Source: Candidatus Latescibacterota bacterium | GTDB lineage: Bacteria > Latescibacterota > UBA2968 | NCBI GenBank assembly: GCA_022823725.1 | Contig: JAJEHL010000016.1 | Span: forward strand, 1-64,000 | Direction: 5' to 3' | Length of the DNA: 64,000 nucleotides | Shown here: positions 1-64,000 of the stretch, piece by piece | How the letters are laid out: each line of letters opens with the position of its first letter | Position numbering within the stretch: the first letter of the stretch is position 1 | Translations under genes and position numbers: made by a program | Notes under the pieces: model-generated | The model's database searches: none | What the model saw: only the letters and a program-made list of their open reading frames with translations | Told to the model about the DNA's origin: nothing

Positions 1-1
1 T

Positions 2-649
2 GCGGGCTGGGGGCCACACGTTTCCGCCAAGCTCGCATGGATCATCATGGAGCTGCCGGCGCCGGCGCTCTTCCTCGTCGTCTATCTCAACGGCGAGGGC
101 GCGTTCCAGGTCGTGCCGCTGCTGTTCCTGGTCATGTGGCAGGGCCACTATCTGAACCGGACGTTCGTCTACCCGTTTCGCGTCCGGGCACGCGGCCGGA
201 AGACGCCCCTGCTGCTGGTCGCGTCCGGCTTTTTCTTCAATGTGATCAACGCGTACATCAACGCCCGCTTCATTTCGGAATTCGGCGCGTACGCCACTGA
301 ATGGCTCGCCGACCCCCGCTTCCTGATCGGCGTTGGGATTTTCCTGGCCGGTTTTGCGCTCAATCTCCACGCTGACAACACCCTCATGCGCCTGCGGCGG
401 CCCGGCGAGACCGGCTATGCGATACCGCAGGGCGGCGGGTTCCGGTTCGTCTCCTGCCCGAACTACCTCGGGGAAATCCTCGAATGGTTGGGCTGGGCGG
501 TCGCGACCTGGTCGTCGTGCGGCCTTGCATTCATGCTGTTCACCGTCGCAAATCTTGCTCCGAGGGCGAGGAGCAACCATCGATGGTATCTCGAAACGTT
601 CAGCGATTATCCGGCGCACCGCCGGGCCCTGATACCGGGCATCTACTGA
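2..649 (+). CDS. Steroid 5-alpha-reductase family protein, C-terminal part (5' end outside window)
   Basis: The reading frame is open from the left edge, so the N-terminus (perhaps 40 residues of a family length near 255) is missing; an internal ATG at 47 is not the true start. The 215 visible residues are hydrophobic with several membrane spans. The C-terminus carries the family signature: YAIPQGGGFRFVSCPNYLGE, then EWLGWAVATWS, NLAPRARSNHRWY and a final YPAHRRALIPGIY. Known members reduce the delta-4 double bond of 3-oxo steroids or related enoyl lipids with NADPH in the membrane. The actual substrate here is unknown. It converges on a Rieske oxygenase gene with overlapping stop codons, which hints at a shared sterol-like substrate. 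Confidence 0.9.
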   Translation, partial: AGWGPHVSAKLAWIIMELPAPALFLVVYLNGEGAFQVVPLLFLVMWQGHYLNRTFVYPFRVRARGRKTPLLLVASGFFFNVINAYINARFISEFGAYATEWLADPRFLIGVGIFLAGFALNLHADNTLMRLRRPGETGYAIPQGGGFRFVSCPNYLGEILEWLGWAVATWSSCGLAFMLFTVANLAPRARSNHRWYLETFSDYPAHRRALIPGIY

Positions 650-1725
650 GATCTGAGCGATCGCGGCAGATCCGGATAGAACTGCCGACAATAGCGGCGG
701 TATTGCCCTATGGGGCCGTCGGCGCGGCACAATCTGGGGATAGGCCGATACTGTTTCCGTTCCCAGATCACCACATCTTGCAGGACATCCCGTTTCTGTT
801 GTGACATTATAATGCGATTCATCAGTCTGTGGCGCAGCTTCATCGGCAGAAATCCCAGGCCTGAGATGAATCGCCGGGGCTTGCGGATTTCCCGAACATG
901 GCTGACCAATACAAGATCGATGAGGATGCCATCAATGGGTGTTGCGAGTACCCACAATCTCGCATTCATATCAATGGTTTTCTCGTGGATTTCAACGAAA
1001 GAGTAGCCCAGTCCATAGACGTGAGTGACAGCGGAGGGTTCGTACACGAGATCTTTTACACCCAAGATCTTGCGAACGCGTTTGAAGTCGAAGCAACTCT
1101 TCAAATAGGTGCCATCTACCGTTACCGAACCGACCGGTTGCACTTTGTCGTAACCGTGTACGTAGCGCAGGTGTCCCAGATCCACAGAGTTCTCGGTTGT
1201 TTCCTGGGGATGTCCACGGAACCGGAGTATGTTGAACCCCAGTTCACACCACTCTTGTCCAGTGGTTGGCTCGGTTGGCAGCTCCCACTGCGGCGGCCGG
1301 CCGCCGTTCCCGAACCAGGCGAAGATCATGCCGAGGATCTCTCGCGTCTCATATACTTTCAGCCTCGCGGCTCTCGGTGCCGGAGCATTCGGAGTCGCAA
1401 CGCATTGGCCGGTCGTATCGTACTCAAATCCATGAAACGGACAGACGAGGCGTCCGTTGCATATCTGGCCGCCGACCTCTGGCCCCAGGTGTGACCCCAG
1501 GTGAGGGCATACCGCGTCGGCCACGCAGATGCTGCCTACCTTGTCGCACCACGCGACGATTTCCACGCCCAGCCATGTCTTCTCGATCAGTTTCTCTCGC
1601 AGAATGGACTCGCGGCTTGCGACGAAATACCACCCCTCGGGAAACGGTGGTAACGCACCCGCGTCATTCATGGCCGGTTGATCAGTACTTCTGGCTCGTA
1701 AATCCGCAGATTCTGTCAAAGACAT
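643..1725 (-). CDS. Rieske [2Fe-2S] non-heme iron oxygenase, cholesterol 7-desaturase / KshA-like
   Basis: This 360-residue protein has a Rieske domain at about residues 30-140 with CPH (C73, H75) and CPFH (C95, H98) as cluster ligands. The catalytic iron site is ENSVDLGHLRYVH (N179, D182, H185, H190), and a later QDVVIWE supplies the probable acidic ligand. The single-subunit layout and the xDxxIWE ending resemble Neverland/DAF-36 cholesterol 7-desaturases and 3-ketosteroid 9-alpha-hydroxylase KshA. These enzymes need a separate reductase, which is not seen nearby. An AAGGATGAG ribosome site precedes the ATG. Its 3' end overlaps the 5-alpha-reductase-like gene by 7 bp. The Rieske class is certain; the sterol substrate is inferred. 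Confidence 0.9.
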   Translation of the reverse strand: MSLTESADLRARSTDQPAMNDAGALPPFPEGWYFVASRESILREKLIEKTWLGVEIVAWCDKVGSICVADAVCPHLGSHLGPEVGGQICNGRLVCPFHGFEYDTTGQCVATPNAPAPRAARLKVYETREILGMIFAWFGNGGRPPQWELPTEPTTGQEWCELGFNILRFRGHPQETTENSVDLGHLRYVHGYDKVQPVGSVTVDGTYLKSCFDFKRVRKILGVKDLVYEPSAVTHVYGLGYSFVEIHEKTIDMNARLWVLATPIDGILIDLVLVSHVREIRKPRRFISGLGFLPMKLRHRLMNRIIMSQQKRDVLQDVVIWERKQYRPIPRLCRADGPIGQYRRYCRQFYPDLPRSLRSQ

Positions 1726-1839
1726 AAAGGTCTCATCCTTAGAAGTTTTCCAAAGGCACCCTGAACAGCACCGTTTTCACGATATATTCCCATACAAAAT
1801 CTATAAGCTATTCACGGCAGGTGGGCAAGGTGAAAGATT

Positions 1840-4191
1840 TTATATTCCAAATCCCCCGCGTCGGTGTTCAAACTTTATTTGTGGGATGTCCTTAATATTG
1901 ATCTTAAAAAAGAACCCCTTATTAAAACCCGCGGGATACCACGAAAACCGAGCTTCCCAACAGTGGAGATCGCGGTAAAGCGATAGACTTTGCGCCGAGA
2001 TTTTGGCATCGGGTAGAACATCGATATTGATCGAATAGTCAATTCTTATAAATTGGCGAGGATTGAGGCCAACATCTGCTTTGATCCAGGATGTTTTGCT
2101 CGTTGTATTGCCGAACCGCCGCATCGCAATATAGTGCGAAAGATTGAATCGCCACGGCTGGCTGGTGCCACCGAAATCGCTGTACAGATCGCGTTCAAAA
2201 CCAAAATCTGCACCGTATCCCCCCCTGTATCCACCGCCATACCCATCGTCATATCCGCCGTCATATCCATCGGGAAGTGCGGACTGTATAACCATATTGC
2301 CCCGTTCACCTCGACCGCCAGAAAAACGGAAATTGGAGGTAATGGTCAGGTTCTGCATGCGCGGATGCAAAAGCGACCGCTGGCCTGTGCTGTCATAGAG
2401 CGTATGGGTCATGGCAATGCGAACATCCACGCGGCGATCGGGTTTGAGAGACGCGCTGGTGCGAAGTGGACGCCATTTTTGTCTCGGCGCGTCAAAATCG
2501 TACCCCATTGACAGATTGAGAGTCGCCAGAGTAAATCGGCGCACATCGTCGTCGCGCTGGGTTTTGAGTTCAAAAGTATTGCCGATATTAAAATTTATGC
2601 TGCGTCTGGCATCGTCCCATCTGCGATTGCCTCCAAACCCCAGAGTACCTTGAAATATGCTTCCCGATTGATTGTAATTGAAATTGATTCGAGGCTGAAA
2701 ACGATGCCGAATGCCGCGCAACCGACCGATCTGCGGTTGGAAGATGCCGTACAATGTCGTACCCGAAGACAGTGCCGCGTTGTAAGACGTACGTCGGGTT
2801 GTCGAATCGGTATCGCTATATATAAACTCTTCGCCAAAATTAAAGCCCGGCGTGAGATCGAGCCAGCCCATGGGGCGGTGTTGGCTGTTGACCGTGACGC
2901 GGTTTTGAAGAGAGACGCGCTCCGTATTGGGCACTGGATCGGGGTTGCGCGCAAAATTATTCGACAAGGTGCTCGAAAAACCGTAATAAAAGGCGCGATA
3001 CCACGGTCCCGTAATAGATGTGGGTTCATTACCTCCAAATATGCGGCGTCTGTTTTGTCGAAAGCTGAGACGGGGAAAGCCCTGAAAACTATTGTTTTTT
3101 GTCCTCAGGTCGCGGTAATACGTTAGACTGCCGTCAATGCTACGCCCGGATTCTGTCCAGCGTTTGTCAAAAGAAAAACTGGACCTCAGTTGCCGATTGA
3201 GATAGCGATAGAGATTATTGCTATTGCGCCGATCAAAGTTGCTACTGGTCGAAAACTGCCCGCTCCCCCTGATATTGGTCGTGGCGTTGAGGCGTTGCTG
3301 ATGTTGCAAGTTAAAGCGCCAATTGTGAGCCGTAGCATCGCCTGAGGTATCGCGGTCGTATCCAATATCCATTGAGCCACTGAATCGATTGCGTCTGGCA
3401 TAAGCAAATCGCGATTCGAGCAAGAATCCACCACGCTCGCGCAAAGTACTCTTAACCGTGGCATCCCAGTATTCACTCGGCGCAAAATAATATCCCAAAT
3501 TGTGAACAAAAATACCATCGCGGCTGCTGCTGCCCACGCCCGGCGTGAGCAAGCCCGATTGCCGCCCGCGCTTGACTGGAAAAACAAAAAAAGGAACCCA
3601 GAAAACAGGAATCGGGCCAATGCGAAAAGTAACAGACCGCCCAATCGCTTTATCATCTTGCAAAATACGCACATTTTTGCACAAAAAATCGTAGTGTACA
3701 TGGTCGAGGTCACAGGTACTCAAAGAGAGATTCATAGCATTTAGCGCTTTTTGACCATCGAGTGCAATACGGGCACCGCGATAGTGTTTGCGCTGATGTG
3801 ACGCGCGTCCATCTCGCACCCTACCGCGTTCTGTATCCAGGTTATAGACCATGTACTCACCCGATATTTTTTCGCTGCCGCGGGTAAATTGGGGTGGTTC
3901 CACGGTTTTTGCCCCGGTGGAATCGGGCAATGCCCGTGCCGCAACGTGCCGCGTGTTTTGATCGTACGTAATATGACCGGCTTTGAGTTGTAAATCGCGA
4001 TAGCGCAAGGTGGCATTGCCGATCAATTCGACGCGCCTGGTCTGTACGTGATAAACAACCTCGTCGGCGTCAAATGTTATGGAATCGCCAGCGGCTTTTT
4101 GCGGCAAAACAGATTGGCACCACCCCGGCGTAATCGCAAGTACCAGGAACAGAACGAGCCACATGGCTTGTATTTTATTACAAGTATTCAT
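1840..4191 (-). CDS. lptD: LPS-assembly outer membrane protein LptD
   Basis: LptD forms the outer-membrane beta-barrel that inserts lipopolysaccharide. From the ATG at 4191 the product has a signal peptide ending near GWCQS. An OstA/LptA-like jellyroll follows (about residues 30-190, with phrases such as DEVVYHVQTRRVELIGNATL and LSTCD). A long barrel comes next, with many alternating aromatic strands and the family-typical VFWVPFFVFPVKRGRQSG. The length (about 783) is normal. A TTG at 4227 extends the frame by 12 residues but lacks a signal-like start, so the ATG is preferred. A Gly/Tyr/Asp-rich insert (GYDGGYDDGYGGGYRGGYG) near the C-terminus is unusual. The LptE partner is not in the window. 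Confidence 0.9.
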   Translation of the reverse strand: MNTCNKIQAMWLVLFLVLAITPGWCQSVLPQKAAGDSITFDADEVVYHVQTRRVELIGNATLRYRDLQLKAGHITYDQNTRHVAARALPDSTGAKTVEPPQFTRGSEKISGEYMVYNLDTERGRVRDGRASHQRKHYRGARIALDGQKALNAMNLSLSTCDLDHVHYDFLCKNVRILQDDKAIGRSVTFRIGPIPVFWVPFFVFPVKRGRQSGLLTPGVGSSSRDGIFVHNLGYYFAPSEYWDATVKSTLRERGGFLLESRFAYARRNRFSGSMDIGYDRDTSGDATAHNWRFNLQHQQRLNATTNIRGSGQFSTSSNFDRRNSNNLYRYLNRQLRSSFSFDKRWTESGRSIDGSLTYYRDLRTKNNSFQGFPRLSFRQNRRRIFGGNEPTSITGPWYRAFYYGFSSTLSNNFARNPDPVPNTERVSLQNRVTVNSQHRPMGWLDLTPGFNFGEEFIYSDTDSTTRRTSYNAALSSGTTLYGIFQPQIGRLRGIRHRFQPRINFNYNQSGSIFQGTLGFGGNRRWDDARRSINFNIGNTFELKTQRDDDVRRFTLATLNLSMGYDFDAPRQKWRPLRTSASLKPDRRVDVRIAMTHTLYDSTGQRSLLHPRMQNLTITSNFRFSGGRGERGNMVIQSALPDGYDGGYDDGYGGGYRGGYGADFGFERDLYSDFGGTSQPWRFNLSHYIAMRRFGNTTSKTSWIKADVGLNPRQFIRIDYSINIDVLPDAKISAQSLSLYRDLHCWEARFSWYPAGFNKGFFFKINIKDIPQIKFEHRRGGFGI

Positions 4192-4342
4192 AATTTTAAA
4201 GTGTGTTGTGGATTTTGTGGAGTACAAACGTAAATTCGAGGATTGGAAAAGTCAACAGAGGTTCTATGGTAAAATCCTCTGGATCAATGCTTTGCGTCAT
4301 GTCCTGTACAAACAAGGGAATGCCTCGGTTGTTCCGTTTTTA

Positions 4343-4371
4343 TTGATATATTTCAGCGGAATCTGTATCTT
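4343..4371 (+). promoter_or_regulatory. Sigma-70-type promoter for tRNA-Leu
   Basis: TTGATA (4343-4348) and TATCTT (4366-4371) are separated by exactly 17 bases. The start would be near 4378, about 12 bases before the mature tRNA 5' end. Confidence 0.5.
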
Positions 4372-4390
4372 TACTTTTCATGGTGAATAT

Positions 4391-4477
4391 GCGGACGTGG
4401 TGGAATTGGCAGACACGCCAGATTTAGGATCTGGTGGGGTAAAACCCGTGGGGGTTCGAGTCCCCCCGTCCGCACCA
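4391..4477 (+). tRNA. tRNA-Leu (anticodon TAG)
   Basis: The acceptor stem GCGGACG pairs with CGTCCGC (4467-4473), followed by discriminator A and an encoded CCA (4475-4477). The anticodon stem CCAGA/TCTGG encloses TTTAGGA, so the anticodon is TAG (4425-4427), reading CTA and other CUN codons. The long variable arm and the GGTTCGAGTCC T-arm are typical of a class II leucine tRNA. A terminator follows at 4528. Confidence 0.97.
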
Positions 4478-4527
4478 AAGAACAATCAGACGATTTGAGG
4501 TCACGCCCCGAATTGCTGGCGAGAGAA

Positions 4528-4547
4528 CTCCCTCTGGGGAGCTTTTT
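4528..4547 (+). terminator. Rho-independent terminator after tRNA-Leu
   Basis: CTCCC (4528-4532) pairs with GGGAG (4537-4541) around a short loop and runs into a T-tract, with a second T-run just downstream. Confidence 0.7.
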
Positions 4548-4598
4548 TATTTTTTTATCAGATCCAATAACAAAAAACAACGTGAAAGCGAGGAATTT

Positions 4599-5870
4599 GT
4601 GGCAGCATTTTTGAATGACGATCAAGTAAGAACAATTCGAGCGAAATACGGCACCCCTGTATATGTTTACGACCAGCGCACGCTGGAAGCACAGGCCGAG
4701 GCCGTGTTGAATTTTCCCAATGCCTTTGGACTAACCGCGCGCTATGCGATGAAGGCATTACCCAACAGCACCGCAATCCGCATCTTAACGCAAAAGGGAT
4801 TGCACATCGACGCCAGCAGTGGATACGAAGCCGAGCGCGCCCTGCGGGCAGGTGTGCCTGGTCCCCACATCATGCTTACGGCACAGCAGCTACCCAAAAA
4901 TTTGAAATACCTGATCGAACAAGGTGTGATCTTCAATGCGTGTTCCCTGAATCAACTGCGAATTTATGGCGACCTGTTCCCCGGGCGGTCCCTTTCCGTG
5001 CGAATCAATCCCGGTCTGGGATCTGGGCACAGCAAGCGCACCAATGTAGGCGGTCCTGCATCGAGTTTTGGGATCTGGCACGAATATATCTCCGATATCT
5101 ACAAAATTTGCAAACAGCGCGATTTGACAATAACGACCATGCACACGCATATTGGATCGGGCAGCGATCCCGAAGTATGGGAACGCGTCGCATTGATGTC
5201 ATTGAAAATTTGCATTGGCTTTGAAAATGCCACCACGTTAAGCCTGGGGGGCGGATACAAGATTGGGCGCATGCCGGGCGAAGTATCGACGGATTTGCAA
5301 ATAATCGGACAACACGTGGCCGAAGCCTTTGAAATGACCGCGAGACAAACCGGACGCACCTTGCGTTTGGAAGTGGAACCCGGCACATATCTCGTCGCAA
5401 ATGCCGGTGCAATTGTAGCAACGGCGATTGACGTGGTAGATACCGGGAAAGACGGGTACAAATTTATCAAAACCGATACCGGGATGACCGAAGTGATTCG
5501 ACCGAGTATGTACGGGGCACAACATCCCATTGCCGTGGTGCCCGCCGGGGAAGAAGAACGCGGGATGGACGAATATATCGTGGTGGGGCATTGTTGTGAA
5601 AGCGGCGACGTATTAACCCCAGCGCCCGAAGATCCCGAAGGGCTATTGCCCCGGCTATTGACAAAAACAAAAGTGGGAGACGCCGTGGTCATCGGCGGAG
5701 CGGGTGCGTATTGTGCGGGCATGTCGTCTAAAAATTACAACTCCTTTCCCGAAGCAGCCGAAGTATTATTGGACAGAGACGGCACATTGCACTTAATTCG
5801 GAAACGACAGACCCTGGACCAGGTCTTACAAAATGAAATTGTACCGGATTTTTTGACCCCTAAGAGCTAA
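4599..5870 (+). CDS. lysA: PLP-dependent diaminopimelate decarboxylase-like protein
   Basis: The product is a fold-type III PLP decarboxylase of 423 residues. The PLP lysine lies in RYAMKALPN near residue 51, the phosphate-binding Gly-rich stretch is LSLGGGYKIG, and HTHIGSGSD and the cysteine motif CESGD are present. Members convert meso-diaminopimelate to lysine, the last step of lysine synthesis. The start is GTG with a GAGG site upstream. The gene begins a close-packed run with the GlpD-like, Nramp-like and GNAT genes (4 bp to the next). HTHIGSGSD differs from the usual HCHIGSQ of LysA, so a related decarboxylase of this fold is possible. Confidence 0.8.
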   Translation: MAAFLNDDQVRTIRAKYGTPVYVYDQRTLEAQAEAVLNFPNAFGLTARYAMKALPNSTAIRILTQKGLHIDASSGYEAERALRAGVPGPHIMLTAQQLPKNLKYLIEQGVIFNACSLNQLRIYGDLFPGRSLSVRINPGLGSGHSKRTNVGGPASSFGIWHEYISDIYKICKQRDLTITTMHTHIGSGSDPEVWERVALMSLKICIGFENATTLSLGGGYKIGRMPGEVSTDLQIIGQHVAEAFEMTARQTGRTLRLEVEPGTYLVANAGAIVATAIDVVDTGKDGYKFIKTDTGMTEVIRPSMYGAQHPIAVVPAGEEERGMDEYIVVGHCCESGDVLTPAPEDPEGLLPRLLTKTKVGDAVVIGGAGAYCAGMSSKNYNSFPEAAEVLLDRDGTLHLIRKRQTLDQVLQNEIVPDFLTPKS

Positions 5871-5873
5871 TCT

Positions 5874-7013
5874 ATGACCTACGATGCAATTGTATTGGGT
5901 GCGGGAATCAATGGATGCGGCATTGCCCGTGAACTCGCCGAGCGCGGGCAACGGGTGCTGGTGCTGGACAAAGGCGCAATTGGCGGAGGCACATCTTCCA
6001 AATCGTCGCGATTGATCCACGGGGGATTGCGCTATTTGGAAACGCGGCAATTTGGACTGGTGCGAGAGGCTTTGAGTGATCGTCTGGAACTTTTGGGACG
6101 CTATCCTGAACTGGTCTCAATGCGCCCCTTTTATCTGCCAATCTATCGTAAAAGCCCGCGTCCCGTCTGGAGGTTGTGGACGGGTATCAAGCTCTACGAC
6201 GCACTGGCTGGACGACACAATATCTATCGGTCGCGCAAGGTATCGCGAAAGCGATTTGCCCGCGAATTTCCCGCATTAAAACGAGAGGGGATTCGAGCGG
6301 TACTGCGCTATTACGACGGCAAGACAAACGATCTCGCACTCACAAAGCGCGTGGCAGAAGACGCGCAAGACCTGGGATGCGTATTTCGCGAAGGGATTGA
6401 CGTGCAACACATAGCCTGGGATGAAACCGGTTTTGCCGTATCGGTCGGCGAGACAAAATACCGCAGTCACATCCTGATCAATGCAACGGGGCCGTGGATT
6501 GATGAAGTCGCAGAGCGTTATCAATTGCCATCGCGATTGCAGATTCGCAAAGTGAGTGGCATTCACATTTTTGTAGATGGACTACTCACACCCCATCCCC
6601 TGTTTTTGCAAACCAAAGGCAAGCGAGTCTTCTTTGTCATACCCGAGCCAGAACGCGACCAGACAATGATCGGCACAACCGAGCGCGAAGAACGCGGACG
6701 CACAGATGACGTGGCGATTCATGAGGAAGATCTCGATTATTTAATACAACAAGTAAATTCGTACCTGATATCAGACTGCCAACTTCGACGTACAGATATA
6801 ACAGATGCCATTGTGGGAGTTCGTCCCCTTGTCGAAAAAAAAGGCGACGCAACCGCGCTCTCGCGGGAATACGAACTGGACTTGCACACGCGCGGGCAAA
6901 CCCAATTTCTCAATATATTCGGCGGAAAACTGACGACGTACTTATCGCTATCGCGTCGAGTCGCCAAAACACTCGGCATCAAAGAAATTGCGTCGATAGC
7001 ACTGCGGGCTTAA
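5874..7013 (+). CDS. FAD-dependent glycerol-3-phosphate dehydrogenase-like oxidoreductase (short form)
   Basis: The N-terminus has the FAD dinucleotide fold GAGINGCG (residues 8-15), then the GlpD/GlpA signature SSKSSRLIHGGLRYLE, and later ATGPWIDEVA and NIFGGKLTTYLSLSR. Known relatives oxidise glycerol 3-phosphate to dihydroxyacetone phosphate at the membrane and pass electrons to quinone. At 379 residues it lacks the roughly 130-residue helical C-terminal domain of full-length GlpD and ends just after the FAD-domain GGK motif. It starts 4 bases after the decarboxylase gene and ends 12 bases before the transporter gene, whose ribosome site GGAGG lies in that gap. The substrate may not be glycerol 3-phosphate. 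Confidence 0.75.
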   Translation: MTYDAIVLGAGINGCGIARELAERGQRVLVLDKGAIGGGTSSKSSRLIHGGLRYLETRQFGLVREALSDRLELLGRYPELVSMRPFYLPIYRKSPRPVWRLWTGIKLYDALAGRHNIYRSRKVSRKRFAREFPALKREGIRAVLRYYDGKTNDLALTKRVAEDAQDLGCVFREGIDVQHIAWDETGFAVSVGETKYRSHILINATGPWIDEVAERYQLPSRLQIRKVSGIHIFVDGLLTPHPLFLQTKGKRVFFVIPEPERDQTMIGTTEREERGRTDDVAIHEEDLDYLIQQVNSYLISDCQLRRTDITDAIVGVRPLVEKKGDATALSREYELDLHTRGQTQFLNIFGGKLTTYLSLSRRVAKTLGIKEIASIALRA

Positions 7014-7025
7014 CCGGAGGAATAG

Positions 7026-8438
7026 ATGGTAAAAAAATTGGACGATTTCAAAACAGCAGTTATGCCCGATCGCAAATCGGGCTTCTGGCAGATGGCGGGG
7101 CCGGGTGCCATCCTGGTCGGGCTATCCATCGGCGCGGGCGAGATCATTGTGTGGCCCCTCGTCGTCGCCGAATACGGGGCGAGCATGATCTGGGCTGCGG
7201 TACTCGGTGTATTTTTGCAAATGTGGATCAACTTTGAGGTCGGGCGATGGACAATTGCCACGGGTGAGACAGTATATACGGGATTTGCGCGCGTGTGGCG
7301 CGGTTTTGCACCGCTATTTATTTTAATCACATTATTCTCCTGGATCGCCCCGGGATGGGGACGCGCCTCGGGATTGGCTCTCAAAGCACTGCTGGTCGGT
7401 CCCCAGGGTTGGGGCTCGGACACATTTTGGACCGTGATTACATTTATCGGCGTCGCACTGATATTGTTTGGCCCCAAATTGATTTACAATTCAATGGAAA
7501 AATCCATTGAACTGATGGTGGCGATTGTCACCATAGGATTAATCCTGGTGGCTTTTGCCGTGGGCACGGCAGAAACGTGGATCGACCTGGGGAAAGGAAT
7601 CGCGAACATCGGGTACAAAGATCCAAACATGTCGGTAAAGGCGTTATTCATCGCCATCGTATTTGCCGGTGCCGGAGGAACGGCAAATTTGTTTTACACC
7701 TTTTATTTGCGCGATAAACACATCGGCATGGGCGCGCATGTGCCCATCATGCAAAATCCGTTGCGGAGCCGCACAGAAGCCATTCCATCTACCGGATTTG
7801 TATTTGAAGAAACAGAAGAAAACGCGACGAGGTTCAAGGCGTGGTGGGATTATATAAAAAAAGATCAGATGTTGTTTTTCTGGGGATTAAACTCCATCAC
7901 AATGATGTTATTCATCTTTGGATCACTCGCAGTCCTGCATCCCCAGGGCATTGTTCCCGCGCAAGGAACGCTGATTTGGGACGAAGCCGCTATTCTGGGC
8001 GAAATTTGGGGCGACATGGGCCGCGTGATTTTTCTCCTGGTGGGGCTGGCAACGCTATTTGGCACACAACTCGCCCTCGTAGATGGGGTCGCGCGGTCAA
8101 TCGCAGACATCGTATATACTAATTTTAAGGGCGCGCAGAAACGAGAACTGAGCTGGTGGTATCTTCTCGTCGCGGGAATATGGATTGTGGCCGGATGTGT
8201 GATCACTTTTGTGATGGAACAATACGGTGTAAGCGAGTTGGGTTTTCTGTTCAATGCGGCCTATATGGGCGGATTTGCCATGGCGATTTACGTCCCGCTG
8301 ATGCTGTACATCAATTATCGCTACTTGCCAAAAACCGCCCGCCCTGGCAAAGGATGCACCGCAATGATGGCGATTGCATCGCTGGTATATGTAGCATTTG
8401 CCATAGCCTGTATTTTGTGGGAAGTCGGCATTGTATAG
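7026..8438 (+). CDS. Nramp-related polytopic membrane transporter lacking the DPGN metal motif
   Basis: This 470-residue protein has about 11 hydrophobic spans in the LeuT-like Nramp arrangement. Nramp metal transporters carry DPGN in the first helix. The equivalent stretch here is GPGAILVGLSIGAGEIIVWP, so the metal-coordinating Asp and Asn are replaced by GAGE. This argues against classical Mn/Fe transport and places the protein in a divergent branch of unknown substrate. A GGAGG site precedes the ATG. Its position between GlpD-like and GNAT genes suggests a shared, possibly organic, substrate; that is an inference. Confidence 0.7.
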   Translation: MVKKLDDFKTAVMPDRKSGFWQMAGPGAILVGLSIGAGEIIVWPLVVAEYGASMIWAAVLGVFLQMWINFEVGRWTIATGETVYTGFARVWRGFAPLFILITLFSWIAPGWGRASGLALKALLVGPQGWGSDTFWTVITFIGVALILFGPKLIYNSMEKSIELMVAIVTIGLILVAFAVGTAETWIDLGKGIANIGYKDPNMSVKALFIAIVFAGAGGTANLFYTFYLRDKHIGMGAHVPIMQNPLRSRTEAIPSTGFVFEETEENATRFKAWWDYIKKDQMLFFWGLNSITMMLFIFGSLAVLHPQGIVPAQGTLIWDEAAILGEIWGDMGRVIFLLVGLATLFGTQLALVDGVARSIADIVYTNFKGAQKRELSWWYLLVAGIWIVAGCVITFVMEQYGVSELGFLFNAAYMGGFAMAIYVPLMLYINYRYLPKTARPGKGCTAMMAIASLVYVAFAIACILWEVGIV

Positions 8439-8447
8439 GAGATCTTT

Positions 8448-9599
8448 ATGCCCAGAGAAATAGAAGCATCGTGGGAAAATGGGATTCGCAGCGTGCGCCG
8501 CGATGAAATGGGACGTTTGTGTCAGTTACTCGACAACGTATTTTTCGAGGGACTGTCAGATATACAACCGCACGCCTTCAATGACGATAATATGCACAAT
8601 TTGCGCGTGGTTGTGGAAAACGGCGAAGTCGTATCGCACATCGGCACAATTCGGCGGAACATATCCATTATGGGATGCACACTCCGCGTAGCGTCTCTGG
8701 GAGGGGTAGCGACTTACGAAGCCCATCGGGGCAAGGGCCATGCTACGGCACTCCTGCGAGATACCATGCGCCACTGCCGCAAAGATGGCGTGGATTATAT
8801 CATGGTATCGGGCTATCGCAACATGTATCACCGATATGGGTGTCGATATGTGGGGCGAGACTGGATATTTCACATTGAGCATGAGCGCGCAAACGATTTT
8901 GACGATACAACCTGGACGATAACACAGGCATCAAGGGCAGATGTCGAAACGATTGGAGCCATCTACCGGCGCGAACCCGTGCGCTGGCTGCGTCCGCCAT
9001 CTGACACCGCCTTTGGCATAGATGGATGGGTGCAGAACCGCCCCGCAAAAACCTATCTGATTCACCGTGGAGACCAACCCGTCGCTTTTGGGGTCATGCA
9101 GCAGGTACGCGAGCGAGATGCAGGACAAGTGTACTTGCTCGATTATGCCGGTGAGCGGACTGCAATCGTCGGCGCATTGGGCAAATTTATCGACAATCAG
9201 CATTTGAATCGGTTATCATTGCACGTCAAAGGATTTGATACCGTATTGCGCGGCTTACTCGAAGTGCGCGGTTTGACAGGTACGCCGTCCAATCTACCCG
9301 GCACGACGATGATCATTCATTTTGAGCAATTACTCGAAAAAATGCGCCCTTATTTTGTCGAACGAGTCGGAGAACACGCCGCCTATGGGCTGGTATTTCG
9401 GAAAGTGGGCGATGAATATCATATCTACTACGGTGGTGACCGCGTGGTGGCCGAAAGCCGCGGTGCAGCGGCACAACTGATTTTTGGAACCCAGGAAGAA
9501 ACTGAGAACGCGATGTTGGATGCCGGCGGACGTGCAGGTGAGATCTTGCGCGCCTGCTTGCCGATCCCTGGGGTTTGGTACGGGGTGAATCATCTTTGA
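8448..9599 (+). CDS. GNAT N-acetyltransferase, Eis-like, with C-terminal sterol-carrier-like domain
   Basis: The first 150 residues form a GNAT domain with the acetyl-CoA binding pattern LGGVATYEAHRGKGHATALL. The centre is a second GNAT-like part, and the last 100 residues resemble the SCP2-like tail of Eis-type enzymes (383 residues in total, a usual length). Such enzymes acetylate amines, including aminoglycosides in Eis; the substrate here is unknown. An AGGAGA site precedes the ATG, 9 bases after the transporter gene. It is the last gene of the run, as a new promoter lies downstream. Confidence 0.75.
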   Translation: MPREIEASWENGIRSVRRDEMGRLCQLLDNVFFEGLSDIQPHAFNDDNMHNLRVVVENGEVVSHIGTIRRNISIMGCTLRVASLGGVATYEAHRGKGHATALLRDTMRHCRKDGVDYIMVSGYRNMYHRYGCRYVGRDWIFHIEHERANDFDDTTWTITQASRADVETIGAIYRREPVRWLRPPSDTAFGIDGWVQNRPAKTYLIHRGDQPVAFGVMQQVRERDAGQVYLLDYAGERTAIVGALGKFIDNQHLNRLSLHVKGFDTVLRGLLEVRGLTGTPSNLPGTTMIIHFEQLLEKMRPYFVERVGEHAAYGLVFRKVGDEYHIYYGGDRVVAESRGAAAQLIFGTQEETENAMLDAGGRAGEILRACLPIPGVWYGVNHL

Positions 9600-9641
9600 G
9601 TGCGCCAGATAGCTAATCCGCGTCTCAAACTCTATTTTATC

Positions 9642-9670
9642 TTGCTATCTTATATTGTGTGCCTTATAAT
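9642..9670 (+). promoter_or_regulatory. Sigma-70-type promoter for the coiled-coil gene
   Basis: TTGCTA (9642-9647) and a perfect TATAAT (9665-9670) are separated by 17 bases. The start would be near 9677, giving a 40-base leader to the ATG at 9717. Confidence 0.65.
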
Positions 9671-9716
9671 TACGGGGTTTGCACATCGGATGTTCACAAA
9701 CAGTAAGGGTATTTTT

Positions 9717-10118
9717 ATGACAACTCCAGATGGTGATTCCACAGACATACTTTATGAGCAAGTTCTCGATTATGCGCGTCAAGAAATTGAAGACGCACTG
9801 GCTATGATGGACGAATTACGCCAATCGATTCGTCAAATAGAAGCCCGGGTCGAAGCCGCCCAATCGATTTATAGCGCCGTTACCGCGAGATTGAATCTTG
9901 AAGATGAACTCGCCGAGGAAATACAACTGGACATACCGCCTGTTGAACCACCCCAATTAGAGCCAGAACAACCACCATCCGAGCCATCTGAACCGGCAGA
10001 ACCCATGATGCACAATGAGCCAGAACCTCCATCTGAACAAGCAGATGATGATCCAGTGCTCTCTGAAGCCGAGCGCGCGCTTATCAGTGAGCATCTGCGA
10101 TCAAAGCGCAAAGGCTAA
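9717..10118 (+). CDS. Small coiled-coil protein with proline/glutamate-rich tail, function unknown
   Basis: This 133-residue product has a helical heptad-type segment (about residues 10-65, rich in E, Q, A, I, L) and then a Pro/Glu/Ser-rich low-complexity stretch (PPVEPPQLEPEQPPSEPSEP). It ends in a short basic helix (SEAERALISEHLRSKRKG). The frame is open back to a GTG at 9600, but the strong promoter lies inside that extension, so the ATG at 9717 is preferred. It has its own promoter and terminator and is therefore a single-gene unit. No family was recognised. Confidence 0.65.
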   Translation: MTTPDGDSTDILYEQVLDYARQEIEDALAMMDELRQSIRQIEARVEAAQSIYSAVTARLNLEDELAEEIQLDIPPVEPPQLEPEQPPSEPSEPAEPMMHNEPEPPSEQADDDPVLSEAERALISEHLRSKRKG

Positions 10119-10143
10119 GCACCTACATACTTATCATATTAAT

Positions 10144-10186
10144 AGAACAGGGCTTCGCATCTTGCAGAAATCCCTGTTCTTTGTAT
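10144..10186 (+). terminator. Rho-independent terminator
   Basis: AGAACAGGG (10144-10152) pairs perfectly with CCCTGTTCT (10172-10180). The 19-base loop can extend the stem through TTCGCA/TGCAGAA, and T-rich sequence follows. Confidence 0.75.
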
Positions 10187-10208
10187 TTTAGGGGATGGCT
10201 TTTATAAA
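10181..10208 (+). promoter_or_regulatory. Possible sigma-70 promoter for the ATP-grasp-like gene
   Basis: TTGTAT (10181-10186), 16 bases, then TATAAA (10203-10208) lies directly after the terminator stem. The next ATG is at 10238. Confidence 0.35.
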
Positions 10209-10237
10209 ATGCAAACACGCCAATCGAAGGAATTTTT

Positions 10238-11680
10238 ATGAGCATGTGTGACACGGAGAAATCCGTTGACGAGATGGACGCCCGGGAACGGGCACGCTAT
10301 ATGGACGCTCTGACGCCCAGAGGTGGTTTATATACCGAAGTACAGCGCGAGGTGCATCCGCAGTCGAACAGTTCGTGGCGAGTATCGCCCGACCCGTGGT
10401 GGTTACCGCCCCCGGTTCTATCACACCTCGAGGCATTGGGGCAGCATCTCTATCAGTTTTACAAAGCACTAAATCTATTGTATTCGCAAAGTATAAGGGG
10501 TATTCAACCCGCATGGGTCGCGCAGTATCTGGACCAGGGCAAATCGGAGGAAGTGATCAAATTTGGACAAATGAGCCGATTCAAAAGCCATGTACCCCTC
10601 GTGATTCGGCCCGATGTAATACCCACGCGATCGGGAATGATTGCGACGGAATTGGATTCGGTGCCCGGTGGAATTGGATTTACGGCAAGCCTATCAGAGC
10701 GATATGCCAAACTCGGCGATCAAATCGTGGGCGGCGCGAACGGGATGGTAACAGGATTTGCACAGATGATCCACGACGTTGCCGGCACAGACGCGCCTGT
10801 TTTGGGCGTGGTGGTCTCGGAAGAAGCATCGGCTTATCGCCCCGAAATGGCGTACCTGGGCGAACGACTGAATACCGCCGGTCTGGAAACTTATGTCATT
10901 GGGCCCGAAGAAATATCTTTTGTCGAAGATGGGCTATTTGTCGATGGAGCACAGGGTCGCCAGCGCATAGACGTGATATACAGATTTTTTGAATTATTCG
11001 ATTTGCGGAACCTGCCCCAAATAGATTTGATTTTATACGCAGTACGCAAAGGCCTCGTCAAGATCACGCCCCCCTTAAAAGCGTATCACGAAGAAAAGAT
11101 GATGATGGCATTATTCCACCATCCCTTGCTATCGAATTTTTGGCATCAACATTTGGGTAAAAAATCCGTGGCCTTTTTGCAACAAACCTTTCCCAAAACG
11201 TGGATCTTAGACCCTGCACCTGTGCCTCCCCATGGCGTTATTGCGGGATTGGAAATCGCCGGTCAATCCTTTTGCGATTGGCGTTCGCTGGGGCACCTGG
11301 GTCAAAAACACCGACAACTGGTCATCAAACCCTCGGGATATTCCGAAATGGCCTGGGGCAGTCGCGGCGTGGCTATCGGGCACGACATGGCCGAACAAGA
11401 CTGGCAAAGCGTGATCGACGAGGCACTACGCGCTTTTGAGCAAACGCCCCATATCATGCAGGAATTTCACAATGGCGCCACTTTTTCCGCGGCGTACTAC
11501 GATTACGAAACCGATCAAATCGAAACATTCAGAGGACGGGTGCGATTGCAGCCCTACTATTTTGTTATTAAAGACAAAGCAGTACTCTCGGGCTTGCAGG
11601 CGACAGTCTGTCCAGCAGACAAAAAAATATTGCACGGAATGGTGGATGCAGTGGTGATACCTGGCGCGGTTAAAAAGTGA
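10238..11680 (+). CDS. ATP-grasp-like protein of unknown function
   Basis: This 480-residue soluble protein does not match an enzyme I can name. The C-terminal third has an ATP-grasp-like lysine/glycine strand and loop (LVIKPSGYSEMAWGSRGV) followed by an acidic HIMQEFHNG segment. The middle has TELDSVPGGIGFTASL and a Rossmann-like stretch (VLGVVVSEEASAYRPEMAYL). This order resembles circularly permuted ATP-grasp or glutathionylspermidine-synthase-like ligases, which form amide bonds using ATP. The ATG follows GAAGGAAT. It ends 15 bases before larE and is probably co-transcribed with it. Confidence 0.6.
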   Translation: MSMCDTEKSVDEMDARERARYMDALTPRGGLYTEVQREVHPQSNSSWRVSPDPWWLPPPVLSHLEALGQHLYQFYKALNLLYSQSIRGIQPAWVAQYLDQGKSEEVIKFGQMSRFKSHVPLVIRPDVIPTRSGMIATELDSVPGGIGFTASLSERYAKLGDQIVGGANGMVTGFAQMIHDVAGTDAPVLGVVVSEEASAYRPEMAYLGERLNTAGLETYVIGPEEISFVEDGLFVDGAQGRQRIDVIYRFFELFDLRNLPQIDLILYAVRKGLVKITPPLKAYHEEKMMMALFHHPLLSNFWHQHLGKKSVAFLQQTFPKTWILDPAPVPPHGVIAGLEIAGQSFCDWRSLGHLGQKHRQLVIKPSGYSEMAWGSRGVAIGHDMAEQDWQSVIDEALRAFEQTPHIMQEFHNGATFSAAYYDYETDQIETFRGRVRLQPYYFVIKDKAVLSGLQATVCPADKKILHGMVDAVVIPGAVKK

Positions 11681-11695
11681 GCGAGGATGAAAAAC

Positions 11696-12526
11696 ATGAC
11701 ACTTGATGAAAAACTCACACGGCTGAATGATTTGCTCAAAGACATGTGCAGTGTGGTCGTGGCATTTTCAGGCGGCGTTGACAGCGCGTTTTTAGCAGCG
11801 GCAGCGCATCGGGTTCTGGGCGACCGCGCGCTGGCTGTTACCGCAGTCTCTGCGAGCTATGCGTCTGGCGAACTCGAAAAAGCGCAAGCACTGGCCGAGC
11901 ACATTGGCATTCGACTCGACATTGTCTATACCCGGGAAATGGAAAACCCCGACTACGTAAAAAACGATCCCGATCGGTGTTATCACTGCAAAAGCGCGCT
12001 GGCCGACAAGCTGGACGAAGTAATCAAACACTATGCAGGAAAGTTCGAGTATTTGCTCTACGGCGCAATAGCCGACGATGTCGGCGACTACCGCCCGGGC
12101 ATGGCTGCCGCCGAATCCCGGGGTATTCGCGCGCCAATGGTCGAATTGGGATTCACCAAAGACGACATCAGAACATTGTCAAAGCGATGGGACATGCCCA
12201 CCTGGGACATGCCCGCATCGGCGTGTTTGTCTTCTCGAATACCCTATGGCACAGCTGTCACAGAGGAAGCATTGCATAAAATCGATCAAGCCGAACAATT
12301 TTTGAAATCCCGTGGATTTGTGCAAGTGCGCGTTCGGCATCACGAAGATATTGCCCGAATAGAAGTTCCATCTGAAGATCTGGCGCGGTTTTTTCAGGAT
12401 GGGACAAACGAAGCTGTCGCTCAGGCACTCAAAAATATCGGGTATCGCTATGTCACTTTAGATCTTCAGGGGTATCGCACAGGTAGCTTAAATGAAGCGT
12501 TATTAAGGATAGAGACGAAGGACTAA
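11696..12526 (+). CDS. larE: LarE-type ATP-dependent sacrificial sulfur transferase
   Basis: From the ATG at 11696 (ribosome site GAGG at a proper distance; an ATG at 11687 sits too close to it) the product has 276 residues. It has a PP-loop SGGVDS (residues 25-30), a CYHC pair (C95, C98) and a third cysteine in PASACLSSRIPYG (C177). LarE adds sulfur to the pyridinium dinucleotide that becomes the nickel-pincer cofactor of lactate racemase and related enzymes. The three cysteines fit the [4Fe-4S] LarE subtype rather than the single-Cys sacrificial type. No larA, larB or larC is near. Confidence 0.85.
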   Translation: MTLDEKLTRLNDLLKDMCSVVVAFSGGVDSAFLAAAAHRVLGDRALAVTAVSASYASGELEKAQALAEHIGIRLDIVYTREMENPDYVKNDPDRCYHCKSALADKLDEVIKHYAGKFEYLLYGAIADDVGDYRPGMAAAESRGIRAPMVELGFTKDDIRTLSKRWDMPTWDMPASACLSSRIPYGTAVTEEALHKIDQAEQFLKSRGFVQVRVRHHEDIARIEVPSEDLARFFQDGTNEAVAQALKNIGYRYVTLDLQGYRTGSLNEALLRIETKD

Positions 12527-12536
12527 ACTGATAAAT

Positions 12537-13073
12537 ATGGCCTTACTCGAAATAAAAAAATTCGGTTGTTCCATATTGCGAAAAAAAGCAACTCCCGTTC
12601 AAGATGTAACCGATGAAGTGCGGCAACTTGTTGCGGACATGTTCGAAACAATGTATGAGGCCGAAGGGGTTGGCCTTGCAGCGCAACAGGTGGGCTTTAC
12701 GGGACAACTCCTGGTAATGGATGTACGCCCGCGCGATCCCATGTCGGAACCTCTGGCATTTATCAACCCGGAAATTTTATGGGCAGAGGGTGAATGCGTT
12801 GGCGAAGAAGGTTGTTTGAGCCTGCCGGAAATTGTCGGAGATGTCAAACGTCCGGCAAAGGTGCAAGTCCGCGCACTCAATGAGAATGGAAGTGTATTTG
12901 AGATGACACTGGATGGCATTGCCGCCAAAGCACTTCAGCACGAAATTGATCACCTGAATGGCGTGCTCATCCTCGAACATTTCAATGCGATCAAGCGCAA
13001 TTTGTTGCGCGGTCAACTGCGCAAACTACAGCGCGAAGGCAAAAAACAGGCACCGGGATTGACATACGTATAG
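12537..13073 (+). CDS. def: Peptide deformylase
   Basis: The enzyme removes the formyl group from nascent N-terminal methionine. All three motifs are intact: GVGLAAQQVG (44-53), EEGCLSLP with metal ligand C93, and QHEIDHLNG with H135, E136 and H139. The length of 178 residues is typical of type I deformylases. It lies 10 bases after larE and 20 before the PHP gene, so it is probably in one operon. The usual neighbour fmt is absent. Confidence 0.97.
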   Translation: MALLEIKKFGCSILRKKATPVQDVTDEVRQLVADMFETMYEAEGVGLAAQQVGFTGQLLVMDVRPRDPMSEPLAFINPEILWAEGECVGEEGCLSLPEIVGDVKRPAKVQVRALNENGSVFEMTLDGIAAKALQHEIDHLNGVLILEHFNAIKRNLLRGQLRKLQREGKKQAPGLTYV

Positions 13074-13093
13074 CCCTGGCCACTGACTTTCCT

Positions 13094-13927
13094 ATGGCAT
13101 CTTATATTGATTTGCACCTGCATTCGACGCAATCGGATGGCTCTTTCTCTCCAACACAAGTTGTTCAGCGAGCAGCCAAATTGGGACTATCGGCCATCAG
13201 TCTGACAGATCACGATTCGGTTGCTGGCGTGCAAGAGGCTCTGAATATCGGTCGGAATATCGGTGTAGAAGTAATTCCCGGCACCGAGTTGAGCGCACAG
13301 GAAGCCGGCATAGACATCCACATTTTGGGCTATTTTATCGACCCTGCAAATTCGGATTTGCTGGCGTATCTGCAAAAATTTCAAGATGCGCGGCGCAATC
13401 GCGCTGAAAGAATAGTAGCCCAACTCAATCGTCTCGGCGTGCAGATCACGATGGCACATGTGTTACACAAAGCGGGCGATGCTGCTATCGGCCGTCCCCA
13501 TGTAGCGGACGTGCTGGTCGAAGAGGGATTTGTCTTTTCACACGACCACGCATTCCAAAAATATCTGGGATATGGCAAACCAGCGTATCAACCCAAATTT
13601 GTATTGACGCCGCGCGAAGCGGTAGAAGTCATTCACTCGGCTGGTGGGCTGGCAAGTCTGGCACACCCCGTTTTGTACCGCCGCGACGCTTTGATTCCCG
13701 ACCTGATCAAACAGGGATTAGACGGTATAGAAGTGATGCATGTCAAACACGACCGCTCGGATATGCGTCGCTATTCGGATATGGCAAAACACTATGGCAT
13801 GCTCACAACGGGCGGATCAGATTGCCACGGCGATGGTCGCGGTCAAGCCGTAATGGGAACCGTTCGGGTTCCTTCGACATTTTTGGATGCAATGAAAAAA
13901 AGTGCGGGATCCCATCCATCGTTGTAG
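13094..13927 (+). CDS. PHP-domain phosphoesterase (TrpH/YciV-like, RNase AM family)
   Basis: The product has 277 residues with the four PHP metal motifs: DLHLHSTQSDG near the N-terminus, LTDHDSVAG, a middle GRPHVAD and SLAHPVL, and GGSDCHGDG near the end. Relatives such as E. coli RNase AM (YciV) and the C. violaceum enzyme hydrolyse 3',5'-nucleotide bisphosphates and short 5' RNA ends. All metal ligands appear present. It lies between def and the phosphoribosyltransferase-like gene in the same orientation with short gaps. Confidence 0.85.
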   Translation: MASYIDLHLHSTQSDGSFSPTQVVQRAAKLGLSAISLTDHDSVAGVQEALNIGRNIGVEVIPGTELSAQEAGIDIHILGYFIDPANSDLLAYLQKFQDARRNRAERIVAQLNRLGVQITMAHVLHKAGDAAIGRPHVADVLVEEGFVFSHDHAFQKYLGYGKPAYQPKFVLTPREAVEVIHSAGGLASLAHPVLYRRDALIPDLIKQGLDGIEVMHVKHDRSDMRRYSDMAKHYGMLTTGGSDCHGDGRGQAVMGTVRVPSTFLDAMKKSAGSHPSL

Positions 13928-13954
13928 AAGTCCGCTCCCCCAATATTTTTCGAT

Positions 13955-14950
13955 ATGAATGACATCCCATTCCTGGACAGAAACCGGGCAGATCAGTATT
14001 TTTTAAATACCCTCGAAGTGCTCCAGGCCGAAAGCCGCAACCCATCGGTAGTTATGGAGGTATTTCCCAATGCCGATGGCCTCTTGTGCGGCATCCGCGA
14101 GGTCCTGGACATTTTGCGTCAGACATTGCCCGAAAATGCAGAGATCTGGTCGCTGGATGAAGGATCGGTAATGGCGCCCAAAGAAGTGGTATTGCGCCTT
14201 CACGCAGATTATTGCGCCATCGGAATTTTTGAAACGGCGTTGCTGGGCACGCTCGCGCATGGCAGCGGCTGGGCCACTGCGGCGCGCGCCTGTGTAGAAG
14301 CCGCGGGCGAGATACCCATAATCAGTTTTGGCGCGCGGCACGTACATCCCGCCGTATCAGACCGCATGGAATACGCCGCATTGATCGGGGGATGTGCTGG
14401 CTGTGCAACCCCCGCAGGTGCTGCCCTATCCGATCAAAAGGCATCGGGCACCATGCCACACGCTCTGATGTTGATTTACGGCGATACAGTAGCCGCCGTC
14501 CGGGCTTTTGATACCCACATGCCCGATTCCGTGCGGCGTGTTGTACTGGTAGATACATTTCGCGACGAAGCCGAAGAAAGCGTGCGCGTCGCGCGTGCAA
14601 TGGCCGGGCGATTGTGGGGAGTCCGTCTGGATACACCCTCGGAGTTGGGTGGGGTTACACCCGATCTGGTCTGGCGCGTGCGCAGGGCACTTGACAGTGC
14701 GGACTTTGACCAGGTGGGTATTTTTGTAAGTGGCGGGTTAACGCCTGAGCGGATTTCAGAATTTGTGAGATTGAAGTGTCCAATTGCCGGTTTTGGTGTG
14801 GGCAGCGCGATCAGCGGCGCATCGCCAATTGATTTTACGGCAGATATTAAGGAAATTGACGGCAAACCCATCGCCAAACGCGGTCGCAAAGCGGGTATTC
14901 AGGACAACTCGCGGCTAAAAAAAATTAAAAAATCGTCTCTTGTGGAGTAA
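13955..14950 (+). CDS. Nicotinate phosphoribosyltransferase-like protein
   Basis: This 331-residue alpha/beta-barrel protein has family phrases GTLAHGSGWATAA, ISFGARHVHP and TMPHALMLIYGD, then VRLDTPSELGG and SGGLTPERI near the phosphate site. Nicotinate phosphoribosyltransferase joins nicotinate and PRPP to give NaMN in NAD salvage. The protein is about 100-150 residues shorter than classical PncB and resembles the compact archaeal/thermophile type. A basic tail (KRGRKAG ... RLKKIKKS) is odd. The start codon lacks a strong ribosome site. It abuts moaD (3 bases). Confidence 0.85.
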   Translation: MNDIPFLDRNRADQYFLNTLEVLQAESRNPSVVMEVFPNADGLLCGIREVLDILRQTLPENAEIWSLDEGSVMAPKEVVLRLHADYCAIGIFETALLGTLAHGSGWATAARACVEAAGEIPIISFGARHVHPAVSDRMEYAALIGGCAGCATPAGAALSDQKASGTMPHALMLIYGDTVAAVRAFDTHMPDSVRRVVLVDTFRDEAEESVRVARAMAGRLWGVRLDTPSELGGVTPDLVWRVRRALDSADFDQVGIFVSGGLTPERISEFVRLKCPIAGFGVGSAISGASPIDFTADIKEIDGKPIAKRGRKAGIQDNSRLKKIKKSSLVE

Positions 14951-14953
14951 AAA

Positions 14954-15199
14954 TTGAATATCAAAGTACTCTTTTTTGCATCTTGTCGCGATTTGATAGG
15001 TACCGGTGAGCGGGAAATGACACTGCCAGATAGCGCGACAGTAACGGATTTGATCTCAGAACTCGCATCGGAACAGGCGCGATTTATAGACATGGCACCG
15101 AGTTTAATGGTATCGATCAATCAAGCGTATGTGGAACGGGATGCGAAACTTCAAGATGGCGATGAGGTGGCATTTATCCCGCCTGTGAGTGGTGGATAG
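14954..15199 (+). CDS. moaD: Molybdopterin synthase small subunit / MoaD-family sulfur carrier
   Basis: This 81-residue ubiquitin-like protein ends in SGG, the C-terminal Gly-Gly that becomes a thiocarboxylate. It starts with VLFFASCRDLIG, the usual MoaD first strand. The start is TTG three bases after the preceding stop, with GGAG overlapping the upstream gene end, so translation is probably coupled. With MoaE it forms the synthase that adds the dithiolene sulfurs to precursor Z. Confidence 0.93.
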   Translation: MNIKVLFFASCRDLIGTGEREMTLPDSATVTDLISELASEQARFIDMAPSLMVSINQAYVERDAKLQDGDEVAFIPPVSGG

Positions 15200-15231
15200 G
15201 GCCTACTTGTTCGCCTTTAGAGGAAATTATC

Positions 15232-15675
15232 ATGGCTGACGATGTGTATAAAATTCAGGACAACGAGATAAAATCAGATGCGTTATACAATGCGGTGCTG
15301 GCAGATTCGGACGGTGCTGTCACCACATTTGCGGGCGTGGTGCGAGACAATACAAAAGGGCGCGGAACCTCTTATCTCGTCTATGATGCGTATAGAGACA
15401 TGGCAGAAAAGAAAATGCGTGAAATTGGAGATGAAGTAAAAGAAAAGTGGGAAATAGATTGCGTGGGAATACTGCACCGTGTAGGACGGTTGGAAATTGG
15501 GGAAATCAGCGTACTAATCGCGATCTCTTCTCCGCATCGCAAAGCGTCTCTGGAAGCGTGTCACTACGCGATTGATCGGTTAAAACAGACCGTGCCGATC
15601 TGGAAAAAAGAAGTGTGGACAGACGGGGGTGAAGCCTGGATTGAAGGCGACCCATCTGCCCTGGCGTCGCGCTGA
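15232..15675 (+). CDS. moaE: Molybdopterin synthase catalytic subunit MoaE
   Basis: The product has 147 residues with MoaE hallmarks: GAVTTFAGVVRDNTKGR, HRVGRLEIGE, SSPHRKASLEA and the late VPIWKKE containing the catalytic lysines. It accepts sulfur from MoaD to build molybdopterin in the cytoplasm. A GAGGAAA ribosome site lies ahead of the ATG. A strong terminator follows, ending this transcription unit. Other Moco genes (moaA, moaC, moeA) are not in the window. Confidence 0.95.
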   Translation: MADDVYKIQDNEIKSDALYNAVLADSDGAVTTFAGVVRDNTKGRGTSYLVYDAYRDMAEKKMREIGDEVKEKWEIDCVGILHRVGRLEIGEISVLIAISSPHRKASLEACHYAIDRLKQTVPIWKKEVWTDGGEAWIEGDPSALASR

Positions 15676-15704
15676 GGAAACGACATTGAGAGTGAAAGAA
15701 ATGT

Positions 15705-15739
15705 AACCGCAGGACATTCTAAGTCCTGCGGTTTTTTTT
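15705..15739 (+). terminator. Strong rho-independent terminator after moaE
   Basis: AACCGCAGGAC (15705-15715) pairs perfectly with GTCCTGCGGTT (15723-15733) around a 7-base loop, followed by a run of T. Confidence 0.92.
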
Positions 15740-15808
15740 ATTCTTTTTGCAATGCAGCATGAAAGGAATGGGCAATTCGAGTTCTGCGTGAAAAAGGCGA
15801 TCCATCTC

Positions 15809-15901
15809 TTACTTTGATTTGTGTTCCGAAGAAATAACGATAAAACCAATGACGAACAGAGCCACTATAAATGTCATAAATAGAATCATTCCAACAGGCA
15901 T
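15809..15901 (-). CDS. 30-residue single-span membrane peptide next to NhaC
   Basis: A very short frame encodes MPVGMILFMTFIVALFVIGF followed by IVISSEHKSK: one hydrophobic helix and a charged tail. A near-perfect ribosome site AAGGAGG sits 6-7 bases before the ATG, far better than chance. It begins 42 bases downstream of the NhaC-type antiporter stop in the same orientation, so the two are probably co-transcribed. Small one-helix peptides such as MetS accompany some sodium-coupled transporters. A role as a transporter accessory subunit is inferred. Confidence 0.65.
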   Translation of the reverse strand: MPVGMILFMTFIVALFVIGFIVISSEHKSK

Positions 15902-15942
15902 TGTGTGCCTCCTTTTGGCTTAATGAATTTTAGAAAATCCCA

Positions 15943-17667
15943 TTACGCGGTGAAGAGAGCGACCACGGTCCAGCAAATTGCGGCGAGGCCAGCGGCAATA
16001 GAGGCTTGCGGAATTTGCGTTTTGACGTGATCCATCAGATCGCACCCCGTACACATAGAACTGAGAACCGTAGTATCTGAAATGGGTGAGCACTGATCGC
16101 CGTAAACGCTACCATCTATGACAGCGGCAAAACACAGCGTCATAAAAAGTTCGGGATGTGACAGGCCATTTGCCGTTGCGACCGCCCAGGCCAGTGGCAT
16201 AGCCAGCGGGAAAGCCACCGCATACGTGCCCCAGCTCGTACCTGTGGAAAAGGCAATGGCCATCGTGAGAATTTGGAGCAAAACCGGCAAAATGAAGTAT
16301 GGAATGGTATCCCCGAGTTGCTCGACCAAAAAGATGCCACCACCCGTTTCCTTGCTGACACCGCCAATGGTGATAGCGAGCAAAAGGATAACCGAGCCGA
16401 GCACCACACCTTTGAGACCATCGTGAAAACCAGCGACAATATCTTTCAACGACATGCCCTTGGCAAGCGCCATACCCACGGCTAAGAGAAGCGCGATGCC
16501 AAAAGCCCATTGCACATTGGGGGATCCGCTGGTGATAAAAGTCCCGATAGCGATGGCGATAAGCACACCCAGAGGCAGGAAAAACTCGAGAACATGCGGC
16601 GTGTAGCCTTCGGGCACATTGCTTCCCTGCAGTTCTTTAGCACTCAAAGGATCGGCATCATCGGCGTCGAGTTGCCCTGTCTCTCGAGAGCGCGTCATAG
16701 CATCCTTGAGTTGCTTGCCCAAAAAGAGGGGTTTTTCAATACTGAGCAAGAATGTGCCCAACACGGCAAAGATCGCGTAAAAGCAGAAGGGAACACTTTT
16801 AAAGAAGAAAAGAAGGCGAAGTTCTTCAGTGGCTAAAAAGCTGACGCCAGCGACAAAGATAAAAGCCTGAACATAGAGGGGCCAGGCATTAAAAGCGAGT
16901 TGTGAGGCAATCGGTGAAGCCGTCGAATCGACGATGTAGGCCAGTTCTTCGTGGCTGATCTTTTCCTTATCGGCAATGGGTTTGACAGTCGTACCAACCA
17001 GCACCGTACTGACGGTGCCGCCCTGAAAGAAGATGACACCGAGCATCCAGGCGACGAGCTTGGCACTTTTGGGGCCGCGGACAAAATGCGCGGTCATATA
17101 CTCGGCAAAAGCTTGTGCTGCCCCCGTGCGCGACCATATTCCCATAAGCCCGCCCAGGAGCCACAAATAGAGCAATAAGATACTCGCGGCATTTGAGGTC
17201 GCTAATGAAGGGACTAAAACCTCGCCCGTAAAGTCATAGCGGGTCAAAATAAGCGCGCCAGAGACAATACCGCCCAAAAGAGCTGTGACGGGTTCTTTGG
17301 TAATCCAGCACAAGAGTACTGCCACCAACGCGGGCAGCAATGACCAGTAGCCCCAGTGGTGTTTTGCAAGAAGCTGTTTGTATTTTGTTTCTCCGCTTTC
17401 TACAAATGAGACAAATTCCTCTTTGATCGGAGGCGTTTCATTAGAGCCGTGTATTCTCGAGGGATTGAGTTGCGCTTCTTCAAGCGGTACCGCATCGAAA
17501 TAGGCGGGTTTGCCCCTGTAGATATAATACATCTGACCACTGTCGTCCGTACGCACATCCAGAGTGATTTGTTCAACGGTCCAGGTGGCTGGCACAGTTA
17601 GTCCCACAATCCACGATACGATTATGGCGATGACAAAAATGACAAAATTGCGAATACCTGTGGGCAT
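15943..17667 (-). CDS. nhaC: NhaC-family Na+/H+ antiporter
   Basis: The protein has 574 residues from the ATG at 17667, which has CCGGAGG just upstream; the frame extends to 17802 but that part is not protein-like. It has an N-terminal span, then a periplasmic loop of about 90 residues, then about 11 further spans. The NhaC signature [20 protein letters not shown] lies near the C-terminus, with [18 protein letters not shown] and [10 protein letters not shown] before it. The family exports sodium in exchange for protons. The large N-terminal loop is longer than in Bacillus NhaC. The exact substrate is not certain, as some homologues move amino acids. Confidence 0.85.
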
Positions 17668-17788
17668 ATACTTCCTCCGGAATAAAGATGGAAAAATGCA
17701 GTGAGGAGACGTACCAAAATAATTCGGTAAAATGCACTTGTCAATTGCTTTAGTACGGGATAAACACTGGAAAATGGGATAAAACAAG

Positions 17789-17816
17789 TTGACTTTGTGC
17801 ATAAGTTTGTTACATT
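17789..17816 (+). promoter_or_regulatory. Probable sigma-70 promoter for the zinc-ribbon gene
   Basis: TTGACT (17789-17794), 16 bases, then TACATT (17811-17816). The start would be near 17823, leaving a leader of about 100 bases. Confidence 0.45.
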
Positions 17817-17836
17817 ATCTTCAAATTTACCCTTTG

Positions 17837-17860
17837 GCCATAATCAGCTCTGTTTATGGC
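17837..17860. repeat. Inverted repeat in the leader of the zinc-ribbon gene
   Basis: GCCATAA (17837-17843) and TTATGGC (17854-17860) form a perfect 7-base inverted repeat with a 10-base spacer just after the predicted transcription start. It could be an operator or an RNA hairpin. Confidence 0.45.
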
Positions 17861-17921
17861 TGAAAGAATTGTGTGCATGGCGGGATTTTTAACGACGCCG
17901 GTGGATTAAGAGGAGGGTTTT

Positions 17922-18113
17922 ATGGAGCAAGCGTTTCCACAGTGTTTGAAGTGCAACACGGGTGTATTGCTACCGCTGTCGGATTATGGGCGCGATGGGG
18001 CATCTATCATGTACAAAGCATGGGTATGCAACAATCCCAACTGCGGATTTAATTTGCGGATTGACAACGGTGAAATTAGCACAGGTCGGGATATTACCGA
18101 GTCCTACAAGTAG
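17922..18113 (+). CDS. Small zinc-ribbon protein, function unknown
   Basis: This 63-residue protein has CLKC near residue 8 and CNNPNC near residue 36, a four-cysteine zinc ribbon. Between them is an RDGASIMYKAWVC stretch, as in transcription-factor-like ribbons, and a short polar tail follows. The ribosome site GGAGGG is strong. It has its own promoter and terminator, so it is expressed alone. Such ribbons often bind nucleic acid or a protein partner; nothing here defines its role. Confidence 0.7.
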   Translation: MEQAFPQCLKCNTGVLLPLSDYGRDGASIMYKAWVCNNPNCGFNLRIDNGEISTGRDITESYK

Positions 18114-18117
18114 AGCT

Positions 18118-18156
18118 ACCATTTCGGTGGGGAATACCTCGCCGAAATGGTTTTTT
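18118..18156 (+). terminator. Rho-independent terminator
   Basis: ACCATTTCGG (18118-18127) pairs with CCGAAATGGT (18142-18151), followed by a run of T. Confidence 0.9.
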
Positions 18157-18278
18157 CCCCTTACCGGTTTGCCGTTTCATCTTCTCCCAACAAGGGCGGC
18201 ACCGGTTTCTTTCTTTTTTCGTTTCCCCTTCGTCTGTCGATACACTCCCCTTATTTCCCCAACAGCTAATACATACTT

Positions 18279-19328
18279 ATGAGCATTTCTGATCTGCCCA
18301 TTTTAGGTATTGAAACATCTTGCGACGAAACCGCAGCTGCCGTGGTAGCCGATGGACATATCTATTCCAACACAATTTTTTCCCAAACAGAACACAGCCT
18401 CTACGGCGGCGTGGTGCCCGAGTTGGCATCTCGAAACCACATACGAACACTCCTGCCCGTCGTCGATCGGGCACTTTCAGAAGCCGACTTAGGATTGGAC
18501 GACTTGGGTGGTATTGCTGTGACACAAGGGCCAGGATTGGTGGGTTGCCTGCTTGTGGGCATTTCCGTGGGCAAAGGGCTTGCACTGGGTTCGGGGCTGC
18601 CCCTTGTGGGCGTGCATCACATCGAAGGACATTTGTTTGCAGGCAGTATGGCGCATCCCGACCTGGTGCCGCCTTTTATGGCCCTGGTGGCTTCGGGAGG
18701 GCATACGGAATTGATTTATGTCTGTGCCTGGGGTAATTACGAGCGCTGGGGGCGCACGCGAGACGATGCAGCAGGTGAAGCATTTGATAAAGTGGCTAAA
18801 ATACTGGGGCTATTGCGCGAAGGGGAGGTCACCATGGGCGGACCTCGCATTTCGATGCTCGCAGAAGAGGGAAACCCCGAAGCCTTTGATTTTCCGCGTG
18901 CGTTGATCAACAATCCGGGATTTGATTTTAGTTTTAGCGGATTAAAAACGTCTGTACTCTATCGGATTCGCGATCTCGCCGTAGAGAATATTGAAGCTAT
19001 CGGAGCAAATATTGCGGCGAGTTTTCAGGCGGCCGTAGTCGATGTATTGGTGGATAAGACACTCAGAGCAGCGCGAGAAGCAGGCGCAGAGCGGGTATTG
19101 CTTTCGGGTGGCGTCGCCGCCAATCGCGCGTTGCGGGCGCAACTCGATGACAGAGCCTCCAAACTCGGGATGGGTGTATTTTATCCGCCGACAGCCCTGT
19201 GTACAGACAATGCGGCAATGATTGCTGGCGCAGGTGCTTTTCGCCTTGCCCGAGGTGAAACTGCCGGGGGTAATTTGAATGCGGCCCCGCGGTTGCCGCT
19301 GCCTGGGTTGCGCGAGCGGCAGGTATAA
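18279..19328 (+). CDS. tsaD: tRNA N6-adenosine threonylcarbamoyltransferase
   Basis: TsaD transfers the threonylcarbamoyl group to A37 of ANN-decoding tRNAs with TsaB and TsaE. The protein has 349 residues, a normal length. It opens with ILGIETSCDETA and has the metal motif HHIEGH (ligands probably H114 and H118), then ASGGHTEL, DDAAGEAFDKVAK and the ATPase-fold SGGVAANRALR. The final metal motif is CTDNAAMIA. It is two bases from the next gene, so the two are probably co-transcribed. The tsaB and tsaE partners are elsewhere. Confidence 0.97.
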   Translation: MSISDLPILGIETSCDETAAAVVADGHIYSNTIFSQTEHSLYGGVVPELASRNHIRTLLPVVDRALSEADLGLDDLGGIAVTQGPGLVGCLLVGISVGKGLALGSGLPLVGVHHIEGHLFAGSMAHPDLVPPFMALVASGGHTELIYVCAWGNYERWGRTRDDAAGEAFDKVAKILGLLREGEVTMGGPRISMLAEEGNPEAFDFPRALINNPGFDFSFSGLKTSVLYRIRDLAVENIEAIGANIAASFQAAVVDVLVDKTLRAAREAGAERVLLSGGVAANRALRAQLDDRASKLGMGVFYPPTALCTDNAAMIAGAGAFRLARGETAGGNLNAAPRLPLPGLRERQV

Positions 19329-19330
19329 CA

Positions 19331-21475
19331 ATGCTGCGCGATATCGGGTTTTCCATCTCAGACGGATGGCTGCTATTACTCGTTGGCTGCGCCGGAATTT
19401 ATCTCGCTTTTTTAATGTATCGCTCGCGCCTTACGAGCATACATCAATTGTTGTTGGGCTTACGAGTCGCGGCACTCATTTTATTAATAGGCCTTTTAAT
19501 AGAGCCGATTCTTTCGCTGACGTTGCACACGCAGCGTTTGCCCCTGGTCGCCGTGCTCATCGACGATAGCGAAAGCATGAAAATAGCAGACGGCGATACC
19601 GCGCGTTTTGAAGTTGCAAAAGCCGTGCTGACCGATCCCACACTCAAAAATTTACACTCGCGCGCGCGAGTGACGCAGTTTCGGTTTTCCGATGTTTTAA
19701 CGCCCCTGCGAGATAAAGAAGAACTTACTTGGGCGGGACGAGCGACTGATCTGGCAGGTGCATTAGATGGATTGCGCGAACGTACAATGGGTGAAGGGCT
19801 TGCTGCCGTAGTGCTCATCTCAGACGGCGGACAAAATTTGGGTGGGCGCCCCGAGCGGGCAGCGGTCGATCTGGGCGCGCCTGTGCTCGCTGTGGGAACA
19901 GGTGATCCGGTTCCTCCTAAAGACGTGTCCATTGTATCTGTGGTTATCGACCCTCTGGGCTATGTGGGCAGGTCGCTTGTGATGCAAGTCCGCGTGCTTT
20001 CTTCCGGATTTGAACGGGTGCGCGAGCAGGTGCGCGTGCTCTTGAATAATCGGGAAGTGAGCACCAAAACCATTGCGCTGGCCGATGGCGAACAGACTCT
20101 TGAATTTGAGATTAGACCCGAGCGGTCCGGGCGGCATGCATTTTCAGTACAGATTGCAGCGCAGGCAGGCGAGCGCACAGTGGGCAATAACCGCGTAGTG
20201 GCCTCGACAGATGTCCTCGAAAGTCGCGTGCGTATTTTAATACTTGCGGGCAGTCCGAGTGCCGATCTGGGTTATTTGCGGCGCGTGCTGCAGGAAGATG
20301 TCAATCTGGAACTTGAAGTGCTGGTACGCACATTGACGGCCGGGTGGCAAAAAGATGTGCATCGCGCGCTGCGCTCATTGGACGAGCGCGATATTGTCGC
20401 GTTGATCAACTCTCCCTACGAAGCACTTGCAGGTATGCCAGAGCAGGCACTTGTCGCCTTTGTGCAAAAAGGCGGGGGGCTGTTGACCCTGGGGGGTAAT
20501 GCAGCTTTTGGTGATGGATATGCGCGCTCGGCATTGGCCGATGTTTTGCCCGTGCAGTTTTTGGGATCGTCAGACACATTTCAAGAACGCGCTTTTGCCC
20601 TTTCGTTTCCCGATTCTCGCCACCCCATCTTGCGCGTATCCGACGATCCACTAAGCGACCGCGATGCCTGGGAGGCATTGCCACCACTTCTGTCTTATAA
20701 TCGCGTGGGAACTGCTGTTTCCAACGCAACTGTGTTAGCGCATCATCCCACAGAGCGCGTTGATGGTAAACCAATGCCCGTACTGGCAATTCGCCGCGTA
20801 GGCGCAGGAAAAACCGCGACTGTAGCGTATCAAACATTTTGGCGTCACGGGCTAATGATGTGGGGCGACGGCAAGACCGATGCCGTGGCACGCGCATTTT
20901 GGAAAAATATAGTGCGCTGGCTGGTCTCGCGCGACGAGGTCTCGCGTCTAAAAATCTCGACTGAAAAGCCCACGTATCGGAGTGGTGAGGCAGTCGCGGT
21001 ACATGCAAGCGTTTTTGACCGTCTATTGCAGCCGCGTCCAGGCGCGCGGGTTCTCGCGCGAGTCGGCGACAGCCTGGGTGTAAGAGAAGTTCTCCTGCGT
21101 GATTTGGGCGGTGGACGGTATGCTGGCAATTTGGGGCGTTTTCCACAAGGCGATTATGAGCTTCAGGTACAGGCATGGGCCGATGATGGTGATCTGGGTA
21201 CGGGTATGGAGCGCTTTACTGTGGGAAGATACAGCCTGGAATACGAAACCGTGCGCATGCGCGCCGAACTGCTCGGCGATATTGCCACGCGCAGTGGCGG
21301 GCAATATGTGAGACCGGGTGATCTGAAGGCCGCGCTCGATTCGCTTATTCTGGCTCCTGAGCCTGTTATCACCCATCACCGGTTCAGGTTGTGGGGGCAT
21401 GAGTGGCCGCTATTTTTGCTGGTGGGGCTGCTGGTATTTGAATGGACTATTCGACGAAGATTGGGGATGGTATAA
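19331..21475 (+). CDS. VWA-domain membrane protein with glutamine-amidotransferase-like domain
   Basis: This 714-residue protein has two N-terminal membrane helices (about 12-30 and 40-62). A von Willebrand A domain follows with a MIDAS start DDSES (78-82), then Ig-like stretches. A class I amidotransferase-like fold lies around residues 300-470 (LILAGSPSADLGYLRR, LLTLGGNAAFGDG) without an obvious catalytic triad. One C-terminal helix ends in EWTIRRR. Similar proteins occur beside MoxR/Bat genes and are thought to organise envelope complexes; no MoxR is near. Its stop shares one base with the start of the next gene, so translation is probably coupled. Confidence 0.75.
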   Translation: MLRDIGFSISDGWLLLLVGCAGIYLAFLMYRSRLTSIHQLLLGLRVAALILLIGLLIEPILSLTLHTQRLPLVAVLIDDSESMKIADGDTARFEVAKAVLTDPTLKNLHSRARVTQFRFSDVLTPLRDKEELTWAGRATDLAGALDGLRERTMGEGLAAVVLISDGGQNLGGRPERAAVDLGAPVLAVGTGDPVPPKDVSIVSVVIDPLGYVGRSLVMQVRVLSSGFERVREQVRVLLNNREVSTKTIALADGEQTLEFEIRPERSGRHAFSVQIAAQAGERTVGNNRVVASTDVLESRVRILILAGSPSADLGYLRRVLQEDVNLELEVLVRTLTAGWQKDVHRALRSLDERDIVALINSPYEALAGMPEQALVAFVQKGGGLLTLGGNAAFGDGYARSALADVLPVQFLGSSDTFQERAFALSFPDSRHPILRVSDDPLSDRDAWEALPPLLSYNRVGTAVSNATVLAHHPTERVDGKPMPVLAIRRVGAGKTATVAYQTFWRHGLMMWGDGKTDAVARAFWKNIVRWLVSRDEVSRLKISTEKPTYRSGEAVAVHASVFDRLLQPRPGARVLARVGDSLGVREVLLRDLGGGRYAGNLGRFPQGDYELQVQAWADDGDLGTGMERFTVGRYSLEYETVRMRAELLGDIATRSGGQYVRPGDLKAALDSLILAPEPVITHHRFRLWGHEWPLFLLVGLLVFEWTIRRRLGMV

Positions 21476-22332
21476 TGGATAGAATACAGAATTTAGTAAA
21501 CAAAATGTACTCAGTAATTCTCGCATTGTTTTGTTATACGGCCCTGCTGACCGTGGAAGTCTCCGCCCAGGTGATGATCAACGAAGTGATGGCACGACCT
21601 GTCAATGGATCAGAGTGGGTAGAGCTGTACAACCGCTCGTCAGACGCAGTTCATCTATCCGGGTGGACGCTATCCGATTTGCGAACAACGGGACAATTTA
21701 AAGCAGGTGCAGTTATTGATGGCGGAGGATATGTGATCGTCGCAGAAGACGCAGATGCTATTGGTCTGCAATTCCCCAACCTCGATGTTCCCATCTTGTC
21801 GCTTACCCGCTGGCCCCGGCTAAATAATGGAGGCGATGGCCTCATTTTGCGCGATGCGATGGCAACACTTGTCGATAGCATCTTTTATCCAGCACAAGAG
21901 TCTTCTATAAGCCTGGAACGCATTGATCTCACTGTAGCAGGCGATCAGGACAACTGGCTCGCCAGTCAGGATCCGCAGGGGGCGACCCCTGGGGCTGCAA
22001 ATAGCGTTCAGTTTGCCGACGACATAGCGGAGTTATCTGTGGCGGTTTCCCCCAATCCCTTTGTCGATCAAGTAGGCATTACATATCGGGTGCCCTCCCC
22101 CAGACTCCACGCAAATTTGTGGGTGTTTGATCGCACGGGTAGGCGCGTGGCATCCTTACTTGAAAGTGTTGGAAGTGGCAGTCAGCGCGTTGTAAATTGG
22201 GATGGAAGCAACGATAATGGACAAATTTTGAAGCCCGGTATTTATATTATTTACCTGGAAGTTGGCACGCCAGAAGGCAAATTATTCCGCACCCGAAAGC
22301 CCGTGGTACTGGCAAGAGGAATCAGTCAATAA
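21475..22332 (+). CDS. Secreted lamin-tail-domain protein with FlgD-type C-terminal Ig domain
   Basis: The start ATG overlaps the preceding TAA (TAATG). The 285-residue product has a signal peptide (to about ...VSAQ). A lamin-tail domain follows (VMINEVMARP, SEWVELYNRS, LSGWTLSD, ISLERIDLT, ATPGAANS). The last 80 residues form a FlgD/T9SS-sorting-like Ig module (VSPNPFVDQVGITYRVP, WDGSNDNGQILKPGIYI). Such C-terminal modules in FCB bacteria mark outer-surface proteins; whether a type IX system exists here is unknown. The coupling suggests it works with the VWA membrane protein. Confidence 0.8.
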   Translation: MDRIQNLVNKMYSVILALFCYTALLTVEVSAQVMINEVMARPVNGSEWVELYNRSSDAVHLSGWTLSDLRTTGQFKAGAVIDGGGYVIVAEDADAIGLQFPNLDVPILSLTRWPRLNNGGDGLILRDAMATLVDSIFYPAQESSISLERIDLTVAGDQDNWLASQDPQGATPGAANSVQFADDIAELSVAVSPNPFVDQVGITYRVPSPRLHANLWVFDRTGRRVASLLESVGSGSQRVVNWDGSNDNGQILKPGIYIIYLEVGTPEGKLFRTRKPVVLARGISQ

Positions 22333-22334
22333 AA

Positions 22335-22352
22335 CCGATGTCCCCACATCGG
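22335..22352 (+). terminator. Hairpin between the lamin-tail gene and ftsK
   Basis: CCGATGT (22335-22341) and ACATCGG (22346-22352) pair perfectly around CCCC. The following sequence is only moderately T-rich, so this may be a weak terminator or a processing hairpin. Confidence 0.45.
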
Positions 22353-22387
22353 ATATATTCTCCCCTTTGATGCTGTGAGGAACAGAT

Positions 22388-24892
22388 ATGGAACAGTCAT
22401 CGAAGGCATTACCTGAGACCCAAAAAGATCGGCTAGCATTACCCTTTCAAATTTTAGGTGTGTGCTTGATTGCTATCGCACTATTGATGGCATTGAGCTT
22501 GCTATCGCACTCGCCAGAGGACCCGCCCAATTCGACGCGCCCCAACGAGTTGGCACAAAATCTGGTCGGATGGCTCGGCGCACACGTCTCCTACCACTTG
22601 CTATTTAGCGTGGGCTATGGTGCTTACGCACTGATTGTGTTGGCAGTTGTGTGGGGATGGAACCACCTCAAGATGTCGAGCGTCAGATCACTTGTGATGT
22701 ACAGTGTCATCCTGTTTTCACTAATGGTGATCTACTGTGGCGCGACAGGCGTGCTTTTTTGGGAGAGGCCTACAATGGCCTGGAAATTGGGAGGCTGGCT
22801 GGGCTTTATGCTATCGTCTTCCCTGCTGGTGCCCTATTTGGGTACTGTTGGTTCTTATATTTCTTTGATAACGCTATTTGTGGTGTTGTTAATGGTTGCC
22901 ACCGATATTCCGTTTAACCGAATTCCCGAATGGACTTTTTTCAAAAAGCGTGAAGAGAAATCCGACAATAACGAGATACCGCCCGAAGTGGTACAAGTTG
23001 AGGACACCGATCAAAAAAAAAATAGAACTGAAGAAGAAATTGTTGCCGATCCCATTTTAAATAATTGGGAAAAGGATGAATTGACCGAGGTACCCGAACC
23101 CGATATCGCTAAAGACATCAATGAATTATTAGAGAAGCATACAGAAGAGACAGTCGCTGACCCCATTCCTGATGTGGCACAGGTTGAGCGAGAAGAAGAC
23201 GAATTGATCGAGGTGCCCAAACCTGAAATCGCCGATGACAAGTCAGAAAAGCACGAAGAAAAAGAAGAGATTGTTGCTGACCCTATTCCAGATGTGGCAC
23301 AGGTTGAGCGAGAAGAAGACAAATTGCCTGAGGTGGAATTTGAAATAGTAGATGAAACGCCTGAGCCAGAACCAGAACCTGTTCCGTCAAAACCCAAAAA
23401 GAAAAAGAAAATTAAACGCAAGCGATCTTCGACATATTTGTTACCGAATTTAAAACTGCTGGAAGATCCCCCTCCGGGTGATGGGATTATAGACCGCGAA
23501 ACCCTGTTTAAAGGGGCACAGGCGTTGGAACAAAGCCTGAGCAATTTTGGCGTTCAGGGCAAAGTAGTACAAGTCAACCCTGGACCTGTTATTACGACTT
23601 ATGAAGTTGCGCCTCCCCCAGGCGTGAAAGTCAGCAAAATTGTCGGTCTTGCAGACGATCTCGCCCTCGTGATGAAAGCGCAGAGCATTCGCATTCAGGC
23701 TCCCATTCCCGGCAAGGCTGCGGTTGGCATTGAAGTGCCCAATCCAGAACCTTATACAGTCTTCTTAAAAGAAATTTTGGAATCGCGCGCATTTGAGCAG
23801 TCCGATTCAAAATTGATGCTCGGATTCGGCAAAACAGCTTCGGGTGACCCCTATTGTGCCGATCTGGCAAAAATGCCGCATTTGTTAATTGCCGGCGCGA
23901 CCGGAGCTGGTAAATCGGGATGTATCAATGCGTTGATTTCCAGTATTTTGTTCCGCTGCACGCCAGAAGAAGTGCGTTTTATTATGGTGGATCCCAAAAT
24001 GCTGGAATTGTCAATTTACAACGATATTCCACATCTCTTAGCCCCTGTTGTCGTCGATCCCAAAATGGCGTCGGGTGCGCTCAAGTGGGCGGTGTCAGAG
24101 ATGGAGAACCGATATCGCACGATGGCGCAGTTTACAGCGCGCAATATTACTGATTTTAATGCCAAGATGGCGCGGCTGCGACAGGAAGCACCCACCGAGG
24201 AAGACCGCGACGAGATTCCCGATGCCTTGCCCTATATTGTCGTGGTGATCGATGAATTGGCCGATTTGATGATGACCGCACCGAGCGATATTGAAAGCTC
24301 ACTGGCGCGATTGGCACAAATGGCCCGTGCGGTGGGTATCCATCTCATCATTGCAACCCAGCGTCCTTCAGTAAATGTGATTACTGGTACAATCAAAGCC
24401 AATTTCCCAACGCGTATTGCATTTCGCGTGGCATCCAAGGTCGATTCGCGCACGATTATTGACGCCAATGGCGGTGAAAAACTCCTGGGTCGAGGTGATA
24501 TGCTATTCTTGCCTCCTGGACAACCAGAACCCATTCGCCTTCACGGGGCGTGGATCGATACTGAAGAAACCGAACAATTAGTGGCCTGGGTGCGCGATCA
24601 GGACGTCGAACTCGATGGCGTTGAATTTGAGGGTGAAAATAGCGATCTTTCTGTTGCAGATAACGAGCGCGATGCCCGGTTTGACGAGGCATTGCGATTG
24701 GTGGTTATTCATCAACAGGGTTCCGCTTCTCTCCTGCAGCGCCGGATGAAGGTGGGATACTCGCGAGCCGCCCGCCTTGTTGACGAACTCGAAGCCGCCG
24801 GGATTGTTGGTCCGCCCAATGGGTCGAGCAAGGGGCGCGAAGTCCTCGTTGACGAAGATTATTTAGAAGAACTCGAGGAGTTGGATGTATGA
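22388..24892 (+). CDS. ftsK: DNA translocase FtsK/SpoIIIE
   Basis: FtsK pumps chromosome DNA through the septum and aids dimer resolution. The 834 residues comprise four N-terminal membrane spans (about 20-170), a charged Glu/Pro-rich linker (180-350) and a RecA-like motor. The motor has Walker A GATGAGKS (503-510), Walker B YIVVVIDELADLMM and IATQRPSVNVITG. A C-terminal gamma winged helix (QGSASLLQRRMKVGYSRAAR) reads KOPS-like sequences. All motor motifs are intact. The linker holds an unusual 40-residue tandem repeat. The last codons overlap the lolA start (ATGA). Confidence 0.97.
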   Translation: MEQSSKALPETQKDRLALPFQILGVCLIAIALLMALSLLSHSPEDPPNSTRPNELAQNLVGWLGAHVSYHLLFSVGYGAYALIVLAVVWGWNHLKMSSVRSLVMYSVILFSLMVIYCGATGVLFWERPTMAWKLGGWLGFMLSSSLLVPYLGTVGSYISLITLFVVLLMVATDIPFNRIPEWTFFKKREEKSDNNEIPPEVVQVEDTDQKKNRTEEEIVADPILNNWEKDELTEVPEPDIAKDINELLEKHTEETVADPIPDVAQVEREEDELIEVPKPEIADDKSEKHEEKEEIVADPIPDVAQVEREEDKLPEVEFEIVDETPEPEPEPVPSKPKKKKKIKRKRSSTYLLPNLKLLEDPPPGDGIIDRETLFKGAQALEQSLSNFGVQGKVVQVNPGPVITTYEVAPPPGVKVSKIVGLADDLALVMKAQSIRIQAPIPGKAAVGIEVPNPEPYTVFLKEILESRAFEQSDSKLMLGFGKTASGDPYCADLAKMPHLLIAGATGAGKSGCINALISSILFRCTPEEVRFIMVDPKMLELSIYNDIPHLLAPVVVDPKMASGALKWAVSEMENRYRTMAQFTARNITDFNAKMARLRQEAPTEEDRDEIPDALPYIVVVIDELADLMMTAPSDIESSLARLAQMARAVGIHLIIATQRPSVNVITGTIKANFPTRIAFRVASKVDSRTIIDANGGEKLLGRGDMLFLPPGQPEPIRLHGAWIDTEETEQLVAWVRDQDVELDGVEFEGENSDLSVADNERDARFDEALRLVVIHQQGSASLLQRRMKVGYSRAARLVDELEAAGIVGPPNGSSKGREVLVDEDYLEELEELDV
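23153..23334 (+). repeat. 120-bp tandem repeat inside ftsK linker
   Basis: Two copies begin at 23153 and 23273, exactly 120 bp apart, and share most bases over the first 60 positions. They encode the repeated VADPIPDVAQVEREED. A more degenerate third copy begins near 23042 (VADPIL...). The repeat keeps the frame and adds acidic coil to the linker. Confidence 0.85.
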
Positions 24893-25569
24893 TGCGTGAA
24901 AAGTACTACAGGCGCGGCCTGCTTATGTTTCTCGTTATTCTCAGTATTTTATTTTGCATGAGAACTGTGCAGGCCGATATGCGCGGTTCAGAGGTGGTTG
25001 CAAAATTGCAAAAAAAATTTGCGGATCTCGAGACGCTTTCCGCTCACTTTGTCAAGCAACACTACTGGCGCGTGATGGACCAACACCAAGAAGTCAAAGG
25101 CAAGTTGCTGGTTCAGCGCCCTGATCAGTTTCGAATGGATTCGGATGTACAGGTAGTGGTGAGCGATGGCAAAACCGTGTGGCATTACGCGCCTGCCAAT
25201 GCTCAGGTGCTGGTGAGCGATTACACTGCGATGGAAAATGATCGAAACTATGAGAAATTGTTATTTGATCTGATTTTTTGGGGCGGGTACGACGAAAATT
25301 ATGTGCCCGTTTATGTGGGCGAAGAAAAGATACATCGCAAAACGTGTTACGCGGTTGATCTATTGGCAAAAAAAGAAGATACGTATATCCATAAAATTCG
25401 CATGTGGATAGACAAACGCCTCTATCTGGTACGGCAGGTAGAATATCGCAATATCCACGAAGATGTGACAACATTTGTATTGTCGGACTTAAAGGTCAAT
25501 AAAAAAGCCAAGCCCGATCAATTTACATTTCACGTACCTGGCGGGGTGGAATTGATTGATTTGCGCTGA
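24889..25569 (+). CDS. lolA: Outer-membrane lipoprotein carrier protein LolA
   Basis: LolA ferries lipoproteins across the periplasm from LolCDE to the outer membrane. The 226 residues begin with a signal peptide (hydrophobic LLMFLVILSILFCM, cleavage near VQA-D). The LolA half-barrel follows, with LSAHFVKQHYW, KGKLLVQRPDQFRMD and VVSDGKTVWHYAP. The ATG overlaps the ftsK stop by four bases, so translation is coupled. Together with lolD 3.5 kb downstream this marks a lipoprotein-export region; LolB was not seen. Confidence 0.9.
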   Translation: MMREKYYRRGLLMFLVILSILFCMRTVQADMRGSEVVAKLQKKFADLETLSAHFVKQHYWRVMDQHQEVKGKLLVQRPDQFRMDSDVQVVVSDGKTVWHYAPANAQVLVSDYTAMENDRNYEKLLFDLIFWGGYDENYVPVYVGEEKIHRKTCYAVDLLAKKEDTYIHKIRMWIDKRLYLVRQVEYRNIHEDVTTFVLSDLKVNKKAKPDQFTFHVPGGVELIDLR

Positions 25570-25591
25570 TTATAACCGAAAGGAACAAATA

Positions 25592-26708
25592 ATGGCTGTG
25601 GAAATTCAGGTGCGCGAACTACAAGACGCGCTATCCGATTATAGTGCGCGCGTGGATAAGCTCGGGAGGTATCTTTGACCTCGATCAAAGACGAACAAAA
25701 ATTGCCGAATTTGAAAAACTCATGGAAGCACCGGATTTCTGGAATGATCGCGAAAAAGCGCAGCAGATTATCGACGCCTGTAATGCAGAGAAATACTGGG
25801 TTGAAAGTTGGGAAAATTTAAATGCGCAAGCGGACGATCTGGACGTACTTTTTCAATTGGCCTGTGAAGAAGACGATGCCGAATCTCTGTCGGAAGTCGC
25901 CGCCGAACTGCCCGGTGTTGGCGCAGCTTTAGACGCGCTTGAATTGCAGCACATGTTGGGTGATCGAGAGGATCGCAATGACGCGATATTGACCATTCAT
26001 CCCGGCGCTGGGGGTACCGAAGCTGCAGATTGGGCGCAAATGTTGATGCGTATGTACACGCGATGGGCAGAGCGGCGCGGGTTTCAAACCAATGTCCTGG
26101 ATACGCTTCCGGGCGAAACAGCAGGGATTAAGAGTGCGACAATCGAAGTGAAGGGCGATTACGCTTTTGGCTATCTCAAGTCCGAATCTGGTGTACACAG
26201 ATTGGTGCGAATTTCGCCTTATGACTCCAACAGTCGTCGCCACACATCATTTGCATCTGTTTTTGTCTATCCCGACGCCGAAGGCGATATCGAGGTGGAG
26301 ATCAATCCCAATGATTTGAAAGTAGATACCTATCGCGCTGGGGGTGCCGGGGGACAACACGTGAACAAAACTGATTCCGCGGTGCGTATTACCCACGAAC
26401 CCACGGGGATTGTGGTGCAATGTCAGAACGAGCGTTCTCAGCACAAGAACCGCAATACGGCCCTGAAAATTCTCAAGGCGCGATTGTATCAACACATGCG
26501 GGAAGAAGAAGACAAAAAGCGTGCCGAACTCGAAAGTACCAAAAAGCGCATTGAATGGGGTAGTCAAATCCGCAATTACGTTTTCCAGCCCTATCAGATG
26601 GTGAAAGACGCGCGAACGGGCTTTGAGACATCGGATGTTTCGGGGGTTATAGATGGCGATCTCGACCCGTTTATCCGCGCGTATTTACTGACGTCGAACG
26701 CCCCGTGA
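25592..26708 (+). CDS. prfB: Peptide chain release factor 2 with programmed +1 frameshift
   Basis: The gene starts at the ATG at 25592 (site AAAGGAAC), reads 28 codons, then meets an in-frame TGA at 25676-25678. Reading resumes in +1 frame from 25677 and gives a 371-residue RF2 in total. The downstream frame has the catalytic AGGAGGQHVNKTDSAVR (GGQ) and the codon-recognition region RISPYDSNSRRHTSF. RF2 releases peptides at UGA and UAA. The tripeptide is SPY where SPF is usual. It lies between lolA and lysS. The interruption is regulatory, not a mutation. Confidence 0.96.
25664..25679 (+). promoter_or_regulatory. Programmed +1 frameshift signal of prfB
   Basis: The sequence GGGAGG TAT CTT TGA C has an internal Shine-Dalgarno-like GGGAGG, the slippery CTT and a poorly terminated TGA-C. 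This is the classic RF2 autoregulation site: low RF2 lets the ribosome slip and continue. Confidence 0.95.
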
Positions 26709-26746
26709 ACTGAGTTTTAAGCGGTGATCGCAAGTGGGCAACGCGC

Positions 26747-26775
26747 TTGACTTGAATATACATATTGGTTATAGT
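26747..26775 (+). promoter_or_regulatory. Sigma-70 promoter for lysS-lolD
   Basis: TTGACT (26747-26752) and TATAGT (26770-26775) are separated by 17 bases. The predicted start near 26782 gives a leader of about 53 bases before lysS. Confidence 0.7.
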
Positions 26776-26834
26776 TTTATGACCTTCACAACGTTTAACC
26801 TTATAGATATCAGAGGGGTTGGGAGGCTCCAATT

Positions 26835-28367
26835 TTGACTCGGGTTGTGGGACAAACACCAGAATCTCAATTAATTGAACAGCGCCTGCAAAAACTCGAC
26901 GCCATTCGGGATTTGGGCATTGAGCCTTATCCGTATCGCTTTGAGCCTACGCACTGTTCCGCGGATATTGTCGCGTCTTTTGATGCGCTGAACGCATCCG
27001 GCGACGAGGTGCGGGTTGCCGGTCGATTGATTGTTACGCGAGGTCACGGCAAAGCGGCCTTTGCCGATTTGCGAGATGCCGAGGGCCGCCTGCAAATTTA
27101 TGTGCGGCTCGACAATGTTGGCGATGATGCGTTCGCGCTGTGGAAGTTGTTGGATATTGGCGATATTATCGGCGTATCTGGCCGCGTTTTTAAGACGCGT
27201 ACGGGTCAAATATCCGTTCAGGTTCAAACGCTCACATTGTTGACCAAAGCCATTCGTCCGCTGCCCGTTCCCAAAGAAGAAATACGCGATGGCGAGCGCG
27301 TTGTACACGATCAATTTAGCGATAAAGAACTGCGATACCGCCGTCGTTATCTGGACCTGGCACTCAACCCCGATGTGCAGGCGGTGTTTCGCAAGCGCAG
27401 CGCGGTTGTATCTGCGATTCGAGAATTTTTAGATGCACGTGGTTTTCTCGAAGTCGAAACACCAGTGTTGCAACCGCTCTACGGCGGGGCTTCAGCCCGT
27501 CCTTTTGTCACACATCACAACGTGCTGGACATGCCGCTATATCTGCGGATATCCGACGAATTATATCTCAAGCGTTTGATCGTGGGTGGGCTTGAGCGGG
27601 TATATGAAATCGGCAAAAATTTTCGCAATGAAGGCATCGACCGAACGCATAATCCCGAGTTTTCGATGCTCGAATTGTATCAGGCCTATGCCGATTATTC
27701 AGATATGATGGCAATAGCTGAAGCACTCTATGTCTTTGTGGCCGAAAAGGTGAATGGTGCAACAACACTCGAATACCAGGGACGAAAAATTGATCTTACT
27801 CCTCCCTGGCCGCGCATTCCCATGCTCGACGCCATCGAAAGATACGGCGGTATTGATGTGGCGCGTTCCTCAGATGCCGACCTGCGTGCTGCCTGTAAGC
27901 GTTTTGATTCCGATATCGAACCGGATGCAGAGCGCGGGTTGTTGATCAACGCATTGTTCGAAGCGTGTGTCGAGCCTGAATTGATACAGCCAACCTTTAT
28001 TACCGACTACCCCATTGCGGTATCTCCCCTGGCCAAACGCCATCAGACCGAAAAAGACCTCACCGAGCGGTTTGAAATTTTTATCAATGGCTGGGAAGCG
28101 GCCAATGCATTTTCGGAGTTAAACGATCCGATTGATCAGCGGCAGCGGTTCGCCCATCAAAAAACCTTGCGCGATCGAGGCGACGACGAGGCACAAGTTC
28201 TCGACGAAGATTTTTTAATGGCACTGGAACACGGGATGCCGCCGACGGGTGGGTTGGGCATTGGTGTTGATCGGATGGTCATGTTGCTCGCAGACGCGCC
28301 TTCGATTCGAGACGCAATTCTGTTTCCGCACATGCGCCCAAAAGAGGGCCTTGACGACCATGAATAA
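26835..28367 (+). CDS. lysS: Lysyl-tRNA synthetase, class II
   Basis: This enzyme charges tRNA-Lys with lysine. The product has 510 residues. An OB-fold anticodon-binding domain comes first (about 60-150, with VRVAGRLIVTRGHGKAAFADL). The class II catalytic core follows, with motif 1 FLEVETPVLQP, motif 2 (FRNEGIDRTHNPEFSMLELY) and motif 3 (GGLGIGVDRMVML). The start is TTG, with GGGAGG nearby. Its end overlaps the lolD start by 8 bases, so both are made from one message. Confidence 0.97.
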   Translation: MTRVVGQTPESQLIEQRLQKLDAIRDLGIEPYPYRFEPTHCSADIVASFDALNASGDEVRVAGRLIVTRGHGKAAFADLRDAEGRLQIYVRLDNVGDDAFALWKLLDIGDIIGVSGRVFKTRTGQISVQVQTLTLLTKAIRPLPVPKEEIRDGERVVHDQFSDKELRYRRRYLDLALNPDVQAVFRKRSAVVSAIREFLDARGFLEVETPVLQPLYGGASARPFVTHHNVLDMPLYLRISDELYLKRLIVGGLERVYEIGKNFRNEGIDRTHNPEFSMLELYQAYADYSDMMAIAEALYVFVAEKVNGATTLEYQGRKIDLTPPWPRIPMLDAIERYGGIDVARSSDADLRAACKRFDSDIEPDAERGLLINALFEACVEPELIQPTFITDYPIAVSPLAKRHQTEKDLTERFEIFINGWEAANAFSELNDPIDQRQRFAHQKTLRDRGDDEAQVLDEDFLMALEHGMPPTGGLGIGVDRMVMLLADAPSIRDAILFPHMRPKEGLDDHE

Positions 28368-29034
28368 GTTGCTTCGCGCAACAGGTATTTGCAAGCACTA
28401 TGTCATGGGGGATACCCATATTGAGGTACTCAAAGGTGTTGACCTCAGAGTTCTTCGCGGCGAAATTGTAGCAGTGGTTGGGGCTTCCGGTGTTGGAAAA
28501 AGTACTTTGTTGCACATTATGGGCGGGTTAGATCATCCGGTTTCAGGGACAGTTGTTATCGATGGCGTCGATATATTTGCCCTTTCAGATACTGATCGCG
28601 CCAAATTTCGCAACCGTCAGATTGGGTTTGTTTTTCAGTTTCACCACTTATTGCGCGATTTTACCGCGCTTGAAAACGTGATGATGCCCCTGATGATTGC
28701 CGGTGTTTCGCCCGATGAAGCGCGAGTACCGGCGCAAAAACTGCTACGTGATGTGGGTCTGGAAAAACGGCTTGCACATTTGCCTTCCGAACTTTCAGGC
28801 GGGGAAGCACAGCGCGTTGCTGTTGCGCGGGCATTGGTGACACAACCCGCTGTTGTTCTGGCCGACGAACCTTCTGGCAATCTCGATATCGCGCGCAGTG
28901 CAGAGCTTCACGCACTAATATGGGAACTTGTCAGAACCCGACATCAAACGTGCATTATTGTAACGCACGACCAGCATTTGGCCGCTCGCGCTGATCGGGT
29001 GGTCGAGATGGAAGACGGCCGTCTCGTTGCTTAA
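28360..29034 (+). CDS. lolD: LolD-type ABC transporter ATPase (lipoprotein release)
   Basis: The product has 224 residues from the ATG inside the lysS end. Walker A is GASGVGKST, the signature is LSGGEAQRVAVARAL, Walker B is VVLADEPSGNLD and the switch His is IVTHD. The sequence fits the MacB/LolD/FtsE class. With LolC/E permeases it would release outer-membrane lipoproteins to LolA. The permease gene that usually lies between lysS and lolD in such operons is absent, so the partner must be elsewhere. MacB-like use is the alternative. Confidence 0.85.
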   Translation: MNKLLRATGICKHYVMGDTHIEVLKGVDLRVLRGEIVAVVGASGVGKSTLLHIMGGLDHPVSGTVVIDGVDIFALSDTDRAKFRNRQIGFVFQFHHLLRDFTALENVMMPLMIAGVSPDEARVPAQKLLRDVGLEKRLAHLPSELSGGEAQRVAVARALVTQPAVVLADEPSGNLDIARSAELHALIWELVRTRHQTCIIVTHDQHLAARADRVVEMEDGRLVA

Positions 29035-29067
29035 ATAACAAAGCGTGTGGGACCAAAAGAAACAGTG

Positions 29068-29096
29068 TTGAGTTTTCCTTTATAAACTGTTATACT
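29068..29096 (+). promoter_or_regulatory. Sigma-70 promoter for clpC
   Basis: TTGAGT (29068-29073) and TATACT (29091-29096) are separated by 17 bases. The start would be near 29103, about 47 bases before the ATG. No CIRCE-type heat-shock operator is apparent. Confidence 0.65.
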
Positions 29097-29149
29097 GGAA
29101 ATCAACACCACGCTTCGCCAGATTTCTCGTTAGGCAAGAGGAGTATTCG

Positions 29150-31741
29150 ATGAATAGCATGTTTTCAGACCAGGTAAAGCAGGTCATGCAACTCGCTCGC
29201 GAAGAGGCAGCGCGCCTGGGACACAATTACATCGGTACCGAGCATTTGCTGCTGGGTATCATACGCGGGGGCAAAAGTACGGCCGTTCAGGTATTGACAA
29301 ATCTAAATTTAAATCTCGAAAGCATCAAGCAATCCATCGACGATTTTGTCGCTTCTTCTGGCAGTTCAATGACGATGGGTGAAGTGCCTTTTACGCCCCG
29401 TGCAAAGCAAATTCTCGAAATTGCTGCCAATGAAGCCAAAGAAATGAAAAGCCGAGTCGTGAGAACCAGCCATCTGCTGTTGGCACTATTAAAAGATAAA
29501 GACGGGGTTGCCGCACAGATTTTGGTCACATTCGGCGTAGATCACAGAACCGCCAAGGAGGAGGTGATTGCCGTTTTGCAGGGAAAATCTTCGTCGGGTA
29601 GGCGCGAAAAAAGAAAAAGCAAAACGCCTTTCCTCGATCATTTCGGACGCGATTTAACCGATCTGGCGCGGCAAGGCAAATTGGATCCGACTATCGGTCG
29701 CGATCGCGAAATTGAACGGGTTTCACAGGTGCTGGCCAGACGTAAAAAGAACAACCCGGTGCTGGTAGGCGAACCCGGTGTGGGCAAAACTCAAATCATC
29801 GAAGGATTGGCACAGCGCATTGTGGAACGACGAGTCCCACAAATTTTGCTGGACAAGCGCGTGGTCACGCTCGATATGGGTGGCATTGTCGCCGGTACAA
29901 AATATCGAGGGCAGTTTGAAGAGCGTCTTAAAGCCGTGATGAATGAACTGCAACAAAGCCAGAATGTGATCATTTTTATCGATGAGTTGCACACCATTGT
30001 CGGCGCTGGCAGTGCCGAGGGTACGCTCGATGCTTCTAATATGTTTAAGCCCTCTCTCTCCCGCGGCGAATTGCAGTGCATTGGTGCAACGACCTTAGAC
30101 GAATATCGAAAATATATTGAAAAGGATGGCGCGCTTGAGCGTCGGTTCCAGACGATTGTAGTCGATGCGCCTTCAGTGGATGAAACCATTGAAATCCTCA
30201 AGGGACTAAAAGACAGTTATGAAACACATCACAAAGTGTCTTTTTTACCCGAATCTATCGAAGCAGCGGCGCAAATGGCCGACCGCTATATCAGCGATCG
30301 GCACTTGCCCGACAAGGCCATTGATGTGATCGATGAAACGGGAGCGCGGGTGCGACTGTCCCGTCTCAACCCCCCCGAAGAGATCAAAGAAATAGAGATG
30401 GCTATTGGTAAGATTACGAGAAAAAAAGATAAAGCTGCCGAAAATCAGCAATTTGAAGAGGCAGCCAGCTTGCGTGACCGCGAGCGAGAACTCAAAAACG
30501 AACTCGAAAATATGCGCCAGGCGTGGGAGGTACAGGTAACAGATGATGTGGTAGATGTGACAGAAGAACACATTGCCGAAGTGATTTCGAGCATGACGGG
30601 CATTCCCGTGTTTCGGCTGGCACAGGCCGAGTCCGAAAGACTGATCAACATGGCGTCCGAGTTACAAAAGCGCGTGATCGGTCAAGAAGAAGCTGTTTCT
30701 ACGGTGTGTCGCTCCATTCGGCGCACGCGCGCAGGTCTCAAAGATCCCAATCGCCCAATCGGCACGTTTTTGTTTCTGGGTCCCACGGGTATTGGCAAAA
30801 CGTATTTGGCACAAGCACTGGCGCAGTATCTATTTGACGATGAAGACGCTCTCGTAACCGTAGATATGTCGGAATATATGGAGAAATTTGCGGTATCTCG
30901 ACTCGTAGGTGCACCACCTGGTTATGTGGGATACGATGAGGGCGGACAGCTAACGGAAAAAGTGCGCCGGCGTCCCTATTCGGTGGTTTTGCTCGATGAA
31001 ATTGAAAAAGCGCATCCCGATGTGTTCAATATCCTCTTGCAGGTATTGGATGAAGGGCGTTTGACAGATAGCTTTGGGCGCAAGGTAAATTTCAAAAATA
31101 CCATTTTGATTATGACATCCAACCTGGGGACCAAAGATCTGCAAAATGCAGGTGGCCTGGGGTTTGGGCGATCAGATAAAAAATCAATTCGCGAAAAAAT
31201 GGAAGAGCGCATCAACGAAGAGGTCAAAAAGACATTTAATCCCGAGTTTATCAACCGCCTCGATGAAACGGTGATTTTCAATCCGCTGGATCGAAAGGAA
31301 ATTATTCAGATCGTCGATATCGAGCTTGAAAAAATTCTCGCTCGCGTTGCAGAACGCGATATCGAGGTACGCCTCACACAAGGAGCCAAGAGCTTAATCG
31401 CCGAGAAGGGCTATGATCCGACTTATGGCGCGCGGCATCTGCGGCGCACCATTCAAAAGATGATTGAAGATCCCCTGGCCGAAGAGATCATTATGGGCCA
31501 TTTTTCGGATGGATGTAAAGTTCGGGTGGGCAAAAAAGGCGATGCACTCAACTTTGAGGGACATTCTATCGCGAAAGAAGAATCGGAAGACACGACCGAA
31601 GTGCAGATGAGCGAAAGAAACAATAATCTCAAATTCCCCGATGAGAGCGAAGCAAGTGATCTCAGTAAGAAAGTGGGAGACCAGGACAAATCGGGAGATC
31701 CTGTCGGCGAAGAGGAAGTGGTAAACAAGGACAAAGCATGA
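29150..31741 (+). CDS. clpC: ATP-dependent Clp protease ATPase subunit ClpC
   Basis: ClpC is an AAA+ unfoldase that feeds proteins to ClpP. The 863 residues include two N-terminal Clp repeats (1-145) and AAA-1 with GEPGVGKT (207-214). A middle UVR-type segment follows ([19 protein letters not shown], about 430-450), which separates ClpC from ClpA. AAA-2 has GPTGIGKT (544-551), and the C-terminal D2-small domain is present. An unusually long polar/acidic tail of about 60 residues ends the protein. It has its own promoter and a terminator after it. McsA/McsB partners are not present. Confidence 0.96.
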
Positions 31742-31769
31742 TCGTGAAGGTGTGGTCAATACCCAAACG

Positions 31770-31797
31770 GCCCGGACTCCCGTCCGGGCTGTTTGTC
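31770..31797 (+). terminator. Rho-independent terminator after clpC
   Basis: GCCCGGAC (31770-31777) pairs with GTCCGGGC (31782-31789) around a four-base loop, with a modest T-rich trail (TGTTTGT). Confidence 0.75.
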
Positions 31798-31880
31798 GTA
31801 CGGTCGGAACATTTTTCCATGTTGGGCGTTTGAGGCTTACAAAGTCCCACATAATCTGTTTTAGATAGGTATTTCGCAAA

Positions 31881-34175
31881 GTGAAAAAATTTTGTACATA
31901 CAGTTTTTTTGTCCTCATTGTACTATTAGACGGGAGCACGGGCGCACAAGAAGGCCCGGTGATTCAGGAGATCCGCATTCGAGGCAATGATTGGGTCGAG
32001 ATTTCTTTTATCGAATCTCAAAGCGGCTTATTCAAAGGACAGAATCTGGTAGAAGGCGAAGCCGCGCGGGTGATTCGCAATCTTTATAAAAGCGGTCTGT
32101 TTTCCGACATAGAAATCTCTATAGATAAGGTGCCAGAGGGTGTGGCTGTTATTATTGATTTGAAAGCCGTGCCGCGTTTGGGTGAAGTGATCTTTAAGGG
32201 CAATCGCGCAATAAAGGATAAGACACTAAAGCGCGAATCGAAATTGACTGAAGGCCAGTTAATAAAGCACCGAGAAAAAAAGAGAGCGGTCAACAAGCTG
32301 GTCGCGCTCTATCGCAAAAAAGGCTATTTGCTCGCCTCAGTAGATGTACAGGAAGAGGCGGTTGATAAAGATGGGCGATTGCCACTGACCTTTGAAATTC
32401 ACGAGGGCGAAAAGGTCAATTTGAAAAAGATTCGTTTTCACGGCAATACGGCATTGACCGGGAAGCAACTGCGCAAGCAAATGAAAGAGACCAAACAAGA
32501 CGGCTGGTGGTTTGGGGGAGGCAAATACAGTGAGGAGACTTACCCCGACGACAAAGAATTGGTCCTGGCCTTTTACCGACAAAAAGGATATCGAGAAGCG
32601 GCAATTGTATCCGATAGCTTGTCCTATGGCCCTGTGAAAAAAAATATGTACCTCGATATCACGATCGAAGAAGGGCCGCTTTATCGCTTTGGCGCAGTGA
32701 GCTGGTCGGGCAATGAGAAAATCACCGATGCCGGTTTTTCTCACTTTATTGTAGTCGATTCGGGCGCGGTTTACAACGAAGAGCGCGTCTTAAAATCGCG
32801 AGAGCAATTGCAAAATGCCTATATGGACATCGGGCATATTGGCGCGCAGGTTTTTCCACAACAAAAACCCATTGAAGGTCACGTCGTCGATGTGCATTTT
32901 GACGTAGTCGAAAAAGATCCGTGGACAATTCGCAAAATTTTGATTACGGGCAATACCAAAACCAAAGACCGCGTGATTCGACGCGAATTGCGCGTGCGAC
33001 CAGGTGATACGTTTAGCCGCGCACTTTTGGAACGCAGCGTGCGCGAAGTCATGCAACTCAACTTTTTCACCAATGTGCTGCCCGAACCTATTGCCGTAGA
33101 AGAAACATCGGAGATCGATCTCGAGTTCACCATAGAAGAAAAGTCAACGGGTACGGCGTCTATTGGGGCGGGGTATAGCGAACGCGACAAGCTCATTGGC
33201 ACCATTGGATTGCAAATTCCCAATTTTAGAGGCAATGGACAACAACTCGATTTCCAGTGGGAGTTTGGATCGCGCCGCGAAACCTTTAGCATTGGATTTA
33301 CCGAACCGTGGTTCCGCAACACCCCCACGAGTATATCGGCATCGCTGTTCCGAAGCACCATACGACTGGCAACTTATGGTGTAGCAGACTTCGACCAGCG
33401 CACAGAAGGCGGTGCATTTCGCCTCGGACGCCGACTGCGCTGGCCCGATTATTCGCGCATTTCTGGAGGATATCGTATTGAGAAGGTTGCTTTTATCAAT
33501 TTTTCCGACAGTACAGATGTAAACAATCCCTTTTACCAGGACAATATAACCAGCAGCATCAGCGCGAACTTGACCCGCGACAGCCGCGATTTGCCGATTT
33601 TTCCCACATCTGGAGGCGTAATTTCCTATTCGCCCGCATTGGCTGGCGGATTTTTGGGCGGTAATAGAGATTTTCACAAGCACGATATTGTCACGAGTTT
33701 TTACTTTCCCATATTCTGGCGATTGGCCTTAAATGTGCGGTCACAATTGGGCTTTGTCGCCAGTTATGGCACCGAGCGCGTTCCGTATCAGGAATTGTAT
33801 CTGCCGGGTGGCGTTGACATTTTTGAAGGCACCATGTTGCGCGGTTATCCCGACCGCTCAATTGGCCCTCGTAATATTGCAGGGGAGCCAACTGGGGGTG
33901 TCGCGCAGTTGTTGTTTAATGCGGAGATCAGCATTCCCATTGTGCCCAATCAGTTTTACGGTCTCATTTTTGCCGATGCGGGTAATGCCTGGGACAATCT
34001 GGATCGGATCAGCCTGACGGATATGCGCCGGTCAGCCGGTTTTGGCATTCGGATTGTAGCACCTGTAGTGGGTATTATGGGATTTGATTTTGCATGGGGA
34101 TTTGACCGTCGGCGTGTCGATGGTCAGTCCGTACAGATGATGACGCATTTCCAATTCGGTCCGCAATTTTATTAG
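31881..34175 (+). CDS. bamA: Outer membrane protein assembly factor BamA
   Basis: BamA inserts beta-barrel proteins into the outer membrane. The start is GTG, and the N-terminus is a signal peptide (KKFCTYSFFVLIVLLDGSTG, cleaved near AQ). About five POTRA repeats follow (residues 25-400, e.g. IQEIRIRGNDWV, IRKILITGNTKTKDRVIRRE). A 16-strand barrel comes next, with STGTASIGAGYSERD, the lid-loop-type MLRGYPDRSIGP and a terminal THFQFGPQFY ending in the C-terminal aromatic barrel signal. The length of 764 is normal. Skp and fabZ downstream match the usual bamA-skp-lpxD-fabZ order, with lpxD missing. Confidence 0.95.
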   Translation: MKKFCTYSFFVLIVLLDGSTGAQEGPVIQEIRIRGNDWVEISFIESQSGLFKGQNLVEGEAARVIRNLYKSGLFSDIEISIDKVPEGVAVIIDLKAVPRLGEVIFKGNRAIKDKTLKRESKLTEGQLIKHREKKRAVNKLVALYRKKGYLLASVDVQEEAVDKDGRLPLTFEIHEGEKVNLKKIRFHGNTALTGKQLRKQMKETKQDGWWFGGGKYSEETYPDDKELVLAFYRQKGYREAAIVSDSLSYGPVKKNMYLDITIEEGPLYRFGAVSWSGNEKITDAGFSHFIVVDSGAVYNEERVLKSREQLQNAYMDIGHIGAQVFPQQKPIEGHVVDVHFDVVEKDPWTIRKILITGNTKTKDRVIRRELRVRPGDTFSRALLERSVREVMQLNFFTNVLPEPIAVEETSEIDLEFTIEEKSTGTASIGAGYSERDKLIGTIGLQIPNFRGNGQQLDFQWEFGSRRETFSIGFTEPWFRNTPTSISASLFRSTIRLATYGVADFDQRTEGGAFRLGRRLRWPDYSRISGGYRIEKVAFINFSDSTDVNNPFYQDNITSSISANLTRDSRDLPIFPTSGGVISYSPALAGGFLGGNRDFHKHDIVTSFYFPIFWRLALNVRSQLGFVASYGTERVPYQELYLPGGVDIFEGTMLRGYPDRSIGPRNIAGEPTGGVAQLLFNAEISIPIVPNQFYGLIFADAGNAWDNLDRISLTDMRRSAGFGIRIVAPVVGIMGFDFAWGFDRRRVDGQSVQMMTHFQFGPQFY

Positions 34176-34245
34176 CGGTCAGACTCCTCCTGTACCGATA
34201 GATGGCAAGGGAGGGCCAAAAGCTTTATTCACGGAGGGAATTTTG

Positions 34246-34794
34246 ATGACACGCTGTCGCTTACTTTATGTCGCGCTATCTCTGGCACTAACTGGAATAG
34301 CCAGTACTGCTGGCGCGGAGCTAAAGCTGGGGTATATTGATTCGCAGAAAATTTTGGATCAATACAAGCCCTATCAAGATGCTTTGAGAGAATATAGCCG
34401 TTACGAAGATGAACTCCAGCGCACGATGAGCACCATGCAAAACGATCTCGCCAAGATGCAAGATACCTACGAACGCCAATCTCTGCTTTTGAGTGACAAA
34501 CGCAAACAAGAAGAGCAGCAGGCCATTTTGAAAAAACAGCAGGAATTGCAGCGGTTTGTGCAAGACACCACCTCGCCGCAAGGCAGTCTCGCGCGCAAGA
34601 CCGCGGAATTGTCCGAACCCATTATTCAAACAGTGAATGCGGTTATCAAACAAGTAGCAGAGGACGAAGGCTTTGATTTTGTACTCAATTCGACTGCGCT
34701 GGCCTATGCGAAAGAGACACACGATTTGACCGATAAGGTCCTCGAAGCACTGGCCAAAGATCTCGAGGCCAAAGCGAAAACCGAGGGACCATAG
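34246..34794 (+). CDS. skp: Periplasmic chaperone Skp/OmpH
   Basis: The product has 182 residues from the ATG at 34246 (GGAGGG upstream). A signal peptide runs to TAGA-E, then KLGYIDSQKILDQY, the Skp first strand. A long charged coiled coil (about 45-115) and a terminal strand-helix (VAEDEGFDFVLNSTALAYA) follow. Skp holds unfolded outer-membrane proteins for BamA. The placement directly after bamA is typical. A terminator follows, which separates it from fabZ. Confidence 0.9.
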   Translation: MTRCRLLYVALSLALTGIASTAGAELKLGYIDSQKILDQYKPYQDALREYSRYEDELQRTMSTMQNDLAKMQDTYERQSLLLSDKRKQEEQQAILKKQQELQRFVQDTTSPQGSLARKTAELSEPIIQTVNAVIKQVAEDEGFDFVLNSTALAYAKETHDLTDKVLEALAKDLEAKAKTEGP

Positions 34795-34824
34795 TACATT
34801 ATCTATATATGTCGTTTTCTATTG

Positions 34825-34866
34825 AAAGTCTCTGATTTACCCCGCGGGGTAACCGGAGACTTTTTA
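34825..34866 (+). terminator. Rho-independent terminator between skp and fabZ
   Basis: AAAGTCTC (34825-34832) pairs with GAGACTTT (34856-34863), followed by T residues. The loop itself holds a perfect 16-base palindrome, TTACCCCGCGGGGTAA (34837-34852), which would form an apical stem. Confidence 0.85.
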
Positions 34867-34886
34867 ATGTAACATTGGAGGATGCC

Positions 34887-35324
34887 GTGACTCTGGATAT
34901 TAGAGATATTGAAAAAATTCTTCCGCATCGTTATCCTTTTCTTCTCGTTGATCGCGTAACCGAGCTAGTACCTGGCGAGCGACTGGTCGCGTACAAAAAT
35001 GTGTCAGCTAATGAGCCATTTTTCCAGGGACATTTCCCCGGCAATCCCGTGATGCCGGGCGTGCTCATTATCGAAGCACTGGCTCAGGCCGCTGCAATTT
35101 TGATGAGTGATGGGCAGGAAAGCGATTTGATCCCATTGTTTATGGGCATTGACAAAGCGCGTTTCCGCAGGCAAGTTGTGCCCGGTGATCAACTCCAGCT
35201 AAAAGTCGAAGTAGGCCAAAAACGCCGCAATGTGTGCAAAGGGATTGGCGAAGCCACAGTGGATGGCGATGTCGCCGCACAGGCAGAATTGATGGCGATG
35301 TTTGCAAAGCGCGAAGATTTGTAG
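34887..35324 (+). CDS. fabZ: 3-hydroxyacyl-[ACP] dehydratase FabZ
   Basis: The preferred start is GTG at 34887, with GGAGGA upstream; an in-frame TTG at 34875 overlaps that site. The product has 145 residues: [14 protein letters not shown], the catalytic [20 protein letters not shown] hot-dog helix, and late strands with [13 protein letters not shown]. FabZ dehydrates 3-hydroxyacyl-ACP in fatty-acid elongation and influences the supply of LPS acyl chains. The upstream terminator would require its own promoter or read-through. Confidence 0.95.
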
Positions 35325-35341
35325 CACCTGTCCTCGTTCTA

Positions 35342-35379
35342 AAAAAAACTCGGCACCAATCTAAAAGCCGAGTTTTTTT
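35342..35379. terminator. Bidirectional terminator between fabZ and the ABC-F gene
   Basis: A-run, CTCGGC (35349-35354), loop, GCCGAG (35367-35372), T-run. The symmetric structure can end transcripts from both converging genes. Confidence 0.9.
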
Positions 35380-35418
35380 GTTTTATAAAAATTTTCATCG
35401 AAAATATCCGCGCGCCAC

Positions 35419-37293
35419 TCATTTTTCTTTTTCCAAAACTTCCCATTCCTCAAATAAGTGATCCATTCTATTTTGAACCCCTTCCTTTTTCTGCGCCAGT
35501 TCTTTCAGGCGATGCCAGTCGGTAGAGAGGTCTTCTCGCGCCATTTCTTCAGCTATCTGATCGGCCTGGTCTTCGAGTGCTGCTATCGCTTCTTCTATTT
35601 CGGCTAAGCGGCGCTCTCGTCTTTGCTGCTGCCGCATTGCGCGCTTGCGACTTTCATAGTCGGTTTGCGTTTTGGGTGCATTCTGTACGGCCGGTATTTC
35701 TACACCCTGTATCTGACGCTGGTAAGCATCGTAATTGCCGTCTATGAGTTGCCACTTTCCGTCGCCAAGCACGATCAGGCGATTGGCCAGACGATTGAGA
35801 AAATATCGGTCGTGTGAAACCGCGATTACAGTCCCCTCAAAAGTTTCAAGCGCGTTTTCCAGCACATGGCGGGAGGCGATATCCAGGTGGTTGGTGGGTT
35901 CGTCGAGCACCAGCAGATTGAGGGGGGAACGCATGAGTTTAGCCAGGGCAACGCGACTTTGTTCTCCCCCACTGAGCGAACCCGTCTCGCGTTCCACGTC
36001 GTCCCCAGAAAAAAGAAAAGCACCCAGAAAGTTTCTAATCTCAACTTCTGGACTATTGGGCGTAAGTGACCAAATTTCTTCGAGAACGCTCAAATTGGGA
36101 TTCAGGTCCTGACGGGTTTGCGCGTAATATCCAATCTCGAGACCTTTGCCCGGAATAACGCGTCCCGAGTCCGGTGCGAGTTGTTCCATAAAAATTTTCA
36201 AAAGTACGGATTTGCCCGAACCATTGGGACCTATAATGCCAAGGCGCTCGCCCCACCACAACGTGAAGTTGAGATCGGCAAACAGAGGACGGTCAGGGTA
36301 GGCTTTGGTAAGATTTTCAACCTGTAAAACGCGATCTCCCCCCCGTGTAGCAGCGTCAAATTTGAGCGCGATATCGCGTTGTTGTACAACGCGTTCTACG
36401 CGATCGAGTTTTTCAAGTGCCCTGCGTCGGCTCTGCGCTTGCCTGGTCTTTTGTCCGGCGATATTCCGGCGGATATACTCTTCGGTTCGCTCAATATGCG
36501 CTTGCTGCGCACGATAGGCTTTTTGCTGCTGCGCACGACGCTGTTCTTTTTCGTGAATATAAAAGGAATATGTTCCCGAATACTGTTCGACCACGCCTTG
36601 TTCCAAATCTACAATTTTGGTCACAGTGCGCTCGAGAAAAGTGCGATCATGGGAAATAATGACAAAGGCTTTGGCATAATCCAAAAGAAAGTACTCGAGC
36701 CACTCTATAGCCTGCAGATCGAGATGATTGGTAGGTTCGTCCAGAAGCAACAGATCGGGTTCTCTTGCGAGCAATTGGGCAAGAGCCAGGCGATTTTTCT
36801 GCCCGCCACTGAGCACTTGCGTTGACAATTTTAGATCGGTTTCGCAAAAACCAAGACCGAAAAGAATGGCTTTGGCACGGGCTTCTGTCGCATACCCTCC
36901 CATGTGCTCATACTGGTCGCGAAGATGCCCGTAATCATTGAGCACTGCGTCGGAATTTTTACCCTCAGCCATGTTTTTTTCCAAATCCTGAAGGCGGTGT
37001 TGCAGCGCCAGAATATCGGCAAAAGCATCGAGTGCCGCGTCCATAACTGTGCATTCTGGATCAAATGTGGGTTCCTGTGTCAGAAATCCAATATTGAGAT
37101 CGCGCTGCCTGTGCAGTTGCCCTCGATCAGGTAGGCTTTCTTCGGTTATGAGCCGAAGCAACGTGGTTTTGCCACACCCGTTGGGACCGACAAGCCCTAT
37201 GCAATCACCTGGATCAATTTGCCAATGAATACCAGTGAGCACATCGTACGCGCCGAAAGATTTCCAGATATCTTCGAGTTGAATAAGTGGCAT
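35419..37293 (-). CDS. ABC-F family ATPase (Uup/EttA-like, ribosome-associated)
   Basis: The product has 624 residues from the ATG at 37293; the open frame upstream is derived from a short DNA repeat and is not protein-like. Two ABC cassettes are joined without membrane spans: Walker A GPNGCGKT and GPNGSGKS, signatures LSGGQKNRLALAQ and LSGGEQSRVALAK, Walker B LLLLDEPTNHLD and LVLDEPTNHLD. Between them is the interdomain linker (KEQRRAQQQKAYRAQQ...). A charged C-terminal coiled coil like that of Uup follows. ABC-F proteins act on the ribosome E site or on DNA structures. The exact subclass is uncertain. Confidence 0.93.
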   Translation of the reverse strand: MPLIQLEDIWKSFGAYDVLTGIHWQIDPGDCIGLVGPNGCGKTTLLRLITEESLPDRGQLHRQRDLNIGFLTQEPTFDPECTVMDAALDAFADILALQHRLQDLEKNMAEGKNSDAVLNDYGHLRDQYEHMGGYATEARAKAILFGLGFCETDLKLSTQVLSGGQKNRLALAQLLAREPDLLLLDEPTNHLDLQAIEWLEYFLLDYAKAFVIISHDRTFLERTVTKIVDLEQGVVEQYSGTYSFYIHEKEQRRAQQQKAYRAQQAHIERTEEYIRRNIAGQKTRQAQSRRRALEKLDRVERVVQQRDIALKFDAATRGGDRVLQVENLTKAYPDRPLFADLNFTLWWGERLGIIGPNGSGKSVLLKIFMEQLAPDSGRVIPGKGLEIGYYAQTRQDLNPNLSVLEEIWSLTPNSPEVEIRNFLGAFLFSGDDVERETGSLSGGEQSRVALAKLMRSPLNLLVLDEPTNHLDIASRHVLENALETFEGTVIAVSHDRYFLNRLANRLIVLGDGKWQLIDGNYDAYQRQIQGVEIPAVQNAPKTQTDYESRKRAMRQQQRRERRLAEIEEAIAALEDQADQIAEEMAREDLSTDWHRLKELAQKKEGVQNRMDHLFEEWEVLEKEK

Positions 37294-37295
37294 GG

Positions 37296-37323
37296 GAAGT
37301 ATGAAGTATGAAGCGTGAAGCGT
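37296..37323. repeat. Four 7-bp tandem repeats (GAAGYRT) upstream of the ABC-F start
   Basis: GAAGTAT, GAAGTAT, GAAGCGT, GAAGCGT occur in direct succession, with related GTGAG/CTTCTCAC-type sequence following. On the minus strand they lie 2 bases upstream of the ATG, where a ribosome site is expected. Confidence 0.8.
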
Positions 37324-37364
37324 GAGATGAGGCACCAGCCTTTGAGCCGTTGGGCGAGGCTTTC

Positions 37365-38174
37365 TCACCTCTTACTTCTCACTTTATTAAGCACCTGACG
37401 TAAGTCTTCCGCAGATTGTCGAGCGGCGTCTGCGAAATCGGGACCACTGGAAGCGTAGAGGATACTGCGCGATGAATTGACGAGAATACCGCTGTCTTTA
37501 TTATCGAGACCATTCTGGACACTGGTCTGGCCGCCTTGCGTCCCCACGCCGGGCAAAAGGATGGGGAGATCAGTGGCAATCGCGCGAATGATTTTCAAGT
37601 CTTTGGGATGCGTCGCGCCCACTACGAGGCCACAGGGTCCTATTTCCGACCATTCCACGGCTTTTTGCGCGAGCACCTCATACAGCACACCCTGGTCTGT
37701 ATTGAGGCGCAAAATGTCAGCCGATCCGGGATTAGATGTGAGGCACAAAAGGAAAGCACAACCGTTTTGATAAGCCAAAAAGGGAGCAATAGCATCTGTT
37801 CCCATCAGAGGGTTGACAGTCGCGGCATCAACGCCGAGTTGGCAATATGCCATGTATGCATAGTGTTCCGCTGTATTGCCAATGTCACCAGCTTTGAAAT
37901 CGAGTATAATTGGTATATTATTGGGAATAGTATGGATCGCACCTTGAAGTGCCTCCCAACCCGCTATACCCTGCGTGCCAAAAAATGCAAAATTGGGTTT
38001 ATACGCACATGCAATATCCCGCGTGGCGGCTATAATTTCCTTGAGAAAAGCGAGTGTGGGATTGGATTTCCCTTTGAGGTGTTCGGGCAGTTTTGCCGGA
38101 TCGGGATCAAGCCCCACGCACACAAAACTATCGTTGCGTTGTACCGTATCGCTGTATTTCTCTAAAAAAGACAT
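37365..38174 (-). CDS. pyrF: Orotidine 5'-phosphate decarboxylase (group 2)
   Basis: The product has 269 residues, larger than E. coli PyrF and typical of group 2. It shows CVGLDPDPAKLPEHL at the start, YKPNFAFF, the catalytic ILDFKAGDIGNTAEHYA, and LLPGVGTQGG with VNSSRSILYA at the phosphate loop. The enzyme makes UMP from OMP in pyrimidine synthesis. It is isolated from other pyr genes, between rnpB and the ABC-F gene. Confidence 0.95.
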   Translation of the reverse strand: MSFLEKYSDTVQRNDSFVCVGLDPDPAKLPEHLKGKSNPTLAFLKEIIAATRDIACAYKPNFAFFGTQGIAGWEALQGAIHTIPNNIPIILDFKAGDIGNTAEHYAYMAYCQLGVDAATVNPLMGTDAIAPFLAYQNGCAFLLCLTSNPGSADILRLNTDQGVLYEVLAQKAVEWSEIGPCGLVVGATHPKDLKIIRAIATDLPILLPGVGTQGGQTSVQNGLDNKDSGILVNSSRSILYASSGPDFADAARQSAEDLRQVLNKVRSKR

Positions 38175-38196
38175 TCAGTATCTCCATTAAGCAAAT

Positions 38197-38221
38197 GGCG
38201 GACCCTTCGTGGGAATCCGCC
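38197..38221 (-). terminator. Hairpin downstream of rnpB
   Basis: GGCGGA (38197-38202) pairs with TCCGCC (38216-38221), with extra pairs CCC/GGG inside. On the minus strand it is followed by ATTTGCTT, giving a moderate terminator. Confidence 0.5.
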
Positions 38222-38257
38222 GTTACTGAATAACACCGTTTCAGCACATGCTTTGAA

Positions 38258-38627
38258 ACAAGCGGGCCTGTAAGCCGAGTTCTGTCGTTTGGTATCCCAA
38301 ACGGATGGCCATTTATCTGGGACGCCGGTTACCCGACGCCTCTTGCGGCCTACCCGAGCATAATAGCGAGACGGGCCATCTCTCTGCTCCTATTCGGCCT
38401 TGCTCCAAATGGGGTTTACCGTGCCGCGCTCGTCGCCGAGTCGCGCGGTGGGCTCTTACCCCACCGTTTCACCCTTGCCCGCAGCGCGAAACATCGCGCC
38501 CGCTGGCGGTCTGTTCTCTGTGGCACTTTCCATCGGGTCGCCCCGCCTGGGCGTTACCCAGCATTTTGCCCTGTGGAGCTCGGACTTTCCTCATCCCAAA
38601 AGGGACGCGACCACCCGGCCCGCTTGT
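38258..38627 (-). ncRNA. rnpB: RNase P RNA, bacterial type A
   Basis: The ends form the long P1 helix: ACAAGCGGGCC (38258-38268) pairs with GGCCCGCTTGT (38617-38627). On the minus strand the conserved core GAGGAAAGTCCGAGCTCC follows P1-P3. Universal elements are present, with AGGGTGAAACGGTGGGGTAAGAG, CGGTAAACCCC and AACAG near the start, and the terminal GACAGAACTCGGCTTACAG. The size is about 370 bases. It is the ribozyme that matures tRNA 5' ends. A -10-like TAAGAT lies just upstream at 38631-38636. Confidence 0.96.
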
Positions 38628-38633
38628 AACATC

Positions 38634-39056
38634 TTATTTTTTAGACTTGTCGGAACTGTCTTTTGTTGCAATGCCCTGATTTGCCAATCGGTCAGCTTCT
38701 CTATTCTCCTCTCGGCGCACATGTTTGATCTGAAAATCATCAAAAGCCCTACTCTGCATCTGGGCAGTTTGATAAAGCGGCAAAAGTCCCCCACTTTTGA
38801 CTTTGTACGTCCCATTCATCTGGCGAACCACGAGTTCGCTGTCGGAAAAAACTGTCACCCGATTGGCTTTGAACCGTGTAGCTATTTCAAGCCCCTTTAT
38901 CAGCGCGCGATACTCTGCAACATTATTGGTCGTACAGCCAATATATTCACAGTGCTCTTTGAGAATCTCTCCACCTGCTTCAACGCGAATGCCAATACCA
39001 GCATGCCCGGGATTGCCCTTTGATGCCCCATCGATAAATAGGGTCAATTCGGTCAA
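38634..39056 (-). CDS. Ribonuclease H family protein
   Basis: This 140-residue RNase H fold has the catalytic set D9 (FIDGASKGNPG), E48 (NNVAEYRAL), D72 (VFSDSELVVRQMNG) and D122 (NREADRLAN). The form is that of Bacillus YpdQ/archaeal-type RNase HI without the basic protrusion, a class whose members cut RNA-DNA hybrids or act in repair. It overlaps the upstream coiled-coil gene by 4 bases (ATGA), so translation is coupled. Its end is directly upstream of rnpB. Confidence 0.9.
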   Translation of the reverse strand: MTELTLFIDGASKGNPGHAGIGIRVEAGGEILKEHCEYIGCTTNNVAEYRALIKGLEIATRFKANRVTVFSDSELVVRQMNGTYKVKSGGLLPLYQTAQMQSRAFDDFQIKHVRREENREADRLANQGIATKDSSDKSKK

Positions 39057-39775
39057 ACCGCAGCCTCTTCATCACGCCACACCAGAAGGCGACCACAACT
39101 TTCGCAGCGCATGATGCTATCGGCACGTCTGACTTCCACCAGGCGTTGAGGGGATAATTGGCGGTAACAGCCGCCACAGGACCCTTTGCGAACTGGCACA
39201 ATAGCAATACCGCCTTTGACAACTTTGCGAATGCTATTGTATATGCTTAAGGGGCGGCGTTCCACACCGGGTTCGATGGCCGACCGCTTCTTTTCCCAGG
39301 CTCCCACATCTTTTTCTACAGAATTGAGTTTGACCGTTAATTCGTCAATGCGTTTTTGCCGGTCTTCTTCAATCTCCCGGTAGTAATTTTCGTCTTCGCG
39401 GAGTTTTTCCACAATTTTTTCAACTGTATCGATACTTTCCAAAATGGCGGTTTCGTGTTGGTCCTTGCGGTCGTTGAGGGTCGCGATTTCGATTTGCAAG
39501 GCATCGTATTCTTTGTTGGTCTTTACCTCATAAAGCCGATCTTGATGTTTTTTCAGGTCTTCTTCTATTGCGCTGAGTTCCCTTTCGAGTGTCCGGCGAT
39601 CTTTTTCCAGTTCTTCACTGCGCTGTTGTTGGGTGTCGAGTTGATCGCGTGCATCTTGCAATTCACCTTTGAGACTATTGATTTCTTTGGGATAATCAAT
39701 TTGCGATTGGTGCAACGCGTTGATTTCTTTATCGATTTCTTGAAGTTTCAGCAAATTAACCAAACTTTCTCTCAT
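39053..39775 (-). CDS. Coiled-coil protein with C4 zinc ribbon (zf-RING_7 / CdsZ-like)
   Basis: This 240-residue protein is almost entirely a long antiparallel coiled coil (about 10-180), followed by a four-cysteine ribbon CGGC ... CESC (about 198-225). The family is widespread beside RNase H-like genes and was linked to protein export or secretion chaperoning in Chlamydia (CT398/CdsZ); its general role is unsettled. The conserved pairing with the RNase H gene, here with a 4-base overlap, suggests a joint nucleic-acid-related task. Confidence 0.85.
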   Translation of the reverse strand: MRESLVNLLKLQEIDKEINALHQSQIDYPKEINSLKGELQDARDQLDTQQQRSEELEKDRRTLERELSAIEEDLKKHQDRLYEVKTNKEYDALQIEIATLNDRKDQHETAILESIDTVEKIVEKLREDENYYREIEEDRQKRIDELTVKLNSVEKDVGAWEKKRSAIEPGVERRPLSIYNSIRKVVKGGIAIVPVRKGSCGGCYRQLSPQRLVEVRRADSIMRCESCGRLLVWRDEEAAV

Positions 39776-39885
39776 ACGTGGGTCTCCTTGTGAAACGTAA
39801 AAAGAAAAGGTGCTACCCTGAGCAGGTGCACCTTTCTATGGCCGTCTTTGCTACAACTTGAACCTCTTGATCAGAGGCATTGTAA

Positions 39886-39962
39886 TGGTGGGCGATACTG
39901 GATTTGAACCAGTGACCTCCGGTATGTGAAACCGGCACTCTAACCAACTGAGCTAATCGCCC
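39886..39962 (-). tRNA. tRNA-Val (anticodon CAC)
   Basis: On the minus strand GGGCGAT pairs with ATCGCCC, the discriminator is A and CCA is encoded. The D arm GCTC...GAGT, anticodon stem CCGGT/ACCGG around TTCACAT (anticodon CAC) and T arm ACTGG/CCAGT are all regular. It reads GTG codons. Confidence 0.97.
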
Positions 39963-40044
39963 AATTTTGCAATAATACCGCACAGAACAGCCAACCTATT
40001 TTTTAAAAATTAAGAGCAGGACAGAAAACTTTACAACGCATTTT

Positions 40045-40073
40045 AATTAACAAAAGATAGTTTGGGATGTCAA
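40045..40073 (-). promoter_or_regulatory. Possible sigma-70 promoter upstream of tRNA-Val
   Basis: On the minus strand a perfect TTGACA (40068-40073) is followed after 17 bases by TTAATT (40045-40050). The start would be about 75 bases before the tRNA. Confidence 0.4.
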
Positions 40074-40113
40074 GCCCGATTCCTGAAATCAGGCTCTGGC
40101 CGCGCCCCCACAT

Positions 40114-40884
40114 TTACGCATTTTCTTCTAACTGCACAGTATCGGGCCGCCGACCTATTGACGGTGGCGCCATTAAGCGAATCTGTTGTGCCGTCAAATT
40201 TTCATAATCATCGACATTGTAATACGTATCTGCCCACGATGAATGCCCGGGGCTGTATTTATACAGAAATGCGCGCCGCTCGTGATCGGCTGTCCACGGC
40301 ATCGTTCCATGTACCAGAGCCTCTGTAAAAATCAACGCATCCCCCGCATTCACTTCGGGCTGCACCACATAGTGAGGCACCCGTTCATACTCCCGCACAT
40401 CCTGTGGAATGCTGTTCAAAAAATTGGTCTTGTGCGTGCCGGGAATACAACAAAACCCACCATCGCCTTTGCGTGCAGGCATCGTAAAAAATGTCACCAC
40501 AGTCAACCCGGTCCGAATAACACCATCGCGGTATTTGTACCAGTGGTCGCCCTCACGCCCATTATCGCCCCCGTGCAACCGCCCTCGCTGCCCGCCCTTT
40601 TGCATAAAAATGCTATAATCGTGATCAATTCGCACCTTTGATCCCAAAAATTCCAGCAGATAGGGCATAATCTTCGGATGATCCAACAACTTCTGAAAAG
40701 GCATCCCCCACGTTGAGGGCCGCCCCACATTGCGATACCCACCATTGCCATCTACTGCCTTCATCTTCGCATCGGCAATTGCATTGAGTTCATCAACTTC
40801 CCGCTCTGACAATACATTTTTGATGACAATATAGCCATCTAAGTCAAATACGAACTTATCTTCAATATCCACCGATAACGGCAT
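40114..40884 (-). CDS. Phytanoyl-CoA dioxygenase (PhyH) family protein, altered iron motif
   Basis: This 256-residue protein has the PhyH double-stranded beta-helix (YIVIKNVLSEREVDELN at the start, CCIPGTHKTNF, NAGDALIFTEALVHG, RRAFLYKYSPGH). The family uses Fe(II) and 2-oxoglutarate to hydroxylate small molecules. The expected HxD iron motif is replaced by HGGD (H104, D107), while the distal His (H192) and Arg (R203/R204) are present. The substrate is unknown. It is a single gene, divergent from hsdR. GGAGTG precedes the ATG on the minus strand. Confidence 0.85.
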   Translation of the reverse strand: MPLSVDIEDKFVFDLDGYIVIKNVLSEREVDELNAIADAKMKAVDGNGGYRNVGRPSTWGMPFQKLLDHPKIMPYLLEFLGSKVRIDHDYSIFMQKGGQRGRLHGGDNGREGDHWYKYRDGVIRTGLTVVTFFTMPARKGDGGFCCIPGTHKTNFLNSIPQDVREYERVPHYVVQPEVNAGDALIFTEALVHGTMPWTADHERRAFLYKYSPGHSSWADTYYNVDDYENLTAQQIRLMAPPSIGRRPDTVQLEENA

Positions 40885-40991
40885 GCTTCACTCCTTTGGA
40901 TAAGGACAGAAAATAATCGGATTAAAAAAGATAACCACCTCAATCATCCGCGTCAATGGAGTTCCTTAAGTGAAGTTGCATACTTTGATCC

Positions 40992-41020
40992 TTGCCTATG
41001 TTGATAAACTGAAGTATTTT
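40992..41020 (+). promoter_or_regulatory. Possible sigma-70 promoter for the restriction locus
   Basis: TTGCCT (40992-40997) and TATTTT (41015-41020) are separated by 17 bases, about 40 bases before hsdR. Confidence 0.4.
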
Positions 41021-41060
41021 TTACAGGATATTTTGAATATTGGGTCTGAAGGAATGAGAC

Positions 41061-43817
41061 ATGAAACCTGAAGATAGTGCCAGGAAGAACATCGACAGGC
41101 AATTGGAAGCCGCAGGCTGGATTATCCAGGATCGTGAGAATTTGAATCTCGGTGCCTCTCTGGGCGTGGCTATCCGGGAATTTTCATTGAAATCCGGACT
41201 GGCGGATTACGCGCTTTTTGTCGACCGAAAACTCGTTGGTGTGGTAGAAGCAAAGCCTGAAGGTACGACATTGAGCGGCGTAGCAGAGCAATCCCAGAAA
41301 TATCTAACAGGAGTCCCTGAAAGTCTCCTACAGGCGGATCCACCCCCTTTTGCCTATGAGACTACTGGTGTCGAGACATTCTTTCGGGACGAGCGCGATC
41401 CGTATCCGCGTTCCAGACAAATCTTTGCATTTCGCCAGCCTCAAACCCTTCAAGAATGGATTGAGGAGAAAGAAACGCTTAGAGCACAGCTACTGAATCT
41501 GCCGCCACTGATCAAAGCACCGCTGAGGGACTGCCAGATTGAAGCCATTGAAGGACTGGACCAATCGTTTCAGGAAGCCCGCCCGAAAGCACTCATTCAG
41601 ATGGCATCTGGCAGTGGTAAGACATATACTGCCATCTCCTTTATCTATCGCCTGATCAAATTTGCTAAAGCCGAGCGTGTCCTGTTTCTGGTAGATAGAA
41701 GTAATTTGGGCCGTCAGACGGCGCGGGAGTTCCAACAGTATAGCACCCCGGATGATGGTCGCAAATTTACGGAGTTATACAATGTCCAGCACTTGCGCTC
41801 CAATAAGATCGGCAAAGTTAATAAGGTGTGCATCACGACGATCCAGCGCTTGTATTCAATGCTAAGTGGTGCTACTGAATATCATACAGAAGATGAGGAA
41901 GGTTCTTTATTCGACACTTCCCCGGAGCGTTTCGACCATGAGCAACACAAGGAAGTCATTTACAATCCGCGTATTCCTATAGAAACCTTTGATTTCATCG
42001 TCACCGACGAGTGCCACCGCTCGATTTACAATGTATGGCGCCCGGTGCTGGATTATTTCGACGCCTTTGTGATTGGTCTGACAGCAACCCCTTCCATGCA
42101 AACACTGGGATTTTTCGACCAGAATCTGGTGACGGAATATAGCCATGAACGCGCTGTCGCAGACGGCGTGAATGTCGGCTACGAGGTCTATCGCATCAAG
42201 ACCCGAATTACGCAGGAAGGTAGCAAGATTGAGGCTGGTTTTCATGTGGATAAGCGTGACAAGTTGACGCGAGCGCGGCGGTGGGAGCGGTTGGATGAGG
42301 ACCTGGATTATGAGTCTCGCCAACTCGACCGAGAGGTGGTTGCTCCCGACCAGATCAGGACTGTGATCAAGACATTCAAAGAGCGATTGTTCACTGAGAT
42401 TTTTCCTGGCAGAACCGAGGTACCCAAAACACTCATCTTTGCGAAAGACGACTCACACGCGGAAGATATAGTCCATATCGTGCGGGAAGAATTTGGCAAA
42501 GGCAATGAGTTTTGCAAGAAAATCACCTACCGCACTACAGGTGAGAGCCCCGAAGATCTAATCACAAGTTTTCGCAACTCCTATAATCCCAGAATTGCGG
42601 TAACCGTAGATATGATCTCCACCGGCACAGATATCCGCCCCCTTGAGTGTTTGCTATTCATGCGTTCAATCAAGTCACGGGTGTATTTCGAGCAGATGAA
42701 AGGCCGTGGAACGCGCACGATTTCAGATACGGATATCAAGGCAGTAACGCCGGATACCGAGCACAAAACGCATTTCGTAATTGTCGATGCCGTAGGTGTA
42801 TGCGAGGACGACAAGACCGATTCCCGGCCTCTGGTGAGAAAACGCAGTATTCCCTTTGACAAATTACTCTTTGAGATCGCCATGGGGAAAAGAGATGAGG
42901 ATACCATTACGACGCTGGCAGGTAGGCTGGGGCAACTGGACCAAAAGTTAAACGATGGCAAGCGTGCAGAGATCAGCGAGATTGCGGGTGTCCCGATCAA
43001 GGACCTGACGCATCGCCTTCTGGACGCTGTTGATCCAGACAAGAAAGTAGAGAAAGCAAAAGAACTTTTCTCAACAGACGAGCCTGATGAGGTACAGATT
43101 GAGCAAGCTGGCAAGGAATTGGTGGCGAGAGCCTGTAATCCTTTTGACAATCCCGGTTTGCGAAATAAACTCATCGAACTTCGCCAGCAAAGCAAACAGA
43201 TCATCGACACGGTCAGTTTCGACCAATTGGAGTCGGCAGGCTTTGATGAGGCAGCAAAAGAAAAAGCAAAGACAACTGTAGATACCTTCAAACAATTCAT
43301 TGAGGACAACAAAGATGAATTGACAGCCTTACAGATCATCTACAACAGACCACACGCTCAGCGGCACATGACCTATGACCAGATTGATGAACTTGCCGAA
43401 ACCATTAAAAAACCACCCTACCACATCGCGCCCGAGCAAGTCTGGAAAGCCTACGAGCAACTTGAAAAATCGAAAGTTCGAGGCGCAAGCCCACACATAT
43501 TGCTCACGGATATTATTTCCCTCGTGCGTTTTACAATTGGTGATGTCGAGATCCTTGAACCGTTCCCTGAAACCGTAACCCGACGGTTTGATTCGTGGCT
43601 GACCGAGCAGGAACAGGCGGAAAAGGTATTTACATCCGAGCAGCGAGAATGGCTAAAGATGATCAAAGACCACATTGCCTCATCTTTGTCGATTGGAATG
43701 GATGACTTTGAATACACGCCCTTTGCAGAAAAAGGCGGACCTGTAAAGGCTTATCAGCTATTCGGCGATGCGTTGGATACAATTCTTGAGACCTTGAATG
43801 AGCAATTGGTGGCGTAA
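41061..43817 (+). CDS. hsdR: Type I restriction enzyme, R (translocase/nuclease) subunit
   Basis: The product has 918 residues. The N-terminal nuclease has D49 and EAK (E63, K65) of the PD-(D/E)xK fold. Two RecA-like helicase domains follow: Walker A in MASGSGKTYTA (about 181-188), DECH (316-319), then TLIFAKDDSHAED, VTVDMISTGTDI and the arginine-rich QMKGRGTRTI. A helical C-terminal domain contacts the methylase. It translocates and cuts unmethylated DNA as R2M2S. It stands first in the locus and is followed after 39 bases by hsdS; hsdM is separated by two other genes. Confidence 0.95.
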   Translation: MKPEDSARKNIDRQLEAAGWIIQDRENLNLGASLGVAIREFSLKSGLADYALFVDRKLVGVVEAKPEGTTLSGVAEQSQKYLTGVPESLLQADPPPFAYETTGVETFFRDERDPYPRSRQIFAFRQPQTLQEWIEEKETLRAQLLNLPPLIKAPLRDCQIEAIEGLDQSFQEARPKALIQMASGSGKTYTAISFIYRLIKFAKAERVLFLVDRSNLGRQTAREFQQYSTPDDGRKFTELYNVQHLRSNKIGKVNKVCITTIQRLYSMLSGATEYHTEDEEGSLFDTSPERFDHEQHKEVIYNPRIPIETFDFIVTDECHRSIYNVWRPVLDYFDAFVIGLTATPSMQTLGFFDQNLVTEYSHERAVADGVNVGYEVYRIKTRITQEGSKIEAGFHVDKRDKLTRARRWERLDEDLDYESRQLDREVVAPDQIRTVIKTFKERLFTEIFPGRTEVPKTLIFAKDDSHAEDIVHIVREEFGKGNEFCKKITYRTTGESPEDLITSFRNSYNPRIAVTVDMISTGTDIRPLECLLFMRSIKSRVYFEQMKGRGTRTISDTDIKAVTPDTEHKTHFVIVDAVGVCEDDKTDSRPLVRKRSIPFDKLLFEIAMGKRDEDTITTLAGRLGQLDQKLNDGKRAEISEIAGVPIKDLTHRLLDAVDPDKKVEKAKELFSTDEPDEVQIEQAGKELVARACNPFDNPGLRNKLIELRQQSKQIIDTVSFDQLESAGFDEAAKEKAKTTVDTFKQFIEDNKDELTALQIIYNRPHAQRHMTYDQIDELAETIKKPPYHIAPEQVWKAYEQLEKSKVRGASPHILLTDIISLVRFTIGDVEILEPFPETVTRRFDSWLTEQEQAEKVFTSEQREWLKMIKDHIASSLSIGMDDFEYTPFAEKGGPVKAYQLFGDALDTILETLNEQLVA

Positions 43818-43856
43818 GACAGACGCCTCAAAAATTTTCAATAGGAAACAGGTGAA

Positions 43857-45422
43857 ATGAACGAAACAGATATCGGTTTGTCTGAGCTACCTGAAGGGTG
43901 GGTGTGGACGACATTGGAAGATGTGAGCAAACTCAATCCGAGAATTGATAAGCATAGCATTGACGATAATTTAGAAGTCACGTTTCTACCGATGAAATGC
44001 GTTGAAGAGCTCAGCGGAAGCATAACATTATCCGAAACGAAATATTTTTCAGAAGTTAATAGAAAAAGCTACACGCCGTTTCAAGATGGAGATATTCTCT
44101 TTGCGAAAGTTACTCCCTGTATGGAGAATGGTAAGATCGCTATTGCCCATGATTTGAAAAATGGAATTGGTTTCGGCTCGACAGAATTCCATGTGATTAG
44201 GTTGTGGGAAGAACAATCAAGAGAATTCTCTTTCTTCTATTTTCTGCAACAGAAATTTAGACAAGAAGCGAAAAGGGCGATGACTGGTGCAGTTGGTCTA
44301 TTGAGAGTGCCAACACATTATATGAGAAAGGTTCCGATCCCCCTTCCCCCGCTCCCCGAACAACATCGCATCGTCGCCAAAATCGAAGAACTTTTCACCA
44401 AACTCGATGCGGGTAAAGAAGAACTCTTGCAGGCAAAAGCACGATTGAAACGCTATCGTCAGTCTGTCTTGAAATCAGCCATGGAAGGCAAGTTGACAGA
44501 AGATTGGCGAAAGAAGCACGGAGGCGAGATTGAACCTGCATCTGTATTACTGGACCGGATTCTCAAGGAGCGGCGGGAAAAATGGGAAGCAGAGCAACTT
44601 GAGCAGATGAAGGCAAAGGGAAAAATGCCCAAAGATGACAAATGGAAGAATAAATACAAGGAACCGCTCGGGCCAGATACCTCGAAACTACCCGAGTTAC
44701 CAGAAGGGTGGATGTGGGTAACACTACCTCAAATTGGAGAATTGAATCGTGGCAAGTCAAAACATCGACCAAGAAATGCAGCTTTTTTATACGGCGGTCA
44801 ATATCCATTCGTACAGACGGGAGACATTAAACAGGCAAATGGTTTGATAGGACACTATAACCAGACATATAGTGAGGAAGGTCTTAAGCAAAGTCGCTTA
44901 TGGCCTTCTGGTACGCTCTGTATTACTATTGCTGCAAATATAGCTGATACTGCAATTCTTGGATTTGATGCGTGTTTTCCGGATAGCGTGGTTGGTTTTT
45001 TGCCAGAGAAAGATCACTGTAATATTCGCTTTGTTGAGTTCTTCTTGCGGACAGCTAAGGGCGACCTTGAGCGATATGCTCCTGCCACTGCTCAAAAAAA
45101 TATCAATCTGGGGACATTAAAAGGTTTAGCTATTCCTTTTCCGCCATTAGCCGAACAAAATGTGATTACTGAAGAAATAGATCGCCACCTCTCTGTTGCC
45201 GATGCAGTCGAAGCAACTGTTGATGCAGAACTCAAACGCTCTGATGCGCTCCGTCAATCTATTCTTAAGCAGGCGTTCTCTGGGAAATTGGTTCCGCAAG
45301 ACTCCAATGACGAACCAGCAGAAAAATTGCTTGAGCGTATTAAAAAAGAGAAGACCAAACGGGAAACTGAGCAAAAGACCAATAGAAAAGCAAAAAAACA
45401 ATTGGCGTTATTTGAGCATTGA
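43857..45422 (+). CDS. hsdS: Type I restriction-modification specificity subunit
   Basis: The product has 521 residues with two target-recognition domains (about 1-170 and 275-440). Each starts with an LPEGWxWxTL phrase and ends with a conserved helical spacer (PLPPLPEQHRIVAKIEELFT and FPPLAEQNVITEEIDRHL). The first recognition domain is clearly more A+T rich than its surroundings, as often seen when these domains are exchanged. The tail KKQLALFEH is typical for the family. The last 36 bases around the stop are repeated at 45915-45950. A GGAAACAGG site precedes the ATG. Confidence 0.95.
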   Translation: MNETDIGLSELPEGWVWTTLEDVSKLNPRIDKHSIDDNLEVTFLPMKCVEELSGSITLSETKYFSEVNRKSYTPFQDGDILFAKVTPCMENGKIAIAHDLKNGIGFGSTEFHVIRLWEEQSREFSFFYFLQQKFRQEAKRAMTGAVGLLRVPTHYMRKVPIPLPPLPEQHRIVAKIEELFTKLDAGKEELLQAKARLKRYRQSVLKSAMEGKLTEDWRKKHGGEIEPASVLLDRILKERREKWEAEQLEQMKAKGKMPKDDKWKNKYKEPLGPDTSKLPELPEGWMWVTLPQIGELNRGKSKHRPRNAAFLYGGQYPFVQTGDIKQANGLIGHYNQTYSEEGLKQSRLWPSGTLCITIAANIADTAILGFDACFPDSVVGFLPEKDHCNIRFVEFFLRTAKGDLERYAPATAQKNINLGTLKGLAIPFPPLAEQNVITEEIDRHLSVADAVEATVDAELKRSDALRQSILKQAFSGKLVPQDSNDEPAEKLLERIKKEKTKRETEQKTNRKAKKQLALFEH

Positions 45423-45431
45423 AGATGCAAT
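45396..45431 (+). repeat. Direct repeat copy 1 (hsdS 3' end)
   Basis: This is 36 bp across the hsdS stop codon and matches 45915-45950 at 33 of 36 positions. In the hsdS frame it reads KQLALFEH-stop. Confidence 0.9.
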
Positions 45432-45537
45432 AGTGTTGGCAGAGCAAGCATTGTATTTGGTGAAACCTTATGTTAAAATCAGACGTTACCTCACTTAATT
45501 AAGGAAACGTATCTCACATTTGGAGAGGTGACACAGT

Positions 45538-45966
45538 ATGGAAACCCGGCACAAGGAACTCAATGTCGTGCGACCACTGGTAGATGCCGATGCACTACAA
45601 CAATTAGAGGAGATACGTCAAGAGGCTATGGAAGCATCGGCGTTGGATAGCGAAATTGACCCTGTCCCGGATCAGGCATACGATGACGCACGTTCTTTGC
45701 TCAAGATGCTCTCTCATTACAATGTTCCCATGCCAGAAATTGGCTGGGCAGAAGATGGCAGCCTTGGATTTGAATGGCGACCAGAGAATGGTATAGCGAC
45801 AATGGGAGTCTATGGAGATACTCATGTCATCTACGGTGCTTTTTTTCACGATAAACGTCAAGTAAAAGGAACCTGTGCATTATCAGATACTGCCATGTTG
45901 CGGGGCTTTCTTAAAAGCAATTGGCATTATTTGAACATTGAAGATGCAATGACCAAAAGGGGATAG
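45538..45966 (+). CDS. Protein of unknown function within the restriction locus (142 aa)
   Basis: This acidic soluble protein starts with an ATG behind GGAGAGG. The N-terminal third is helical (VDADALQQLEEIRQEAMEAS). The centre is strand-rich (MPEIGWAEDGSLGFEWRPEN, TMGVYGDTHVIYGAFF). The C-terminal NWHYLNIEDAM is encoded by a copy of the hsdS 3' end read in another frame, so the tail may be a recent acquisition. No domain was recognised. The position between hsdS and a UPF0175 gene suggests an accessory, regulatory or protective role, which is inferred. Confidence 0.7.
   Translation: METRHKELNVVRPLVDADALQQLEEIRQEAMEASALDSEIDPVPDQAYDDARSLLKMLSHYNVPMPEIGWAEDGSLGFEWRPENGIATMGVYGDTHVIYGAFFHDKRQVKGTCALSDTAMLRGFLKSNWHYLNIEDAMTKRG
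45915..45950 (+). repeat. Direct repeat copy 2 (inside the 142-aa gene)
   Basis: This copy has three substitutions relative to 45396-45431. In the hsdS frame all three are silent and KQLALFEH-stop is kept; in the frame of the 142-aa gene all three change residues. Confidence 0.9.
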
Positions 45967-45970
45967 AACA

Positions 45971-46261
45971 ATGGGAAAAACCACACTTAAAATGCAGTTT
46001 CACCTTCCGATTGAAAACATCTCCCAAAAGCATCAAACGGAAGCCACAAAAAAGGCAAAAGCTGCCTTCGTACTGGAACTTCTCCGACAAGGGGACATCA
46101 GCGCGGGAAAAGCGGCAGAACTTCTCAATGTTTCCCGATGGAAACTCTCGGAATTGATGGCTGATGCAGGAATTTCCGCCTTTGATGAAAGCCAGACAGC
46201 AGAAACTTTACAGGCGGAAGTTGACAATGCACTAAAAGATTTCGAGAAAAACACAATATAG
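45971..46261 (+). CDS. UPF0175 family small protein (antitoxin-like)
   Basis: The product has 96 residues. The centre AKAAFVLELLRQGDISAGKAAE followed by LLNVSRWKLSELMADAGI is the UPF0175 helical DNA-binding-like core. Members often sit beside PIN-type DUF3368 genes as antitoxins or act as small regulators. No toxin partner is adjacent here; it lies 4 bases after the 142-aa gene and 13 bases before hsdM, so it is within the operon. It could control the methylase, which is an inference. Confidence 0.8.
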   Translation: MGKTTLKMQFHLPIENISQKHQTEATKKAKAAFVLELLRQGDISAGKAAELLNVSRWKLSELMADAGISAFDESQTAETLQAEVDNALKDFEKNTI

Positions 46262-46274
46262 GAGACCAATAAAA

Positions 46275-47810
46275 ATGCCATCAGAAGTTTCCAGATTAAA
46301 CGATCCAGCTTCAATTGTGCAAAAATTGTGGAATTATTGCAATGTCCTGCGCGATGACGGCGTTAGCTATGGCGATTATGTCGAGCAGTTGACCTACCTG
46401 CTTTTTTTGAAAATGGCCGACGAACAGACCTGGCCGCCCTACAACCGATTATCGATCATCCCATTAGATAAAGACGGCAATGAGCTTGACTGGCCCAGCT
46501 TGATTGAAAAAGACGGAGATGCTCTCGAAAACCATTACCGACACATCCTCACTGAGCTTGCCAGAGCTGATGGAATGCTGGGCGTAATCTTTCGCAAATC
46601 TCAGAACAAAATTCAGGACCCGGCCAAGCTCAAGCGCATCATCTATCTCATTAACGAAGAAACCTGGATGGGAATGGATATTGACGTCAAAGGCGAGATT
46701 TATGAAGGACTCTTGCAGAAAAACGCCGAAGATGTCAAGGGCGGTGCCGGTCAGTACTTCACCCCACGTCCCCTCATCAAGGCAATGGTTGAGGTAATGC
46801 AACCAAAACCCGATATGACGATCTGCGATCCCGCCTGTGGCACGGGCGGTTTCTTCTTGGCCGCGCACAAATATCTATCTGAGAACTACAAGTTAGATCG
46901 GAAGCAAAAGGAATTTCTGCGTTTCAACACGTTCACAGGCACGGACATTGTTGACGGCGTCGTCAGACTGTGTGCGATGAACCTTTATTTGCACGGCATT
47001 GGCGGAGACGAAAGCCCGGTCACGGTAGGTGACAGTCTGATCAGCGATCCCGGTGATCGCTTTGACATGGTGCTTACCAATCCCCCCTTTGGCAAGAAAA
47101 GCAGTGTCACTATCGTCAACGACGAGGGCAAGGCCGACAAAGAATCTCTCACCTATGAGCGCGAGGACTTCTGGGCGACCACCTCCAACAAACAGTTGAA
47201 CTTTTTGCAGCACATCAAGACTTTGCTCAAAATCAACGGCAGTGCAGCAGTGGTACTGCCCGACAATGTACTCTTTGAAGGGGGTGCTGGTGAGACAATT
47301 CGCAAAAAACTGTTAGACGAAGCAGACGCACATACTCTTCTACGTTTGCCCACGGGCATCTTTTACGCGCAGGGCGTGAAAGCCAATGTCTTGTTCTTTG
47401 ATCGCAAACCCGCAAGCGAGCATCCCTGGACAGAAAAGTTGTGGATTTACGACTTGAGGACAAACAAGCATTTCACGCTAAAGAAAAATCCATTGCGCTT
47501 TGAAGACTTGCAGGATTTTATCACATGCTACAACCCGAAAAATCGTCACGACCGCAAGGAAACCGAACGGTTCAAGTCCTTTGCGTATGATGAATTGATG
47601 CAGCGGGACAAGGTGAGTCTGGACATTTTCTGGCTGCGAGATGAAAGCCTCGAAGAGTCCGAGAACCTCCCCGAACCAGATGTGATTGCAGCAGAGATTA
47701 CTGAAAACCTGGAGGCGGCATTAGAGCAGTTTGCGAGCATTTACGAGGAGATTGCTCCCAACGAGGATGGGGCGGCTGAAGAGTATGAATATGTGACCCA
47801 AACAGATTGA
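46275..47810 (+). CDS. hsdM: Type I restriction-modification DNA methyltransferase subunit
   Basis: The product has 511 residues, a normal length. An N-terminal helical HsdM domain (LWNYCNVLRDDGVSYGDYVE) comes first. The catalytic domain has AdoMet motif I DPACGTGG (185-192) after QYFTPRPLIKAMV, and the N6-adenine motif NPPFG (269-273). A C-terminal helix contacts HsdS. It methylates adenine in the target set by hsdS. GGAGACC lies ahead of the ATG. It is last in the locus instead of first or second. Confidence 0.96.
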   Translation: MPSEVSRLNDPASIVQKLWNYCNVLRDDGVSYGDYVEQLTYLLFLKMADEQTWPPYNRLSIIPLDKDGNELDWPSLIEKDGDALENHYRHILTELARADGMLGVIFRKSQNKIQDPAKLKRIIYLINEETWMGMDIDVKGEIYEGLLQKNAEDVKGGAGQYFTPRPLIKAMVEVMQPKPDMTICDPACGTGGFFLAAHKYLSENYKLDRKQKEFLRFNTFTGTDIVDGVVRLCAMNLYLHGIGGDESPVTVGDSLISDPGDRFDMVLTNPPFGKKSSVTIVNDEGKADKESLTYEREDFWATTSNKQLNFLQHIKTLLKINGSAAVVLPDNVLFEGGAGETIRKKLLDEADAHTLLRLPTGIFYAQGVKANVLFFDRKPASEHPWTEKLWIYDLRTNKHFTLKKNPLRFEDLQDFITCYNPKNRHDRKETERFKSFAYDELMQRDKVSLDIFWLRDESLEESENLPEPDVIAAEITENLEAALEQFASIYEEIAPNEDGAAEEYEYVTQTD

Positions 47811-47828
47811 CAACAAAAAGGAGCATCG

Positions 47829-49616
47829 ATGCAGAAAGATTATTCTGAAGTCAAAGGTCAACTGCGAAGTCAAGAGTGGTTCAACAACCCGCACAACATG
47901 GGCATGACAGCCGTTTATGTCGAACGCTACATGAACTACGGCTGGACGCGCGAAGAACTCCAATCGGGCAAACCCGTCATCGGCATCGCGCAAACAGGTG
48001 GCGACCTCACCCCCTGCAATCGCATTCACGTCGAATTGGTCGATCGCGTCAAAGCCGGTATCCGCGACAACGGCGGCATACCCTTTGAATTTCCCGTACA
48101 CCCCATAGCCGAACAGGGCAAACGGCCCACGGCTGCCCTCGACCGCAACCTCGCCTACCTGGGGCTGGTCGAAATCCTGCACGGCTATCCCATCGACGGC
48201 GTCGTCCTCACCACCGGATGCGACAAAACCACACCCGCCTGCATCATGGCCGCCTGCACCATGAACCTGCCCGCCATCGTCCTCTCTGGCGGTCCCATGC
48301 TCGATGGGCACTGGCGCGGTCGTCTGGCCGGGTCGGGCACCGTTGTATGGGAAGCCCGCGAACGCTACGCGGCTGGTGAAATCGACTACGACGGGTTCAT
48401 GGACATCGTCACATCATCCTCGCCCAGTGTGGGCCACTGCAACACAATGGGAACCGCCCTATCCATGAACGCATTGGCCGAAGCACTTGGATTATCGCTT
48501 ACCGGATGTGCGGCCATCCCCGCACCCTATCGCGCCCGCAAGCAAATGGCCTATCGCACGGGCCTGCGCATCGTCGATATGGTCAAAGAAGATCTCACCC
48601 CGGATCAGGTCCTCACACCAGACGCCTTTCAGAACGCTATTGTCGTCAACTCTGCGCTCGGCGGTTCGACCAATGCGCCAGTCCATATCACCGCCTTGGC
48701 GCGACACATCGGGCTGGAACTACCAGCAAAAGACTGGCAAACCCATGGTCACCACATTCCCCTGCTCGTCAACTGTCAGCCCGCGGGCGAATACCTGGGC
48801 GAAGCCTTTTACCGCGCCGGTGGCGTACCCGCCGTCATGGCCGAACTCGTCAAAGCCGACAAACTCCACCTCCACTGCCAGACCGTCACGGGCAAAACCA
48901 TGGGCGAAAATCTCAAAGGCATCGCCATTGAAGACGAGCGCGTCATCAAACCTTATAATCAACCCTTAAAAGGAAATGCTGGATTCATCGTACTCAGCGG
49001 TAACCTCTTTGAAGCCGGCTTGCTCAAAACCTCTGTCATTGGCGACGACTTCCGCAAAAAATATCTCCAGCGCGAAGGCGACGAAAACGCCTGGGAAGGC
49101 ATAGCTGTGGTTTTCGATGGCCCCGAAGATTATCACCACCGCATCAACGACCCCGATTTGCCCATCGACGAAAATTCCCTGCTCTTCATACGCTATTGCG
49201 GTCCCGTGGGATATCCCGGCTCAGCCGAAGTCGTCAACATGCTCCCGCCCGACCGCCTCGTGCAGGCCGGCATTTCCGAACTGCCCTGCATCGGCGATGG
49301 GCGTCAAAGCGGCACCTCTGCCAGCCCATCTATACTCAACGCCTCGCCCGAAGCCACAGTAGGCGGTGGCCTTGCCTTTCTCAAAACGGGCGACCGCGTA
49401 CGCATTGACCTCAACACATGCACGGCCAATGTCCTCATCAGCGATCGAGAACTCGCCCAGCGCAGAAAAGACTGGAAACAACCCGATCTGGTCCACCAGA
49501 CGCCCTGGCAGGAAATCTATCGCCAAAATGTGGGACAACTCGCCGATGGCGCGTGTATGGAACTGGCAGTCAAATACCAGAATGTGCGCGACAATACCCC
49601 GCGTCATTCGCATTAA
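47829..49616 (+). CDS. IlvD/Edd-family sugar-acid dehydratase
   Basis: The product has 595 residues. Fe-S ligands are in GDLTPCNRIH (C near residue 59), TTGCDKTTPAC and VGHCNTMGTA. Other family blocks are GGSTNAPVH, GNLFEAGLLKTS and GDGRQSGTSASPSILN. The size and PSVGHCNTMG pattern fit D-xylonate/L-arabonate dehydratases rather than dihydroxy-acid dehydratase IlvD. It would turn a pentonate into a 2-keto-3-deoxy acid. It starts 18 bases after hsdM with a good AAGGAGC site. No aldolase or sugar-acid transporter is near. Confidence 0.88.
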   Translation: MQKDYSEVKGQLRSQEWFNNPHNMGMTAVYVERYMNYGWTREELQSGKPVIGIAQTGGDLTPCNRIHVELVDRVKAGIRDNGGIPFEFPVHPIAEQGKRPTAALDRNLAYLGLVEILHGYPIDGVVLTTGCDKTTPACIMAACTMNLPAIVLSGGPMLDGHWRGRLAGSGTVVWEARERYAAGEIDYDGFMDIVTSSSPSVGHCNTMGTALSMNALAEALGLSLTGCAAIPAPYRARKQMAYRTGLRIVDMVKEDLTPDQVLTPDAFQNAIVVNSALGGSTNAPVHITALARHIGLELPAKDWQTHGHHIPLLVNCQPAGEYLGEAFYRAGGVPAVMAELVKADKLHLHCQTVTGKTMGENLKGIAIEDERVIKPYNQPLKGNAGFIVLSGNLFEAGLLKTSVIGDDFRKKYLQREGDENAWEGIAVVFDGPEDYHHRINDPDLPIDENSLLFIRYCGPVGYPGSAEVVNMLPPDRLVQAGISELPCIGDGRQSGTSASPSILNASPEATVGGGLAFLKTGDRVRIDLNTCTANVLISDRELAQRRKDWKQPDLVHQTPWQEIYRQNVGQLADGACMELAVKYQNVRDNTPRHSH

Positions 49617-49627
49617 ATCTTTACCTC

Positions 49628-50308
49628 GTGATATTTCCAACACCCGAAGAATACACCGTACTCTTTCTATCGCTTAAAGTGGGCCTGCTCTGCGTGGTAG
49701 TCAGCCTGCCCTTTGCCGTATTGTTGGGCTGGGTGCTGGCGCGCAAAAACTTTCGCGGCAAGCTCATCCTCGATGGTCTGTGTCACCTGCCACTTGTATT
49801 GCCACCTGTGGTTGTCGGGTATCTACTACTACTCCTGTTGGGTCGTCGGGGTTTTCTGGGTCAAATTCTGAGCGACTGGTTTGGAATGCAAATCGCATTT
49901 ACCTGGCGAGGTGCTGTATTAGCCGCTGCTGTAGTGGGTTTTCCACTCATGTTAAGAGCTGTTCGCCTCGCCATAGAAAGTGTTGACCCCCGCCTCGAAC
50001 GCGCTGCCCGCACCCTGGGGGCCAATCCACTTCGCGCTTTTTTTTCCATAACGCTGCGCCTTGCCACCCCGGGCGTGCTCGTTGGCTCTCTCCTCGCATT
50101 TGCCCGCAGTCTCGGCGAATTTGGCGCCACCATCACCTTTGTCTCCAATATCGCTGGCGAAACCCGCACACTTCCACTCGCCATTTTCACGTACATCAAC
50201 CAGCCCGACGGCGAAGCCGCTGCCGCGCGCCTCGTCTTACTCTCCATCATCCTATCTCTGGGCGCGCTCATCGCCAGTGAGGCCATCGCCCGCAAAATGA
50301 AAAATTAA
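49628..50308 (+). CDS. modB: Molybdate ABC transporter permease ModB
   Basis: The start GTG at 49628 is chosen because the frame upstream overlaps the dehydratase. The product has 226 residues and about five membrane spans, with the EAA loop (RTLGANPLRAFFSITLRLATPG) and SLGEFGATITF, typical of ModB. It forms the channel for molybdate uptake, energised by ModC. No binding protein gene (modA) is next to it. The ribosome site is weak. It lies 6 bases before modC. Confidence 0.88.
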   Translation: MIFPTPEEYTVLFLSLKVGLLCVVVSLPFAVLLGWVLARKNFRGKLILDGLCHLPLVLPPVVVGYLLLLLLGRRGFLGQILSDWFGMQIAFTWRGAVLAAAVVGFPLMLRAVRLAIESVDPRLERAARTLGANPLRAFFSITLRLATPGVLVGSLLAFARSLGEFGATITFVSNIAGETRTLPLAIFTYINQPDGEAAAARLVLLSIILSLGALIASEAIARKMKN

Positions 50309-50314
50309 AACATC

Positions 50315-51376
50315 ATGCTCACCCTTTGCGTACACAGGCAACTCGCCGAATTTACCCTTGAAATCGATGTGACGTGTGCCTATCCCGTCACCGCGATATT
50401 TGGACCTTCGGGCTGCGGCAAAACCACCCTCTTGAATCTCATAAGCGGTCTGATGCGACCAGATAGCGGTCAAATCAGCATTGATGACACCATTTTATTT
50501 CACGCTGAAAAAGGCATTGATCTGCCACCGGAAAAGCGACGCATCGGCCATGTATTTCAAGACGATTTGCTTTTTCCACACCTGACCGTGCGTCAGAATC
50601 TCCTGTACGGGTATCAATTTCTCGCGCCATCAAAACGCAAATTTCATCCCGATGCCATTATCGACCTGCTCGAACTAAACACCCTGCTCGACCGCCTTCC
50701 AAATCTACTCTCTGGCGGTGAACGCCAGCGCGTCGCCCTGGGCCGAGCCATCTTAACTTCTCCCAGATTACTCATCATGGACGAACCCCTGACCGCGCTC
50801 GATCAAGAACTCAAAGATCGCATCATGCCCTATCTGCGCCACATTCGCACGGATCTGGGCATCCCCATGCTCTACGTCAGCCATGCAATTGGTGAAATTC
50901 TGCAACTCACCGGACAGGTCATTGTGCTCAACCGAGGACAAGTACTCGCGCATGGCGACTTCTTTTCTATCGCTCACCAGCCCAAAATTCTGCCTCTGCT
51001 CGAAACGCATGGTTTTGAAAATGTCCTGCCCGTTGAAGTCATCGCATCCAATCGCGTACAATACAACAATCAAATTCTCCATATCCCCCCCTGTGACCGC
51101 AGATCGGGCACGCATATCTTTATAGGTATCCGGGCAAATGACATCATTTTGTCCCGACAGCGACCTGCGGGTTTAAGCATTCGCAACGCCCTCTCCGGAC
51201 GGATTCTCGACATCGTTGAAACGCATGGGCGACGCCTCGTTTACATCGATGTGGGCAAACGCCTCGCCGCTGAAGTGACACCCGAAGCGATAGAGGAATT
51301 GGCCTTAAAAATCGGCGATTCCGTAATTTGCCTGATAAAAACACACGCCATTCGCATAGGCCCAGATGTCTCTTGA
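50315..51376 (+). CDS. modC: Molybdate ABC transporter ATPase ModC
   Basis: The product has 353 residues. Walker A is GPSGCGKTTLL, the Q-loop is in GHVFQDDLLFPHLTV, the signature is LSGGERQRVALGRA, Walker B is LLIMDEPLTALD and the switch is VSHA. The last 70 residues form a TOBE/Mop-type domain (SIRNALSGRILDIV ...) that binds oxyanion or regulates transport. With ModB it imports molybdate for the cofactor made by moaD/moaE. Tungstate specificity cannot be excluded. Confidence 0.9.
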   Translation: MLTLCVHRQLAEFTLEIDVTCAYPVTAIFGPSGCGKTTLLNLISGLMRPDSGQISIDDTILFHAEKGIDLPPEKRRIGHVFQDDLLFPHLTVRQNLLYGYQFLAPSKRKFHPDAIIDLLELNTLLDRLPNLLSGGERQRVALGRAILTSPRLLIMDEPLTALDQELKDRIMPYLRHIRTDLGIPMLYVSHAIGEILQLTGQVIVLNRGQVLAHGDFFSIAHQPKILPLLETHGFENVLPVEVIASNRVQYNNQILHIPPCDRRSGTHIFIGIRANDIILSRQRPAGLSIRNALSGRILDIVETHGRRLVYIDVGKRLAAEVTPEAIEELALKIGDSVICLIKTHAIRIGPDVS

Positions 51377-51830
51377 GGTCTTCGTCATTTTTTAAAAAAA
51401 CCAAAATTTCTGAAACCTGTTCACAACCTGCACTGTCTATTTATGTGACGTTGGGTAAATTTTTTCTTACTTCTCGTTCCAAAGTGCATCCAAAGGTATG
51501 TAATAGTGAAGATGAAATTTACAAAAAATTCCGATTTCTTCCTTGACGTATCGGAGTTCTCTAACTATCTTTTCGAAGCTGAACATTATTGTTGCGATCC
51601 ACCAACCTCAAACTGGGAATCCATCGTGTATATTCGTAAACCCGCACCACAGGGCTGAGTTTCCTGGAACGACATCCAGGGTAACACCTTTACACAAGAG
51701 ATTTTCGTGTTCAATCTCGCCATTGTTACCTTTAACAGTCCTATCCAGGATAGCTCGCAATTTGATTGCACGCGCTCTTATTGCGCCTGGGGAGGACTAT
51801 ATGGCTTGTTGAATGCATAAAAACGACACC

Positions 51831-51855
51831 GCCATCCTCACCGGATGGCTTTTTT
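51831..51855 (+). terminator. Rho-independent terminator (first of two)
   Basis: GCCATCC (51831-51837) pairs with GGATGGC (51843-51849) around a five-base loop, followed by six T. Confidence 0.85.
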
Positions 51856-51858
51856 AAT

Positions 51859-51894
51859 GGCCACAGCGCAAAACGAGACGCGGTGGCCCTTTTT
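51859..51894 (+). terminator. Second terminator hairpin in series
   Basis: GGCCAC (51859-51864) pairs with GTGGCC (51883-51888), with GCG/CGC pairs inside, followed by CTTTTT. Confidence 0.7.
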
Positions 51895-51990
51895 CATAAA
51901 AGGAGGCACTATGATTATTTAACTAACGATTGGTAGATAAATATCTGGCCATTACATTTCTCCCCCTTCATCCGAGAAAGGAGATCTGAT

Positions 51991-52095
51991 ATGATGTCAG
52001 TACAAACAGAAAGGCCCTCACGCGAGTCTTTGGCGGGACGACGTGAGGACCCCAGATCACACCGACAAGTACATGCGGTGTTTCGCATAATTTAG
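51991..52095 (+). CDS. Possible 34-residue leader peptide within a structured leader
   Basis: The ATG-ATG at 51991 has AAAGGAG 7 bases upstream, a strong ribosome site. The product would be an Arg-rich 34-mer (MMSVQTERPSRESLAGRRED...). No homologue is known to me. The same DNA folds well as RNA, so the frame may be a regulatory leader rather than a functional protein. Confidence 0.35.
   Translation: MMSVQTERPSRESLAGRREDPRSHRQVHAVFRII
52016..52088 (+). promoter_or_regulatory. Candidate structured leader RNA with alternative hairpins
   Basis: CCTCACG (52016-52022) pairs with CGTGAGG (52042-52048), extended inside by GTC/GAC across a G-A rich internal loop. Downstream, ACACCG (52059-52064) can pair with CGGTGT (52076-52081). 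Alternatively ATGCG (52073-52077) can pair with CGCAT (52084-52088). The last two are mutually exclusive, as in attenuators or riboswitches. Confidence 0.4.
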
Positions 52096-52146
52096 GACAA
52101 ATTTCTGATAACTGCAAATGAAATCACAAACTTGTGGAGCAATTAG

Positions 52147-52344
52147 ATGCAAACCTGGAAGGATGTATTCCGCAGAAAAGAAGAATTGCAAAATCTGAAA
52201 AACATCGGATTCTGCTTTCTGATCGTCGTCGCCCTCATCACGGGGTCTTATGCCCTGATGGGGTTGGGAGACATTTTTCAAGTCTCGCTTGCGGAGCCTA
52301 CCGAATGGGAAGTCACCGCAATACCTGACGATATTGACGAATAA
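52147..52344 (+). CDS. Small single-span membrane protein upstream of the ECF sigma factor
   Basis: The product has 65 residues: a charged N-terminal helix (MQTWKDVFRRKEELQNLK), one membrane span (about 20-42, IGFCFLIVVALITGSYALMG) and an acidic outer tail ending PDDIDE. TGGAG precedes the ATG. It is 34 bases ahead of the sigma factor gene in the same direction. No classical anti-sigma (zinc-binding RsgI/RskA-type) domain is seen, but no other anti-sigma gene is near. It is a candidate sensor or anti-sigma by position only. Confidence 0.65.
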   Translation: MQTWKDVFRRKEELQNLKNIGFCFLIVVALITGSYALMGLGDIFQVSLAEPTEWEVTAIPDDIDE

Positions 52345-52378
52345 ATAGATAATCATTCACAGAGGGAGGATACTAACC

Positions 52379-52960
52379 ATGCAGTACGCAGAAGAGCGGG
52401 ATCTGGTGCGTCGCACATTAAACGGCGATGCTGGGGCCTTCAATAGCCTTTACAAACGCCATCACGCCCGGATTCTCGCCACACTGATTGGACGAACGAG
52501 AAATCGACACGATGCTGAAGATTTGATGCAGGTGACTTTCTTGCGCGCCTATCGCGGTTTGTCCGGGTTCCGCGGAGAGGCTGCATTTTCAACATGGCTG
52601 ATGCAAATTGCCCTGAACGTGTGTACCACGCACATGCGATCCAAACAAGCCCGTCGATCGTGGCAGCAAACCATTGAAGATACACAACTCGGCTATCGAG
52701 ATACGTGGGAGCCAGCCAACACAGAGCGTCCCGACGATGCATTGTCTCGAAAAGAATGCCGCGCAATGCTCGAAGAAAGCATAGAAGAACTGCCACAGCG
52801 ATATCGCCATGCCGTGCGATTGCGCTATGTAAAGGACCGATCTTATGCAGAAATTGCCAGAGAACTCGGCGTACCGATGGGTACCCTGAAAACCTGGCTT
52901 CATCGCGCGCGACACCAGTTGCAAGAATCTCTTAATGACACGGAACTTGCGGCAATGTAA
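52379..52960 (+). CDS. ECF-type RNA polymerase sigma factor
   Basis: The product has 193 residues. Region 2 includes YKRHHARILATLIGRTRNRH and DAEDLMQVTFLRAYRGL (core binding and -10 reading), then FSTWLMQIALN. Region 4 has LPQRYRHAVRLRYVKDRSYA and a helix-turn-helix EIARELGVPMGTLKTWLHRAR for the -35. A Gly/Ser-free linker lies between. GGGAGG precedes the ATG. Such factors answer envelope or oxidative stress. The likely partner is the small membrane protein in front. Confidence 0.95.
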   Translation: MQYAEERDLVRRTLNGDAGAFNSLYKRHHARILATLIGRTRNRHDAEDLMQVTFLRAYRGLSGFRGEAAFSTWLMQIALNVCTTHMRSKQARRSWQQTIEDTQLGYRDTWEPANTERPDDALSRKECRAMLEESIEELPQRYRHAVRLRYVKDRSYAEIARELGVPMGTLKTWLHRARHQLQESLNDTELAAM

Positions 52961-53025
52961 AACGTCTTACAAGGTGTTATCGCAATAGTTGTCAAATTTT
53001 AACAATCAAAGGAGAAATTCATTTT

Positions 53026-53238
53026 ATGCACTGCGACATTTGCGGGCGCGAAAACGCGCACATCCACAAAATCAATCGCATGTATGGCAAAGGGAAACAC
53101 ACCGTCACCATTCGCAATATTCCCCTCGCGATATGTTCGACCTGTGATGAACGCTATTTTGCGCCCCGCATACACGACAATGCCGAGCAACTGAGTCCAG
53201 CACTTCACAAACACTCAGAATCGACTTGTCTCGCGTAA
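53026..53238 (+). CDS. YgiT-type zinc-finger protein
   Basis: The product has 70 residues with CDIC near the start and CSTC near residue 37, the CxxC...CxxC pattern of YgiT/MqsA N-terminal zinc domains. GKHTVTIRNIPLAICSTC is the family phrase. In MqsA this part binds the toxin; here the DNA-binding HTH domain is absent and no toxin gene is adjacent. AAAGGAGA precedes the ATG. A strong terminator follows. Confidence 0.8.
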   Translation: MHCDICGRENAHIHKINRMYGKGKHTVTIRNIPLAICSTCDERYFAPRIHDNAEQLSPALHKHSESTCLA

Positions 53239-53256
53239 ACAAGTAGCGTGAAAAAA

Positions 53257-53286
53257 GCCGCCGGAACCTCTACCGGCGGCTTTTTT
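53257..53286 (+). terminator. Strong rho-independent terminator
   Basis: GCCGCCGG (53257-53264) pairs perfectly with CCGGCGGC (53273-53280), followed by six T. Confidence 0.95.
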
Positions 53287-53488
53287 GTGTTCATTTTCGG
53301 ACACTACTGTATCAAAATCGGACACTTACCCACGTAATTAAATTTTGATGAGGCCAGCTATTTTTTTAATTCACACCTGTATTCAAATTTTTTCAAAAAA
53401 TTAAGCGTTTTATTTTTAACATGTTATAAATAAAAAAAGAGGTTCCGTTAGCAAAAATGTGTCTGAATCATTAACCTACAAAAAAGTT

Positions 53489-53504
53489 TGGCACGATTTT
53501 CGCT
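53489..53504 (+). promoter_or_regulatory. Sigma-54 (-24/-12) promoter for the FtsX-type permease
   Basis: TGGCACG, four bases, TCGCT: this matches the consensus TGGCACR-N4-TTGCW in all but one position, with the GG and GC dinucleotides exactly 12 bases apart. The start would be near 53516, 33 bases before the ATG. The upstream 200 bases are A+T rich, leaving room for an enhancer-binding regulator. Confidence 0.7.
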
Positions 53505-53548
53505 AAATAAAATACAAACAATCTTTCCAATTTCCAAAGGAGGTCCTC

Positions 53549-56092
53549 ATGCTCAAAAATTACCTGACCATTGCCCTTCGAAATCTGGTACGCTACAAAA
53601 TATACACCGCGATCAATGCCCTCGGCCTGGCAACTGGCATTGCATTTTGCCTGCTCACATTTCTCTATGTGCGGCACGAATGGACTTATGATCAATTTCA
53701 CGAAAAATCCAACCGCATTTTCCGACTCGGAGCATCTGGCGGAATGTTTGGCGAAAAAGACAATGCCATGCGTGTCCGATTATCGGGTCAAATTGGACTA
53801 CTCATGCGAGAAAACATCCCACAATTTGCCCATGTTGTGCGGATCCATGAAGGTCCAGAAACTGTATCTCTCGGCAATAACACCTTTGAAGTAAAATCCT
53901 TGTTCGCCGACGAAGACTTTTTTCAATTATTCACGTTTCCACTCATTCACGGCGATTCCAAAACCGCACTCGCAAACCCAAACAGTATTGTTTTAACACA
54001 AAGTGCGGCGAAAAAATATTTCGGACAAAACGATGTTGTGGGACAGGAACTCGGCATCCACCACGAAATTTGGAAAGAGGAAGAGAAGACTTTTGTCATA
54101 GCGGGTATCGCACAGGATCCTCCTGAAAATTCCAGCATTCAATTCGATCTGATTCTTTCCCAGGCAAGCCTTCCTCCCCCAAACAAGAAAATGATGGCAT
54201 TTACCATGACTGTGGACGGCAAAGTTGAAAGCAAAGAAATTACTCCATCCATTTTCTCCTGGGGAAGGGATGTCACTTATATACGGCTAATTGATAACAT
54301 GGAGTTAGCAGACCTGGCTTCTGTACTGAATGCATTTGTTGAAGCAAACAAAACTTCTTCAAGCAGGGACAAGGACTTGACCTTGCACTTGCAGCCCATT
54401 GCAGATATCCATTTTGATCGCGCGATAATAGAGGGGGCTTTAACAGAGGGGCTTTCAACACCGAGTAACCCCGCCTATTCCTACATCCTCGCGGGCATTG
54501 CCCTATCCGTATTGCTCGTGGCGTGCATCAATTTTACGAACCTCGCCATTGCGCGGTCTGCGACCCGAGCGCGAGAGGTGGGAATACGCAAAGTAGTGGG
54601 TGCGATGCGTTTTCAACTGATGAAACAGTTCTGGGGTGAGTCTTTGCTGCTCACGGGTGTGGGAATGCTACTGGGACTTGCATTAACAGAATTTTTTCTT
54701 TCGACCTTCAACGCTTTGACACAGGTGAATTTAACACTGAATTATCGGCCTTCCTTATCCGGCGTGCTCTTTGGCCTATCGCTCTTATTGATTATTAGTC
54801 TCGTCTCGGGTATCTATCCGGCACTCGTACTATCGGGTTTTGACCCCATTGCCGTTTTGAAGAACAGATTCAACATCGGCGGCAGGTCCTGGTCTGGTCG
54901 CGTCCTGATCGTTGGTCAGTTCGTCGTTGCGATTTTATTTCTCATTGCCACCCTTGTGATGTCTCGGCAACTGACATTCTTAAAAGAAAAAAATCTGGGC
55001 TTGAATGAATCGCAGGTCGTGTTAATAAAAACACAGAATCTGTACACGTCAGTTCTTTCGCAGCAACACCATCTGATACCGCAACAACTGCAAATCTTCA
55101 AGCGAGAACTCCAACGGCACACCCAGATCGTGAACGTGACACAATCAGATTTGTTTTCCCAACTGGCAACAGACTCAGAAATAAGCAAAAGCAATATTAC
55201 ATTGCCCAATGGGGTAAAAATAAAAAGAGCAGACATTTACGTAGATTACGACTTCTTTGATACGCTGGATATCAATCTGCTGGCAGGACGCAATTTTTCG
55301 CCAGATTTTGGCACAGATGCAAAACAGGCTATTCTGGTCAATAAAACATTTGTCGAACGCGCGCAATTGGAACAACCCTTGAACACGACCTTACTCATGA
55401 GACAAATGTATGCCTATTTTACTCCGGGAGATAGCATACCAAAAATCCATTCAATAAAAGACCCCAAAATTATTGGTGTAGTAGATGATTTTCACTTACA
55501 GTCGCTGCATTATGCCCTATCTCCTGTGGTGATATTTTTAGATGCAGGTGACAAGGCTAACGATTTCCTCGTACGCATTCGCCCAGAACGCATATCTGAA
55601 ACACTCGCCTTTATGGCTGAAAAGTGGCAGTCTATTGCGGGCGATGCGCCGTTTGATTACGTTTTCCTCGACGAAAATTTTGATCGCCTCTACCGCGAGG
55701 AAGAACGCTGGGGCACCATTGTCCAATACGCCTCTTTCTTCGCGCTCTTTGTCGCCTGCCTCGGGGTCCTGGGTCTCACATCCCTCGCCATTACCCGACG
55801 CACCAAAGAAATCGGTATCCGCAAAGTACTCGGCGCATCGAACCATCACATCATCGCCTTATTGTCCAAGGAATTTGTGGTACTTATTCTCATCGCCAAT
55901 CTGATCGCCTGGCCCATCGCCCATTACGGCGTCGAGCACTGGCTGCGGGATTTTGCCTACCGCATTGATGCGGGTATGGGCCTCTTTCTGATCGGCGGAT
56001 TGCTCGTCTTTATAACGGCCTTACTCACCATTGGCATTCAAGCCCTCAAAGCCGCACAGCGCAATCCCGTCCACGCCCTGCGATATGAGTGA
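53549..56092 (+). CDS. FtsX/MacB-type ABC transporter permease (two-module, 847 aa)
   Basis: This large permease has an N-terminal span (about 20-45) and a MacB periplasmic core (50-260). An FtsX domain follows with three spans (about 310-440, ARSATRAREVGIRKVVGAMRF). A second periplasmic part (485-700) and a final FtsX domain (720-845, LAITRRTKEIGIRKVLGASN) complete it. The fused double arrangement is common in FCB bacteria. Such permeases with a LolD/MacB-type ATPase move substrates or transmit mechanical force across the envelope. No ATPase gene is adjacent. AAAGGAGG precedes the ATG. Confidence 0.9.
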   Translation: MLKNYLTIALRNLVRYKIYTAINALGLATGIAFCLLTFLYVRHEWTYDQFHEKSNRIFRLGASGGMFGEKDNAMRVRLSGQIGLLMRENIPQFAHVVRIHEGPETVSLGNNTFEVKSLFADEDFFQLFTFPLIHGDSKTALANPNSIVLTQSAAKKYFGQNDVVGQELGIHHEIWKEEEKTFVIAGIAQDPPENSSIQFDLILSQASLPPPNKKMMAFTMTVDGKVESKEITPSIFSWGRDVTYIRLIDNMELADLASVLNAFVEANKTSSSRDKDLTLHLQPIADIHFDRAIIEGALTEGLSTPSNPAYSYILAGIALSVLLVACINFTNLAIARSATRAREVGIRKVVGAMRFQLMKQFWGESLLLTGVGMLLGLALTEFFLSTFNALTQVNLTLNYRPSLSGVLFGLSLLLIISLVSGIYPALVLSGFDPIAVLKNRFNIGGRSWSGRVLIVGQFVVAILFLIATLVMSRQLTFLKEKNLGLNESQVVLIKTQNLYTSVLSQQHHLIPQQLQIFKRELQRHTQIVNVTQSDLFSQLATDSEISKSNITLPNGVKIKRADIYVDYDFFDTLDINLLAGRNFSPDFGTDAKQAILVNKTFVERAQLEQPLNTTLLMRQMYAYFTPGDSIPKIHSIKDPKIIGVVDDFHLQSLHYALSPVVIFLDAGDKANDFLVRIRPERISETLAFMAEKWQSIAGDAPFDYVFLDENFDRLYREEERWGTIVQYASFFALFVACLGVLGLTSLAITRRTKEIGIRKVLGASNHHIIALLSKEFVVLILIANLIAWPIAHYGVEHWLRDFAYRIDAGMGLFLIGGLLVFITALLTIGIQALKAAQRNPVHALRYE

Positions 56093-56179
56093 GATCGATT
56101 TTCCCATTTGACAGAACAGGGCAAATCGTGAATATTTAAAAAAGAGGAAATAGGAACCGTTGTTGACCAGGAGACTCAA

Positions 56180-56479
56180 ATGGCTCGCATAGATATTCCC
56201 AGAATCGCATATCCCCACATCGACCAAAATCCAGATATCCTCTCGGGCGAACCTATTATACGAGGAACACGCATTGGCGTGCGGCACATCGCAGAATGGG
56301 ATCGCCGTGGATATAGTGTGGATGAAATTATCGCACAATATCCTCATTTGACCCATGCACAGGTTCAAGATGCCCTGTCTTATGCCTTTGATCACAAGTC
56401 TGAAATAGATCAACTCATCCAGACAAATACAGAAGACGCTGTTCGGTCAAAATATCAAGATAGTGCATGGATGCCATAA
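56180..56479 (+). CDS. DUF433 family protein (antitoxin-like)
   Basis: The product has 99 residues with the DUF433 pattern GEPIIRGTRIGVRHIAEW, then YSVDEIIAQYPHLTHAQVQDALSYA. This HTH-like fold is found as the VapB45-type antitoxin beside PIN-like DUF5615 proteins, as it is here. GGAGA precedes the ATG. The gene overlaps the next by 13 bases, so both are translated together. Confidence 0.85.
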   Translation: MARIDIPRIAYPHIDQNPDILSGEPIIRGTRIGVRHIAEWDRRGYSVDEIIAQYPHLTHAQVQDALSYAFDHKSEIDQLIQTNTEDAVRSKYQDSAWMP

Positions 56480-56820
56480 AGTTATATTTGGATGAAGATA
56501 TTTTTCGAATATTAGCACCAGTATTGAGAAGTCACGGTTATGATGTCCTCAGCGTCTATGATGTTGAAATGACAGGCAAAACAGACCGTGAGCAACTTGA
56601 GTGGGCTGCTGACCAGAATCGCGTGATGGTTAGTTTTAATGTGCGCCACTATGCCGATTTAGCAGAAACATTTTACAATGAAGGCAAAACACATGCCGGT
56701 ATTCTTGTTTCTCCTCAGATTGGCTTTTCCGATCTGTTGCGATTAATTTTGAATGTTCTATCAAAGAGCAAGTCAGAAGATTTGAGAAATACATTTCAAT
56801 GGTTACAAGGTTGGCGTTAA
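56467..56820 (+). CDS. DUF5615 PIN-like protein (toxin-like)
   Basis: The product has 117 residues and starts with KLYLDEDIFRILAPVLRSHG, where DED is the acidic metal-binding start of this PIN-like fold. VMVSFNVRHYADL and HAGILVSPQIG follow. The acidic residues expected for an RNase appear present. Together with the overlapping DUF433 gene it forms a likely toxin-antitoxin pair; activity is unproven for most of this family. Confidence 0.82.
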   Translation: MDAIKLYLDEDIFRILAPVLRSHGYDVLSVYDVEMTGKTDREQLEWAADQNRVMVSFNVRHYADLAETFYNEGKTHAGILVSPQIGFSDLLRLILNVLSKSKSEDLRNTFQWLQGWR

Positions 56821-56845
56821 ATCATTGATTTTTATTTTTCAAAAA

Positions 56846-56877
56846 AGTTTAATTGTTTTCCATTAAACTGTAAATTT
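56846..56877 (+). terminator. A+T-rich hairpin after the DUF433/DUF5615 pair
   Basis: AGTTTAAT (56846-56853) pairs with ATTAAACT (56862-56869), followed by a moderately T-rich stretch. Confidence 0.4.
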
Positions 56878-56881
56878 TCCC

Positions 56882-56910
56882 TTGACACCTGTACTTTTGT
56901 TTAGTATTTT
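56882..56910 (+). promoter_or_regulatory. Strong sigma-70 promoter
   Basis: A perfect TTGACA (56882-56887), 17 bases, then TATTTT (56905-56910). The start would be near 56917, 36 bases before the next ATG. Confidence 0.7.
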
Positions 56911-56952
56911 TGCATAGAAAGTTGAGACATAATCCTTCGACAGGAGGTAATC

Positions 56953-57249
56953 ATGGCAAGCATTGAGATTCAGACTGAACAGGGAATTGAGGAAATTCTA
57001 TTGTCCGATTTGAGTCGGGATTTGCTCAAAGTTGCCGATCGCATTCAGGCCGAGATGCCACATGTACCTTTTGATGCCATTCGTCCCGAAGCCCTGGCGC
57101 GCGTCGAAGCCGCCGAGCAAGCTGTCGATACTCTGGCACAAGATTTGTGCAAAGGGCAAGGGGAACTCACTGAGTGGCACGGCGTCCTCACGGCTTACGA
57201 ATCGGCCTGGTTTCAGGTTATAGAGTCTTTAGGCGTCCGCAATAATTAA
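56953..57249 (+). CDS. Hypothetical 98-aa protein
   Basis: This acidic, largely helical protein (SIEIQTEQGIEEILLSDLSRD, then ALARVEAAEQAVDTLAQDL) has no recognised domain and no signal peptide or membrane span. The AGGAGG site 6 bases before the ATG and the strong promoter speak for real expression. It is followed after 86 bases by the 245-aa gene, with which it probably forms an operon. Confidence 0.65.
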   Translation: MASIEIQTEQGIEEILLSDLSRDLLKVADRIQAEMPHVPFDAIRPEALARVEAAEQAVDTLAQDLCKGQGELTEWHGVLTAYESAWFQVIESLGVRNN

Positions 57250-57335
57250 ATCGCAAACCATATATTCACGTTTATTTTCGGCAATAAATACCCCGTTGTG
57301 TTGCCGATTTCCACGAAAGCAAAGGAGAGATAGCG

Positions 57336-58073
57336 ATGTCCCAGCGAGATATGAAAACGAATAACTCAAACGAGACTGCTTCAGCAGTTCAACCTGTTGA
57401 CCATATCAAGAAGCAGATCGCAGAATCCGAAGGTTTCCCCATCGAGAAAATCGATGAGTTTGTGACTTTCATCCAGAATGATCCCTACATCACGTCTGCT
57501 GGATTGCAGTACAAAATGCTGCAAACCTATAAGGCTGGCAAATTCGCTGTGCAGGCTGTAATGCCTACCAAAGAAGAATACGCTCTATTGCGGCGAATGA
57601 TGGGATTAAAAGATGAGGAACCACTGGTGGTAATGCGCGGTGAAGTGTGGGTTGATGGGCTTGCGCAGCCTTTTGTCGATTACGGTACCACAACACCTAA
57701 AAATCTCAAAGGATTTGTGCGGTTTTCAGATTATCCACTCGAAATGGCGACGCGACGCGCCACCAATCGGGCGATGCGTTTGGCCACCGCGACGGGGATG
57801 TGTTCTGTCGATGAGCTACAGGTAGCCACAGATACCACACAGACCGACGGCAATGTTGAAACGATGCATAACGGTTCATCTGCTACGCAAAGTCAAATTG
57901 ATCTGATTAAAAATCTGGGACGCAGTCCACGGCTAACCGAGCGAGAACGCGAGCGATTGAAAACCCAGATTGAAGGTGGATTGGATAAGCGTCAAGCATC
58001 CGAATTGATCCAAAAAATAAAAGCGAGGTTAGACGCCCGGCGCAAAGCCGATGCACAACCTATTGCGGCTTGA
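57336..58073 (+). CDS. Hypothetical protein resembling phage/plasmid recombination accessory proteins
   Basis: This 245-residue soluble protein has a central YPLEMATRRATNRAMRLATATG phrase like the conserved arginine-rich helix of phage single-strand-annealing-type and related plasmid proteins. Before it lies an alpha/beta part (FAVQAVMPTKEEYALLRRMM). After a polar linker comes a small helical tail, SQIDLIKNLGRSPRLTERER ... KRQASELIQKIKARL, as at the end of several such proteins. The resemblance is motif-level only. AAGGAGAG precedes the ATG; a terminator follows. Confidence 0.6.
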   Translation: MSQRDMKTNNSNETASAVQPVDHIKKQIAESEGFPIEKIDEFVTFIQNDPYITSAGLQYKMLQTYKAGKFAVQAVMPTKEEYALLRRMMGLKDEEPLVVMRGEVWVDGLAQPFVDYGTTTPKNLKGFVRFSDYPLEMATRRATNRAMRLATATGMCSVDELQVATDTTQTDGNVETMHNGSSATQSQIDLIKNLGRSPRLTERERERLKTQIEGGLDKRQASELIQKIKARLDARRKADAQPIAA

Positions 58074-58147
58074 TTTTGAGCCGGTTGTCGCGCGCATTCT
58101 TTCGTCAGGGGAGAGGGGAAGGATTTAGCGTACAACCGGCACTTAAC

Positions 58148-58191
58148 AAAAAAGCGGGGAGCTCTTTGAGAGAGAGCCTCGCTTTTTTGTT
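58148..58191 (+). terminator. Rho-independent terminator
   Basis: AAAAAAGCG pairs with CGCTTTTTT, with AGCTCT/AGAGCC-type pairs inside, followed by T residues. Confidence 0.75.
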
Positions 58192-58289
58192 TTTTATAGC
58201 GAATAGTGCCCTCTTGTGCTTTCGTTTCCTTTTGTGTATCATGGGACAGATTTACAGACGATCAAAAATACGACAAAAGGCGTATTGTT

Positions 58290-60647
58290 ATGAAATCGAT
58301 AATACTTGGAATTTTGTGCATTGCGTTGACTGCAACAGATGGTCTGGCTAAAGATGCTTTGCCAGAGGCCATTGCCGCGGCAGAGAGAGCGTATCGTGAA
58401 GGGATAAAACACTTTGAGGCAGAAAACCTGGACGCGGCACTTGTATCTTTTCAATCTGCGATAGCCCAGAACGAAAAGTACGCACCCGCCTATGTGGGAC
58501 TGGGGCATGTCTATTTGAAACAGGGCAACTTGTCCGAAGCGGAAAAGGCGTTTAAGACCGCAGTCTCAAAAAACAAAAAACACGCGCCAGCTTACAATGG
58601 CTTGGGCCTTGTCTATAGCCGCAAAAAGAACGAGTTGCGTCGGGCAATTGCGTATTTTCGAGATGCAAATCGAGCAGATAAAAAATACTCGGAAGCGCAA
58701 TATAACCTGGCGCAAACCCTGGAAAATTACGGCAGCAGTGAGACCCTCAAAGCCTATCGCAATGTCTTAAAGATTGATCCCAAACACCCCAATGCAAACT
58801 ATCGCATAGGGATATTGCTCGATAAAGAGGGAGAACGCGAAAAAGCCGTGCAGGCGTATCGCGATCAGTTAGAAGCAAAACCGGATCACCGCGGGGCACG
58901 CTTGAATCTGGGCATTGATTTGAAATTGCTCGGGCAATTACAAGAGGCGCTTCAGCACCTGCTCAAAGTTGCAACCGTTGCCAGCGATTTTCAACGCCGA
59001 GCCGTATTGGAATTGGCGCAGGTATTTCAAAGGGCAAAGGCATTTGAACAATCAGCGCGATTATTTGAATCATATATCAAACAGTTATCCGAAAAAGAAC
59101 AAGAAACGTATTGCGATTTGAATCTCGTCGCATCGGGTCCCATTCTCAAGGAATATAACGATGCCGAGACACTTCCAGAAAAAAAGCGCGTTTTTAGAAT
59201 ATTCTGGTCGCGTTTAGATCCCGCTCCCGTCACCGAAGCCAATGAACGGTTATTGGAACACTATCGCCGCGTTGCGTATGCGCGTGAATTTTTTGGGACA
59301 CATCGATTTCCCTGGGATGCGCGCGGCGAAGCCTATATCCGCTATGGCGCGCCTGACCATGTGAGCAATTCGGGCAATATTCAACTGGAGCGAACAAAAA
59401 AATTGGTTGATGTAAAAGAGCGGCTCATTCAAAAAGCCGGACCAGCGGTAGATCGACTGCTCAGAGCACGGGCCGACGCGGTCGCATCGAGCATGGTGGG
59501 TATGCGCGGGCAATTGCCGCGCACAGGGGATCGAAGTCCCGGCGCGCGCGGCGAACGACAACAAGTGACCAGTGGAACCATTTTGGGATGGCCAGTATAT
59601 CCGGTGGACGGGATATGGGAATACTGGATCTATGCCGATGTTGGCGATGGTATAGAGGTCGTGTTTGAACAGCGCGTAAATCAAGGGGCCTGGGATTATG
59701 CCGATATACCACTCGGCAGAGGGCGGATAGCGCGGATCTGGCAGGACATGCATCCGGAAATTGTCTTGAAACAGGTCGCAGTTCTTACACCGATGACATA
59801 CCGCCCCGACTTTGCGACGGGCGCATTGGATTTTTATCTTGCCTCATCTGCTTTTCGGGCGCAAGAAGGTCTAACCGCACTCGAAATTTATTACGGTATT
59901 CCAACCGCGCAGTTGCTTTTTGCACCCGGACAAGATGGCGCGCGGATCGCACAATTAGACCGCGGCATTGTGGTTTACAATCAAGCGGGCGATCCCGTCT
60001 ATCGCACGAGCCGGGAAATGCTGCTGGCCGCGTCGGGTGAGGCTACTCAGGCACCTGGCGCATATATGCCTGAAATGGACCGCTTATTTTTATCACCGGG
60101 CAATTATCGCATTTCCGTGCAGGTTTTGGATCGCCGTTCAAGAAAATCACAGGTATATCACATCAACCGCGTTGTACCCGAATACGATATAGACGACGAA
60201 TTAAAGATCAGCGATGTGGAACTTGCCGCCACAATTAATGTGGCCGATAAGAGCCGGTTCCAAAAGGGCGATATCGAAGTGATTCCCATAGCCTCAAAAG
60301 CCTATTTGCCCGCGCAGCCCGTATTTATCTATTTCGAAATTTACAACTTAAAACGCAATTCCTTCGGCCAGACCAAATACCGCGTATCTTATGTCGTGCG
60401 ATCGCGCGACCAAAAAACCATCGGTGCGCGAATTTTGGGTGGCGTGGGCAAAATGCTCGGACAAAAGAGCGAGCAGGGCGTTGTCTCAATCGAATACGAA
60501 CAAGTGGGAACAGAGACACAAGAGCCGGGATATCTTGAATTGGATATGTCGCGCTCTGAACCGGGCGAAAAAATCGTAGAAATCGCGGTTGTAGATGAAA
60601 CAACAGGACAGACAGTAACCGCGACAGCGACATTTGTCACTCAATAG
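58290..60647 (+). CDS. Secreted TPR protein with GWxTD domain
   Basis: The product has 785 residues from the ATG at 58290; the open frame starts earlier (58206) but that part overlaps a leader. A signal peptide (SIILGILCIALTATDGLAK) is followed by about seven tetratricopeptide repeats (30-270, e.g. YAPAYVGLGHVYLKQGNLSE). A GWxTD-type domain comes next (about 330-500, EYIRYGAPDHV-like AYIRYGAPDHV and GIWEYWIY), then Ig-like strand-rich modules. GWxTD domains are typical of uncultured and acidobacterial/FCB genomes; the role is unknown, probably in the periplasm. It ends 16 bases before the kinase gene. Confidence 0.85.
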   Translation: MKSIILGILCIALTATDGLAKDALPEAIAAAERAYREGIKHFEAENLDAALVSFQSAIAQNEKYAPAYVGLGHVYLKQGNLSEAEKAFKTAVSKNKKHAPAYNGLGLVYSRKKNELRRAIAYFRDANRADKKYSEAQYNLAQTLENYGSSETLKAYRNVLKIDPKHPNANYRIGILLDKEGEREKAVQAYRDQLEAKPDHRGARLNLGIDLKLLGQLQEALQHLLKVATVASDFQRRAVLELAQVFQRAKAFEQSARLFESYIKQLSEKEQETYCDLNLVASGPILKEYNDAETLPEKKRVFRIFWSRLDPAPVTEANERLLEHYRRVAYAREFFGTHRFPWDARGEAYIRYGAPDHVSNSGNIQLERTKKLVDVKERLIQKAGPAVDRLLRARADAVASSMVGMRGQLPRTGDRSPGARGERQQVTSGTILGWPVYPVDGIWEYWIYADVGDGIEVVFEQRVNQGAWDYADIPLGRGRIARIWQDMHPEIVLKQVAVLTPMTYRPDFATGALDFYLASSAFRAQEGLTALEIYYGIPTAQLLFAPGQDGARIAQLDRGIVVYNQAGDPVYRTSREMLLAASGEATQAPGAYMPEMDRLFLSPGNYRISVQVLDRRSRKSQVYHINRVVPEYDIDDELKISDVELAATINVADKSRFQKGDIEVIPIASKAYLPAQPVFIYFEIYNLKRNSFGQTKYRVSYVVRSRDQKTIGARILGGVGKMLGQKSEQGVVSIEYEQVGTETQEPGYLELDMSRSEPGEKIVEIAVVDETTGQTVTATATFVTQ

Positions 60648-60663
60648 GATAGGAGCAAATTCG

Positions 60664-62007
60664 ATGCGTATTTTTGACGTTGAAACCATGCGCGCACACG
60701 CGCGTGAGATTTTTGACACAGCAGTCAAAGCTGTTGATGCCGAACAGTGCGTGCGACAATTTGTATCGCTGGATGGCAATATCTTGCACATAGGCGATCA
60801 AAATTATGACTTAAGTATTTACCGCCGCATTCTGGTCGTGGGCACGGGCAAAGCCTCGCCACAGATGGGTGTGGCTTTAGAAGATATATTGGGCGATCGC
60901 ATCTCTGATGGATCTATGAATACAAAATACGACCATGCATTGCCCCTAAAACATATCGACATAGTAGAATGCGGCCATCCTGTGCCAGATGAATCGGGGG
61001 TTGAAGGCGTCGGACGCATGGTTCATTTGCTGGAAGAAGCAGATGAAAACACGCTGGTGATCTGTTTGATCTCCGGTGGTGGCTCGGCACTTGCACCCGC
61101 ACCAGTTGATGGATTGACGCTTGCAGACAAGCAAGAGACGACGAGCCTCTTGTTGGCCTGCGGTGCAAATATTGTAGAACTCAATGCCATTCGCAAACAT
61201 CTGTCGCGCTTAAAAGGAGGCGGCCTGGCGCGTGCGGCGTTTCCCGCAACAGTTATCGCACTGATGTTATCAGATGTGATTGGCGATCCCATGGATGTCA
61301 TCGCATCTGGCCCCACAGTGCCGGATACTGCGACATATAAGACGTGTATGGATATTCTGGACAAATACGAATTGGTCGATAAAATACCCGAAAGCGTTCG
61401 GCTGCGACTAAAAGCCGGTTTGGCCGGTGATATTGAAGATACGCCCAAGCCCGGCGATGCGGCACTCTCCAAAGTTCAGAATCTCGTGGTGGGCAGCAAT
61501 GGTCTGGCCGTAGCTGCGGCGAATAACAAAGCAATAGAATTGGGGTATAATACGCTGGTATTATCCACGCGCATTGAGGGCGAAGCGAGAGAAGTGGCTT
61601 ATGTATATGCGGGTATTGCCAAAGAAATTGTGACATCTGAACAGCCCATTATGGCACCGGCCTGCGTGATTGCAGGCGGAGAAACAACCGTGCTGGTGCG
61701 CGGAGATGGCAAGGGCGGGCGCAACCAGGAAATTCCACTATCGGGCGCAATTCAATTGGCAGGGTGGGATAATGTCGTACTGTTTAGCGGAGGCACCGAT
61801 GGCACCGATGGACCAACCGATGCCGCGGGCGCCGTAGCCGATGGACAAACCATAGCGCGAGCAGAGGCACTGGGACTATCCGCGATCGCACATCTTAAAA
61901 ACAATGATGCCTACCACTTTTTTAAGCCACTGGACGACCTGATCATCACCGGAGCAACCGGAACCAATGTGGCAGATATCGCACTGGTAATGGTCGGGAA
62001 TGCATAA
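60664..62007 (+). CDS. Glycerate 2-kinase (MOFRL/type II family)
   Basis: The product has 447 residues. The N-terminal GckA/TtuD domain has ILVVGTGKASPQMG, CGHPVPDESG, SGGGSALAPAPVDGLT and NAIRKHLSRLKGG. The C-terminal MOFRL domain has GGETTVLVRGDGKGGRNQEI and SGGTDGTDGPTDAAGA. The enzyme phosphorylates D-glycerate to 2-phosphoglycerate in hydroxypyruvate or serine-type assimilation. An AGGAGC site supports the ATG at 60664. A PhyH gene follows after 18 bases. Confidence 0.93.
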   Translation: MRIFDVETMRAHAREIFDTAVKAVDAEQCVRQFVSLDGNILHIGDQNYDLSIYRRILVVGTGKASPQMGVALEDILGDRISDGSMNTKYDHALPLKHIDIVECGHPVPDESGVEGVGRMVHLLEEADENTLVICLISGGGSALAPAPVDGLTLADKQETTSLLLACGANIVELNAIRKHLSRLKGGGLARAAFPATVIALMLSDVIGDPMDVIASGPTVPDTATYKTCMDILDKYELVDKIPESVRLRLKAGLAGDIEDTPKPGDAALSKVQNLVVGSNGLAVAAANNKAIELGYNTLVLSTRIEGEAREVAYVYAGIAKEIVTSEQPIMAPACVIAGGETTVLVRGDGKGGRNQEIPLSGAIQLAGWDNVVLFSGGTDGTDGPTDAAGAVADGQTIARAEALGLSAIAHLKNNDAYHFFKPLDDLIITGATGTNVADIALVMVGNA

Positions 62008-62025
62008 CTTCAGGAAATATGTCTC

Positions 62026-62799
62026 ATGTCCAGTTTAACCGAACCCATCCTCAACGAAGTTGAAGTCGATTATTTCCGGCGTCACGGGTATATCGTGCGC
62101 ACCGATTTACTCACTGATGATGAACGCGACGAATTTATCGGCCTATTTAATCGCGACCGCGAGCAATTCAAATTTCGCTGGCATCCCTATGGCTACCATC
62201 AGCAGACCAATTACGACGCACTCGTCACCACACCCGAATTTGACCGCGTGATCCGTCATCCAAAAATTCTCGCTGCCATCGAACAACTCATGGGAGGACC
62301 GGTTTGCTTTGGCGAAATTGGCGCGCGTTACATGCCGCCTTACGACGGCGGACTACACCGCAGTTGGCACCGAGACCGCCCGCACTGGGACGAGCATCCA
62401 TTCCGAATGGACTATATCCAGCTCATGCTCTATCTCACAGACGTCGGCGCAGACACCCACTGCTTCTCACTCTCTCCCGAATCGGTTTACGAACCCACGC
62501 TCGAAAATAACGAGGCACAACTCAAACGCGGGGGCATCGCCGATATTCACGGTCCCGCAGGCACAGTTTGTCTCTTCAATGTCGCGGCACTACACACAGC
62601 CACGACGCGGACGACGAAATGCGACCGCAAAACCCTGCAAATCTACTACGGACACCGCGACCGCAAGTACCTGGCCAATGATTCCGTCATTCCGCCTATC
62701 TTCTGGCGCGACCACAAAGACCCCGAAGTACGCGCCTTTTACGGCAACCTCAACGAAGTCTCCAATATTTACAACAAAGCATTTGGAATCCGGTTGTAA
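62026..62799 (+). CDS. Phytanoyl-CoA dioxygenase (PhyH) family protein
   Basis: This 257-residue Fe(II)/2-oxoglutarate oxygenase has the iron motif HRD (H115, D117), the distal H190 in ALHTATTR and R201 for 2-oxoglutarate. YFRRHGYIVRTDLLTDDE at the start is typical. Unlike the other PhyH gene at 40.1-40.9 kb it keeps the canonical HxD. The substrate is unknown. It is in line with glycerate kinase and the following membrane gene, possibly one catabolic unit. Confidence 0.9.
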   Translation: MSSLTEPILNEVEVDYFRRHGYIVRTDLLTDDERDEFIGLFNRDREQFKFRWHPYGYHQQTNYDALVTTPEFDRVIRHPKILAAIEQLMGGPVCFGEIGARYMPPYDGGLHRSWHRDRPHWDEHPFRMDYIQLMLYLTDVGADTHCFSLSPESVYEPTLENNEAQLKRGGIADIHGPAGTVCLFNVAALHTATTRTTKCDRKTLQIYYGHRDRKYLANDSVIPPIFWRDHKDPEVRAFYGNLNEVSNIYNKAFGIRL

Positions 62800-62821
62800 T
62801 CTTCCAAATTTCCGACTGACC

Positions 62822-64000
62822 ATGGCTGCAACATCTCCCCAACAAGAACGCCACCCCATTCCCTCGCGCATCACCGGACGCTCTGTACTCTTTGGCGCGC
62901 TCACCGCCATTGTTCTCAACGTGTACACCGACCACGCCGGGCTGGTAATGGGGTCGTCCTCCCTGGTCAAATCGCAATACCCAATGGCCATGTTGCTGCC
63001 CTTTGTACTCTGGTTATTTGCCAATATCGGTCTCAAAACCTTCTGGCCCAAAGCAGCACTTTCGGGTACCGAACTACTGGTCATCTACAGCATGTCCTGG
63101 ATCGCGGGCGTTATTCCTCTCGAAGGTTGGGCAGCTTATTGGACGAGCACAATGGCCGTGCCCACCTATTATGCGTCACCTGAAAATCGCTGGACCGAAA
63201 TCATCTTTGACATCTTGCCCTGGTGGGCCCTGCCAGATGTGTCGCCTGCAGTTATTCGTCCTTTCTACGATGGATTGCCTCCCTATGGTACCATCCCCTG
63301 GGCGGGCTGGTTGCAACCTCTATTCTGGTGGACTGCCATCTCATTGGCCGTTTTTACAGCGGGATTATGCTTGTGTATTCTCTTACAGCGCCAGTGGGAA
63401 GACCACGAACGCCTCGCCTTTCCGCTTGCGCAATTTGCCGTAGAACTGACCGCTGGTTTTGATCAACCCGGACGCGTCCCCGGTATATTTCGCAACAAAA
63501 TTTTCTGGGCGGGTTTTTTCACTGTTTTTGGCGTCTTTGCGTGGAATGTCCTCGGTTATTTCGCCACGGGCTTGCCGCGCATCAACATTTATGCCGGATA
63601 CCTGAGCAAACAAATCGACCTCGCCCGCGACTTCCCCCCCATTTACCTTCGCATCTTGCCCCCGGTGGTCGGCCTCACCTACTTTTGCAACCTCGACATC
63701 CTCTTCAGTTTTTGGGTTTTGCGCCTCGTCGCCATAGTCAAACTCGGCATTATGGACCGCACGGGTTTCACCCTGGGCCTGGCCAACCAGCAGGCAAAAT
63801 CACCCGAAATTATCAATCTCGAAAGCCACGGTGCCCTTTTTTTATTGGCACTCTGGTCAATCTGGGCTGCTCGGGGACACCTGTCTCGCGTCTGGCAAGC
63901 TGTTGTAGAAGGCCGACAGTCTGTTCATAACGACGGCATTATATCCTACCGCATGGCATTTATTGGCTTTGTTCTGGCAACTGCCTTCGTCATCGGCTGG
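62822..64000 (+). CDS. Polytopic membrane protein, DUF6785/OPT-like, partial (3' end outside window)
   Basis: The frame runs from the ATG at 62822 to the right edge without a stop (393 codons). About seven membrane spans are visible, beginning with SVLFGALTAIVLNVYTDHAG and GSSSLVKSQYPMAMLLPFVL, then WAGFFTVFGVFAWNVLGYF. The pattern matches the DUF6785/DUF6784 pair of OPT-like membrane proteins frequent in uncultured PhyH-rich bacteria; their substrate is unknown. It starts 22 bases after the PhyH gene and is probably co-transcribed. Confidence 0.75.
   Translation, partial: MAATSPQQERHPIPSRITGRSVLFGALTAIVLNVYTDHAGLVMGSSSLVKSQYPMAMLLPFVLWLFANIGLKTFWPKAALSGTELLVIYSMSWIAGVIPLEGWAAYWTSTMAVPTYYASPENRWTEIIFDILPWWALPDVSPAVIRPFYDGLPPYGTIPWAGWLQPLFWWTAISLAVFTAGLCLCILLQRQWEDHERLAFPLAQFAVELTAGFDQPGRVPGIFRNKIFWAGFFTVFGVFAWNVLGYFATGLPRINIYAGYLSKQIDLARDFPPIYLRILPPVVGLTYFCNLDILFSFWVLRLVAIVKLGIMDRTGFTLGLANQQAKSPEIINLESHGALFLLALWSIWAARGHLSRVWQAVVEGRQSVHNDGIISYRMAFIGFVLATAFVIGW

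What the first reader, a model, noticed from the sequence alone, without database searches (positions are those of the whole stretch)
2..1725. Steroid 5-alpha-reductase-like gene facing a cholesterol-desaturase/KshA-like Rieske oxygenase
Both enzymes belong to families that act on sterols or steroids in other organisms, and they sit end to end in a bacterium with an LPS outer membrane. Seen: intact Rieske and mononuclear iron ligands, intact 5-alpha-reductase C-terminal signature. Inference: a bacterial sterol- or hopanoid-like modification step.
Basis: partly seen in the sequence, partly recalled or inferred. Interest (0 to 1): 0.6.

Follow-up and report, generated by a model that had tools for sequence, protein, structure and literature searches.

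The report
Sponge-symbiont sterol-tailoring gene cassette edge
The two genes are the visible end of a mobile bacterial gene cassette, found next to sterol-making genes in many kinds of sponge symbiont, that probably reshapes and exports sterols, here in a bacterium whose own genome shows no sterol-making cyclase.

Summary
Observation confirmed. [quoted passage not shown] 643-1725 (-) encodes an intact KshA-like Rieske oxygenase. Sequence and fold both put KshA first, not phthalate-type oxygenases. The pair is the edge of a larger cassette. Genus-mates supply the missing side: RND exporter, a GPP34-cytochrome P450 fusion, an SdmB/HpnA-like 3beta-HSD-type dehydrogenase, SRD5A. Relatives of this Rieske occur in MAGs labelled with nine phyla, many traceable to sponges; 48 of 55 loci with enough flank carry the GPP34-P450 fusion, 23 a sterol methyltransferase. 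In Binatia and Nitrospirales these genes lie beside a complete de novo sterol cluster. The window's genome has no such cyclase, so imported sterol is the likely substrate. SRD5A/HSD/P450 and SMT/P450 are alternative modules at one site; the former moved recently between phyla, with a breakpoint inside the fusion gene. Caveat: this SRD5A clade has Met for the essential Gln of the QEY motif, so exact chemistry is open. Sterol clusters in sponge bacteria are known; this tailoring/export cassette appears undescribed.

The parts
2..649 (+). steroid 5-alpha-reductase-family (SRD5A) gene, 5' part cut off by the contig end; catalytic E at 50-52 and Y at 149-151 kept, Q of the QEY motif replaced by M at 47-49
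643..1725 (-). complete KshA-like Rieske non-heme iron oxygenase gene, convergent with SRD5A (7-base overlap)
1802..1837 (+). right copy of a ~40-bp direct repeat that flanks the cassette on both sides in genus-mates and is single-copy at the empty site of G007; att-like or target-duplication-like boundary
1840..4227 (-). LPS-assembly gene (lptD-like, named from its sequence), the chromosomal neighbour that marks the right edge of the cassette; not part of it

Best explanation
The pair is the right-hand end of a horizontally mobile sterol-tailoring and export cassette of sponge symbionts, inserted between dtd and lptD in a Latescibacterota-type bacterium that does not make sterols itself. Proposed working: sterol taken up from the host or from neighbouring bacteria is oxidised at C3 by the SdmB/HpnA-like 3beta-HSD-type dehydrogenase; SRD5A reduces the resulting 4-ene-3-one, or a related conjugated double bond, with NADPH to a 5alpha (stanone/stanol-type) product; the GPP34-P450, probably held at the membrane by its GPP34 domain, and the Rieske oxygenase each put oxygen or a double bond into the ring system or side chain; a tripartite RND pump moves the product out. 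In sister genomes the SRD5A+HSD+P450 module is replaced by an SMT+P450 module that would alkylate C24. Shown: gene content, homology, invariant iron ligands, co-localisation with complete sterol clusters in other lineages, module swap, empty site with flanking repeats, no cyclase match in the own genome. Inferred: sterol as the substrate here, order of steps, positions oxidised, role of GPP34, direction of transport, and that G000 itself carries the upstream genes (they are not in its assembly).
For: Family assignments. KshA first by sequence and fold, TM 0.75-0.78. SRD5A closest to the functional bacterial steroid reductase PbSRD5A. Upstream genes in G002 and G004. SMT with Sterol_MT_C E 2.7e-15 in the same slot in G003, G006, G010 and beyond. 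48 of 55 well-flanked Rieske loci carry the GPP34-P450 fusion, 25 the flavin oxidase, 23 SMT. In Binatia (L167) the epoxidase-cyclase, SMT, SdmA/SdmB-like genes, flavin oxidase, GPP34-P450 and this Rieske lie within 12.5 kb; in Nitrospirales (L162/L088) a cluster with SdmA 415 bits, SdmB 303 bits, ERG24 and SE-OSC lies on the same contig as the cassette. No SHC/OSC hit in G000, 98% complete. Module swap: 97-99% DNA identity for P450-HSD-SRD5A against 79-88% upstream and 85% at the Rieske; 85% DNA identity to Acidobacteriota for the module against 70% for MFP/RND; breakpoint at the GPP34/P450 junction. Empty site and 40-bp repeats.
Against: No enzyme assay and no lipid data. The SRD5A clade has M for the QEY glutamine, and Q56A or Q56L abolished human SRD5A2 activity, so the product may not be a 5alpha-3-ketosteroid or the substrate may differ. 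The HSD-like protein scores below the curated cut-offs of both HpnA and SdmB and could be a sugar epimerase. The P450 has no specific assignment. Upstream genes are not in the G000 assembly. One genus-mate (G004) has SRD5A but a broken Rieske, so the two need not act in one pathway.
Confidence: 0.62

Rival explanations
1. Steroid catabolism: the Rieske is a 3-ketosteroid 9alpha-hydroxylase (KshA) that opens ring B for growth on host sterols, as proposed for sponge KshA homologues by Holert et al. 2018 (PMC5790920).
For: KshA is the closest solved family; Holert et al. report a KshA cluster found only in sponge MAGs.
Against: No ring-degradation gene (KstD, Hsa) was recognised next to the Rieske in the loci read; the only HsaC-type match in G000 is a 20-bit hit on a 135-aa frame (one marker only); the Rieske travels with SMT, SdmB-like dehydrogenase and exporters, a biosynthetic company.
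Confidence: 0.13
2. The cassette makes or alters another membrane lipid, for example a hopanoid or carotenoid; the sterol-like families are repurposed.
For: The 369-aa dehydrogenase scores slightly higher with HpnA (hopanoid-associated, 214 bits) than SdmB (202 bits); about half of the 50 tested cassette-bearing genomes have an SHC-sized cyclase; M in the SRD5A motif.
Against: No SHC match in G000 and none in 17 of 50 other cassette-bearing genomes (MAGs incomplete); SMT with a sterol-methyltransferase C-terminal domain; physical linkage to oxidosqualene cyclase clusters rather than to SHC.
Confidence: 0.15
3. Detoxification: oxygenases plus an RND pump disarm and expel toxic sponge or microbial terpenoids; resemblance to sterol enzymes reflects steroid-like toxins.
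For: An AcrB-type tripartite pump is part of the cassette in many diderm lineages.
Against: A C24 sterol methyltransferase and linkage to de novo sterol genes are not expected of a detoxification operon; Chloroflexota and Acidimicrobiia loci mostly lack the AcrB-type pump but keep the enzymes.
Confidence: 0.08
4. SRD5A next to the Rieske is an accident of a mis-assembled contig end.
For: Contigs break inside SRD5A in several genomes, and SRD5A differs in G+C from its surroundings.
Against: The same SRD5A-Rieske junction is at contig ends of G000, G002, G004 and G005; breaks are expected where a near-identical module is shared by co-occurring species.
Confidence: 0.03

Closest known systems
Clusters of steroid genes (CSGs) of Ircinia symbionts (Kelly et al. 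2022, PMC9531527) and the Melophlus msb cluster (PMC7074536)
   Same: Sponge bacteria of many phyla, horizontal transfer, SMT and SdmB-type dehydrogenases; in some genomes physically adjacent to the present cassette
   Different: Those are de novo synthesis clusters (ERG24, CYP51, cyclase, with SdmA-type VanA_C Rieske). The present cassette has a different, KshA_C-type Rieske (23% identical in one comparison), a GPP34-P450 fusion, a flavin oxidase, exporters, and in the window's genus no cyclase
Bacterial sterol C24-methyltransferases (Brown et al. 2023, PMC10070321)
   Same: SMT family with Sterol_MT_C domain, sponge symbionts
   Different: Main text has no mention of P450 or Rieske, so not reported there with this cassette; whether any SMT tested there belongs to this cassette was not checked
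PbSRD5A and human SRD5A1/2 (Han et al. 2021, PMC7815742)
   Same: Closest solved homologue; E and Y of the active site conserved
   Different: Q of the QEY motif is M in all six clade members aligned
KshA, 3-ketosteroid 9alpha-hydroxylase (2zyl, 4qdc)
   Same: Fold, domain architecture, iron ligands
   Different: About 21-23% identity; biosynthetic rather than catabolic gene company
Plant brassinosteroid pathway (3beta-HSD, DET2, P450s, SMT)
   Same: Same combination of enzyme classes (analogy from general knowledge, not tested)
   Different: Different P450 and dehydrogenase families likely; an analogy of logic, not homology of the pathway

Membership tests
Steroid 5-alpha-reductase (SRD5A) family | Steroid_dh C-terminal domain over the curated cut-off | tested here: met
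   PF02544 180 bits against a cut-off of 22.6
Steroid 5-alpha-reductase (SRD5A) family | QEY catalytic motif | tested here: not met
   E and Y kept, Q replaced by M in all six clade members aligned. Filed as an SRD5A-family homologue, not as a proven 5alpha-reductase
Steroid 5-alpha-reductase (SRD5A) family | NADPH-dependent reduction of 4-ene-3-oxo steroids | not testable with these tools
   needs an assay
KshA-type Rieske oxygenase | Rieske domain plus KshA_C domain over cut-offs | tested here: met
   56.5 and 81.3 bits against 20.3 and 23.3
KshA-type Rieske oxygenase | Conserved [2Fe-2S] and mononuclear iron ligands | tested here: met
   C73, H75, C95, H98, D182, H185, H190, D317 invariant in 39 homologues
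KshA-type Rieske oxygenase | Nearest solved fold is KshA | tested here: met
   top six Foldseek hits are KshA, TM 0.75-0.78, model pLDDT 81
KshA-type Rieske oxygenase | 9alpha-hydroxylation of 3-ketosteroids with a KshB reductase | not tested
   no assay; KshB was not searched for
SdmA 4beta-methylsterol monooxygenase | NCBIfam NF052579 equivalog cut-off (600 bits) | tested here: not met
   28.8 bits; the SdmA relative in sponge sterol clusters scores 415 bits and is a different protein
De novo bacterial sterol cluster (CSG/msb) | Oxidosqualene cyclase in the genome | tested here: not met
   no PF13243 hit at E 0.001 in G000; SE-OSC-sized hits in 15 of 50 other cassette-bearing genomes
9,10-seco steroid catabolism | HsaC-type extradiol dioxygenase in the genome | tested here: inconclusive
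   only a 20-bit partial match in G000; one marker only

The most novel reading that the evidence does not exclude
Sponge symbionts of many phyla share a mobile sterol-tailoring and export cassette built around a membrane-tethered GPP34-P450 and a KshA-like Rieske oxygenase, with interchangeable reductase (SRD5A/HSD) and methyltransferase (SMT) modules; bacteria that cannot make sterols use it to rewrite host or community sterols, so sponge sterol profiles, including C24-alkylated and 5alpha-reduced ones used as biomarkers, are partly written by non-sterol-making bacteria. The SRD5A branch with Met for Gln may have a changed substrate or chemistry.
Probability: 0.42. Interest if true: 0.86.

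Novelty: new variant of a known kind. Interest (0 to 1): 0.7.

Why it matters
Who makes the unusual sterols of sponges, and hence who made the oldest proposed animal biomarkers, is an open question. De novo sterol clusters and methyltransferases of sponge bacteria are known; this adds a widespread tailoring/export cassette that also sits in bacteria without a detectable cyclase, and shows it exchanging modules between phyla. It names specific, expressible genes (Rieske, GPP34-P450, SRD5A, SMT) whose activity on host sterols can be tested directly.

Tried and rejected
A simple two-gene pairing: rejected, only 2 of 55 well-flanked Rieske loci have SRD5A. Rieske as phthalate type: not favoured by sequence or fold. 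Rieske as SdmA: rejected. De novo sterol synthesis in this genome: no cyclase. A DNA search for the upstream genes in G000 found only the 303 bases already at the contig start. Literature searches for a GPP34-P450 fusion or for an SRD5A/Rieske pair in sponge symbionts found nothing relevant, within an open-access library only. The NCBI label 'Gemmatimonadota' of several loci conflicts with their grouping as the same order or class as the window in the genome tool, so phylum counts are approximate.

Full report
OBSERVATION. The window starts at base 1 of contig C31 of the own genome G000 (5.34 Mb, 98% complete). [quoted passage not shown] Window 643-1725 (-) encodes a complete 360-residue Rieske oxygenase with the KshA C-terminal domain. 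All iron ligands are invariant across 39 homologues. KshA is the nearest solved family by single sequence, by profile and by fold: the top six Foldseek hits of the AlphaFold model (pLDDT 81) are KshA chains. The reductase is about 63% G+C against about 50% around it.

THE MISSING SIDE. Contigs of several genus-mates break inside the same reductase gene. Where the other side is assembled (G004 C29, G002 C17) it reads: HlyD-type membrane-fusion protein, AcrB-type RND pump, a 675-residue fusion of a GPP34 (Golgi phosphoprotein 3) domain to a cytochrome P450, a 369-residue dehydrogenase, then SRD5A. The dehydrogenase matches 3Beta_HSD and scores 214 bits with HpnA and 202 with SdmB, below both curated cut-offs. 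These upstream genes are not in the G000 assembly itself, so their presence there is inferred from the shared junction.

A CASSETTE, NOT A PAIR. A scan of 84,980 genomes with the Rieske protein gave 80 loci at 57-96% identity, in MAGs labelled with nine phyla. Many names trace to sponge studies: jk18x bins are Ircinia symbionts by their own paper; the prefixes RHO, IRC and COS fit the sponge species of Robbins et al. (inferred from initials). Other prefixes were not traced. Among 55 loci with at least 8 kb on each side, 48 have the GPP34-P450 fusion within 9 kb, 25 a flavin amine-oxidase-type enzyme, 23 a sterol methyltransferase, 18 the RND pump, and 2 SRD5A. In the Chloroflexota and Acidimicrobiia loci the AcrB-type pump is generally not found; MMPL-family transporters, distantly like HpnN/BstA, recur in other loci of the set. 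No gene of the GPP34 family was found in 14 control genomes.

LINK TO STEROLS. In a Binatia contig (L167) an epoxidase-cyclase-sized gene, SMT, SdmA- and SdmB-like genes, the flavin oxidase, the GPP34-P450 and this Rieske (81% identical) lie within 12.5 kb; in Nitrospirales (L162/L088, one contig) the cassette is followed by SMT, SdmB (303 bits), SdmA (415 bits), ERG24, a P450 in the CYP51 position, and a squalene epoxidase-oxidosqualene cyclase fusion. The SdmA-type Rieske of those clusters is a different protein (23% identical, VanA_C domain), so the window's Rieske is a second, tailoring-type oxygenase. Of 50 cassette-bearing genomes, 15 have a cyclase hit in a frame over 1,100 residues (SE-OSC type; one confirmed by family search, the others inferred from length), and 17 have no cyclase hit of either kind (MAGs may be incomplete). 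G000 has no hit at E 0.001, nor has any genus-mate except a 26-bit partial match in G009. The cassette therefore often works without local sterol synthesis, and imported sterol is the simplest substrate.

MODULE SWAPPING AND MOBILITY. In genus-mates G003, G006 and G010 the place of SRD5A and the dehydrogenase is taken by a sterol methyltransferase (Sterol_MT_C E 2.7e-15) with a different P450. Along the fusion protein, identity between G002 and G010 falls from about 80% (GPP34) to about 50% (P450), while identity to Acidobacteriota and to L079 rises from about 50% to about 90% at the same boundary. At DNA level G002 and G004 share 79-88% in MFP, RND and GPP34 but 97-99% in P450, dehydrogenase and SRD5A; the Rieske is 85% between G000 and G002. 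The module is 85% identical in DNA to that of Bryobacterales while MFP/RND are 70%. A 3.3-kb P450-dehydrogenase-SRD5A module has thus been exchanged between species and phyla, with a breakpoint at the domain junction. The Rieske tree is mostly sorted by phylum (12 label changes, 9 the minimum), so the Rieske is the older resident.

INSERTION SITE. In complete genome G007 dtd and lptD are 101 bp apart and the cassette is absent; G008 also has no Rieske there. A ~40-bp sequence present once at the empty site occurs on both sides of the cassette in G002 and G010 and of its remnant in G009; the window's right copy is at 1802-1837. G004 has its cassette elsewhere and still carries a right copy. No integrase gene was recognised in the cassette, so whether this is site-specific integration or homologous recombination is open. 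The names dtd and lptD rest on reading the translations, not on a family search.

MECHANISM. Most likely: the dehydrogenase oxidises C3 of an imported sterol; SRD5A reduces the conjugated double bond; P450 and Rieske oxygenate or desaturate ring or side chain; the pump exports the product. This is inferred from family chemistry. The main doubt is the SRD5A active site: Q56A and Q56L abolished human SRD5A2 (Han et al.), and this clade has M there in all six members aligned, with E and Y kept. It may therefore have a different substrate or compensating contacts.

RIVALS. Steroid catabolism was proposed for sponge KshA homologues by Holert et al.; here no ring-degradation gene was recognised near the Rieske, and a single-marker search for HsaC in G000 gave only a 20-bit partial hit. 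Hopanoid or other lipid tailoring remains possible because of the HpnA-like score. Detoxification fits the pump but not the methyltransferase or the linkage to sterol synthesis.

NOVELTY. Sterol clusters and methyltransferases of sponge bacteria are published. The passages of those papers read here do not describe this Rieske/GPP34-P450/flavin-oxidase/exporter cassette or its SRD5A and SMT variants; the search covered open-access papers only and supplements were not read. Verdict: a new variant of a known kind, with good genomic evidence for a sterol role and no biochemical proof.

Noticed in passing
window 1802-1837; L037:11774, L171:1277, L169:3842 and 11753, L173:7635, L170:817: A ~40-bp direct repeat flanks the cassette and is single at the empty dtd-lptD site of G007; left copies resemble the empty site, right copies share GGCAGGTGG. 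No integrase gene was recognised with it.
   Followed up: partly
L168:11594-12819 (G009), L169:10424-11667 (G010), L170:145-747 (G004): The Rieske gene is decaying in three genus-mates (truncated, split or internally deleted), and in G009 little more than P450 and Rieske fragments is left between the repeats.
   Followed up: partly
L175:10896-12869, L176:767-2734, L177:393-2360: A second, divergent GPP34-P450 fusion (about 35-40% identical to the cassette one) in three genus-mates, next to a phytanoyl-CoA-dioxygenase-like gene in L175 and L176 (named from sequence look only), outside the cassette; a free-standing GPP34 gene is present in every member of the genus searched.
   Followed up: partly
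L111:15341-17722, L128:5525-6358: MMPL-family transporters (HAE3/HpnN/BstA-like; one with a faint Sterol-sensing domain match, E 1.5e-4) recur beside the Rieske in other lineages.
   Followed up: partly
L041:16983-18329, L045:8976-10334, L047:13119-14402: An iron-containing alcohol dehydrogenase directly abuts the Rieske in the sister family; role unknown.
   Followed up: no
L164:8443-9870, L167:12412-13848: A flavin amine-oxidase-family enzyme (best solved relative LkcE) sits next to the sterol cyclase cluster and is 77% or more identical in most loci across phyla; its reaction is unknown.
   Followed up: partly
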